IMG/VR virus record: IMGVR_UViG_3300036715_002002 | Location: 1 to 34,376 of that record | Strand: one strand, 5' to 3' | Source: a virus | DNA length: 34,376 bases | Shown here: positions 1-34,376 of the stretch, piece by piece | Numbering within the stretch: position 1 is the first letter of the stretch | Layout of the letters: every line of letters begins with the position of its first letter | The notes under the pieces: generated by a model | Database searches by the model: none | The model's input: only the letters and a program-made list of their open reading frames with translations | What the model was told of the DNA's origin: nothing | Made by a program: the position numbers and the translations under genes

Positions 1-456
1 GGTATAGATCAAGGCTTGTCTGATATTCAAAAAGCACAAAATGAGCAATATGATGAGTACAAGAAAAACTTACCTTTCATGCAAAACCAAATGCAAGAGC
101 GGCTTACTAAGCAAGCTAATACAGGTATTGCTCAAGGTCAGCATCAAAGCGAAGAGAAGCAAAGTGCACGTGGTTTAGGTTATGGTGGTCTTAACGAAGG
201 GATGAAGCAACAAATAGCATCTCAAGGCCAACAACAATTAGCTGGGCAATTATCCGGTGCTAATAAAGGCTTGCTTGATATGGGCACGCAGATCCAACAA
301 GGCGGTATGCAAACAGGTCTTGGTATTCAAGGTCAAATGCAGCAAATGCAAAATTCTATCTATCAACAACAATTAGCACGTCAGCAAGCTAATAATCAGA
401 TCGGTGGTTCGGCTATGGGATTGCTTGGTAGTGCCGGTTTAATGGCGGGAGCATAA
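1..456 (+). CDS. Internal virion / DNA-ejection protein, C-terminal 151 residues (gene continues from 34186)
   Basis: This is the 3' part of a gene opened by the window ends. Frame 1 is open from base 1. After one copy of the 11-nt terminal overlap is removed, it continues the frame that starts at the ATG at 34186, giving 211 residues in total. The part here is very rich in Gln, Gly and Met, with a long Q-rich helical stretch and a Gly/Ala-rich hydrophobic tail. That composition is typical of podovirus ejection proteins, which leave the capsid with the DNA, but I recognise no named family. The next gene starts 1 nt after the stop. The assignment rests on composition and on its place downstream of the tail nozzle gene. 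Confidence 0.7.
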   Translation, partial: GIDQGLSDIQKAQNEQYDEYKKNLPFMQNQMQERLTKQANTGIAQGQHQSEEKQSARGLGYGGLNEGMKQQIASQGQQQLAGQLSGANKGLLDMGTQIQQGGMQTGLGIQGQMQQMQNSIYQQQLARQQANNQIGGSAMGLLGSAGLMAGA

Positions 457-457
457 T

Positions 458-1090
458 ATGAGTGAAGTTTCAAAATTCTTAGGCTTTGATCAACAAACAC
501 CTACGCCTCAATTCACACCACTTGATGCTCAAACTCAAGGTTTGATAAAAGAACAAGCGGCAAGCGCTATGAGACCAAGTAATCAATTTGGTAATGAGCT
601 TAATCAAGGTATTAACCAAAGAGTCGGTCAAATTGGCCAATTTGGTAACACTGATATGGCAAACACTGGGATGACTCAAGGGATGCATGAAGCTTTACGT
701 AATGCTTACTCAGGGCAAACAGGTGATGCTTTAGATAGGATTAAGTTTACTAATTCAATTGAAGGTGATCAAAAAAAAGCACAAGCTTTAAGACTTGCTT
801 CACAAAATGCTATGCAACAACAACAAACTAGGACTAATTATTTTCAAACTTTGACAGATAGCTATAATCAAATGGAAGCGCAAAGAGCACAGTTTGTTTC
901 TGCAATTTCTGGTTTAGGTCAGCATGCAATGGGCACTTATGCTGGCGCTAGAAGCAAAAATGTATCACCTCATTCAAGCCCTGATATGTCGATGAATCAA
1001 AATATGTTTAATGGGAATAGTTACCAAATGGGCGGACAACCTCAACAACCTAGTTACTTAGGTGATTATAATTTCGGGGGTAATCAATAA
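458..1090 (+). CDS. Gln/Asn-rich internal virion protein
   Basis: A 210-residue protein with very high Gln, Asn, Met and Gly content and no membrane segment or catalytic motif that I can see. The middle (about residues 90-150) looks helical, and the C-terminus is low-complexity and rich in Gln, Asn, Gly and Pro. It sits second in a run of five similar genes with 1-2 nt spacing or overlap (its TAA shares the A of the next ATG). I infer a DNA-ejection or inner-core protein by position and composition. The exact role is unknown. Confidence 0.65.
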   Translation: MSEVSKFLGFDQQTPTPQFTPLDAQTQGLIKEQAASAMRPSNQFGNELNQGINQRVGQIGQFGNTDMANTGMTQGMHEALRNAYSGQTGDALDRIKFTNSIEGDQKKAQALRLASQNAMQQQQTRTNYFQTLTDSYNQMEAQRAQFVSAISGLGQHAMGTYAGARSKNVSPHSSPDMSMNQNMFNGNSYQMGGQPQQPSYLGDYNFGGNQ

Positions 1091-2220
1091 TGGGACCTAA
1101 CTTTGAAGCAATGACAGGCATGGCTAACGGTATTAAAGAGGGCATGCTTGCTTATCAAACTCAGAAGCAAATTCAGCGCACTCAAGACATGCAAGGATTA
1201 TTACAAGGTGTTGAGACCGATCCTCAAACTGGTCAGTTGAAATATACACCACAGAAACAAGCTGAAATAGATTTTAACAAACAAAAACTTGCTAGTGATT
1301 CAGCGGAGCTTCAAAGAAAATCTTTATTAGCTCAACCTAACTCAGAAGAGTCATTACGCAGGATAAAATTAGCTGAGAATTTAACAGGTTCAAAATTACC
1401 AGAAGGAATGTCAGGTATTGATGTTAATGAATCACAAGGATTGCTTGGCTCTAAATTAAGATCAGATACTTCGCTAATTGAAAGAATGTATGCGGCTGAT
1501 AACGCTAAAGAGTTAGCGCAGTATAAAGCAAGTCTTAATAATGGTGCCGGTGGTTTTGGTAATACTATTGGAATGCGTGCAGAGAAAAACGCTTTTAATA
1601 TGCATCAGGCAGCACTTAAAGCAATTTCGAATGATAAACCAACACAAGCTATGCTTCAATCTTATCAAAACTTAGGTAATGCACTTTCAAACATTGATAC
1701 TAACCCAAGTCCGCAAGATTTTCATGAATTACAACAAGCTGTAAGATCTAACATTGGTCTAAAAGGTGCCGGTGGTGTAAGTGAAAGAAATGCGACTTAT
1801 TTAACTTCTCTTGGTGTAAAAAAAGATGAAGCTATTCAATTTTTAACTGGGAAAATAGCTGATGTAAGCCAAACAAGCCCTGAACTAATGAATGCTATTA
1901 AACATCTTGCTCAAAATGAAATGGAAAATAAGAAACAACAAGCATTTTCTGAACTTGAGAAAATTCATACTGGTTATGCGCCTATATATCAGGGCTCTAC
2001 TATGCAACAATACGGTAGTCAGTATCCACAGTCTTTTGAAAGTGCTTATGAGCAAGCAAAAGGACAATTCGGGCCAACTGAATTACAAAAAACTCAACAA
2101 GGATTAATACCAAAAGCATTAGATCCAGAACATCAGCAAGCGGTAGATTGGGCTAAACAAAATCTTAATGGTCCTAATGCTGAAAAAGCAAAAACAATAT
2201 TAAAAATGAATGGGATGTAA
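1090..2220 (+). CDS. Internal virion / ejection protein
   Basis: A 376-residue, largely helical, Gln-rich protein (helical heptads around residues 20-110). The start overlaps the previous stop by 1 nt and the following gene starts 2 nt after its stop, so it is translated from the same message. No enzyme motif is visible; in particular I see no transglycosylase Glu motif. The third place in the ejection-protein run and the size resemble the mid-sized ejected proteins of P22-like and T7-like phages. The call is by context. Confidence 0.6.
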   Translation: MGPNFEAMTGMANGIKEGMLAYQTQKQIQRTQDMQGLLQGVETDPQTGQLKYTPQKQAEIDFNKQKLASDSAELQRKSLLAQPNSEESLRRIKLAENLTGSKLPEGMSGIDVNESQGLLGSKLRSDTSLIERMYAADNAKELAQYKASLNNGAGGFGNTIGMRAEKNAFNMHQAALKAISNDKPTQAMLQSYQNLGNALSNIDTNPSPQDFHELQQAVRSNIGLKGAGGVSERNATYLTSLGVKKDEAIQFLTGKIADVSQTSPELMNAIKHLAQNEMENKKQQAFSELEKIHTGYAPIYQGSTMQQYGSQYPQSFESAYEQAKGQFGPTELQKTQQGLIPKALDPEHQQAVDWAKQNLNGPNAEKAKTILKMNGM

Positions 2221-2222
2221 TT

Positions 2223-3746
2223 ATGGCTTTTAATCCCGATGAATATATTAAGAAAAATATTAAAAATTTTGATCCTGATGAATATATTAAAAATAATAGT
2301 GTCAAAGAAGAGCAAGGTATTTTTAGTAAAGCGCTAAGTGAAGTAGCAAATAGACCTCAAGAGTCGCTTAAAGAAGCGCAAACGCCTGGTTATGGGCAAG
2401 GTTTAGTTAAAGCGAGTATGGAAGCTTTACCAATGGCAGGTTCTATTGCCGGTGCCGGTTTAGGTTTAGCTTCACCTATTCCAGGTGGCGCAATAGCAGG
2501 TGCCGGTTTAGGAAGTGCCCTTGGTGAGTCAGCAAGACAAATTGGTAATAAGTATTTACTAGATGAAAAGCCCGAAGGAGTTTCAGAAATTGCAAAACAA
2601 GGGTTACTTGGCGCAGGCGCAGAAATGGGCGGTCAAGCTGTAGGTAAAGCAGTTAATAAAGGTATCGAGTCAATTACTCCTGCCTTACAAAAAGGTGGTG
2701 AGTGGTTAACTGGTATTCCAAAGAAAGCAATTGAGACTTATCAAAAGTATAGACCAGAAGTTGAGGAGTTATTTAAAAAGCATGAAGGTAACTTTGCAAC
2801 AATGGCCGATGAAGCACGTGCTAATACAAACAATGCTTTGTTTGCAAAAAAAGCGGAGCTTAATAAAATTATTGATTCATCATTAAAGAATTCGGATGCA
2901 ATGGTTAATGTTATTCCAATTCAAAGAGCTTTAATTGATGCTCAAACACATTTAGATCCGCTTGTACCAACTGATAAAAAACAAATTGATCAAATTAATG
3001 ATTTATTAACTCAAATTAAAAATGGAACCCAGAACGGAAAAGAAATGCCTGTTCAGAGAGCTAATCGTTTTAAGGCATCATTTCAAGAACTAGCTAGTCA
3101 ATCTTATGCAAAACCAGGTGAGATATATAATTTAGGTAGTGATGCGGCAAGAGCGGCAAAGAAAGCGGCAAGTGAAATTAGAACACAAATAAATCAAGCT
3201 CTGCCTGATCTTGCAGAAGCAAATAATACTCATGCAAAACTTCATGACTTAGAAGACTTGATGAATTCGAATTTAATTGCCGAAGGCAAACCAGAAGCGG
3301 CCTTACTTGCTGCAGGCAGTGGTGCAAACCAAAGAAACGCAAAGGTCTTAAAAGATTTAGGTAAAATTATTGATCATGATGCTTTAGGCGAAGCTGAGAA
3401 AATAAGTGCAGCAAGATATTTTGGCGATCCTTCATTAAGTCCAGTTGACGTGACTGGTAAAGCCTTAGAACGTACTAGCAAAGCAAAAGGTATAGGCGCG
3501 GCTATTGGTTCAGGTCTTGGCTTTCTTTCAGGCGGAGCAATCCCAGCTATGGCAGGTGGCGCAATAGGACGTGAAGCCGGTGGTTACATCGCAAGTCCAC
3601 TTTCATTAAAAGGTGGTATTATAGCAAATGACTTAATTAATCAAGGTGCCAATGTTTTAAACAGAGAATTGCCTCAAATTACTCGACCATTAACTCAAGG
3701 TGGCGCTAGAATTGGGCGTGGGCTTTTAAATAAAGGTGTAAAGTAA
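2223..3746 (+). CDS. Large internal virion protein with glycine-zipper segment
   Basis: A 507-residue protein. The N-terminus carries two copies of a short motif, FNPDEYI near residue 3 and FDPDEYI near residue 16; short Asp-rich DEYI-type repeats of this kind are familiar from phage inner-core proteins. Residues about 60-105 form a Gly/Ala-rich hydrophobic glycine-zipper stretch that could insert in membranes. A long charged helical region follows (about 170-390), then a second Gly/Ala-rich hydrophobic stretch (about 425-455). The next gene repeats the first Gly-rich module. This fits a protein that forms a channel across the host envelope during DNA ejection, which is inference from composition and order. 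Confidence 0.65.
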   Translation: MAFNPDEYIKKNIKNFDPDEYIKNNSVKEEQGIFSKALSEVANRPQESLKEAQTPGYGQGLVKASMEALPMAGSIAGAGLGLASPIPGGAIAGAGLGSALGESARQIGNKYLLDEKPEGVSEIAKQGLLGAGAEMGGQAVGKAVNKGIESITPALQKGGEWLTGIPKKAIETYQKYRPEVEELFKKHEGNFATMADEARANTNNALFAKKAELNKIIDSSLKNSDAMVNVIPIQRALIDAQTHLDPLVPTDKKQIDQINDLLTQIKNGTQNGKEMPVQRANRFKASFQELASQSYAKPGEIYNLGSDAARAAKKAASEIRTQINQALPDLAEANNTHAKLHDLEDLMNSNLIAEGKPEAALLAAGSGANQRNAKVLKDLGKIIDHDALGEAEKISAARYFGDPSLSPVDVTGKALERTSKAKGIGAAIGSGLGFLSGGAIPAMAGGAIGREAGGYIASPLSLKGGIIANDLINQGANVLNRELPQITRPLTQGGARIGRGLLNKGVK

Positions 3747-5116
3747 TGGCAAATGATCAAATTAATCAGCTTAACAATTTGTTACCACCTGATTTATTTA
3801 ACGAGTGGTTATCAAGTCGTAGTAAACAACAAGATCAATTAACAGGCGGTAGAGATAAGCTTGGGATAATACCTCAACCCTTAAGTGATGAACAGAAGTC
3901 AGGACAAGGTTTGATTAAATCAGGTCTTGAATCATTACCGCAATTAGGAAGTGTTGCCGGTGGCGCTCTTGGTATGGGTTTAGGCGGTGCCGGTGCAATA
4001 CCTGCGGCTTCAATGGGTGCGGCTGCAGGCGAAGGTCTTAAGCAATTAGGTGAACAATATTTATTTGATAAAAGCCCTGATATGTCGATGCAAGAAAGAA
4101 TACATGCTATTGCAGGTCAAGGTTTAGCCGGTGGTATGACTGAGTTACCAGGGCAAGGTTTTGGGATGCTTGGTAGCGCTATAGGGCAAGTAGAGAAGCC
4201 TGCTTGGATGAAAGTCATTCAAGGTGAGGGCAAAGCTACTCCTAAAGTAGAGGCCGATGATATTGGTATGTATCCGATTAGAGAAACAAACCCTTCTGTC
4301 CCTATTGAGCAAGCAAGTAAAGAACAGCCTTTTGATTTATTTGAAGCGCAAAAAAGTGAAAAGCAATTTAAAGATCCAATGAAGCAAGCATTTGAAAACG
4401 AAATGCAGAAAAGAAAAGAACCTGCTTCTATTACAAGAATTGGTGCAGAAAACCCAGGGATACAAGCTGAGCGTCCAGATGTGCTTAAAGAGATAGAAGC
4501 ACGATACCCTGATAAAGCAAAAGAGATAAATGAACTATCAAACGAAGCATCAAAACAAAATAAAGCTTATATTTATGATCCAAATAAAATGCCAATACCT
4601 ATTCCTAATCCAAACTTAAATACTAATATGTTAGGTGAAGCGCGTATTAATGATGCGAATTTTGATGATCCTTTAAGATGGATGGATTCAAAATATGGAG
4701 TGACTAAGTCTTGGATGGAAAAGAATGCTGACAAACCTATTACTATTAATACATCAAGTGATTTAATAGCACGTGCTGATTACGCGGCACTTATTAATCC
4801 AAAGTCAAAAGTTAATTTATACGACACGACTGATAATGATCACATAAATAGAATGATATTCCCTGCTAACCCATCAAGCGCAAGAATAAATAAAGCTTAT
4901 GAAAGGTTAAAAGACGCAGGTGTAAATGTAGAATTAATCAAGCCAACAAAACAAGATATTATTGATAATCTTGCCGCTCGCGGTAAAGATGTAAGTTATG
5001 TCGAGCTAGCAACGGGCACGTCTTTAGATCAACTAATAGCCGATGGCACGATTAAATTAAGAACTGATTTAAAATCAGTTAAACCTTCACCTTTTAAATT
5101 ACTTCCTAAGAAATAA
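3746..5116 (+). CDS. Internal virion protein, glycine-zipper module plus barrel-like C-terminal domain
   Basis: A 456-residue protein starting on the last base of the previous stop. Residues about 50-140 repeat the module of the preceding protein: a GQGLIKSGLESLP-type lead-in, a Gly/Ala zipper, then KQLGEQYLFDKSP. The C-terminal third (about 320-440) has a different, globular look, with alternating strands and helices and the run ITINTSSDLIARADY. This resembles part of the barrel of radical-SAM-type proteins, but the whole protein contains no cysteine, so it cannot bind a 4Fe-4S cluster. Probably an ejected protein with an added globular domain of unknown job. Confidence 0.6.
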   Translation: MANDQINQLNNLLPPDLFNEWLSSRSKQQDQLTGGRDKLGIIPQPLSDEQKSGQGLIKSGLESLPQLGSVAGGALGMGLGGAGAIPAASMGAAAGEGLKQLGEQYLFDKSPDMSMQERIHAIAGQGLAGGMTELPGQGFGMLGSAIGQVEKPAWMKVIQGEGKATPKVEADDIGMYPIRETNPSVPIEQASKEQPFDLFEAQKSEKQFKDPMKQAFENEMQKRKEPASITRIGAENPGIQAERPDVLKEIEARYPDKAKEINELSNEASKQNKAYIYDPNKMPIPIPNPNLNTNMLGEARINDANFDDPLRWMDSKYGVTKSWMEKNADKPITINTSSDLIARADYAALINPKSKVNLYDTTDNDHINRMIFPANPSSARINKAYERLKDAGVNVELIKPTKQDIIDNLAARGKDVSYVELATGTSLDQLIADGTIKLRTDLKSVKPSPFKLLPKK

Positions 5117-5370
5117 TGAAATTGATGAATCAAACAGGTAGTTTACTAAAATGGCAATTAACCTTAGCAGAGACTTTGTCTTTCGGTATCACAATTGCAG
5201 TGTTTGTGTATTTCATCACTAATAATTTTGTTTCTGTCGGTGACGGAGTGTTACTTAAGCAGAGAGTTGACAGAGTAGAAAGTGAATTGTCTAATTTAAG
5301 AAACTCTTTGGCTCAAATTGGCTCTGACATATCTTACATCAGAGGCCGTCTTGAACCAAAGAATAAGTAA
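5116..5370 (+). CDS. Small membrane protein with C-terminal coiled coil
   Basis: An 84-residue protein. One hydrophobic segment lies at about residues 18-40, followed by a heptad-like helix (about 48-78) with regular Leu/Val/Ile spacing. The start overlaps the preceding stop by 1 nt. An N-terminal anchor followed by a coiled coil is seen in i-spanins, in DUF2730-like phage proteins and in some holin accessory proteins. The genes after it are also small and membrane-directed, so a lysis-cassette role is likely. I cannot decide between holin accessory and spanin-like. Confidence 0.55.
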   Translation: MKLMNQTGSLLKWQLTLAETLSFGITIAVFVYFITNNFVSVGDGVLLKQRVDRVESELSNLRNSLAQIGSDISYIRGRLEPKNK

Positions 5371-5415
5371 CAATGCATAAACATGCAAGTTTTGCATAAA
5401 ACGAAGGAGTATTTA

Positions 5416-5565
5416 ATGGATAAAATATTAAAGTACGTAAATATAAAAGCGATATTAGTTGATCTACTTATTCCATATCTCGAAAAATTTGTAGCCGACA
5501 CAGCGAATCCTTACGACGACAAACTTATAGTCTGGTTTAAAGAGTGGGCTGAGAAAAACGTATAA
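5416..5565 (+). CDS. Small hypothetical protein, 49 residues
   Basis: I start this at the ATG at 5416 because AAGGAG lies 6 nt upstream; an upstream in-frame ATG at 5383 has no ribosome site and sits in a short hairpin (5383-5397). The protein is a mixed amphipathic helix followed by an acidic-aromatic end (KLIVWFKEWAEKN). Its stop overlaps the start of the next gene by 1 nt. It may belong to the lysis cluster. No function is recognised. Confidence 0.5.
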   Translation: MDKILKYVNIKAILVDLLIPYLEKFVADTANPYDDKLIVWFKEWAEKNV

Positions 5566-5807
5566 TGAATTTTTTAATTGCATTATTAGAACAGATTTTT
5601 ATTACTGTTTTAAAGTGGCTCCTTGAAAGTGGGGGCCGCTTTCTTTATGAAAAAGTTAACCAAATAATTGATGAACACGATAAGAAAAAAATTAGAGAAG
5701 ACAATTTAAAGAGGTATAAAGATGCTCTCGACAATAACTTGCAATCTGAAGAGCGTAGACAGAGGCAGCAAGATCTTATTAATGGCACTGATCGTCGTCA
5801 CAAGTAA
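5565..5807 (+). CDS. Membrane-anchored coiled-coil protein, i-spanin-like
   Basis: An 80-residue protein with an N-terminal hydrophobic segment (about residues 3-20) followed by a strongly charged helix (about 35-80) rich in Lys, Asp, Glu, Arg and Gln. This is the layout of Rz-type inner-membrane spanins. Its last 86 nt overlap, in another frame, the start of a lipoprotein gene. That nesting is the hallmark of Rz/Rz1 pairs, which fuse inner and outer membranes in the last step of lysis of Gram-negative hosts. The sequence shows topology and nesting; the function is inferred. Confidence 0.5.
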   Translation: MNFLIALLEQIFITVLKWLLESGGRFLYEKVNQIIDEHDKKKIREDNLKRYKDALDNNLQSEERRQRQQDLINGTDRRHK

Positions 5808-6057
5808 TTTAATAAGTTGTAAATCTGAACAGATAAGACCTTTCCCAACCCACGAAATATATGAAGTAATACGTGGAGAGAAAGGCTGTACTGTTTATAA
5901 AGTTATTCGTGAAAACCCTATTACAGTTGATGGGGGTACGGACCTTGATGAAGCTCACTGCCCACGTTCAATTTCTGGCTTTCATTACCAAGAAGTGCCC
6001 GAGGTATTTGATTGGATTAGGGATGCTCAAGAGTTAGCGAAGAAAAATTGCAATTAA
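5722..6057 (+). CDS. Lipoprotein, candidate o-spanin
   Basis: A 111-residue protein. After a basic n-region (Lys17), a hydrophobic stretch (about residues 18-30) ends in a LISC lipobox with Cys33 as the lipidated residue, leaving a mature part of about 79 residues with three more cysteines. A GAGGT ribosome site lies 7-8 nt upstream of this start, inside the previous gene. The overlap with a membrane-anchored coiled-coil gene suggests an outer-membrane spanin. It is longer than lambda Rz1 and not proline-rich, so a phage superinfection-exclusion lipoprotein is a fair alternative. Confidence 0.5.
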   Translation: MLSTITCNLKSVDRGSKILLMALIVVTSNLISCKSEQIRPFPTHEIYEVIRGEKGCTVYKVIRENPITVDGGTDLDEAHCPRSISGFHYQEVPEVFDWIRDAQELAKKNCN

Positions 6058-6806
6058 TATTAGGTGACTGCTTAGAAAAATTAAAAGATATACCAGACAA
6101 GTCTATAGATTTTGTTCTTACAGATCCGCCTTATAATCTTACACATTGTAAATGGGATGAACTATTAGATTTTAATGAAGTATTTTTTGAATTAAAAAGA
6201 ATCATTAAAGATAATGGAGTAATAGCATTATTTGGCACTGAGCCTTTTTCTTCAAAATTAAGATCTATAGGCCAAGATATTTATAAATATGATTGGTATT
6301 GGAAGAAGTGTAAATCTTTAGGCGCAAACTTTTGTCATGCTAAAAATTCACCTATTAAAACAATCGAAACAATATCAATTTTTTCTCATGGTAAAATTAA
6401 TCATATAGGGAAAACTAAGAATAGAATGAATTATAATCCACAAGGATTGATTGTATGCAAACCTATTCATTCTCATCATAAATTTGGGAAAATTTCTAGT
6501 TTTAGAAAATATATAGAAAGACCAAGTCATAAAAAATATAAAAGAACCATAACAAATTATCCTGATCAAATTATTGATTTTAAATTTAGCACAGAAGAGC
6601 GTAAAAATAGATATCATCCAACCCAAAAACCAGTAGCTTTACTTGAGTACTTAATCAAAACATATACACTCGAAGGTGAGACTGTTTTAGACTTTACTAT
6701 GGGTTCGGGTTCAACTGGAGTTGCCGCAAAAAATTTAAATCGTAAATTTCTCGGTATCGAGAAAGATGTTCAATTTTTTAAAATAGCTAAAAACAGAATA
6801 GGTTAA
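6048..6806 (+). CDS. DNA N6-adenine methyltransferase (beta-type order), orphan
   Basis: A 252-residue protein. The catalytic motif TDPPYN is at residues 25-30, and the SAM-binding motif DFTMGSGSTG comes late, at 215-224, preceded by HPTQKP at 190-195. Motif IV before motif I is the beta-class order of site-specific DNA adenine methyltransferases. The start is TTG, overlapping the previous gene by 10 nt, with only a weak ribosome site. No restriction endonuclease gene lies nearby, so it probably protects phage DNA against host restriction. It is the last gene of the rightward late block. Confidence 0.85.
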   Translation: MQLILGDCLEKLKDIPDKSIDFVLTDPPYNLTHCKWDELLDFNEVFFELKRIIKDNGVIALFGTEPFSSKLRSIGQDIYKYDWYWKKCKSLGANFCHAKNSPIKTIETISIFSHGKINHIGKTKNRMNYNPQGLIVCKPIHSHHKFGKISSFRKYIERPSHKKYKRTITNYPDQIIDFKFSTEERKNRYHPTQKPVALLEYLIKTYTLEGETVLDFTMGSGSTGVAAKNLNRKFLGIEKDVQFFKIAKNRIG

Positions 6807-7021
6807 TGTATACCATCGGATGGTCGTCGTATTGTGTTTTCTGTCTCGATTAGAATATTTAGCCAGCAAATAAAGCCTGCGATAAGTGCTTTTTTGTTGC
6901 ACTCGAATTCTTTACGATTGATCAGGTCTTGAGTAATAACGTTTATATCCTGTATATCTTGTTTGCTTAAGTCATTGATGTGTAATTGACCGATATCGGT
7001 TTCAATAGTATAAAGTGCCAT
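6803..7021 (-). CDS. Hypothetical protein, 72 residues
   Basis: A leftward reading frame whose stop overlaps the convergent methyltransferase end by 4 nt. The product is mixed helical with an aromatic/hydrophobic patch (about residues 46-58) and has no recognised motif. There is no clear ribosome site before the ATG. It also lies within the stretch that rightward late transcripts cross before their terminator, so its message would meet opposing transcription. It could be spurious, but composition and length favour a gene. Confidence 0.4.
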   Translation of the reverse strand: MALYTIETDIGQLHINDLSKQDIQDINVITQDLINRKEFECNKKALIAGFICWLNILIETENTIRRPSDGIH

Positions 7022-7112
7022 AAAAAGATTTGAGCAATTACTGTTTGATTTTGCAATTTAAATTTGGTGTACTAAATAAGTTGTTATATGTTTTCTTTAA
7101 TTTCACACTCAG

Positions 7113-7149
7113 ATGGGTTTTGGATCTATTCAAGACCCATTTGTTTTTT
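7113..7149 (+). terminator. Intrinsic terminator ending the rightward late block
   Basis: A 10-bp stem (ATGGGTTTTG at 7113-7122 pairs with CAAGACCCAT at 7131-7140, one G-U pair) with an 8-nt loop is followed by TTGTTTTTTT. The T-run lies on the + strand side, so it stops rightward transcripts arriving from the methyltransferase gene. The left-reading HTH gene ends inside the stem. Confidence 0.8.
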
Positions 7150-7437
7150 TAGATACTCTGAAAGAGGAATAGGTAACAACAAGTCTCTCTTCTTCTTAAG
7201 CTCTTTTTGAGTATACTCTACAGACCTTTTCCAAACTTCTCTTAAGTATTCATTACTATGTTTATAGATACGAAATTTACGGTATATGTCTCTCACAGTC
7301 TCAGCGATTACATAATACTCAAGATCAAGTGTATATGCTATTTCTTTGTACTTCATATGATTAAGCACATAGTTAAGAACGAGTATTTCATAGTCAGTGA
7401 GAGTGTCTAGATCAGCATTTGTAATCATGTTAGTCAT
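7126..7437 (-). CDS. LuxR/GerE-type helix-turn-helix protein
   Basis: A 103-residue protein. Residues about 12-60 match the GerE-type HTH pattern: LTDYEILVLNYV, then KYKEIAYTLDLE, then a recognition helix with AETVRDIYRKFRI. No receiver or ligand domain is present, so it is a stand-alone DNA-binding domain, possibly a late-gene activator or early switch. It could also be read as a sigma-70 region-4-like HTH. It is downstream of the lysozyme gene on the same strand; the start has no strong ribosome site. Confidence 0.65.
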   Translation of the reverse strand: MTNMITNADLDTLTDYEILVLNYVLNHMKYKEIAYTLDLEYYVIAETVRDIYRKFRIYKHSNEYLREVWKRSVEYTQKELKKKRDLLLPIPLSEYLKKQMGLE

Positions 7438-7478
7438 GTCTAAATGCTAATCAGGATTAATCGGGCGGTAAAGGATAA

Positions 7479-8015
7479 TTAAACTTTTAGTTCGACACTC
7501 TGTCTAATAAGATCTAGTAATTTAAATGATCTATTCAGCCAGCCAGAAACGAAGACTAGTTGAGTTTGATCATGCTTAACAATATCAATATAAGCTTTTT
7601 GCGTAGCCTTAACAAAATCAAAGGCAAGTTTAAGTCTGTCACATTCGTTAATAGCTTTAATCGTAGCTTGATCAATAAGTATTGTTTTCGGTATCTTTAG
7701 AATATCTTGTAATCTTGAGACTATCTTTCCACATCCGAAATTAACACACTGATCAAAAATTAGTTGTTGAAGTAATTCAGATGCTACTAGGTCCAGAGAC
7801 ATTTTTGACCAGTATTTTTCAAGATAAATTCTTTTTGCTGACTCTTTAGTTAAAGATTTAACGTCGATAACAGTAGCAGTACGACCAAGTACTGAGCTAA
7901 GAGTACTAATAGTAATACCCCAATTAGTAGCTCCGCCATGGTCTGCTTTATTATCCACAAAGCCACCCTCGACTCCAATAATTAAATCAAATGCGTTATC
8001 GAATTGCTTGCTCAT
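7479..8015 (-). CDS. GH108-type lysozyme (endolysin)
   Basis: A 178-residue protein whose N-terminus carries the glycoside hydrolase 108 signature: VEGGFVDNKADHGGATNWGIT around residues 15-35, with Glu16 as the expected catalytic acid. A typical GH108 helical core and a C-terminal region near WLNRSFKLL, corresponding to the peptidoglycan-binding 3 part, follow. The length agrees with phage and secreted GH108 lysozymes. It hydrolyses the glycan strands of peptidoglycan. There is no signal peptide, so release needs a holin. The start lies 1 nt after the stop of the CHAP-type gene, so the two are co-translated. Confidence 0.85.
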   Translation of the reverse strand: MSKQFDNAFDLIIGVEGGFVDNKADHGGATNWGITISTLSSVLGRTATVIDVKSLTKESAKRIYLEKYWSKMSLDLVASELLQQLIFDQCVNFGCGKIVSRLQDILKIPKTILIDQATIKAINECDRLKLAFDFVKATQKAYIDIVKHDQTQLVFVSGWLNRSFKLLDLIRQSVELKV

Positions 8016-8016
8016 A

Positions 8017-8613
8017 TTAAAAAGCCCTTATAACCATAGATAGTTTCATGCTATCAGTAATCATAAGGCGTTCACATTGATAACTTCCTCCGCCATCTCT
8101 AACTATTTTATCACCAACTTTTCCACTTGTAGTATTGCCTTCAAGTGTTACCGCTGATTTCATCATATCAATCCAGCGCACAAAGCATCCTATATGACCA
8201 AGTCCGGAGGGTTTTTTAAAAATCAAAAGATCACCTCTTTTTGAATTTTCAAAAGGTATTTTCATACCGTTTTCATGTGCTCTTAGATCAGCGCAAGATT
8301 CTGTTGCGTAAAGCTTTGAAGTAATACCTAAATCTTTTTCTGCAAAAGCAACGCAAGATTGTTGCTGACTTACACACCAAGCTGAATGATCTGGACCGCC
8401 TACAGTATCTTGAATAAGTGAAACGTCACGCCCAGCATTTGAGTTTAGAGGTACTTCCCTTACTTGCATTAAATCTAAAGCTTTATTTGCAAGATAAACT
8501 AATTCATTACCGTCTTTTAAATCATGAGCATGTTGATACTCAATTGGTTTATATTTTAATAAAGTTGATTTTATTTTATCAAATAGTTCTTGTTCAATTT
8601 TTCTTGTTGCCAT
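8017..8613 (-). CDS. CHAP/NlpC-P60-type peptidoglycan peptidase or amidase
   Basis: A 198-residue protein. The likely nucleophile is Cys80 in AWCVSQQQSC. The segment KRGDLLIFKKPSGLGHIGCF (126-144) supplies the His140 expected in this fold, and VTLEGNTTSGKVGD (155-168) supplies the polar third position. This is the Cys-His order of CHAP-like cell-wall amidases and endopeptidases. It starts with ATG behind a GAGGAG ribosome site. Pairing with a lysozyme gives two lytic specificities (peptide and glycan). It could act in the virion, but the gene neighbourhood favours lysis. Confidence 0.75.
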   Translation of the reverse strand: MATRKIEQELFDKIKSTLLKYKPIEYQHAHDLKDGNELVYLANKALDLMQVREVPLNSNAGRDVSLIQDTVGGPDHSAWCVSQQQSCVAFAEKDLGITSKLYATESCADLRAHENGMKIPFENSKRGDLLIFKKPSGLGHIGCFVRWIDMMKSAVTLEGNTTSGKVGDKIVRDGGGSYQCERLMITDSMKLSMVIRAF

Positions 8614-8627
8614 TATTCACTCCTCAT

Positions 8628-8699
8628 CTAAACAAATATACACATAATACGTAAACCATAAGATCGGAAAAACAAAAAATATGCAATAGAAAACCACAT
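8628..8699 (-). CDS. Tiny hydrophobic peptide, 23 residues
   Basis: A short frame placed exactly in the gap between a zinc-ribbon gene and the CHAP gene. It starts 2 nt after the previous stop (TGACGATG), and the product is almost wholly hydrophobic and aromatic with two arginines, like a single membrane helix. Position directly before two lytic enzymes makes a mini-holin conceivable. The frame is short enough to be chance. Confidence 0.3.
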   Translation of the reverse strand: MWFSIAYFLFFRSYGLRIMCIFV

Positions 8700-8701
8700 C
8701 G

Positions 8702-8941
8702 TCAAATATCAAAGCTTTGATCGTCTCTTAACGAGCGACACCGATTGCAAAGAAAATTTGCTGAGTTTTTCAAAGCTAAAAATTTCTTATCACATCGTAA
8801 GCAATTCTTTTCAACTTGGGTAACTAACTGCATACCCATGTCTTTGCGCATCTTGTTTACATCGACAATTACTTTAGCAATAGTTATTCGCTCGTACTCG
8901 TCGTAATCAATTTCAGCTTGTGATCTTATTCGTTTACCCAT
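8702..8941 (-). CDS. Small zinc-ribbon protein
   Basis: A 79-residue protein with a helical N-terminal half and a C-terminal zinc-binding site made of CLRC (about residues 48-51) and CNRC (about 66-69). The 14-residue spacing is a classic zinc ribbon. It is one of three neighbouring zinc-ribbon genes in this leftward block. The role is unknown; a DNA- or RNA-binding accessory or a host-takeover factor is plausible. Confidence 0.6.
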   Translation of the reverse strand: MGKRIRSQAEIDYDEYERITIAKVIVDVNKMRKDMGMQLVTQVEKNCLRCDKKFLALKNSANFLCNRCRSLRDDQSFDI

Positions 8942-8950
8942 ATCACAAGT

Positions 8951-9139
8951 TTAGTCAGCAATACTGACATCACCCTTCACTAGTATTTTAACAAACTGCT
9001 TTGTTTTGATTAGATCGTAGATCAGCCAAGGCAGTATGATAACCGGAGCGGCTAGAAATATACCCCAGTTTATTAGCAATTGAATTTCACGGTCGCTAGT
9101 ACTCTTCATTTGAATACGTGATCTTGTTTCGTTAGTCAT
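8951..9139 (-). CDS. Small single-span membrane protein, possible holin
   Basis: A 62-residue protein. A hydrophilic N-terminus is followed by one hydrophobic segment (about residues 20-43: LLINWGIFLAAPVIILPWLI) and a short positively charged tail. Its ATG overlaps the end of the next upstream gene by 8 nt. It lies between zinc-ribbon genes and just before the two lytic enzymes, so a small holin is possible. Topology alone cannot prove this. Confidence 0.5.
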   Translation of the reverse strand: MTNETRSRIQMKSTSDREIQLLINWGIFLAAPVIILPWLIYDLIKTKQFVKILVKGDVSIAD

Positions 9140-9593
9140 TCTTTACCTCAAACTTCTCTAATTTTTCATAGAGATAACCACAATGGTGAATAGTACCATG
9201 TTCTGTCTGTTCGTGAATTATAGCTAGAATTTCTTTGATATCACTATCTTTTTTGCTTAGCTCAGATTTGAGCTGAGCTAATTCATCTTTAAGAATTGTA
9301 ACATAAGTATATTCCAAACCAAGATCATCATTTTCACTTAGTTCTTTTGCGATTATTTTTCTAAGATTTTTTATCTCATCTTTAGATTCATCTATAACGG
9401 CAGTACAATATTCTTTACCGTGATATGTATATTCACTCTTTATTTCTTCATTACTAGCTTCAATCAAATCTTTTGTTGGACCAGACCACTTACATCTTGC
9501 ACAATGAGAATTGCCGTTTATTCGCCTTTCCGTTGCGACACATTCGCTTTTACAATTAGGACAAACAAATATTTTCTGTGTGTTTTCACTCAT
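9132..9593 (-). CDS. Zinc-ribbon plus coiled-coil protein
   Basis: A 153-residue protein. An N-terminal zinc ribbon uses CPNC (about residues 11-14) and CARC (about 32-35). The remainder is a long charged helix with heptad character (about 75-130), suggesting oligomerisation. The start codon overlaps the stop of the 48-residue zinc-ribbon gene upstream (TAATG). The two ribbons are similar to each other. No family name is assigned. Confidence 0.55.
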   Translation of the reverse strand: MSENTQKIFVCPNCKSECVATERRINGNSHCARCKWSGPTKDLIEASNEEIKSEYTYHGKEYCTAVIDESKDEIKNLRKIIAKELSENDDLGLEYTYVTILKDELAQLKSELSKKDSDIKEILAIIHEQTEHGTIHHCGYLYEKLEKFEVKND

Positions 9594-9739
9594 TATCCTT
9601 CACCTATTACATCTTGATGTTCCCAGTCGCATGAGTCACATTGAAAATGCCCTTTTCCGACTTTAGTAATATTCCCATTACAATAATCGCATGGCCATGA
9701 TTCTATTTTGTCTTCTGGTATTTCTTCTGGTCCACTCAT
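9593..9739 (-). CDS. Mini zinc-ribbon protein, 48 residues
   Basis: A complete frame fills the gap upstream of the 153-residue gene: it starts within an ATGA overlap with the stop of a 29-residue gene and ends TAATG into the next start. The product has CDYC (residues 17-20) and CDSC (34-37) followed by Trp, the same pattern as the N-terminus of the next protein (CPNC...CARCKW). The overlaps on both sides and the intact metal site support a real gene. Confidence 0.6.
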   Translation of the reverse strand: MSGPEEIPEDKIESWPCDYCNGNITKVGKGHFQCDSCDWEHQDVIGEG

Positions 9740-9825
9740 AAACTAGCCACCATTCCACATACTAGCAAGTAAGCTAAAGCTAGAGCACACGCTGAGAGTA
9801 TTACGCCTCTATAGATCTTGATCAT
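9736..9825 (-). CDS. Tiny membrane peptide, 29 residues
   Basis: The frame starts 1 nt after the stop of the previous gene (TGATATG) and ends in an ATGA overlap with the mini zinc-ribbon gene. Two basic residues are followed by a continuous hydrophobic helix (ILSACALALAYLLVCGMV). The tight coupling suggests it is translated. A small membrane regulator or holin-like role is possible. Confidence 0.4.
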   Translation of the reverse strand: MIKIYRGVILSACALALAYLLVCGMVASL

Positions 9826-9826
9826 A

Positions 9827-10033
9827 TCAAACCCACGTTTCTACGATACACTTATCGTCGTTTGGATGCGGCATTAGTTTCACTAAACCATATATATTCA
9901 GCATTATTTCTTCGATTATATTATATTCTGTCGCATGAATAAAGTTACGTGTTGCCAAATTATCCACAAACAATCTTGCTACGTAAGCATACGGAAAATC
10001 ACTCGCGTTAAAATAAACTACCCACATTTTCAT
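9827..10033 (-). CDS. Conserved small phage protein, 68 residues
   Basis: The sequence starts MKMWVVYFNASDFPYAYVAR and ends DDKCIVETWV. This pattern (VVYNASDFPY, a YVARLF segment, and a final I-V-E-W) is one I know from many uncharacterised short phage proteins. The ATG overlaps the previous stop (ATGA). No function is established. Confidence 0.55.
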   Translation of the reverse strand: MKMWVVYFNASDFPYAYVARLFVDNLATRNFIHATEYNIIEEIMLNIYGLVKLMPHPNDDKCIVETWV

Positions 10034-10317
10034 TTGAATTTTATCTCGCTTACATATTGTGAAAGCTCTGCAATTAACGATGTTATATTTTTAGTATAGC
10101 TACCGGATTTCTCGACTAGTTGTGTTTCTTCAATAGGCTCATCTTTTACTATTTCATATTCACCGGCATAAGCGGAATTAAGACTTGAACCACTATAGAA
10201 ATAATAATATGATCCTGTTAAGTTACCCGAAGGTGTAATACCGTCAACTATATCACCAGCTTTGTTATCGCCCTTGTCTATAAGTAATTTGATTTTCATA
10301 AACACCCACTTTTTCAT
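10030..10317 (-). CDS. Tandem-duplicated small protein, copy 2
   Basis: A 95-residue protein nearly identical in its first half to the gene directly upstream. The shared part (KIKLLIDKGDNKAGDIVDG, then YYFYSGSSLNSAYAGEYEIV) looks like a compact beta-rich, SH3-like domain. The C-terminal third is a short helix ending SEIKFK. I use the ATG in the ATGA overlap. An inner ATG at 10299, preceded by GTGGG and matching the start of the other copy, is an equally good start. Function unknown. Confidence 0.55.
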   Translation of the reverse strand: MKKWVFMKIKLLIDKGDNKAGDIVDGITPSGNLTGSYYYFYSGSSLNSAYAGEYEIVKDEPIEETQLVEKSGSYTKNITSLIAELSQYVSEIKFK

Positions 10318-10590
10318 TTGAATTTTATCTCGCTGACTATCAATGAAAGATCCCTAATAAGATCAATCATGTTTTTCTGATAGCTATCAAATTTCTCGAC
10401 TGGTTTTGGCTCTTCGATAGGCTCATCTTTTACTATTTCATATTCACCAGTATAAGCAGAAGTAAGATTTGATCCACTATAGAAATAATACCATGATCCT
10501 GTTAAGTTATCCGAAGGTGTAATACCGTCAACTATATCACCAGCTTTGTTATCGCCCTTGTCTATAAGTAATTTGATTTTCATAAACACT
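10137..10590. repeat. Direct tandem duplication, 284-nt period
   Basis: Bases 10137-10306 align without gaps to 10421-10590 with 9 mismatches in 170 nt by hand alignment. The last 80 nt (10227-10306 against 10511-10590) are identical. The repeat spans the first half of both paralogous genes and the sequence around their starts, which indicates a recent duplication or recent gene conversion. Confidence 0.85.
10314..10583 (-). CDS. Tandem-duplicated small protein, copy 1
   Basis: An 89-residue paralogue of the next gene downstream. I start it at the ATG at 10583 because this overlaps the previous stop (ATGA) and gives a protein starting MKIKLLIDKG; a GTG two codons earlier has no support. The N-terminal half is almost unchanged between copies while the linker and C-terminal helix differ, so the duplicated domain appears constrained and the tail free. 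Function unknown. Confidence 0.55.
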   Translation of the reverse strand: MKIKLLIDKGDNKAGDIVDGITPSDNLTGSWYYFYSGSNLTSAYTGEYEIVKDEPIEEPKPVEKFDSYQKNMIDLIRDLSLIVSEIKFK

Positions 10591-10792
10591 TTTCACTTTC
10601 TGCATCCAAATATCTCTTAATAATAAGATCTTTTTCAGCTAGCAATTTTTTAAGCTGGTCTATTTCTTGAATACTATCTGAATCAATATATTTTAGCATT
10701 TCGCGTAATACTAAAGCCTGATCTTTAATCGCAATAGTAGTCTCACAAAGCATATTTAATTCATGTAATAATTGATCTGTTACTTTACTCAT
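10580..10792 (-). CDS. Small coiled-coil protein, 70 residues
   Basis: An almost fully helical, acidic product with heptad-like Leu/Ile spacing through residues 5-65. Its start overlaps the end of the preceding gene by 8 nt and its stop overlaps the start of the duplicated gene. Nothing identifies a function. Confidence 0.5.
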   Translation of the reverse strand: MSKVTDQLLHELNMLCETTIAIKDQALVLREMLKYIDSDSIQEIDQLKKLLAEKDLIIKRYLDAESEKCL

Positions 10793-10994
10793 TATTCCCC
10801 TTCCTAATTATCGTCTTTTTTTGCTTCTCAACTATCATGTCTTCGCTTAATCGAAAATTAAATACTAGCTGATCATACTCATTAACGTGAGTCACTTTAA
10901 ACTCGCAGAACGTATCTGGTCGCTCAGCTATTTTAATTAGTATAGTCTCTTTAAGTTTTATGTTCGAGACTAAAAGTTTTGAATTCTTCTGCAT
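10785..10994 (-). CDS. Hypothetical protein, 69 residues
   Basis: A basic, beta-rich looking product (segments KLKETILIKIAER, FCEFKVTHV and LVFNFRLSED). A GGAG ribosome site lies about 10 nt before the ATG. The start lies 44 nt inside the end of the resolvase gene in another frame, an unusually long overlap for this block. No family recognised. Confidence 0.45.
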   Translation of the reverse strand: MQKNSKLLVSNIKLKETILIKIAERPDTFCEFKVTHVNEYDQLVFNFRLSEDMIVEKQKKTIIRKGNNE

Positions 10995-11430
10995 TAAATT
11001 CTCGCTCCGTTTTTGTTATTACTATTTTTAGATAGTACTCATTGCTTTTTATAGGCTGCCTACTACTACCATTATGCGATACGATCAGAGTATCGTTTTC
11101 AATTATTCCAACACTCTGTAAGCAGTCCTGTGGCAATTCGTAAAGGTTACTCAGGTCTCCAATAGTTAAAGATCTAACGCCTTTTTTTGTGAAGTAAACC
11201 GTATAAGGGTAATAAAAAGTACAGCATAAATTTACATCACAATCTATAGTAGTAATTCTTTGTTTAAACCGTTCACTAGTAAGTTTTTGAAGCATCCACT
11301 TAGTGGATATGTCGCACTTATCTTTGTTGCCGATAAATCTTTTATTACCTACTTTACGAATAGTCTTCTCATTCTTTTTTGAAGCATGACGATCAACTTT
11401 GAAGTAACAACTAAACAATATTTTATTCAT
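10951..11430 (-). CDS. RusA-like Holliday junction resolvase
   Basis: A 159-residue protein. The best evidence is the central segment GDLSNLYELPQDCLQ (91-105) followed by GIIENDTLIVSHNGSSR (108-124). This matches the RusA pattern of a D-x-x-N-L motif, a helix, then a second acidic motif (D-D-x-x-V type, here ENDTLI) and a basic end. RusA enzymes cut four-way DNA junctions, resolving recombination intermediates. Together with the RecT-like gene it suggests recombination-dependent replication. Divergence from the canonical motifs lowers certainty. Confidence 0.65.
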   Translation of the reverse strand: MNKILFSCYFKVDRHASKKNEKTIRKVGNKRFIGNKDKCDISTKWMLQKLTSERFKQRITTIDCDVNLCCTFYYPYTVYFTKKGVRSLTIGDLSNLYELPQDCLQSVGIIENDTLIVSHNGSSRQPIKSNEYYLKIVITKTEREFNAEEFKTFSLEHKT

Positions 11431-11467
11431 GCACCAAGTTTTTAGTTATTTTAAATCAGTGTCAATA

Positions 11468-11860
11468 TTATTTATTTACCTTCATTTTTTCTATTAAATC
11501 ACTAAATTTTTCACCTACACCAGGCTCATTTGATTCTAGCGAAATAGCAAGATCTTTATATTGAGCTAGTGGAGCGAAAACAAAATATGCATAAGTTGAA
11601 TCAAAATCATCATCGTAATCAGTTACAAAATTTGGTTTTTCTGTCAGCTTGTCGTTAAACGTATGATAGCAGTCAGAATGCTCATCATTAGATGAGTAGC
11701 ATTCTCTATTACCGCCACCTGTTCTAGTATAAATAATTACGTCACCTTCTTTAATATAACAGTCTCTGAACCGTGCTATTTCACTCATATCTATTCCTGC
11801 TATTTGTAACAAAATAGGAGTAAGACTATTTACACCAAAAAGAGTATTATATAGACTCAT
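11468..11860 (-). CDS. Conserved phage protein of the MSLYNxLFGVN type
   Basis: A 130-residue protein. I start at the ATG at 11860 because GAGG lies 6 nt upstream and the product then starts MSLYNTLFGVN, the usual start of this family; an in-frame upstream ATG at 11899 would add 13 residues inside the previous gene. Typical blocks are FRDCYIKEGDVIIYTRTGGG, NREC and NFVTDYDDDFDSTYAYF. I recognise it as a widespread phage protein without a known function. It is soluble and acidic, with no membrane segment. Confidence 0.65.
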   Translation of the reverse strand: MSLYNTLFGVNSLTPILLQIAGIDMSEIARFRDCYIKEGDVIIYTRTGGGNRECYSSNDEHSDCYHTFNDKLTEKPNFVTDYDDDFDSTYAYFVFAPLAQYKDLAISLESNEPGVGEKFSDLIEKMKVNK

Positions 11861-12065
11861 CGTGGGCCTCTTTTCTTTCAGTTTGATACGATTTAACATG
11901 ATCTATTAATGACTCCATTATCGAATCATCTAAATAAATACGGTCTATGTCTCTTATACCATTATTTGTAGACAAGAGCCATTGCCCACGATCAATTTCC
12001 AAATAAACTGCATCGCCTAGATATACCTTTTTAAATGTCTGCAAAGCTTTTCCCTTCGTAAACAT
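11847..12065 (-). CDS. Conserved small phage protein, 72 residues
   Basis: The pattern GDAVYLEIDRGQWLLSTNNG followed by IYLDDSIMESLIDHV resembles a common uncharacterised family in which D-A-V-Y, a short beta hairpin and I-Y-L-(D/E) recur. The end overlaps the MSLYN-type gene by 14 nt and its start overlaps the upstream gene by 35 nt. No role is known. Confidence 0.55.
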   Translation of the reverse strand: MFTKGKALQTFKKVYLGDAVYLEIDRGQWLLSTNNGIRDIDRIYLDDSIMESLIDHVKSYQTERKEAHDESI

Positions 12066-12306
12066 CTTGAGTTATTATAGCAGTCTTCTTTTTTCTATTC
12101 CTAGTTTTCTTAACTGCAACAACGTCTTGTGAAAAGCTTGCGATGATTTCGTCTTCTGTCACACGATATCCTTCGACATTATATGTAATACCGAAATGAT
12201 TAAAAATAATTTCGGTTATCTCTCCAATTTTGTTAGGCTCTCCAGGTAGATCTTTTCCAGTAAATTTTATAAGCTGGCCTAGTGAATATTTACATTTCAG
12301 TTCCAT
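12031..12306 (-). CDS. Hypothetical protein, 91 residues
   Basis: I use the ATG at 12306: GTGAGGA just upstream serves as its ribosome site, so the in-frame GTG at 12318 is part of that site rather than the start. The N-terminal half looks like a small beta barrel (SLGQLIKFTGKDLPGEPNKIG, then GITYNVEGYRVTEDEI), and the rest is basic (KKTRNRKKKT). An SH3/KOW-like nucleic-acid contact is possible but unproven. Confidence 0.5.
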   Translation of the reverse strand: MELKCKYSLGQLIKFTGKDLPGEPNKIGEITEIIFNHFGITYNVEGYRVTEDEIIASFSQDVVAVKKTRNRKKKTAIITQDVYEGKSFADI

Positions 12307-12307
12307 T

Positions 12308-12733
12308 TTAATCCTCACTTTTAATAAGTTTTTTTAAATATTCTATTTGTTTTTCTTTTTCTTTGTTTTTAGCAGCATTAGCAGCATCAGCAGCATCAGC
12401 AGCATCAGCAGCATCAGCAGCAGCAACAGCAGCAGCATAAGCAGCATCAGCAGCATCAGCAGCATCAGCAGCAGCAGCAACAGCAGCAACAGCAGCAGCA
12501 TAAGCAGCAACAGCAGCAACAGCATAAGCAGCAGCATAAGCAGCATAAGCAGCAGCAGCAGCAATTTTCATTTCTGAAATAGTAATTTTATTTTCTATAA
12601 ATAATTCTATTTTTACTAAAGCATTCAAACTTCTTTCATCTTTCATTAAATGCTTAACTTGTAATGCACAATACAATGCAAATTGCATTTGTTTTTTATG
12701 ACTTAATTTCTTTAATTCATCTCTTATATTCAT
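12308..12733 (-). CDS. Alanine-repeat protein
   Basis: A 141-residue protein. Residues 1-56 are an ordinary mixed helix region. About residues 57-121 are built almost only of Ala with periodic Tyr, Val or Asp (units such as AAY, AAV and AAD), and a charged helix closes the protein (KNKEKEKQIEYLKKLI). Ala-rich runs with this flanking layout are known from uncharacterised phage and bacterial (Imm5-like) proteins. The start has an AGAGG ribosome site and lies immediately after the RecT-like stop. The repeat is coded by imperfect triplets, so replication slippage would change length without breaking the frame. Confidence 0.6.
   Translation of the reverse strand: MNIRDELKKLSHKKQMQFALYCALQVKHLMKDERSLNALVKIELFIENKITISEMKIAAAAAYAAYAAAYAVAAVAAYAAAVAAVAAAADAADAADAAYAAAVAAADAADAADAADAANAAKNKEKEKQIEYLKKLIKSED
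12371..12563. repeat. Imperfect GCA-triplet repeat tract inside the Ala-rich gene
   Basis: On the + strand the tract is almost entirely GCA with interspersed TCA, ACA, TAA and TTA triplets, for about 190 bases. Reverse-strand reading gives Ala with Asp, Val, Tyr or Asn. Long open frames of Ser or Leu in the other frames here are products of the repeat. Confidence 0.9.
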
Positions 12734-13687
12734 TTAATAACCTCTTTGTTTTTTATAAGCTTCATAAGCTTCTAGTAATTCTTTTGTTGGCTGATTAGGC
12801 TCTTGATTAATAACTGAGTACGCAATTTTTGCCATATAAGCGTCGAGTATATCTGGCTCAATTTCTACAAATGTTTTGTTAACAAATGCGCCTGACTTGA
12901 ACATATAGTCTTTATGTTTAGTCTCAGTCTTTGCTTTCATCTCGGCTTGTTCTTTTGCTTGCTTTGCAGACTTAAGCTTTTCGATATCAGTATTAGTATT
13001 GATTATATGAGAATTTTCTTTCTCAATATCTTTGATATTGCTAGCCTCTTCATTAGTAATAACTTTTGATATTTTATCAGTTTCAACGACTCTAGGTTTA
13101 TCAGCTTCAACTTTTTTCGGTGAAACATCTTTTATAACTTCATTACCTTGATCATCCAGATCAATATCGGCACCTAATTCTTCGGCTGTGTAACTAACTC
13201 CGTTTAGACAGTCTGGGAATATAGCTCTTGCCATTATTGTAATAGCTCGAGCTCTAAGCATTGCTGATGTGTACTTACGCCAAGGCTCTTTAGATAATAG
13301 TTCAGCTTTCTTTGCTTCATCAATTGTGAACGACCACTCAGTTTTATTACCACATGGTCTCTGTGCTTCAATCTTACATATCTTATCATCTGATATGACA
13401 AAATTGATGATTGCTTTAGGTAAGCATTTATAAATTTGAGTAAGCATTAATTCTGCGCTCATCGTGGGCTTACCATTAATAATATGAATGTGACTAAATG
13501 CTTGCATTGCTGGTATGCCAAGCTCACGACCTTTTAGCATGATTATCATTGCTGCCTCAGCACTTTTAATTCCAGAAGGCAATAGCCCTGATTTAAAAGC
13601 CATAGCAGATAACTCTTTCATTGTCTGAAATTCTTGCGGTGCAGGTATTAAACTTAGTTGATTATTCTGTACTGTGATATTACTCAT
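12734..13687 (-). CDS. RecT-like single-strand annealing protein
   Basis: A 317-residue protein. The N-terminal half carries the RecT-like pattern: MAFKSGLLPSGIKSAEAA (about 28-45), MLKGRELGIPAMQAFSHIHI (about 50-70), then GKPTMSAELMLTQIYK, KAELLSKEPWRKYTSAMLRA and a block ending YTAEELGADIDLD (about 165-178). The C-terminal part is charged and probably flexible. Such proteins bind and anneal single-stranded DNA during phage replication and repair. I see no partner exonuclease gene next to it. It starts behind AGAAGG and a leader containing a 16-nt element shared with the rightward early gene. Confidence 0.75.
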   Translation of the reverse strand: MSNITVQNNQLSLIPAPQEFQTMKELSAMAFKSGLLPSGIKSAEAAMIIMLKGRELGIPAMQAFSHIHIINGKPTMSAELMLTQIYKCLPKAIINFVISDDKICKIEAQRPCGNKTEWSFTIDEAKKAELLSKEPWRKYTSAMLRARAITIMARAIFPDCLNGVSYTAEELGADIDLDDQGNEVIKDVSPKKVEADKPRVVETDKISKVITNEEASNIKDIEKENSHIINTNTDIEKLKSAKQAKEQAEMKAKTETKHKDYMFKSGAFVNKTFVEIEPDILDAYMAKIAYSVINQEPNQPTKELLEAYEAYKKQRGY

Positions 13688-13700
13688 GAGACCTTCTATA

Positions 13701-13716
13701 TGTGTTTTGTTTCTAT
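13701..13716 (-). promoter_or_regulatory. 16-nt leader element shared with the rightward early operon
   Basis: Read leftward, the leader of the RecT-like gene holds ATAGAAACAAAACACA, then ATAGAAGG just before the start. The same 16 bases followed by CTAGGAAGG precede the rightward gene at 14922. The element ends 13 nt upstream of the RecT start codon. It may be a transcript-leader site for a shared regulator or for translation. Confidence 0.5.
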
Positions 13717-13759
13717 GACTTTGTTTTACTATAGATTTTATGAAAGTAAATAAGTTTGT

Positions 13760-13996
13760 TTAAAAAGAACCTAACGCTTTGGTTAAATATTTACTTGGTG
13801 AATAAATAGGATAAATATAATTTTTACCTCGTTCCATTGCTTTTAATAAGTTTTTTTCAACTTCATCTTGATTTAATGGTTTTGGCTCAGTTTGTGGATA
13901 CAATTCTTTTAATATTTCTTTGTGAATGTCAAAAAGCTTAGATTCTAGAAGTTTAAATTCTTCTATTAATTTAGATATTTTTTCTTCTTTAGTCAT
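13760..13996 (-). CDS. Small coiled-coil protein, first gene of the leftward block
   Basis: A 78-residue protein, acidic/basic and helical in its first 35 residues, with a Pro-containing middle and a Tyr/Pro-rich end (YIYPIYSPSKYL). A strong AAGGAGC ribosome site lies just upstream of the ATG. Because it is the promoter-proximal gene it is probably expressed early. No family is recognised. Confidence 0.55.
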   Translation of the reverse strand: MTKEEKISKLIEEFKLLESKLFDIHKEILKELYPQTEPKPLNQDEVEKNLLKAMERGKNYIYPIYSPSKYLTKALGSF

Positions 13997-14014
13997 TTAA
14001 TGCTCCTTAAAATA

Positions 14015-14023
14015 ATTTTAACA
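14015..14023 (-). promoter_or_regulatory. Candidate leftward extended -10 promoter
   Basis: Read leftward, TGTTAAAAT matches an extended -10 (TGn plus TAAAAT), with a start expected near 14008. That leaves a leader of about 12 nt containing AAGGAGC before the ATG at 13996. No convincing -35 is present, as is usual for extended -10 promoters. Confidence 0.35.
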
Positions 14024-14026
14024 TAG

Positions 14027-14650
14027 TGGTGCAATCCCCACGGTAACGGTCTGAAAACCAGACTGTCAATTCAGAGGAAACTTACGTATTCAGTAAAACA
14101 TTAGGTCCGTTCACTATGGAGTTATCTGGTAGTGAAACGCTAAAGCAGCACCAAATCTTTAGCTCGAGCTTGCCCTTTTGTCCTACTTTGTTAAAATTAT
14201 TCCGAGTCAAATGCAGATGCCGGAATAAAATAACGGTTTAGATACTTAATTCAAAAGTTGGCAATATCTTAGAGCAAGCTCCAGTAAAGCGTATTTTTGA
14301 ACTAAACATCTTACTACTGTATCCCTGCGGCTTTAGGCCTAGTCTAAGCGGCTGTCTTTGCACATCCCCATCCCCAAGCTATAGCACAACAGCGACTCGG
14401 GGCACACTAACGTCTTGTGCCCAACTGTGGCCTTGAAACGCTACCTGCCTTAAACTGAAATACGATGCCTAGTTTTAAGTCTGTTAGGCCTTGCATCGAC
14501 TAGCCGAATTGTAAAAACTTTAGGGTTTTAAAAAGAAAATAAAAAAACTAGTAGACTTGACTTAAAATATTCTTTAGTAGAGCATTTAAGAAAAGATCGT
14601 AGGTGTTTTACGGTCATTTTTAGAACCCCGAGCTTCCAACTCGGGTGTTT
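14027..14650 (+). ncRNA. Candidate large structured non-coding RNA
   Basis: No frame of useful length fits here. GC is 52% over 14341-14460, against about 22% at 14821-14880. Paired elements seen by eye: a closing stem TGGTGC (14027-14032) with GCACCA (14148-14153); hairpin 14047-14065 (7 bp, one G-U); hairpin 14110-14136 (7 bp); a closing stem GAGCTTGC (14166-14173) with GCAAGCTC (14274-14281); 14197-14228 (8 bp); GCTGT/ACAGC (14351/14389); GGGCACA/TGTGCCC (14400-14422); CGATGC/GCATCG (14463/14493). G-U pairs that would be A-C mismatches on the other strand favour + strand transcription. It lies between divergent operons. I cannot assign a known RNA class; phage GOLLD or ROOL RNAs are of similar size. 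Confidence 0.45.
14595..14622 (+). terminator. Candidate intrinsic terminator at the 3' side of the structured region
   Basis: GATCGTA (14595-14601) pairs with TACGGTC (14609-14615) through one U-G pair, with a 7-nt loop, followed by ATTTTT. A second strong hairpin, CCCGAG/CTCGGG (14627-14645), comes right after, with GAATCTTTT downstream. Both fit the end of a rightward transcript. Confidence 0.45.
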
Positions 14651-14853
14651 GAATCTTTTACAATTTTCAACCTAAAGTAAACAAGAAAATACAAAAATCA
14701 CATAATATTCCACATTTAAGCATAGTGCCAATTTGAGTATGTTAACTCATATAGCATATATCGCATTTAAGCTGGCTTCGATAGGTTACATAACTAATAG
14801 TTATGTTCAAATGTCTTATTTTAATACACTTCAGATGATTAATAAAATAACAG
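14651..14853. promoter_or_regulatory. AT-rich regulatory region with inverted and direct repeats
   Basis: This gene-free stretch contains a perfect inverted repeat ACATAAC-taata-GTTATGT (14788-14806), a weaker one (TGAGT-atgtta-ACTCA near 14735), and CATTTAAG twice (14713, 14764) with a third copy at 14583. Dyads of this size suit small dimeric repressors such as the ribbon-helix-helix protein encoded at 15369. The CATTTAAG copies could be iterons of a replication origin, but three unevenly spaced copies are weak evidence. Confidence 0.4.
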
Positions 14854-14883
14854 TTTACATTGTATGACAATATGCATTATATT
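14854..14883 (+). promoter_or_regulatory. Candidate rightward early promoter
   Basis: TTTACA (14854-14859) and TATATT (14878-14883) are spaced 18 nt apart and resemble a sigma-70 promoter. Initiation would fall near 14890, at the shared 16-nt element (14890-14905). AGGAAGGA then lies 7 nt upstream of the ATG at 14922. Confidence 0.5.
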
Positions 14884-14889
14884 GTGTAT

Positions 14890-14905
14890 ATAGAAACAAA
14901 ACACA
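14890..14905 (+). promoter_or_regulatory. 16-nt leader element, rightward copy
   Basis: ATAGAAACAAAACACA, identical to the element in the leftward RecT leader at 13701-13716. It falls at or just after the predicted transcription start and is followed by CTAGGAAGG. Confidence 0.5.
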
Positions 14906-14921
14906 CTAGGAAGGATTAAAA

Positions 14922-15134
14922 ATGAAAAATCAAGATTCAGATAATATCAAAACATTTAGAATACTAATGGATAAAGAAAATATCAGCATGGCTGATAAAA
15001 TGATTATATTCCGAGATATGGAAAAGGCATTAGAATTGAATTTATTTACTGATACTGAAATTAAAGAAACAATTCAAAAATATATCATGATTCAGATAAT
15101 ATCAAAATTAATTGAAATGAAAAAAACACCATGA
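14922..15134 (+). CDS. Small early protein, 70 residues
   Basis: A helical, charged product with Met- and Ile-rich amphipathic helices and no recognised motif. It has the best ribosome site in this block (AGGAAGGA, 7 nt spacing) and is the first gene after the candidate rightward promoter. Its stop overlaps the next start by 4 nt (ATGA). A regulator or host-takeover factor is possible. Confidence 0.55.
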   Translation: MKNQDSDNIKTFRILMDKENISMADKMIIFRDMEKALELNLFTDTEIKETIQKYIMIQIISKLIEMKKTP

Positions 15135-15463
15135 AAACTAAAAACAAAAATGAAACATTTACTTGTGCTTGTTGTGATTCAAGAAATGTAACAAAAGGCG
15201 TGTTTGTTAAATTTGATGATTCTAATGATTATAAATGTAAGATATGTATGCATTGCTCTAAATTTTTTTCTATATATAAAAAACTAACAATTAAATCTAT
15301 GCACGATATATTTGCTCAATGTGATTGTTTTATTGAGGTAATTAACAATGCTATAAAGGAAAATAACAATGAAAACAAAAGAGGCAAGGCTAAACCTAAG
15401 ACTGTTAGAATCAGACAAAATAAAACTGAAAAAGTTAGCAAAAAAAGAAAAACGGACAATTAG
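15131..15463 (+). CDS. Zinc-finger protein with basic tail
   Basis: A 110-residue protein. A four-cysteine site is formed by CACC (about residues 12-15) and CKICMHC (about 36-42), a treble-clef or ribbon type arrangement. The last 35 residues are strongly basic (Lys/Arg) and probably bind nucleic acid. The tail is read from DNA that also encodes, in a different frame, the start of a ribbon-helix-helix gene, which may explain its low complexity. Confidence 0.55.
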   Translation: MKTKNKNETFTCACCDSRNVTKGVFVKFDDSNDYKCKICMHCSKFFSIYKKLTIKSMHDIFAQCDCFIEVINNAIKENNNENKRGKAKPKTVRIRQNKTEKVSKKRKTDN

Positions 15464-15515
15464 TCAACTTTTGCAATTCTGTGTTTCTGATTTAATCAAG
15501 AAAGCGAAGCTATAA
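15369..15515 (+). CDS. Ribbon-helix-helix (Arc/CopG-like) DNA-binding protein, 48 residues
   Basis: This short frame begins inside the zinc-finger gene in another frame, 8-9 nt after an AAAGGA ribosome site. The product shows the RHH pattern: a basic N-terminal strand (EARLNLRLLESDK), helix A (KIKLKKLAKKEKRT) and helix B starting ISQLLQFCVSDLIKK. Proteins of this size bind operators as dimers. Its place next to divergent operons and dyad repeats makes it a good candidate early repressor. It ends 20 nt inside the convergent cytidylyltransferase gene. Confidence 0.6.
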   Translation: MKTKEARLNLRLLESDKIKLKKLAKKEKRTISQLLQFCVSDLIKKAKL

Positions 15516-15900
15516 TCTTACTTCTCAAATTAGAAGTGCTTACGTTATGTAAGCGCTCACAGTAATGTATTTCGATATGAGAAAGACCTTTACCGGTAAA
15601 CTCTTCACCTACATAATCAGAGCCTAAAAATCTAATATTAGGCTTAAGCAATAATAAAAGCTGATATAACTCATCTTCCGTCTCATAAGGTATGACTTCA
15701 TCTACATAGCTTAAGCCCCTAAGCCTTATATACCGTTCTGAGCTTGTCTCGATTGGCTTATTTTTTTCTGGTCTCTCAAGTTTTGGATTAACATGCAAAG
15801 CACAGATCAAATAATCACAATTTTCTCTTGCTTCTTTTAGCATCACTAAATGCCCAGCATGGCAAAGATCAAAAGCCGAAGCTACAAAGCCTATTTTCAT
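15496..15900 (-). CDS. Cytidylyltransferase-family nucleotidyltransferase (TagD-like)
   Basis: A 134-residue protein, the usual length for glycerol-3-phosphate cytidylyltransferase. FDLCHAGHL (residues 10-18) is the HxGH nucleotide-binding motif near the N-terminus, and the C-terminal VSTSNLRSKI corresponds to the second signature (normally RTxGISTS). The expected reaction is CTP plus a phosphorylated small alcohol or sugar to give a CDP-linked product. I cannot fix the substrate; ADP-heptose- or FAD-synthesising relatives share the fold. It is co-transcribed with a small upstream gene (ATGA overlap). It may work with the phage glycosyltransferase in surface modification. Confidence 0.7.
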   Translation of the reverse strand: MKIGFVASAFDLCHAGHLVMLKEARENCDYLICALHVNPKLERPEKNKPIETSSERYIRLRGLSYVDEVIPYETEDELYQLLLLLKPNIRFLGSDYVGEEFTGKGLSHIEIHYCERLHNVSTSNLRSKIIASLS

Positions 15901-16082
15901 TTTAAAAACTCCTTTTCAACTTCTAAAGTCCATTTTCTAAGCAATTCTCTTATACACTCAGGCACGTCTACATCATGAAAAGTTTTAAGCTCAGTAAGCT
16001 TCATTTTAAGCTCAGGCTCTAATAAAAAGGCATAATATGCGGTATAATTACGATATGGTTTAATCTTAAGATGAGTTTTCAA
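15897..16082 (-). CDS. Small RHH-like protein, 61 residues
   Basis: It starts with TTG: AAAGGA lies 6 nt upstream and no in-frame ATG fits better. The middle (YYAFLLEPELKMKLTELK) followed by DVPECIRELLRKWTLEVEK has the strand-helix-helix rhythm of ribbon-helix-helix proteins. Its stop overlaps the cytidylyltransferase start by 4 nt, so it may autoregulate that pair. Confidence 0.5.
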   Translation of the reverse strand: MKTHLKIKPYRNYTAYYAFLLEPELKMKLTELKTFHDVDVPECIRELLRKWTLEVEKEFLK

Positions 16083-16149
16083 AAATAATCCTTTTTTTTA
16101 TAACATTTTATATATCTTTTACATGCAATTATTTTCTACACTTTTAGTT
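16083..16149. promoter_or_regulatory. AT-rich divergent promoter region
   Basis: A short, very AT-rich spacer between the leftward RHH/cytidylyltransferase pair and the rightward terminase genes. Leftward TTGCAT with TTATAA (19 nt apart) and rightward TATATA-like hexamers are possible promoter parts. No single promoter is convincing, but the start of the late block has to lie here or inside the neighbouring genes. Confidence 0.35.
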
Positions 16150-16641
16150 ATGGCAAGAAAAAAAGCAGTAGCAAGAGCAGGACATAATTATACCCCAGAA
16201 AAAGGCCAAGAGGTCTTAGCTTTAGCAAAAGAAGGCAAGACTAATAAGCAAATTGCTGAGCGCATGGGCTTAACAACAAGAACTATTGAAAACTGGACAA
16301 CTCAAAAAGACGATCTCATCAAAGAAATTAAACTCGCAAAAGAGCCAACTGATAACACAGTTGAGGCAACACTTCTGCAAAAAGCTCTTGGTTACAAGTT
16401 TGAAACGATCAAGCTTTTCTTTGATGCAAAAACAGGCACAGTAATAGAGCACAAATATACTGAGTTTGTTCAACCAGACACTACAAGCATAATCTTTTGG
16501 TTAAAAAACAGACAACCAGAAAAATATCGCGATGTGAAACGAATCAACGTAGAAAACGATAACGATAAGCAAGCCACTCAAGCCATTTCAGATCTAGGTT
16601 CTAAGATTGTTGATGCATTAAGCAAGTGGACAAATGAGTAA
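16150..16641 (+). CDS. terS: Terminase small subunit
   Basis: A 163-residue protein. An HTH lies at about residues 20-55 (EVLALAKEGKTNKQIAERMG, then TTRTIENW), which recognises the packaging site. The middle and end match small-terminase features: ATLLQKALGYKFE, a beta hairpin, and PDTTSIIFWLKNRQPEKYRD. I prefer the ATG at 16150, followed by a basic N-terminus; an ATG at 16123 would add nine hydrophobic residues. Neither has a ribosome site. It acts with the large subunit to start DNA packaging, and its end overlaps the ATPase gene by 8 nt. Confidence 0.85.
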   Translation: MARKKAVARAGHNYTPEKGQEVLALAKEGKTNKQIAERMGLTTRTIENWTTQKDDLIKEIKLAKEPTDNTVEATLLQKALGYKFETIKLFFDAKTGTVIEHKYTEFVQPDTTSIIFWLKNRQPEKYRDVKRINVENDNDKQATQAISDLGSKIVDALSKWTNE

Positions 16642-17338
16642 TATAGTCTTACCAGGTGATATTGAAGCGATGAAAAGCGCAGCAATGAAAAGCTTATTTG
16701 TCTTTGCGTCCTGCTTTCTAGGCTATAAAGACATATCACCTTACACACATAAATCAATGATCCAAGCATTAGAGAGTAATGTGACTCGAAAGCTTATTTG
16801 CGTGCCACGTGGTAGCTTAAAGTCATCTCTTGGGTGTGTGGCTTTCCCTATTTGGCTTTTATTAATTAATCCAAACTTAAGGATCTTAATAGATAGCGAA
16901 TTGTTTACTAACTCAGCAACTTTTTTGCGTGAAATTAAAGGGCATCTCTTATCTCAAGAGATAACTAGTATCTTTGGTGAGTTTAAAACAAAGACTTGGA
17001 ATGAGGATGAGATAATAGTTAGACAAAGAACTAAGATCTTAAAAGAACCATCAATTACTGTCGGGGGAGTCGGCACAACAAGAGTTGGGCAGCATTATGA
17101 CTACATAATAGGCGATGACTACAACTCACCTAAAAACTCTAATACGCCTGATAAGTCACAAAAAGTTATCGATCATTATAAATACAATCTTTCAATTCTA
17201 GAACCCGAAGGGACTTACGTAATTATTGGCACTCGTTATAGTGAAAATGATTTAATAGGTTACATATTAAGAGAGCAATTAAAAATATCAGGCTTCCCAC
17301 AAACTAAACTTTACACAATAGAGGAAGAAAAATCATGA
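16634..17338 (+). CDS. terL: Terminase large subunit, ATPase half
   Basis: A 234-residue protein containing only the N-terminal motor domain. Walker A is VPRGSLKSS (57-65), Walker B with catalytic acidic residues is YDYIIGDD (155-162), and the coupling motif is VIIGTRY (196-202). It ends soon after this motif (EEEKS, stop), where the linker to the nuclease domain begins in ordinary enzymes of about 490 residues. The nuclease domain is encoded separately at 18464. The stop overlaps the next start (ATGA). The motifs are intact, so this should power DNA translocation with the nuclease chain as a partner. Confidence 0.85.
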   Translation: MSNIVLPGDIEAMKSAAMKSLFVFASCFLGYKDISPYTHKSMIQALESNVTRKLICVPRGSLKSSLGCVAFPIWLLLINPNLRILIDSELFTNSATFLREIKGHLLSQEITSIFGEFKTKTWNEDEIIVRQRTKILKEPSITVGGVGTTRVGQHYDYIIGDDYNSPKNSNTPDKSQKVIDHYKYNLSILEPEGTYVIIGTRYSENDLIGYILREQLKISGFPQTKLYTIEEEKS

Positions 17339-17673
17339 CTCAAGATCAAGCGGCTTTTATCGGAGCTACACAAATTATTATAAATGCACTAGGTGCATCT
17401 GTATTTCCTTACTTATTTCAAAGTGGTCCTGGCAGTATTTCTGGACAACTTAAATTAGTAACTGGAACCACTGTTTGTATTGTCCCAAATGCAAAAAGTG
17501 GAGCAAGCATTGGTGGCGCGACTGCAATTACCACAATCCAAGGTTACTATCTAGCTACAACTGAGATGTATCCTTGGTATGGGCCTGCAAGTTTTTACTT
17601 AGCAACAACAAGCGCAACGGCTGTTATCTCTGCGGTAATTAATTACACTGCAGGCGGAGCAAGTTTAGCATAA
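17335..17673 (+). CDS. Small probable structural protein inserted within terminase locus
   Basis: A 112-residue protein, rich in Ala, Gly, Thr, Ser and beta-branched residues, with a predicted beta-rich body (LKLVTGTTVCIVPNA, TTIQGYYLATTEMYPWYGPA, then TSATAVISAVINYTAGG). The composition resembles the head protein at 25079 and phage decoration or head-fibre proteins. GAGGAAG lies about 8 nt before the ATG, a stronger ribosome site than those of its neighbours. Expression level therefore may exceed that of the terminase chains, as expected of a virion component. Confidence 0.55.
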   Translation: MTQDQAAFIGATQIIINALGASVFPYLFQSGPGSISGQLKLVTGTTVCIVPNAKSGASIGGATAITTIQGYYLATTEMYPWYGPASFYLATTSATAVISAVINYTAGGASLA

Positions 17674-18464
17674 TGAATGACTCAATAATTGGTAAGCCTA
17701 AATACTTTGACTTAGATACCTATCTAAATGCTGTAGAAAGCATGGTCTGTGCTGATGAAATAAAGTTTGCACTTACTATGCTTGATAACTTACCAGGGTA
17801 TTATCGAGACAACTATCCCGAGCGTGCCGAGACTATTCGCGGGCTTATATATGAACAATGCATGACTGTTCAAGATTACATTAACGATACAAGTGAATCT
17901 ATAGAACAGTCAGAAATTCATCATAAGCAAGTTATTACTAAACAATGGAAAGAACCTCACTTCTCACCTCGTGGGGTTTTAATTATAGATTTAGTACGTG
18001 ACCTTAACAAGCAAGGCTTCACAGTAAACATCATAGAGCTTGGGCCTTATAACTATTGGCTTCCGATGGGTTTACAAGATGAGGGGTTAGATTTTATCTA
18101 TACTCCAATTTCAGTAAACCCAAATATCAAGTGCCCTATTAAGACAAAAACAAAATCAGATAAACCAATTAAAGACATATTTATATGCTTTGAAGTTATA
18201 GAACATCTTTGGAATGAAGACGAGATAGTCCATTACTTTTATAAAACTCAAATTGATCCTGATTTTATTATCATTAGCACACCAAAGTATACTTGTGGTG
18301 GTGGTTTACCAAACTGGGATACTAGAACATTAGGACATATCAGAACGTGGACACCTTCTGAGCTTACTAATTACTGTCGTAAACATTGGCCTAAACTTAA
18401 TTGGTATTTTGTTGATTCAGCAATGATGATATCAATTGGTTCAAAAGAAAAAGTGACAACCTAA
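17673..18464 (+). CDS. Class I SAM-methyltransferase-like protein inserted within terminase locus
   Basis: A 263-residue protein. A helical N-terminal part (1-95) precedes a Rossmann-like part with IELGPYNYWLP (121-131) in the SAM-binding position, CFEVIEHLW (172-180) as post-motif II, STPKYTCGGG (202-211) and LGHIRTWTP (220-228). This order matches small-molecule, lipid or protein methyltransferases rather than DNA adenine enzymes. The normal G-x-G-x-G of motif I is reduced (G-P-Y-N-Y), so activity is uncertain. It overlaps its neighbours by 1 nt on both sides. Target unknown. Confidence 0.65.
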   Translation: MNDSIIGKPKYFDLDTYLNAVESMVCADEIKFALTMLDNLPGYYRDNYPERAETIRGLIYEQCMTVQDYINDTSESIEQSEIHHKQVITKQWKEPHFSPRGVLIIDLVRDLNKQGFTVNIIELGPYNYWLPMGLQDEGLDFIYTPISVNPNIKCPIKTKTKSDKPIKDIFICFEVIEHLWNEDEIVHYFYKTQIDPDFIIISTPKYTCGGGLPNWDTRTLGHIRTWTPSELTNYCRKHWPKLNWYFVDSAMMISIGSKEKVTT

Positions 18465-19246
18465 TGCAGTGGCAAGTTGTTTATAAGAAAGCATATAATG
18501 AAGACGGATCTCTTTTTTTTCCAGAAAAGCTGACTCATGCTTTCTTAGAGCGACAAAAACGTGAACAAGGTTCTTACATATTTTCTAATCAGTACTTAAA
18601 TGAAATTATCCCTCTTGATATGCAATCATTTAAGAAAGAGTGGTTTCACTATTATGAAACAATACCAAAGATTCATCATAACTTCTGTTATATCGACCCT
18701 GCTATTTCACAAGCTGATACCGCTGACTTTACAGGTGTGACCGTAATTGCCGTAGATAGTGAAAATAGGTGGTTTGTAAGATTCGCTAAGCGATACAAGA
18801 TAACACCAACACAACTTATAAGTCTTATTTTTGAAATACAGAAAAATTTTAATTGCATGGCAATTGGTATTGAAGAAGTCGCATTTCAAAAAGCTATTAG
18901 TTATTTTCTAGCTGATGAAATGAAGCGAAGGAATATATTTTTACCGATCAAAGGCATTAAGCCACCGACTGATAAAACAAAAGAGATGAGAATACTTTCA
19001 CTAGTCCCTAGATTTGAGTGGAATAGGGTTTTCTTAAATAAAGGACTAACTGATTTAGAACTTGAGCTTATGATGTTTCCACGTGGTGCTCATGATGATT
19101 TAATCGACTCACTTGCAAGTTGTGATTTTATAGCATTCCCACCTAGCCCAGAAAAACAATGGGAAAAGCCATTAGCGCCTAATCATCCAGACTATGAAGC
19201 TTATTATTTACATAAATTAAGAAATAAAAACCAAGACGATAATTAA
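18464..19246 (+). CDS. terL: Terminase large subunit, nuclease half
   Basis: A 260-residue protein containing the RNase H-like terminase nuclease domain. YIDPAISQADTADFTG puts the first catalytic Asp at 78, IGIEEVAFQKA supplies the acidic pair at 137-138, and RGAHDDLIDSLA supplies Asp211/212 and Asp215. The linker typical of full-length enzymes (QWQVVYKKAYNEDGSLFFPE) forms its N-terminus, directly continuing where the ATPase chain at 16634 stopped. There is no Walker motif here. It has almost no ribosome site and starts on the last base of the methyltransferase stop, so it depends on translational coupling. It should cut concatemers at the start and end of packaging. Confidence 0.85.
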   Translation: MQWQVVYKKAYNEDGSLFFPEKLTHAFLERQKREQGSYIFSNQYLNEIIPLDMQSFKKEWFHYYETIPKIHHNFCYIDPAISQADTADFTGVTVIAVDSENRWFVRFAKRYKITPTQLISLIFEIQKNFNCMAIGIEEVAFQKAISYFLADEMKRRNIFLPIKGIKPPTDKTKEMRILSLVPRFEWNRVFLNKGLTDLELELMMFPRGAHDDLIDSLASCDFIAFPPSPEKQWEKPLAPNHPDYEAYYLHKLRNKNQDDN

Positions 19247-19260
19247 AAGGAGTTAATATT

Positions 19261-19632
19261 ATGGCAAAAGCACGCATTACACCACTAGATAAGTTTGGGA
19301 TCGCTGAGTCAATCGGAGAAATATACACAATGCCTGAGCTAGATGAAAGTCTAGTTAAAGTTGATGAAAAGGAAGCAACCTTTGTTGATGATCCAGAATC
19401 TTTCCGTATGGCAATCGGTGCCGCTCAAATGAATGATGAAGAGTTTATTGAAGTGGGTGAGAAATTATTTAAGTACTTACTTAAAAATTCAAAGTCTCGT
19501 TATCTTACGTATGGATCACCTGGTATTAAGATTTATTTAAAAGGCACTCGTGAAGCTTTAGAGAAAGAAGAAAAGATGAGTGGTGAGCAATACCTTGAAC
19601 ATGTTTCAAAGCAAAAACAATTAGGTTTATAA
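19261..19632 (+). CDS. Hypothetical protein between terminase and portal genes
   Basis: A 123-residue acidic protein with a mixed fold; the end is helical (REALEKEEKMSGEQYLEHVS). It starts behind AAAGGAG and its stop overlaps the next start by 1 nt. No motif identifies it. Location suggests a packaging or head-assembly accessory. Confidence 0.5.
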   Translation: MAKARITPLDKFGIAESIGEIYTMPELDESLVKVDEKEATFVDDPESFRMAIGAAQMNDEEFIEVGEKLFKYLLKNSKSRYLTYGSPGIKIYLKGTREALEKEEKMSGEQYLEHVSKQKQLGL

Positions 19633-19874
19633 TGACTGATCTTATTTTCTTTGGAGTTATAGTCTTACTTATAATGCTTAATGTAATAACAATATTGTTT
19701 TATCAAAAACAAGTTAACGCATTAGTTGACAAAGTTATGTGCAAAAACTACCCTGAATTTGTTCAGTCAAAAAATCTTGAACAAGGTGCTCACTTCCCAA
19801 ATGAAGCCACTCAAGAAATAGAACAAGTCAAAGAAGACGAGCTATTAAGAGAGTTAAATTCAATCATTATGTAA
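19632..19874 (+). CDS. Small N-terminally anchored membrane protein
   Basis: An 80-residue protein with one strong hydrophobic segment at residues 4-25 (LIFFGVIVLLIMLNVITILFY without charge), followed by an acidic, soluble tail. It lies directly before the portal gene. A membrane protein in a head module is unexpected; possible roles are membrane-linked capsid assembly, ejection or a holin. None is proven. Confidence 0.5.
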   Translation: MTDLIFFGVIVLLIMLNVITILFYQKQVNALVDKVMCKNYPEFVQSKNLEQGAHFPNEATQEIEQVKEDELLRELNSIIM

Positions 19875-19901
19875 TCAGTTTTAGCTAGGGAAGTGGCACT
19901 A

Positions 19902-22028
19902 ATGCAGTTATCTGATATAACTAAAAAACTTTTCGGATCAAAAAAAGATGCCCAAGATTTAGAGCCTATAAAAGAGATATCAGATCAGTCACCTGATGAG
20001 ATAAAGCTTGTTGAGTATATCAAAGAAAAGATAGATTCGACAAGACAAACTAACTCTCGTATCGCTATTGAAGGCGTTTACATGTGTAACGTCGCCTACC
20101 TTCTTGGGTTTGACGGAGTTTACTATGACACTGCTTACAGACAATTTAGAAATATCGATCCTAAACGAAAACTAAGTCGCAATAGATATAAAGTTAATAA
20201 GATCTTACCTACGATTCAAAATAGATTAGCAAGGCTTACGCAAAACCCACCACGATATGAAGTAAGACCTAACTCAAATTCGACAGAAGACAAAGATGCT
20301 TGTCGTTTGGGTTTAGAAGTCATTACAGATATTTTTGAAAAACAAAGATTTAATCAAAAACGTCAAGATGCTCTTATGATGGCAATGCAAGGTGGGCATG
20401 CTTATATTCAAACAGTTTGGGACCCAAATTTAGGTAAACCTATGATTGATCCTGATACCGGAGAGTTTAATGGTTATGAAGGCGATGTTAAACTTGAGGT
20501 TTTAAATTGTCTTGATGTGTTTCCCGATCCTGCAGCAAAGAATATAGACGATGCTCAATATTTAATTAAAGCAAAAACTAGAAAGCTTGAGTACTTTAGA
20601 TCAAGATATCCTGATCGAGGTAATTTAGTTAAAGAAGAGTCAACTTGGCTTTTGTCTGCGACTTATGACATGAAGACTAACTCACTAACAAGTGTTGGAA
20701 TAGTTGGTGCTCAAACTCATGATCAAATGAAGAACAGTGCTATTGAAATTGTCTATTATGAAAAGCGCAGTAAAGATCATCCTAATGGTCGCATGGTAGT
20801 TACTGCTAATGGTGTATTACTCGAAGACAAAGAATTACCAGTCGGTGAGTTTGATATTGTCAAAATAGATGATATGATTATCGGTGGTCGGTATAATAGT
20901 GAAGCAATCATCACTCATTTAAGACCTATTCAAGATCAATACAATGTGAGTCGTACTAAGATGGCTGATTGGGTGAGAAAGATGCTTGCTGGCAAGTATC
21001 TAGTGGCAAAAGGCGCAGGGCTTGGCCAAGAATCAATTAATAACGATAGTGGTGAAGTTGTTGAGTATAACGTGGTCCCAAATGCACCGCCACCTACGGC
21101 TATGACTATTCCACAGATACCGCCTTATATGTTTAAAGAAATTGAAAACTTAAACAGCGAGTTTGATTTTGTTTCTGGTATTAATGAAGTGAGTCGAGGT
21201 GAGCTCCCAAGTGCTTCTATACCTGCTAGCGGTATGGCTTTCTTACAAGAGCAAGATCAAACAAGAATTGGTGTCCAAACTTCTAGAAACGAAACTGCTT
21301 ATGCTAGAATTGGCACGCTTATCTTAAAGTATGTAGGCAAGAACTATAAAATACCACGTATGATTAAAACTGCAGGTGATGGTTTAGGTTACTGTGTTAA
21401 AGACTTTATGGGTGATCAGTTACTTGATAACCATGACGTTATAGTTATTGAAGGATCAACTGTCCCACAATCTAAAGTCTTACGTAATCAAGAAATTCTT
21501 TCTCGTTATCAAATGGGATTAATGGGCAATCCTCAAGATCCTAAAGTTATTTCTCATGTATTAAAAATGACAGAGTTTGGAGACGCTAATGAAATATGGA
21601 AGAAACAAGCATTAGATGAAGCTCAAGTTAAGCGTGTGCTTAAAGCTATTGAGACAAGTGACCAAATATTATTACGACAAAACATGAATGAGTTTGATAA
21701 TCATGCAGTTCATTTAGAAATGATGAACGAATATAGATTAGAGGATAAGTTTAATGGTTTAGATGATAAGCAAAAATCTTTGTTCTTTTGGGTTATGGAA
21801 TGGAGAATGAATGCAGCGACAAACATTCTAAACCCTGGATTACAGCAAACTCAAAACATGGCTGAACATGGTGTTAATCAAATGCAACAAGGCCAAGTTC
21901 CTATGACTGATAATCAAGGCGATATGCCATTACCGCAAAGTGAACAACAAACACCGCCTTCTCAATTACCAAATGTAAATCAAATGACTCAATCAATTCA
22001 CCAACAAAATGCAGGTCAAGGAGTTTAG
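19902..22028 (+). CDS. Portal protein, P22-like
   Basis: A 708-residue protein. I start at the ATG at 19902 because AGGGAA is 9 nt upstream; an in-frame GTG at 19893 abuts that site and is too close. The sequence has the shape of P22-type portals: a helical N-terminus with KVNKILPTIQNRLARLTQNPPRYEVRP, a wing/clip region with VLNCLDVFPDPAAKNIDDA, a long stem and helical crown region, and a Gln-rich tail. The length is close to P22 gp1 (725). Twelve copies would form the ring through which DNA enters and leaves and to which the terminase binds. Confidence 0.85.
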   Translation: MQLSDITKKLFGSKKDAQDLEPIKEISDQSPDEIKLVEYIKEKIDSTRQTNSRIAIEGVYMCNVAYLLGFDGVYYDTAYRQFRNIDPKRKLSRNRYKVNKILPTIQNRLARLTQNPPRYEVRPNSNSTEDKDACRLGLEVITDIFEKQRFNQKRQDALMMAMQGGHAYIQTVWDPNLGKPMIDPDTGEFNGYEGDVKLEVLNCLDVFPDPAAKNIDDAQYLIKAKTRKLEYFRSRYPDRGNLVKEESTWLLSATYDMKTNSLTSVGIVGAQTHDQMKNSAIEIVYYEKRSKDHPNGRMVVTANGVLLEDKELPVGEFDIVKIDDMIIGGRYNSEAIITHLRPIQDQYNVSRTKMADWVRKMLAGKYLVAKGAGLGQESINNDSGEVVEYNVVPNAPPPTAMTIPQIPPYMFKEIENLNSEFDFVSGINEVSRGELPSASIPASGMAFLQEQDQTRIGVQTSRNETAYARIGTLILKYVGKNYKIPRMIKTAGDGLGYCVKDFMGDQLLDNHDVIVIEGSTVPQSKVLRNQEILSRYQMGLMGNPQDPKVISHVLKMTEFGDANEIWKKQALDEAQVKRVLKAIETSDQILLRQNMNEFDNHAVHLEMMNEYRLEDKFNGLDDKQKSLFFWVMEWRMNAATNILNPGLQQTQNMAEHGVNQMQQGQVPMTDNQGDMPLPQSEQQTPPSQLPNVNQMTQSIHQQNAGQGV

Positions 22029-22031
22029 ACA

Positions 22032-22409
22032 ATGGACGCAATGAAAGAAGCACTTAAACGTAAAATGATGGAGCATCAGTCAGGTAAAAAACCTAATCTT
22101 GAAATTGCTATTGGTATTCCAAAGCCTGACAAAGAGTATGCTGATAGCAATGAAGAAGGTGATCCACTTTTAGATGAAAAGCGCTTGAAAGAAGAAAATG
22201 ATTTAGCGCCTGAGAGTGATGAAGACGAAATGGGCGAAGCTTCACAAATGGGTCAGTTAGTTAATCATGAAAAAGGCGAAGACGATATGCTTAGACAGAT
22301 ACTTGCTGCATTATCTGACAGATCAATGCCTGGTCGTGAATCAAATGGACTAGCTGAGCGCGCAGCAATGGGCGCAAAAGCAAAGTTAAATGGAATGAGA
22401 AAAGTTTAA
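22032..22409 (+). CDS. Acidic helical protein between portal and scaffold
   Basis: A 125-residue protein with a basic start (KEALKRKMMEHQSGKK), a very acidic middle (about residues 35-85) and a helical end. Small charged genes in this place often act in prohead assembly. I do not recognise the family. It lies 3 nt after the portal stop. Confidence 0.5.
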   Translation: MDAMKEALKRKMMEHQSGKKPNLEIAIGIPKPDKEYADSNEEGDPLLDEKRLKEENDLAPESDEDEMGEASQMGQLVNHEKGEDDMLRQILAALSDRSMPGRESNGLAERAAMGAKAKLNGMRKV

Positions 22410-22451
22410 TCACTAATTACTGTGGTTATAAAATTACGAAGGAAGTTTTAA

Positions 22452-23306
22452 ATGCTAGATAATCAAGAACAAGGTAGCAATACCACTCTTAACTCCCCTG
22501 AGAATTCAAGCAAAGATGTATTTAGTAATACTGAGTGGACTAAAGATCTTAATAAGGGATCTGTAGAGCCAACGGTATATGAATTAGAAAAGTTAAGTAA
22601 GTTTAAATATCAAGGTCAAGAAATGACTCCAAAAGACCTTGAAGCAGCGATGTTAAGACAAAGGGATTACACTCAAAAAACACAATCTTTAAGTCAAGAG
22701 AGAGAATCTTTTAAAACAGAACAGAAGTTTTATGAGAATCTTTATTATGATTTAAACAATGTTAAGAATAATCCTCAATTAGCTAATGAGTTTATCAAAT
22801 TATACCCTGAGAAATTTCATTCATATTTGAAACAAGTCTTAGGTCAAGATTCGACTAATACTCAAAGCGCTAATCAGTCTCAACAACAAGCTAAGCCCCA
22901 ATACGATGTCGAAATGATGTCTCGTATGCAAAAACTTGAAACATTTTACCATGAGCAAGAAGTCGCAAAAAATACTCAAGAGATAAACTCCACTATTGAT
23001 AAGCTTTCAAAGAAATACGGTGATGCTATCCCAGAGATGGCAATAGGTCGAGTATATGAAGCGCTTAATCGAGGTGAGAAGGTAACTTCTGACACATGGG
23101 AAACTGCTTTTAAGACTGTAGACGAGCAAATGAAAGGCTTCGTTAAAGCTAAATATGGAGATTTAGTAAAAAAACAAACAGAAGCAAACAATAAATCTCG
23201 TGATGTAGATTCAGGTGGTGGCACTTTAGGTAGAGCACCTCAGAAGTTTAAAAACTTAGGTGAAGTTACTAAGAACGCTATTAGGGATCTCTCAGGCAGA
23301 GAGTAA
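22452..23306 (+). CDS. Scaffolding protein
   Basis: A 284-residue protein, almost wholly helical and rich in Gln, Lys, Glu and Asn, with coiled-coil segments (about residues 75-110 and 150-190) and a basic C-terminal end (RAPQKFKNLGEVTKNAIRD) like the coat-binding tail of phage scaffolds. The position between portal and major capsid genes and the size (P22 gp8 is 303) support the call. It would direct procapsid assembly and then leave. The ribosome site is GAAGGAAG upstream of the ATG. Confidence 0.75.
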   Translation: MLDNQEQGSNTTLNSPENSSKDVFSNTEWTKDLNKGSVEPTVYELEKLSKFKYQGQEMTPKDLEAAMLRQRDYTQKTQSLSQERESFKTEQKFYENLYYDLNNVKNNPQLANEFIKLYPEKFHSYLKQVLGQDSTNTQSANQSQQQAKPQYDVEMMSRMQKLETFYHEQEVAKNTQEINSTIDKLSKKYGDAIPEMAIGRVYEALNRGEKVTSDTWETAFKTVDEQMKGFVKAKYGDLVKKQTEANNKSRDVDSGGGTLGRAPQKFKNLGEVTKNAIRDLSGRE

Positions 23307-23340
23307 AATTATTAGTTTGCATAATTGAAAGGATATAATT

Positions 23341-24573
23341 ATGGCTAATGCATTTCAGGGCGTGAGTAGTGGTTTAGCAGAGCTAAAAAACTATTATCAA
23401 GGTCCTATTATCGATCTTATTAATGAAGAGATACCAATTTACAGAGCTTGCGAAAAAGTGAAGCAAGGGTGGTCTGGTTATCAAGTTATTCGTCCGCTCA
23501 GAACATCAAGAAACCAAGGTGTAGGCGCGACTTCAGATGGTGGTAACTTACCAAAGATTGGGCGTCAAACTACTGTGCAAGCAATTATTGCAGCAAAGTA
23601 CAACTATCTTAGATTCGGAGTAACAGGACCGATGATCAAAGCATCTCAAAGTGATGTAGGATCTTTCGTTAGGTCCGCAGCTTATGAGTTAGAGATGGGT
23701 TATAAAGATATGAAAACAGAAATTTCAAGACAATTGTCTTGGGATGGAACTGGCGATCTAGCTTTGGTTTCTACCGCGGCTGTGGCGTCAACTTCATTAG
23801 TAATCGGTGGCCGTACTACTGGAGAAACTGCGCTTAAGTACATTGATGTGAATTCTACTTTTGATATCGTTACAACTGCCGGCGTTATGGTAGCTAGTGG
23901 TATCACAGTAAATTCAATTTCTAGTGGAACGGCAATTTCTGCGACTGCGACTCTAGTTCTTGATCAACCTGTTACTGCAAGTGTTGGGCATGTTTTGATT
24001 AGAACTGGTTCACTAAACAATGAAATTCAAGGTTTATTATATGCTCTTGATGGTAGCACGTCTTCTGTTTACTCAGTTGATCGATCAACAAACTTAGCAT
24101 ATCAAGGTAACGTGACAGATCTTTCAACAAGTGGAAGTACAGTTCTTTCAATAGATGCTATGCAAACTCCATTTAACGAAGGATTGAGACGTGGTAACGT
24201 AAACGGTTACAATGCGGTATGGACTGATTTTACATCAATTCGTTATTATCAAAAATTATTAACGCCTGATAAACGATATGCAAACACTAGTGAAGGTGAC
24301 GGCACTTTCGGTTCTAAAGGCAAATTTTATCTAGACTTCAATGGCATCCCAGTGGTTCCGGATAAAGACATGTCTTTAAAATTCATGTTTTTACCTGCAG
24401 AAGTTCTTAAGATGTATGAGCTTGCGGCAATGGAGTTTGCTGACGAAACTGGATCTATGTATATTGCACAAACGGACGTTGATGCTTTGGAAGTTAGAAT
24501 TAGACATTTCGTTAACCTTTTTAATGAACAACCTGCAGCGTGCGGCGTTCTCCAAGGTTACACTACACCATAA
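23341..24573 (+). CDS. Major capsid protein (HK97 fold expected)
   Basis: A 410-residue protein. The start GLAELKNYYQGPIIDLINEE, the segment RPLRTSRNQGVGATSDGGNL, and the domain rich in Ser/Thr/Val around residues 150-235 (an inserted beta domain) followed by YQKLLTPDKRY agree with large podovirus coat proteins; P22 gp5 has 430 residues and a similar inserted domain. The gene follows the scaffold directly and has a good AAAGGA ribosome site. It forms the icosahedral shell. Confidence 0.85.
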   Translation: MANAFQGVSSGLAELKNYYQGPIIDLINEEIPIYRACEKVKQGWSGYQVIRPLRTSRNQGVGATSDGGNLPKIGRQTTVQAIIAAKYNYLRFGVTGPMIKASQSDVGSFVRSAAYELEMGYKDMKTEISRQLSWDGTGDLALVSTAAVASTSLVIGGRTTGETALKYIDVNSTFDIVTTAGVMVASGITVNSISSGTAISATATLVLDQPVTASVGHVLIRTGSLNNEIQGLLYALDGSTSSVYSVDRSTNLAYQGNVTDLSTSGSTVLSIDAMQTPFNEGLRRGNVNGYNAVWTDFTSIRYYQKLLTPDKRYANTSEGDGTFGSKGKFYLDFNGIPVVPDKDMSLKFMFLPAEVLKMYELAAMEFADETGSMYIAQTDVDALEVRIRHFVNLFNEQPAACGVLQGYTTP

Positions 24574-24594
24574 GATATTAGGGAGTTTTTAAAA

Positions 24595-25062
24595 GTGAGT
24601 CGTGCGAAAGTATTATCTGATTTTGTGAAAAAGTATGATGAGAAGCTCTTCTGTAGTAAAAATGCAGAAGGGAAGCTGTGTATTTATAGGGAGGGGTATT
24701 ATTATGATACTTTTAACTTAAACGATCAGGATATAATTCGAGTACTACGGCTTACTCCTCATTTTGTCTTTGCTTTAACTGACAACAATAAAAAATGTGG
24801 TCGGGCTGTAGAGTGGGGTAAAGAGAGAATTTGGGAAAGACTTTGTCAATTAGATTTATGGCAAAGAGATATAGTCAAAGAGCTTGAGGTTCAAGAAGAC
24901 AAGCACATTGAGAGTTTAGATAAAGACCGAAGAAACCAGACAGAGAATTTTCTGTATGAGTTTCGCGATCAGTTTAAGAATACATTTAAAGATGTAAACA
25001 CATCTAACTTTGATATGAGCAAAGATTCTAGACGTAAAAATGAGAATTCAATAAAAATTTAA
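24595..25062 (+). CDS. Hypothetical protein after the major capsid gene
   Basis: A 155-residue protein that starts with GTG behind GGGAG. The N-terminal half is globular with many aromatics (LCIYREGYYYDTF, LTPHFVFAL); the C-terminal half is a charged helix. The pattern is known to me from other phage head modules but without function. Head completion or host interaction are options. Confidence 0.5.
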   Translation: MSRAKVLSDFVKKYDEKLFCSKNAEGKLCIYREGYYYDTFNLNDQDIIRVLRLTPHFVFALTDNNKKCGRAVEWGKERIWERLCQLDLWQRDIVKELEVQEDKHIESLDKDRRNQTENFLYEFRDQFKNTFKDVNTSNFDMSKDSRRKNENSIKI

Positions 25063-25078
25063 TTTAAGGAGTTTTATA

Positions 25079-25528
25079 ATGGGAGTTATTAATAGAACAA
25101 AAGATACTACAGAGCAAAGAAAGACCTTTACTTTTAATGCGGGTGCATTTGCAACGGGAGTGACTGCAACAGTAGCGCATATACCTTACCCTTGCGTTTT
25201 AGAGATGGGCCAAATTGCTGCTTTCGGTTTATCCGGAGCACCAAACTATGCTCTTGTGTTAAATAGATTTATTGCAGGTGCGGGAGCGACTGCGATTACT
25301 TTAGCTACTGGTACATCTAACGTACCAAGTGCATTTGGGACAAGTGGAGTTGCTGGGACTGGGGTATCAGGTATGGTTATGGCTTGGGGTTCTACACTTA
25401 TGAACCTATTACCAAATGACGTGTTAATGGTTCTTAGTGGTGTAGCAAACACTGCTGTGACTGGTTTAGCTTTAACTGTAGTGGTTAAACCTATTCAAGA
25501 CATTAAAGTTCATTTCGGTTTATTGTAA
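25079..25528 (+). CDS. Small beta-rich head protein, probable decoration protein
   Basis: A 149-residue protein rich in Ala, Gly, Thr and Val with few charges. Its pattern of short strands (GVTATVAHIPYPCVLEMGQI, then a long Ala/Gly/Thr region) resembles phage head-decoration and head-fibre proteins and is similar in style to the 112-residue protein at 17335. A strong AAGGAG lies just before the start, and the terminator after the gene suggests a high-level capsid transcript unit ending here. Confidence 0.55.
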   Translation: MGVINRTKDTTEQRKTFTFNAGAFATGVTATVAHIPYPCVLEMGQIAAFGLSGAPNYALVLNRFIAGAGATAITLATGTSNVPSAFGTSGVAGTGVSGMVMAWGSTLMNLLPNDVLMVLSGVANTAVTGLALTVVVKPIQDIKVHFGLL

Positions 25529-25540
25529 TACGTTTTAGTT

Positions 25541-25575
25541 AAAGCTTCCTTTCATTTAGTTGAGAGGAAGTTTTT
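25541..25575 (+). terminator. Intrinsic terminator between head and tail-fibre genes
   Basis: CTTCCTTTC (25545-25553) pairs with GAGAGGAAG (25562-25570), 9 bp with one G-U pair and an 8-nt loop, flanked by AAAG and TTTTT that extend the stem and supply the T-run. It lies in the largest gap of the rightward late block and would reduce read-through into the tail genes. Confidence 0.75.
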
Positions 25576-25610
25576 CTCATATTTTTTAGTTAAATTTTAT
25601 TGAGGTTAAC

Positions 25611-27374
25611 ATGATGTTATTTGGCCAATCGGGTGAGAGTGTAAGCGCTTTCATGACTGCAAAAGGATCTTTAATTGTAGGTCAGTCGGCTAGCACTCCT
25701 ACAACCTTAACCGTTGGTTCTGATAACTCTGTGCTTGTTGCCGATAGTGCGCAAGTGACAGGTGTTAAGTGGACCTCAACTTTAACAAACATTTCTTTGT
25801 CTGGAACAATAACCACAACTATAACAGCATCAAGATCTGTAGTGACAGATGCAAGTTCACAGCTTACACAGTCTGCTACAACTTCGACTCAAATTGGTTA
25901 TTTGTCTGGAACAACTGGAACAACTGGAACAAATAATCTAGTTTTATCAACTGCACCAACAATTAGTAATGTTAGTTTATCAGGAACAATTACAACTTCC
26001 ATTACTGCATCACGTGCCGTTGTTACTGATGCTTCATCTCAGCTTACTCAATCAGCTACAACTTCGACAGAGCTTGGGTATGTGAGTGGTGTAACTTCTG
26101 CTATCCAAACACAAATGAATTTAAAAGCTCCGTTAATAAGTCCTAGCTTTACTACTCCTGCATTAGGGACACCAAGCGCTGGGGTATTAACAAATTGTAC
26201 AGGGCTGCCTTTATCAACTGGGATTACTGGTATTTTACCATTAGCAAACGGTGGCACTGGAGTAAATGCGGCAAGTGCGAATGCTGCATTTAATGCATTA
26301 TCACCAATGACTACAGGTGGTGATTTAATTTATGGTGGTGCTTCTGGAGTAGGGACAAGATTAGCAAATGGAACCGTTGGGCAATATTTAACTTCTGCAG
26401 GTTCAACTTCTGCACCTACTTGGACATCAAGCGTATTAAATGCGATGAAAATGGATAATATTGCTATTTCTACGGCTGTAAGTGCTAATGCTTTAACAAT
26501 TACATTAACAAGTGCCGATGGTTCGGCCTTATCAGCTTCAAACTTTGGTAAAGTAGTGTTTAGAAGTTTAACCCAAGCGACTGGTTCATTAACGGAAAGA
26601 ACAATAACTTCTAACATCACATTAACAATTTCATCAGGTTCTACATTAGGTCACGCAAGCGCCGCTGCATCTTATATTTACATTTATTTAATTGATAACG
26701 CTGGGACTGTAGAGCTTGCAGCTTCTTCTTCTGTTTATAAAGAAAGTGATTTAACAACAACGGTAGCAGAAGGTGGCGCTGGGGCCGCTGACTCTAACAC
26801 TTCAATTTATTCAACAACTGCAAGAACCAATATAGTTTTAAGACTTATTGGTTCGGCATTATCAACACAAGCAACGGCTGGCACTTGGGCTAGCAATATG
26901 ACAGTGCTTAACGTAGGAAACTACGGTAAAATTTCTCGTACATATAGAGTAACGGCTGTCTATGATTCTGCAGGAACTTCAATAACAAATGCTGACACAA
27001 TTGTTCAATTTAATACAAGAGTGGATGACACTTTGAATTGTGTAACGACAGGTGCAAGTTGGAAGTTTGTCGCGCCTGTTCCATATACAACTAAATATTT
27101 AGTTACGGTTTGCTTAAAGTTTGCTGCACAAACAATTGGAACAGGCGGCATCCAGTTTATGAGAGTTTATAAAAATAACTCTGCGACTGTTCAATATTTA
27201 GATTATAAAATCATTTCAAGTATTACTACTCAAATTGTTTTATTAACAGGAGCAATTCAACTTGAGCTTGCTGCAGGTGATTACATTGACATACGTGCTA
27301 ATAATAATACCACGACTTCGCTTGCAGGTGACTCAAGTTGTAGAATAGAAATAAGTGCAAATATCATTCAATAG
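25611..27374 (+). CDS. Tail fibre / receptor-binding protein with repeated shaft
   Basis: A 587-residue protein. A 60-residue unit is present twice (residues 61-100 and 121-160 almost identical: SLSGTITTTITASRSVVTDA, then SSQLTQSATTST). Then follow the familiar fibre motifs LANGGTGVNAASANAAFNAL, SPMTTGGDLIYGGASGVGTR and LANGTVGQYLTSAGSTSAPT (about 211-270). The last 140 residues alternate beta strands with the look of a C1q/TNF-like jelly roll, probably the trimeric receptor-binding head. It starts at the first of two ATGs behind GAGG. Charge is low throughout, as is usual for trimeric fibres. Confidence 0.8.
   Translation: MMLFGQSGESVSAFMTAKGSLIVGQSASTPTTLTVGSDNSVLVADSAQVTGVKWTSTLTNISLSGTITTTITASRSVVTDASSQLTQSATTSTQIGYLSGTTGTTGTNNLVLSTAPTISNVSLSGTITTSITASRAVVTDASSQLTQSATTSTELGYVSGVTSAIQTQMNLKAPLISPSFTTPALGTPSAGVLTNCTGLPLSTGITGILPLANGGTGVNAASANAAFNALSPMTTGGDLIYGGASGVGTRLANGTVGQYLTSAGSTSAPTWTSSVLNAMKMDNIAISTAVSANALTITLTSADGSALSASNFGKVVFRSLTQATGSLTERTITSNITLTISSGSTLGHASAAASYIYIYLIDNAGTVELAASSSVYKESDLTTTVAEGGAGAADSNTSIYSTTARTNIVLRLIGSALSTQATAGTWASNMTVLNVGNYGKISRTYRVTAVYDSAGTSITNADTIVQFNTRVDDTLNCVTTGASWKFVAPVPYTTKYLVTVCLKFAAQTIGTGGIQFMRVYKNNSATVQYLDYKIISSITTQIVLLTGAIQLELAAGDYIDIRANNNTTTSLAGDSSCRIEISANIIQ
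25791..26090 (+). repeat. Two 120-nt shaft units at 180-nt period in the tail-fibre gene
   Basis: Bases 25791-25910 and 25971-26090 encode 40-residue segments that differ at only a handful of residues (for example Thr70/Ser130 and Gln94/Glu154). At DNA level the copies show many synonymous changes, so this is an older duplication maintained at protein level. Confidence 0.75.
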
Positions 27375-27387
27375 TAGAAAGGTTTTT

Positions 27388-27567
27388 ATGAATTTTAAAG
27401 TAGAGTTAACATTAGAAGAATTAAATTTGTGTTTAGACGGCTTAGGTGAATTGACTGCAAAAAAGACTTATCATTTAATTAATAAATTGCATTTGATTTA
27501 CGCTGATCAATCAAAGCCACAATTAGTAAAAGAAGACAGTGAAAAAATAGTTGAGCAAAAAGACTAG
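27388..27567 (+). CDS. Small protein after tail fibre, 59 residues
   Basis: I start at the ATG at 27388, since AGAAAGG lies 5 nt upstream; longer in-frame versions would overlap the fibre gene. The protein is one helical hairpin (ELTLEELNLCLDGLGELTAK, then TYHLINKLHLIYADQ) with an acidic tail. It might be a fibre chaperone or assembly factor by position; similar short genes follow fibre genes in many phages. Confidence 0.5.
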   Translation: MNFKVELTLEELNLCLDGLGELTAKKTYHLINKLHLIYADQSKPQLVKEDSEKIVEQKD

Positions 27568-27578
27568 AGGTAAAATAA

Positions 27579-28109
27579 ATGAAAACTTATGGCGTAAGAT
27601 TCGGGACAGGCGATCCAAGAACCTATACAGGTCTTAACGCCACGTTTTTATTTTTTGTTAACATGGCGACAGGTGCAACAATAACACCACCTGCGATTAG
27701 TGAGTTATTTGCTAATACAGGTGTCTATAAATTTCAATGGGGGACTACTACTCCTATTGCATTTCTTTGTGATGCAGCAACCACAAGCCCTGGTTCAGTC
27801 GGTAGATATGTAAGCGGTCAATTAGATCCAAGCGATAGGGCTGATGAATACGGCAATACAATTGTTGCTCAAAATTCATCATTAAGTTTTATTGCCGTAG
27901 GTATTGGTTCAACAACTTCTAGCTTTGGGACAAGCTCCACAGATCCAGTTGATCTTTTTGGATATTTAAAGCGTATACAAGAAAATCTAGAGGGAAACTC
28001 GACTTATAATAAAGTAAGCGGAGCTTTCACTATTCTTTCGCGTGGTTCATCTTACACATTAGCAAGCAAAACAATTACAAACAGTGTTTCATTAGTAACT
28101 AAAACTTAA
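27579..28109 (+). CDS. Probable virion structural protein
   Basis: A 176-residue beta-rich, Ser/Thr/Gly-rich protein with low charge. The middle (FANTGVYKFQWGTTTPIAFLCDA) has the look of a baseplate or fibre immunoglobulin-like domain, and a helix lies near DLFGYLKRIQENLEGN. It sits between fibre and glycosyltransferase genes, which suggests it is part of the tail or the glycosylation target. Confidence 0.5.
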   Translation: MKTYGVRFGTGDPRTYTGLNATFLFFVNMATGATITPPAISELFANTGVYKFQWGTTTPIAFLCDAATTSPGSVGRYVSGQLDPSDRADEYGNTIVAQNSSLSFIAVGIGSTTSSFGTSSTDPVDLFGYLKRIQENLEGNSTYNKVSGAFTILSRGSSYTLASKTITNSVSLVTKT

Positions 28110-28118
28110 GGAGTATAA

Positions 28119-30332
28119 ATGGCCTTCCCTACAATTACACTCGCATTGATTGCGAAAAATGAAGAAAAGAATATCAATAGACTACTTGATTCAGTCGCTG
28201 GATGCTTTGATCAGATCGTGTTAGTTGATACTGGTTCAACTGATAAGACAAAAGAAATTGGTTTATCACGTGGGTGTGAAGTTTATGACTTCACATGGGT
28301 GAATTCTTTTTGTAAGGCTCGCAATTTTGCATTTTCAAAAGCTACTTGTGATTATATTTGTTGGTTAGATCTCGATGATTGCTTAAGTGACAAAGATGCT
28401 TTCATTCAGTGGAAAAACTATGCAATGGAGTTTGCTGATTGTTGGTTTAATACTTACAATTATGCTTTAGATAAAGAAAAGAAACCTATTATTTCATTTG
28501 TAAGAGAGAGAGTTTTTAAGCGCTCACTTGATCCAGTATGGCAATATGATTTACATGAAGGTATTATTATAAAGCCTGAATGGTCTAGAGACTATGCTGT
28601 TTCATGGTCTGTAAATCACATGAGAGATGAGCAAGATGTAATTGCTGATAAGTCACGTAATATAAAGATTCTTGATGATATCAAAGCTCGTGATGGGAAG
28701 TTACCAACAAGACTTAAGTTTTATTATGGCAAAGAGCTTTATGAAAATGGACAACCTCAAAAAGCAATATGGGCTTTTGAGGAGTTTTTAAAATGTGAAG
28801 ACATCGAGTTTCATGACAAGGTTTTAGCATATCAGTATGCGGCTTATTCAGCTTTTCAAAGTGCTCAAAATTTAAAACCAGAGTTACGAGAAGAAATCAT
28901 GTCTCTATTAACTCATGCTTTAAACTTTGCAATTGAAGGTATTAAGCTTGAACCGAGTCGTGCTGAGTTTTTTGTTACTTGTGGTGATATCTATTTATTC
29001 CAAGGTCAAATTCATAAAGCTATGGGCTTTTATGGAGCGGCAAAGGTTTGTATTAATCCAAAAGAGATGAGTGGTGCTTATGAAGGTGCAGTTTACTCTT
29101 TTATAGATTGCTATGGTAAAGTGCCAAGCCTTCAACTTGCTAAATGTTTATTCAATATTGGAAAGCTTGAGCAAGCAAAACTTGAAGCAAAAGAATGCTT
29201 TGATAAGTATCAAGATAATGAAGCAAAAGCGATGCTAGAAGAAATAACAAAAATTGAAAGCTTAACTAAGCTTGATAATAACCAAGTTCAGACTAATGAC
29301 ATTGTTATTACATGCCCACCACAGACCGCTTATCCTTTTGATGAAGAGCTTTATAAAACTAAAGGTCTTGGTGGTAGCGAGACAGCTTTAATTCAAATAG
29401 CAAGGCATTTACACACATTAACTGGTAAGCCTGTTAAAGTGTTTAACATGAGAGAAGACACTCTTATTGCTGAAAGTGGTGTAGAGTATATTTCAAACAA
29501 GCATTTAAATAAGTATATGAGTGAAAACTTACCACTTATTCATATTGCCTGGAGACATAACATAAAGCTAACAAGAGCTAAGACCTATTTGTGGTGTCAT
29601 GATCTAACTACTCAGACAGTTGAGAGTGTTCAAAACTTTGATAAGATTATTTGCTTATCTGAGTTTCATAAGAATTATGTTATGGCAAAACAGAATGTAT
29701 TACCTGAAAAGATATTCTTATCTCGTAATGGTATTGATCCAGTTAAATTTGATTTTATTAGAAAGCCAAAGAACAAGAATAAGATTGTTTGGATGAGTAG
29801 TCCTGACAGAGGGCTAGAACAATGCATTTTAATTGTTGATGAATTATTAAAAGTAAGACCAGAAGTTGAGCTTCATGTTTATTATGGTTTAGATAATCTT
29901 TATAAATACGGCTTAGGAGCTCTTGCTGATAAATTAAAAGCAATGATCGAAGAAAGATCTTGGATTAAGTATCATGGGTTTACTGAGCAATCTAAAATGT
30001 ATTATGATGTGAGTGATGCTATTATTTGGTTACACCCATGTAATTTTATTGAAACATTTTGCATCACTGGACTTGAGATGCTCGCACTAGGTGTTTTCCC
30101 TATTACAAGAAAGCTTGGAGCTCTTGCTAATACTTTAGCCGATGCTGAAAGTAAAGGCCAAGCTATTATGCTTGATCATAATGGTTCAAGTGAAGAAGGA
30201 AAAGCTGATTATGTAGATCAGTGTCGTTTAGTTTTAAATAATAGATTATGGGAAAATGTTAATCTTGATTTAGAAAAGCATGATTGGAAAACTATTGCTA
30301 AAGAGTGGATCTCTGAAATGGGCTTAGAATGA
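28119..30332 (+). CDS. Bifunctional glycosyltransferase: GT2, TPR and GT4-like domains
   Basis: A 737-residue protein. Residues 1-170 are a GT-A family 2 domain: TLALIAKNEEKNINRLLDSV at the start, VDTGSTD (36-42) and the metal-binding DLDD (84-87). Residues about 200-370 are helical TPR-like repeats. Residues about 395-730 form a GT-B domain with GLGGSETALIQIARHL (416-431), SRNGID (535-540) and WMSSPDRGLEQCI. The first part with TPRs resembles SunS-like and other phage GT2 proteins. Both domains keep their donor-site motifs, so it could add two sugars in turn. Position among tail genes suggests virion protein glycosylation, though host envelope modification is possible. Confidence 0.8.
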   Translation: MAFPTITLALIAKNEEKNINRLLDSVAGCFDQIVLVDTGSTDKTKEIGLSRGCEVYDFTWVNSFCKARNFAFSKATCDYICWLDLDDCLSDKDAFIQWKNYAMEFADCWFNTYNYALDKEKKPIISFVRERVFKRSLDPVWQYDLHEGIIIKPEWSRDYAVSWSVNHMRDEQDVIADKSRNIKILDDIKARDGKLPTRLKFYYGKELYENGQPQKAIWAFEEFLKCEDIEFHDKVLAYQYAAYSAFQSAQNLKPELREEIMSLLTHALNFAIEGIKLEPSRAEFFVTCGDIYLFQGQIHKAMGFYGAAKVCINPKEMSGAYEGAVYSFIDCYGKVPSLQLAKCLFNIGKLEQAKLEAKECFDKYQDNEAKAMLEEITKIESLTKLDNNQVQTNDIVITCPPQTAYPFDEELYKTKGLGGSETALIQIARHLHTLTGKPVKVFNMREDTLIAESGVEYISNKHLNKYMSENLPLIHIAWRHNIKLTRAKTYLWCHDLTTQTVESVQNFDKIICLSEFHKNYVMAKQNVLPEKIFLSRNGIDPVKFDFIRKPKNKNKIVWMSSPDRGLEQCILIVDELLKVRPEVELHVYYGLDNLYKYGLGALADKLKAMIEERSWIKYHGFTEQSKMYYDVSDAIIWLHPCNFIETFCITGLEMLALGVFPITRKLGALANTLADAESKGQAIMLDHNGSSEEGKADYVDQCRLVLNNRLWENVNLDLEKHDWKTIAKEWISEMGLE

Positions 30333-30628
30333 TCAGTTCATTAATTACACCACCTGTATATGATATTCAAGGGACACCTGATCCAACTTTTGTATATGGT
30401 GAGCCATTAGTTACTTATGGCTTAGAGAATGCAGGTAGTGCAGTTAATGGTTTTGGTTTATTGACTCGTGGGTTAATATGGCAGGTTTTGGACATTTGGT
30501 TTGATGTAGATTATTATAATAGTAATACTGTGGTTAATACGTGGTCTTCCCCTCAAGATATTAGTCCAATTACTACAACTTGGACTAATCCACAATATGG
30601 AATGCTTGGGCCTTATCCGACAATTTAA
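30329..30628 (+). CDS. Hypothetical structural protein, 99 residues
   Basis: The start overlaps the glycosyltransferase stop (ATGA). The product is low in charge, rich in Pro, Thr, Tyr and Trp, and beta-like, typical of small tail or neck proteins. No family is recognised. The adaptor gene follows after 11 nt, so a head-tail role is plausible. Confidence 0.5.
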   Translation: MISSLITPPVYDIQGTPDPTFVYGEPLVTYGLENAGSAVNGFGLLTRGLIWQVLDIWFDVDYYNSNTVVNTWSSPQDISPITTTWTNPQYGMLGPYPTI

Positions 30629-30639
30629 AAGGGGATCTT

Positions 30640-31299
30640 ATGTTAGTTTCAACGGCAATTACTTTAATTTCAAATTGGCTTGATGATACTAATCAAGGTT
30701 ATTTCACTTCACCTACAATTATTACTTGGCTTAATCTAGCACAAAGGCATGTGCAAAATGAATTATTACAAGCTGGTAACAATTGGTATTTAAAACCAGT
30801 AGAGACAACAATGGTAGTGGGCCAAGCTGATTATCTTTTACCAACGGACTTCTTACAAGAACATAGGCTAGAAGTAGTATTAAGTAATTATGGGACTACC
30901 GAAGAAGTAGTGCAAGCTATTACTCCAATTACTCTTAATCAACAAGATATGGTATCAAGACGATTAGGTAATCCAACAAACTATTATTTTAAAAAAGACC
31001 GTATGACTGTGTCACCTACTCCGCAGACTGCGAATGTTTTAAGGTTATATTACAGCCCAAAGACCATTGAGGTTAGTGCGACAACTGACTCGCTTGATAT
31101 ACCTGAGCAATTTACAGAGTACGCATGTTTGACTGCGGCTTTTGACGGTTTCATTAAAGATGACAGAGCTCCTGATAATCTTGTGCTTAAGAAAAACCGA
31201 TATGAAGAAATGATTAAAAAGATGGCCGTTGATCGCATCAATGATATTCCAAGACAAGTCGTAAATGTAATGGACTTTGATAATTACAATTTTTATTGA
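30640..31299 (+). CDS. Head-to-tail adaptor protein (P22 gp4-like)
   Basis: A 219-residue protein. It shows the order found in phage adaptors: an N-terminal helix pair with TSPTIITWLNLAQRHVQNEL, a beta part with GQADYLLPTDFLQEHRLEVV, the segment RRLGNPTNYYFKKDRMTVSP, then PEQFTEYACLTAAFDGFIKDD and a C-terminal helix. These proteins dock as a ring on the portal and form the attachment surface for the tail nozzle. The gene is next to the nozzle gene, as expected. Confidence 0.75.
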   Translation: MLVSTAITLISNWLDDTNQGYFTSPTIITWLNLAQRHVQNELLQAGNNWYLKPVETTMVVGQADYLLPTDFLQEHRLEVVLSNYGTTEEVVQAITPITLNQQDMVSRRLGNPTNYYFKKDRMTVSPTPQTANVLRLYYSPKTIEVSATTDSLDIPEQFTEYACLTAAFDGFIKDDRAPDNLVLKKNRYEEMIKKMAVDRINDIPRQVVNVMDFDNYNFY

Positions 31300-31307
31300 G
31301 GTGATAA

Positions 31308-33512
31308 GTGAGTAATCAGAAATTAAAAGTTGAGAATTACTCAAACTTTGGTGGTATTAACTCAAAGTTTTCACCGCATCTTACAACTCCTATGGAGTTT
31401 ATGGATATTAAGAATTATGATTTTCAAACTCCTGGCTCTCTTACTCAGCGTTGGGGAGCTACTCAGTACATGGGACAAACACTTGCTGGGAAAATTACAG
31501 CACTTAGTGAATATCAAAGATTAAATGGAACAAGTGTTGTGATCTGTGGATCAAGTGGCGGTCTTTGGTATGGTGCCACTACAGGGAACTTTCAAGGTAT
31601 GAGTTTCACTAACCAAGGTTCTACTATTCATTTTGGTTATTCACTAATGGGTTTTAATCCAGTTGGATATTTTAGAGCTTTGGGGTGGGGTAATGTCGGT
31701 GGCGGAATAAGTTTTAATGAATTTAATAGTGGAGTGTTTTATCAAGGTTCTTCACTTCAATATATTATGGGCATACAAAACGGTCTAGCAGGCTATACCT
31801 ACGATGTAGCTCCGCAATTACAAAGTGGAAGCTATGCTTCAATAGAGTATTTAGTTGATCGATGTTTTATTGCCGACGGTAGCAAGTTTGTTAAGTTTGA
31901 TGGCGTAACAACAACTAATGTCGGTCTACCTATTCCGATCCCAGCAAGTCTTATGTATGGTTATGATACTGGGAGCACACCTAGTATTATGGGTTTTGGT
32001 GGAACAGGTGCAGCAATATTTTATGTCAGCTATGTAAACGACAGAGGTTTTGAAAGTAACATCATGCCTGTATGTTCTGCTTTTGGGCCACAGTCTGGGC
32101 CTAGCTTTTTACCTACGACAAAGACCGGAACAATTGCTATGACTTTAATGCTTAATACGCCTTATGGTTATGGGATAAGTTCAATAAATGTTTATTCATA
32201 TTGTGTGCAAAGTGTTTATAGTACTTTAAATATTATTAATATTTGGAATGAAGACGTAGCTACTTGGAACTACCCTTTTGTTAAAATCAATTCAGTAAAT
32301 GCAAGTGGAAGCACTTTAACAGCGGTGCCAATTGGGACAACTGTAGGCGGCTTTGCTAGTGTATTTAATAATATCGGTCCATTACCAAACCCTTATATAA
32401 ATCAGTATCAACCAATGGGTTTAAGTCTTGGGCCAATAGTTCAAACTTATTACACATCAAATGACGTTGCTCATAATTTTGATACTAAAACTATTCAAGG
32501 GTATTGTAACCCTTTTCAGTCTAATTTTTATCCTCAATATCTTGCGGTATATGATAACAGGATGTTTTGTGCGGGCTTTAGTGCTTTACCAAGTACTGTA
32601 GTGTTTAGTGATGTTAAAGAGCCCGAGGGATATTTACCTTCAAACAACTTTGAAGTAAGAACTAATGATTCTGATTACATTACTTCATTAAAATCATATC
32701 AGACTAGACTTTATATATTTAAGAAAAACAGTTTTCATGTTCTTGTTGGTGATAATCCTTCAAATTTCTTTGTACAAGAAATATCAAATATCTATGGGTG
32801 CTTAAATAATAGGTGCTCAGTTTTATTTGATGACGTTATGTTATTTTTAGATCGTAAGGGCGTATTTCAATATAACGGTGCAAACTTGGTTTACGTTTCG
32901 CCAAAAGTACAACCTATATTTGATCGTATGAATTATAATTCAGCATTACTTTGCGCTTGTGGTGCTCATGATAAGTTACGTAATCAAGTTTTGTTTGCTA
33001 TTCCAGTTGATGGCTCAACAACTAATAACTTAACTGTAGTGTATGATTATGTAGCTGACAGTTGGACTACTCACTCAGGATATAATGCAAATTTGTTTGC
33101 AGAGATCCAAGGGTATAATAATACTAAGCGATTATTCTATGGTGATTACAATGGCCGAGTAAATTGGTTTAGCGCAAGCTTTTTAAGTGATAATGGCTCA
33201 GGCATTACTCTAAGTTACAAGACAAGATATTTACATGACATGGGTGATTCAGTACAAAAGCAATTTAGAAGACTTTATGTAAATGCTGATAATTTAGGTG
33301 CGACTTTATCAAGTAAGATTAATTTCTATCAAGATTATGGAACAAGTATTGTTCTTGCTACGACTTTAAACTTAGGCGCATTTCAAGAAAGAATTGATTA
33401 CGGCATAAGTGGAAAGTCTTTAGCTTATGAAATGATAAGTGTAAATACTAGTAACTCAGTGCTTAGAATACATGGGTTTACAATCGAATCAAGATTACAA
33501 AGGAAGGTTTAG
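31308..33512 (+). CDS. Tail nozzle / tail hub protein (tubular B or P22 gp10-like)
   Basis: A 734-residue protein starting with GTG a few nt after GAGGTGA. The early segment NYSNFGGINSKFSPHLTTP and the repeated beta blades with Gly/Tyr/Asn-rich turns suggest a beta-propeller protein. The region ITSLKSYQTRLYIFKKNSFH followed by VLVGDNPSNFF is a block I associate with podovirus nozzle and DNA-stabilisation proteins. It would form the hexameric nozzle under the adaptor and close the DNA channel. Length lies between P22 gp10 (472) and T7 gp12 (794). Confidence 0.75.
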   Translation: MSNQKLKVENYSNFGGINSKFSPHLTTPMEFMDIKNYDFQTPGSLTQRWGATQYMGQTLAGKITALSEYQRLNGTSVVICGSSGGLWYGATTGNFQGMSFTNQGSTIHFGYSLMGFNPVGYFRALGWGNVGGGISFNEFNSGVFYQGSSLQYIMGIQNGLAGYTYDVAPQLQSGSYASIEYLVDRCFIADGSKFVKFDGVTTTNVGLPIPIPASLMYGYDTGSTPSIMGFGGTGAAIFYVSYVNDRGFESNIMPVCSAFGPQSGPSFLPTTKTGTIAMTLMLNTPYGYGISSINVYSYCVQSVYSTLNIINIWNEDVATWNYPFVKINSVNASGSTLTAVPIGTTVGGFASVFNNIGPLPNPYINQYQPMGLSLGPIVQTYYTSNDVAHNFDTKTIQGYCNPFQSNFYPQYLAVYDNRMFCAGFSALPSTVVFSDVKEPEGYLPSNNFEVRTNDSDYITSLKSYQTRLYIFKKNSFHVLVGDNPSNFFVQEISNIYGCLNNRCSVLFDDVMLFLDRKGVFQYNGANLVYVSPKVQPIFDRMNYNSALLCACGAHDKLRNQVLFAIPVDGSTTNNLTVVYDYVADSWTTHSGYNANLFAEIQGYNNTKRLFYGDYNGRVNWFSASFLSDNGSGITLSYKTRYLHDMGDSVQKQFRRLYVNADNLGATLSSKINFYQDYGTSIVLATTLNLGAFQERIDYGISGKSLAYEMISVNTSNSVLRIHGFTIESRLQRKV

Positions 33513-33514
33513 TT

Positions 33515-33850
33515 ATGTCTCGCATGACCATACAGACCGATCTTGGTAGAATATCAGACTTGCCTACCTTGATTAAGTATACTGCACAATGCATTCAGCA
33601 ATTAAATAATATTATTAATGGGAATGTCGAGTTTGGTGATAATATTATGTCTCAAATTGTTTCTGTAGTGTTTAATACTGCTAATGTCGGCCAATATATT
33701 ACTCACGGCATGAGAAGTAAGGGTTTAAAGTTTTTTGTTGTTGATAAGTCTGTGTCTTGTGATGTGTTTCATACCGCTTCGCTTGATAATGACTCACAGA
33801 TATATTTAACCTGTACGGTAGCAACAACTGTTACAATAATTTTAATTTGA
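33515..33850 (+). CDS. Small tail-associated protein
   Basis: A 111-residue protein. An amphipathic helix (LIKYTAQCIQQLNNIINGN) is followed by beta strands ending in a hydrophobic C-terminus (TCTVATTVTIILI). A helix-then-beta layout is common for small trimeric phage structural proteins, including tail tips. It starts 2 nt after the nozzle gene. The role is by position only. Confidence 0.5.
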   Translation: MSRMTIQTDLGRISDLPTLIKYTAQCIQQLNNIINGNVEFGDNIMSQIVSVVFNTANVGQYITHGMRSKGLKFFVVDKSVSCDVFHTASLDNDSQIYLTCTVATTVTIILI

Positions 33851-33858
33851 GGTAAATT

Positions 33859-34185
33859 TTGAGCATTTATGCTGATTATATGAAAGAAGTTTATAGTAAG
33901 GAAGTCATTGAAAGTGGTAACTTCCTTATTGTTTATTCATTCACTGATGAAATTTTTTACTTAGAAGACTTTTATATAAGATCTGAATTTAGAGATAATG
34001 GTTTTGGTAAAGAGCTTATGGAAACTATAATTTCTATGGCAAAAGTTAAAGGATGTAAGAAGCTTTTAGGATCTGTGTCTTTACTATGCAAATATAAAGA
34101 TGAAAATATGGCAAAGTTTCTAAAGTTTGGTTTTAAATTAGAATCATTAGGTAGCAATATTATTTTCTTAATGAAGGATATATAA
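33859..34185 (+). CDS. GNAT-family N-acetyltransferase
   Basis: A 108-residue protein. I use the TTG start because GAGGT is 5-6 nt upstream; the first in-frame ATG is at residue 8 and lacks a ribosome site. The acetyl-CoA motif A is FYIRSEFRDNGFGKELM, with R-x-x-G-x-G at 45-50, followed by the helix and the usual FLKFGFKLES end. It is short but contains the whole CoA-binding core. Placed between tail and ejection genes, it may modify a virion protein or be ejected. The substrate is unknown. Confidence 0.75.
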   Translation: MSIYADYMKEVYSKEVIESGNFLIVYSFTDEIFYLEDFYIRSEFRDNGFGKELMETIISMAKVKGCKKLLGSVSLLCKYKDENMAKFLKFGFKLESLGSNIIFLMKDI

Positions 34186-34376
34186 ATGGGCCATGCAGTA
34201 CAAAACATAGCAAGCGCAACAAGTAATTTTAGCAATAACGTAAACCAAATTAGAAAAGATCCAGTTAGAAATGTCTTAGGTCCTATGTTTGGTGGTGCGG
34301 CTGGGGCTATGGCCGTTGATACTTATAGAGAAGGCACTAAAGAAAGTCCTGCACCTGAATCACCTGGTATAGATCA
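34186..34376 (+). CDS. Internal virion / DNA-ejection protein, N-terminal part (continues at base 1)
   Basis: The ATG lies directly after the GNAT stop. The 63 complete codons here end PESPGID. With the 11-nt terminal overlap collapsed, the frame continues into base 1 as GIDQGLSDIQKA, and the complete protein has 211 residues. If the ends were joined without collapsing the overlap, it would meet a TAG three codons after the junction. The N-terminal part holds a Gly/Ala-rich hydrophobic patch (GPMFGGAAGAMAV) that could touch membrane. Confidence 0.7.
   Translation, partial: MGHAVQNIASATSNFSNNVNQIRKDPVRNVLGPMFGGAAGAMAVDTYREGTKESPAPESPGID
34366..34376. repeat. Terminal 11-nt overlap (identical to bases 1-11)
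   Basis: GGTATAGATCA occurs at both ends of the window. Removing one copy keeps an open reading frame across the junction. This indicates a circular or circularly permuted molecule of about 34,365 bp rather than a true terminal repeat. Confidence 0.75.

Follow-up and report, generated by a model that had tools for sequence, protein, structure and literature searches.

A gene-free stretch within an exchanged cassette of a compact phage genome, a candidate untranslated start of a leftward early transcript

In compact phage genomes such as those of L5/D29 and ICP1, stretches that lack genes have yielded very abundant RNAs of unknown function. The mycobacteriophages L5, D29 and StarStuff make an early non-coding Pleft RNA of ~500 nt, whose transcription is documented by RNA-seq (PMC5712189). 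In ICP1, an ORF-less stretch of ~1 kb is reported to be strongly transcribed, giving an abundant RNA of ~800 nt (PMC7567579). GOLLD and ROOL are large phage RNAs (PMC12286853). Here we describe a gene-free stretch in the IMG/VR virus record IMGVR_UViG_3300036715_002002, a phage contig of 34,376 bp that was analysed over its whole length (the window). It is possible, and we tentatively favor this reading, that a leftward early transcription unit opens with this non-coding DNA, which lies within a block-exchanged cassette.

The window carries genes for a terminase, a portal, a major head protein, a RecT-like protein, a RusA-like protein and an endolysin-like protein, as recognized with PHROGs and Pfam. 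The only close relative found is IMGVR_UViG_3300020045_015655 (L007; whole record G006, 37,790 bp), which shares 85% nucleotide identity with window positions 15117-21646, and most of the late proteins of the two are 78-99% identical. In L007 the window's terminal genes adjoin each other, so the record probably represents a nearly complete genome. The large terminase appears to be split over two genes (16634-19246), an arrangement found also in L007: the first (16634-17338) matches TerL profiles, the second (18464-19246) has a weak match to the RNase H-like domain of terminases, and ORFs of 112 and 263 aa lie between them. At 15496-15900 and 28119-30332 are a cytidylyltransferase/adenylyltransferase-like gene and a two-domain glycosyltransferase-like gene, for which surface-sugar functions are possible.

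An earlier note had reported roughly 900 nt without a gene, and positions 13997-14921 (925 nt, no strand assigned) indeed form the only inter-ORF gap of at least 250 nt in the contig. Its description of the composition is also borne out. The GC peak placed at 52% in 14341-14460 measures 52.5%, a value matched by only 0.6% of 120-nt windows, and the fall to about 22% near the right edge measures 23% over 14781-14921. Over 14021-14520 the GC content is 43%, and 1.2% of 500-nt windows are equally high. The first gene leftward of the stretch is a 78-aa ORF on the - strand (13760-13996) with a Shine-Dalgarno sequence, AAGGAG, at 14003-14008; a search for relatives of this ORF found none. On the other side lies a 70-aa ORF (14922-15134) that has no counterpart in L007, and the direct repeat GATTCAGATAATATCAAAA near both of its ends suggests a small insertion.

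DNA similarity to L007 ends at 13756 and restarts at 14843, with a single shared 12-mer, TAGTGCCAATTT, in between. This operator-like 12-mer (14723-14734) occupies the same place in L007, where the segment corresponding to 13757-14842 encodes a DnaB-like helicase and a DnaD-like initiator and includes ~300 nt of non-coding DNA. The stretch sits at the early-gene switch of the phage, and the replication genes of L007 are flanked by the same putative divergent early promoters. Since similarity breaks off where the relative has replication genes and similar flanks are kept, the window carries a swapped cassette. Judged by sequence comparison, this cassette is made up of the orphan 78-aa ORF and the non-coding stretch, in place of the replication genes of the relative. 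The leftward RecT operon carries in its 5'UTR the motif TAGAAACAAAACACA (13701-13715, - strand), which has related flanks in L007 and recurs as an exact inverted copy at 14891-14905 in the 5'UTR of the rightward operon, such that an inverted repeat flanks the swapped cassette. This repeat might aid module exchange.

The earlier note had suggested that the stretch may be an RNA such as GOLLD or ROOL, or a new class. Membership in GOLLD or ROOL was not upheld, as a cmscan of the window against 4227 Rfam families gave nothing at gathering score, and a permissive scan (E<=10) of 13690-14925 returned only four chance-level matches. However, the transcribed stretch of ICP1 is also without an Rfam match above gathering, and thus a stretch with no Rfam match can still encode an RNA. 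No tRNA or tmRNA was found in the window (ARAGORN for tRNA). A search for homologues of the stretch in 50,697 phage records was negative, and one among 72,556 plasmids gave a single, chance-level match; RecT relatives have no alignable copy of it, and when 14026-14042 and the shared 5'UTR were scanned for as exact patterns, L007 alone was hit. The alternative of a degraded protein gene fared no better. Ten stop-free frames gave PHROGs and Pfam matches with E values not better than 0.025, and a tblastn search with 237 proteins of the phage and its relatives returned self matches, shared 5'UTR DNA and chance matches (best E 0.005, one query). These results give no support to a degraded gene in the stretch. 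Two other candidate likenesses were rejected. Alignment to the non-coding stretches of ICP1 and phage K was not better than to shuffles, and for the hairpin at 14624-14647, whose anticodon-like loop CTTCCAA had suggested a tRNA/attP reading, ARAGORN finds no tRNA at either matching locus (a 20-mer of this hairpin occurs once in genome contigs, and its 17-mer core once in viral contigs).

Folding was judged on both strands, by z scores and stem counts, against shuffles (dinucleotide shuffles for stems) and against windows of the genome. The helices described in the earlier note can be drawn, but a hairpin density beyond chance was not confirmed: stems of at least 6 and at least 7 bp are as numerous as in dinucleotide shuffles on both strands, and an excess appears only among stems of at least 8 bp on the + strand (34 versus 22.5 +/- 5.1). 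The 120-nt windows of the stretch have a mean z of -0.37 (+) and -0.02 (-), compared with -0.08 +/- 1.12 for the genome. The 650 nt from 14011 to 14660 score -2.0 (+) and -1.6 (-), within the genome's 650-nt background of -1.25 +/- 1.47, and the GC-rich core (14320-14520) folds at chance level, no better than shuffles, with z of +0.27 (+) and +0.49 (-). The sole part that stands out is the left ~190 nt (14005-14205), with z of -3.4 to -4.1 (+) and -1.3 to -2.3 (-), although its boundaries were picked after the helix had been seen and a z of -3.4 is reached by 2.4% of the genome's 201-nt windows. This left domain (14011-14201, + strand) is closed by a 24-nt helix, 14011-14034/14178-14201, in which 22 of 24 positions pair on the + strand. 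The claim that G-U pairs make sense only for + strand RNA holds for this helix, which has two of them on that strand, but fails for 14240-14256/14295-14311, where 17 of 17 positions pair on the - strand alone. Likewise, only one of two T-rich hairpins proposed for 14595-14650 is as described: the first (14595-14615) has an ATTTTT tail, whereas the second (14624-14647) has no real T run. With its ATTTTTA tail, the first forms a terminator-like hairpin on the + strand (14595-14621) that is within chance (0.5 +/- 0.7 sites expected).

The 78-aa ORF and its Shine-Dalgarno sequence imply that a leftward promoter is needed. The only promoter-like sites on the - strand inside 13997-14921 start at 14731 and 14888, matching the consensus at 10 and 9 of 12 positions, respectively. 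The better of these, TTGGCA-18-TATTAT (14731-14702), is a candidate leftward early promoter. Its -10 element is not conserved in L007, for which no - strand promoter-like site is listed. Rightward, the promoter TTTACA-18-TATATT with its 5'UTR motif (14854-14905, + strand) is conserved in L007, and the + strand near 14000 offers only poor sites. The better promoter evidence points leftward, contrary to the + strand RNA of the earlier note.

In L007, too, a single gap reaches 250 nt; it is the non-coding DNA mentioned above, which precedes leftward replication genes. Within it, positions 3623-3816, before the DnaD-like gene, fold with z of -2.1 (+) and -3.5 (-), none of 200 shuffles being as good on the - strand, and could possibly be a regulatory leader. 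By eye, this segment resembles a diverged left domain (GUGG...CCACGGU and a long-range closing helix), but alignment was not better than for shuffles. Of two single-sequence covariance models, R1 and R2, neither found the other's copy in 196,734 bases, and unfiltered scans with both gave only scattered low scores. Because alignment and models failed, we claim no homology between the two. A further comparison is provided by another phage, L006, whose GC equals that of the window and which shares RecT and a RusA-like protein with it. In the place corresponding to the window's stretch, before the RecT operon, L006 has ~500 nt without an ORF (4053-4553), with a fold z of -2.9 (+) and -3.6 (-) and a strong terminator, read toward RecT, at 4489-4518. 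This DNA has no Rfam match above gathering and does not align with the window. Direct repeats occur in L006 at 4326-4385 and 4081/4266.

Together, the - strand promoter-like sites, the well-folding - strand of the non-coding DNA before the leftward genes of L007 and the ORF-less DNA upstream of the RecT operon in L006 argue for a leftward leader. A promoter at ~14700-14790, with 14731-14702 as the best candidate, would fire leftward, and the - strand would be transcribed through ~690 non-coding nt and then the 78-aa gene. The transcript would cross the core of high GC and then a domain able to fold, which ends beside the Shine-Dalgarno sequence of that gene. The RNA may regulate as a leader, or it may be a stable non-coding RNA of the early phase, as is reported for the Pleft RNA of L5, D29 and StarStuff. 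Nevertheless, the greater stability of the left domain on the + strand, the terminator-like hairpin on that strand, a promoter recognized by consensus alone, the lack of -10 conservation in L007, the failure of L006 to align and the lack of demonstrated homology between the domains of the window and L007 all weigh against this reading.

A free-standing structured RNA of ~600 nt on the + strand, extending from 14011 to ~14620, abundant during infection and representing a new class like GOLLD and ROOL or the ICP1 RNA, would account for the strand on which the left domain, its closing helix, the terminator-like hairpin and the excess of long stems are found. ICP1 provides a precedent, with an abundant RNA from ORF-less DNA and no tRNA (PMC7567579). 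We nevertheless consider such an RNA unlikely, for the whole-length fold stays within the genome background, the core folds as expected by chance, and neither an Rfam match, a good + strand promoter near 14000 nor homologues for covariation were found. An untranslated start of an early transcript is more likely than a proven new giant RNA, because there is no match to a known RNA and folding is not clearly beyond chance.

Alternatively, the cassette could be a DNA element, such as an origin or another replication or packaging site, that replaces the DnaD/DnaB cassette of the relative. Its position where L007 has DnaD-like and DnaB-like genes would fit, as would the outcome of the PHROGs and Pfam searches, in which none of the window proteins covered was recognized as a helicase, primase or initiator. 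However, many early proteins of the window are without assigned function, so that an unrecognized initiator is possible, and iteron-like repeats and a DnaA box are absent from the stretch, with no clear skew turn; we regard this explanation as doubtful. Equally doubtful is the reading that the stretch is relic or imported DNA that does nothing by itself and stayed behind between two promoters when the modules were swapped. The lack of homologues in the records searched, the near-background folding and a composition different from the rest of the genome are what such DNA would show, but ~700 nt have been retained where every other gap of the genome is below 250 nt, and no gene remnant can be recognized. 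Least probable of all, and in our view very improbable, is a new large phage RNA class, transcribed from either strand, that replaces the DnaD/DnaB cassette and contributes to replication or to the early takeover of the host; such an RNA might, for instance, act as the primer at an origin that works without an initiator.

Compared with known systems, the stretch is like GOLLD and ROOL, which form homo-oligomeric RNA cages, in size range and phage setting. Unlike these RNAs, which match covariance models and have a family of homologues, it has neither such a match nor such a family, and its folding is not above background; the window also lacks a tRNA island by ARAGORN, although the location of GOLLD and ROOL near tRNA genes is frequent rather than obligatory. 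The phage resembles ICP1 in that both compact genomes have one gene-free stretch of ~1 kb, no tRNA and no Rfam match above gathering. In ICP1, however, transcription has been shown, the stretch lies beside the lysis cluster, and there is no significant alignment to the window. A comparable layout is that of Pleft of L5, D29 and StarStuff, where ~500 nt free of ORFs separate the early leftward promoter from the first early gene; here the ORF-free gap runs from the consensus match at 14731-14702 (- strand) to 13996. As in the window, the Pleft stretches are divergent in sequence between relatives and of unknown function. These mycobacteriophages belong to an unrelated group in which transcription has been shown; the window is likened to them by layout, and its transcription is inferred. 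Because the stretch occupies the replication-module slot of the otherwise closely similar L007, the two phages form a natural pair for asking what role such stretches, and the putative RNA itself, might play.

Follow-up and report, generated by a model that had tools for sequence, protein, structure and literature searches.

We analysed a viral record of 34,376 bases (IMG/VR IMGVR_UViG_3300036715_002002, hereafter 'the window'), in which the order small terminase subunit (TerS), large terminase subunit (TerL) and portal is found, with TerL being encoded by two open reading frames (ORFs) that are separated by two further genes (Table 1). The 3' end of the TerS gene shares 8 nt with the start of the ATPase gene, and two small genes lie between the nuclease gene and the portal gene. 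An original prediction, made from the letters of the window, had described separate ATPase and nuclease genes with two genes between them; the ORFs, their coordinates and the total length (234 aa + 260 aa = 494 aa) are as claimed, and the overlaps reported for the three junctions, one ATGA and two TAATG, were verified. The same applies to the motifs of chain 1, namely VPRGSLKSS at residues 57-65 (Walker A), YDYIIGDD at 155-162 (Walker B) and VIIGTRY at 196-202 (coupling motif), and to the acidic residues D78, E137, D212 and D215 of the chain-2 nuclease, which are invariant in an alignment of 57 sequences. Chain 1 carries the ASCE core and chain 2 the RNase H-like nuclease that define a TerL. 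As the TerL profile phrog_38 is covered continuously by both chains, with no part missing or duplicated, chains 1 and 2 add up to one complete TerL. Another full-length terL had been named in advance as evidence against a split; a PHROG profile search detected no second TerL on the window contig.

Table 1. Terminase region of the window, in window coordinates.
Feature	Position	Strand	Profile match
TerS	16123..16641	+	phrog_309 terminase small subunit, E=2.3e-31
TerL chain 1, ASCE ATPase core only, 234 aa	16634..17338	+	phrog_38 positions 291-464
ATGA overlap, start of 112-aa gene over ATPase stop	17335..17338	+	
112-aa insert gene, small beta-rich family	17335..17673	+	
TAATG stop-start overlap, 112-aa and 263-aa genes	17671..17675	+	
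263-aa insert gene, methyltransferase-like by motif	17673..18464	+	
TAATG stop-start overlap coupling the nuclease chain to the preceding 263-aa gene	18462..18466	+	
TerL chain 2, predicted last ATPase strand, lid and linker, with RNase H-like nuclease, 260 aa	18464..19246	+	phrog_38 positions 468-713
Predicted lid subdomain, chain-2 residues 1-49, corresponding to D6E TerL residues ~191-231	18464..18610	+	
RNase H-like nuclease domain, chain-2 residues 71-226	18674..19141	+	
P22-type portal	19893..22028	+	PF16510, E=2.9e-25

The original prediction had proposed a search for the same split and for fused relatives. Relatives were collected from viral contigs using each half as well as profiles of the halves, giving about 130 loci, many of which are repeats of one contig. 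When stop-to-stop ORFs were scored with both half profiles, two clean groups emerged: 40 non-redundant viral contigs (window counted) carry the ATPase and nuclease halves as separate ORFs, and 34 more distant TerL homologues are fused. No locus was mixed and no fused TerL was found within the split clade, so that the single polypeptide of a regular TerL is replaced by two ORFs in 40/40 loci. Nuclease scores exceed 300 bits for split relatives, all of them separate ORFs, and reach at most 233 bits for fused ones; in about 15 further contigs the nuclease chain is an ORF of its own and the contig ends short of the ATPase. The split group forms one side of a branch with a support of 99/99 in the nuclease tree and 100/100 in the ATPase tree, and this branch was recovered in 100% of the bootstrap trees of both halves. 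Hence, the split is most simply explained by a single origin, unreversed in this sample, and the claim of a stable, ancestral two-gene TerL is borne out by 40 loci on one supported branch. All 18 long genomes of the split group contain exactly two phrog_38 pieces, abutting at profile position about 465, and none of the 18 holds a complete TerL; both halves always keep their place between TerS and portal. Members of the split clade all stem from uncultivated viruses, and these are viruses of bacteria or archaea. The profiles of the two halves detected no relative in 84,980 prokaryote genomes, and the matches listed for named phages and plasmids comprised only TerLs that are fused or distantly related, with identities of at most 38%. 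BK070047 and OL774570 had been considered as split candidates and were rejected, each being a single ORF of 550-565 aa.

Where exactly is the chain cut? The first gene had been credited with an intact ATPase domain, but the lid subdomain of that domain is predicted to sit on the nuclease chain. Fused relatives share the unbroken motif GTRW-x16-F-x-V..QA..DGSLLFPERLT, and chain 2 of the split group begins with M-x-W-x-V-x-Y-x-x-A..DGSL.FPERLT (in a more specific form, M-x-W-x-V-x-Y-x-KA..DGSLLFPERLT) at a residue matching the unbroken fused sequence. The split point is identical in residue position across the split group. Chain 1 ends 21-45 residues past GTRY, its C-terminus being a short helix followed by a disordered, unconserved tail. 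AlphaFold (AF2) models of chains 1 and 2 have pLDDT values of 93 and 91, respectively. The chain-1 model matches PhiV-1 TerL residues 2-243 (VIA Z 22.9) and T4 gp17 residues 69-305 (VIA Z 18.6), and was aligned structurally by VIA with residues 4-212 of P74-26 and 9-190 of D6E TerL. Since a sequence search of the PDB with chain 2 gave no match, structure comparison was used instead; it yielded VIA Z values of 15-16 for the TerL nucleases of G20c, D6E and P22, with chain-2 residues 50-225 corresponding to D6E 232-415 and to T4 from residue 360 onward. In D6E TerL, residues Y213, M216 and R224 belong to the lid, and residues 230-241 form the linker that leads to the nuclease (PMC5727402). With D6E residues 9-190 falling on chain 1, 232-415 on chain 2 and the lid between them, sequence register and models place the cut between ATPase core and lid, not at the linker between ATPase and nuclease.

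By register, motif and predicted helices (residues 25-35 and 37-45), residues 1-49 of chain 2 are thus assigned to the final strand of the core and to the lid, the rigid-body alignment beginning at residue 50. The last ATPase strand has no partner in the isolated chain-2 model, as expected if this strand docks on chain 1. The mean frequency of the top residue in split chain 2 is 0.67 in the lid versus 0.63 in the nuclease domain; L28, G36, Q43 and N46 of the lid are fixed in split chain 2, and W3 is invariant in 35/35 aligned split rows and not fixed in fused ones. As the lid is as conserved as the nuclease, a composite motor held together by non-covalent contacts is the likeliest reading.

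The gap between the two halves differs strongly in size and content. Its length varies between 224 and 6346 bp (median 1745, s.d. 1792, n=40), and it holds 1-11 genes per locus, which differ between phages; the gap between nuclease and portal is near-constant (407-1412 bp, s.d. 188, n=38 loci). Co-orientation with the TerL halves was found for 163 of the 166 called insert genes, the calls following a simple longest-ORF path in which small genes are approximate. Whatever gene precedes it, the nuclease gene overlaps or adjoins that gene in 37/40 loci, its start being placed at -60 to +15 nt relative to the stop of the preceding gene. The beta-rich 112-aa family is present in 37 of the 40 split inserts, always between the halves, and in none of the fused loci; its window member matches no PHROG or Pfam family and has no clear counterpart in the PDB, and two scans for the family outside these phages gave nothing new. 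Relatives of the 263-aa protein occur in 8/40 inserts and are placed elsewhere in other genomes; its earlier description as methyltransferase-like is tentative, with a weak match to UbiG (E = 0.08) and no match in Pfam. Proteins of more than 450 aa are encoded in 16 inserts, some of which match a virion structural PHROG. Glycosyltransferases were detected in the inserts of loci L007 and L108, the former also encoding a sugar dehydratase and an ECF-like sigma factor, and a further family with weak matches occurs in five loci. In loci L044 and L095, an HNH-AP2 endonuclease gene lies immediately 5' of the gene for the nuclease chain. The change in content is illustrated by the window and locus L003, the nucleases of which are 78% identical and the inserts of which are unlike (112 + 263 aa in the window; about 770 + 61 + 57 aa in L003). 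The gap is an insertion hot spot for changing cargo, including fibre-like and putative glycan-modifying genes. The hot spot between the halves that had been proposed for the window therefore stands, and only its position at the ATPase/nuclease domain boundary has to be given up in favour of the core-lid border.

Both halves are under strong purifying selection, with dN/dS values for the window versus locus L002 of about 0.06 (ATPase) and 0.02 (nuclease). Less in favour of a joint motor, the distance matrices of ATPase and nuclease are only moderately correlated (Mantel r 0.46-0.56, with 0/2000 permutations higher); the same comparison gave 0.35-0.92 for fused groups. Likewise, a more diverged patch in the window/L002 pair covers the ATPase gene and the 112-aa gene (dS 2.1 versus 0.6-0.9 around it). 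This points to an exchange of chain 1 independent of chain 2, and separate exchange of the halves may occur at times, although the trees give no proof of it beyond this pair. Free reassortment between ATPase and nuclease was considered as well and rejected, as the trees differ at moderate support only and congruence is not rejected by AU tests (p 0.13 and 0.44).

Taken together, we regard it as probable that the split clade possesses a genuine two-polypeptide TerL, cut once between core and lid, in which the two chains cooperate and the gap collects cargo. An ancestral fused terL would have been broken once at this position with no residues lost, and one or more new genes would have been placed in the gap between its two parts. 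The gap could have been opened by a homing endonuclease of the HNH type or by recombination importing a gene of the 112-aa type, either being possible; the presence of HNH genes in two of the inserts is a suggestive clue only. Both chains would be read from one string of genes by stop-start translational coupling. Upon association, chain 2 would supply the strand and the lid that chain 1 needs for a complete ATPase domain, and the lid would transmit the movement powered by ATP to the half with the nuclease through a non-covalent interface, with the chain-2 nuclease cutting the concatemer. The site between the genes would be tolerated as an insertion point of the late operon and gather cargo. 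The sequence comparison itself establishes two genes that together form a complete TerL, with one origin, a fixed cut that leaves the lid on chain 2, purifying selection and inserts that vary. Physical association of the chains, their stoichiometry, packaging by the two of them and the role of the cargo are what we infer from this arrangement. A more far-reaching version, namely an obligately heteromeric motor with the core and its lever, the lid, on different chains, force crossing the non-covalent contact between them, and a boundary that served as conserved cargo-capture site through the whole radiation, seems likely to us.

But could the two chains not simply work apart? The packaging ATPase of phi29 works without cutting by a TerL nuclease. 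Chain 1 might likewise package alone, the nuclease now being a free enzyme such as a resolvase or an independent terminase endonuclease. Separate genes permit independent expression, the distances of the halves are only moderately correlated, and the RNase H fold of chain 2 is near that of RuvC-type resolvases (Z about 9-10), all of which would fit. Nevertheless, we consider such a division of labour improbable, since the last ATPase strand and the lid are fully conserved on chain 2 while chain 1 has no lid, and since the arrangement of both genes relative to TerS and portal never changes. All 40 loci retain the nuclease gene, and its catalytic residues do not vary among the members aligned, at odds with a phi29-type system. 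Moreover, loss of the lid would be expected of a free nuclease and is seen in the separate nuclease chain of the cluster AY phages described below; in the split clade the lid was kept and did not decay, which argues against chains that work separately.

A single-chain TerL might also still be formed if the two genes were exons, joined through an intron, at the RNA level or in an intein-like manner, as in herpesvirus UL15. The ORFs between the UL15 exons vary, too (PMC3079670), and inteins are present in TerLs of the wider group (L132, L104 and MW202554.1). The inserts, however, measure 0.2-6.3 kb and are densely packed with genes on the same strand, with stop-start overlaps at either end of the insert. 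In addition, chain 2 opens with a start codon of its own at the split, and the C-terminal tail of chain 1 is unconserved. Rfam searches found no group I or group II intron in the window or 14 relatives (the window at E<=1 gave a chance hit only), and no intein sequence was found at the chain ends, leaving such joining very unlikely. Least of all do we believe in a degenerate or recently disrupted gene, be it by sequencing error, a chimeric assembly or decay of terL next to a helper TerL; nothing but the unusual layout speaks for it. This explanation, against which the neat overlaps had already been put forward, is refuted by the comparative data: chance and assembly error are excluded by the conservation of the same split across 40 independent contigs, the split has a single deep origin, purifying selection is strong, and no other TerL exists in 18/18 long genomes.

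A two-chain motor of this kind would be of interest beyond the virus group itself. Current packaging models (electrostatic for T4, linker for Sf6, trans-finger for P74-26/D6E) have a covalently attached lid carry the stroke (PMC5727402, PMC7617512). A natural motor with core and lid on separate chains makes the need for covalent continuity directly testable, and the split clade offers a ready two-component system for reconstitution. TerL is also a hallmark gene for classification; its split form may escape single-gene searches or be misread as a pseudogene or as two partial genes. Finally, the hot spot defines where this group of viruses appears to store exchangeable fibre-like and glycan-modifying genes.

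The splitting of TerL itself is already known, with earlier cases being cut after the lid and those of the Arthrobacter cluster AY phages lacking cargo. Cluster AY phages encode ATPase and nuclease domains in separate consecutive genes (PMC11920828). Phage BillyTP of this cluster (PP978841) resembles the split clade in having two TerL genes between TerS and portal. Read by eye, its 359-aa ATPase chain keeps a lid-like segment and its 198-aa chain starts directly at the RNase H fold, whereas the lid of the split clade is found on chain 2; its genes are adjacent and without cargo. With cargo present and a cut before the lid, the split clade does not conform to the cluster AY type, and the cluster AY split appears to be an independent event at another split point. 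The Manatee Spring podovirus MW202554.1 has two genes annotated as terminase large subunit with a 62-aa gene between them and an intein-like insert in the first; its cut follows the lid and immediately precedes the RNase H strand, and the virus falls outside the split clade. In the literature searched, which contained few subscription journals, neither a terL cut between core and lid nor a site for cargo within terL was found described. Chain 1 and chain 2 are matched nearly end to end by phrog_4758 (243 aa) and phrog_5573 (250 aa), respectively, two families that carry the name terminase large subunit. Comparable separate TerL halves are thus probably already present, unremarked, in the PHROG collection; no description of gene order, cargo or lid position was found for these two families.

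Herpesvirus UL15, the two exons of which flank UL16 and UL17 and are spliced (PMC3079670), shares with the split clade a terL interrupted by other, varying genes. Its inner genes are antisense, whereas those of the split clade are co-oriented and nothing points to splicing. Single-chain TerLs (phrog_38; PhiV-1/T7 gp19, T4 gp17, D6E, P74-26 and Sf6) are like the split clade in core motifs, lid and nuclease acidic residues, and the order TerS-TerL-portal of phrog_38 tailed phages is common to both. The TerL of tailed phages, however, is one chain, while that of the split clade appears to be cut between core and lid, with 1-11 genes in the gap.

Comparison of the window with the related contig L002 revealed a nucleotide identity of 69-81% in the ATPase gene and 58-59% in the 112-aa gene (window positions 16600-17650), whereas both flanks of this segment are closer, mostly at 78-94%. 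The segment is likely a recombination patch that sets the two TerL halves apart. In another related contig, L083, a gene of the 112-aa family was found directly downstream of the nuclease chain (646-960) and not upstream of it.

Two further contigs, L044 and L095, carry HNH_3 plus AP2 endonuclease genes at the gap, possibly a trace of homing into terL. Intein-like elements were also observed in TerL genes themselves. In L104 (1673-3400), a Hint domain lies within the catalytic HDD..DA motif of the separate nuclease chain, so that an already split TerL is interrupted at its active-site motif; a LAGLIDADG intein resides in the ATPase part of a fused outgroup TerL (L132, 593-3127).

Elsewhere in the window, a glycosyltransferase protein and a cytidylyltransferase-like gene suggest glycan modification by the phage, and an adjoining pair of near-identical genes is a recent tandem duplication.

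Features in the window and in related contigs
Feature	Position	Strand	Remark
Protein of 737 aa with glycosyltransferase domains (family 2; group 1)	window 28119-30332		among structural genes
Cytidylyltransferase-like gene	window 15496-15900	minus	
DNA methylase	window 6048-6806		N6_N4_Mtase, E=1.3e-31
Adjoining gene pair, ~95 and ~91 aa	window 10030-10589	minus	near-identical
HNH_3 + AP2 endonuclease gene	L044 2164-2640		directly 5' of nuclease-chain gene
HNH_3 + AP2 endonuclease gene	L095 7396-7890		directly 5' of nuclease-chain gene

Outside the split clade, TerL of the Manatee Spring podovirus MW202554.1 is split independently (3929-6466), with a 62-aa gene separating the halves; both are annotated as terminase large subunit, and the first carries an intein-like insert.
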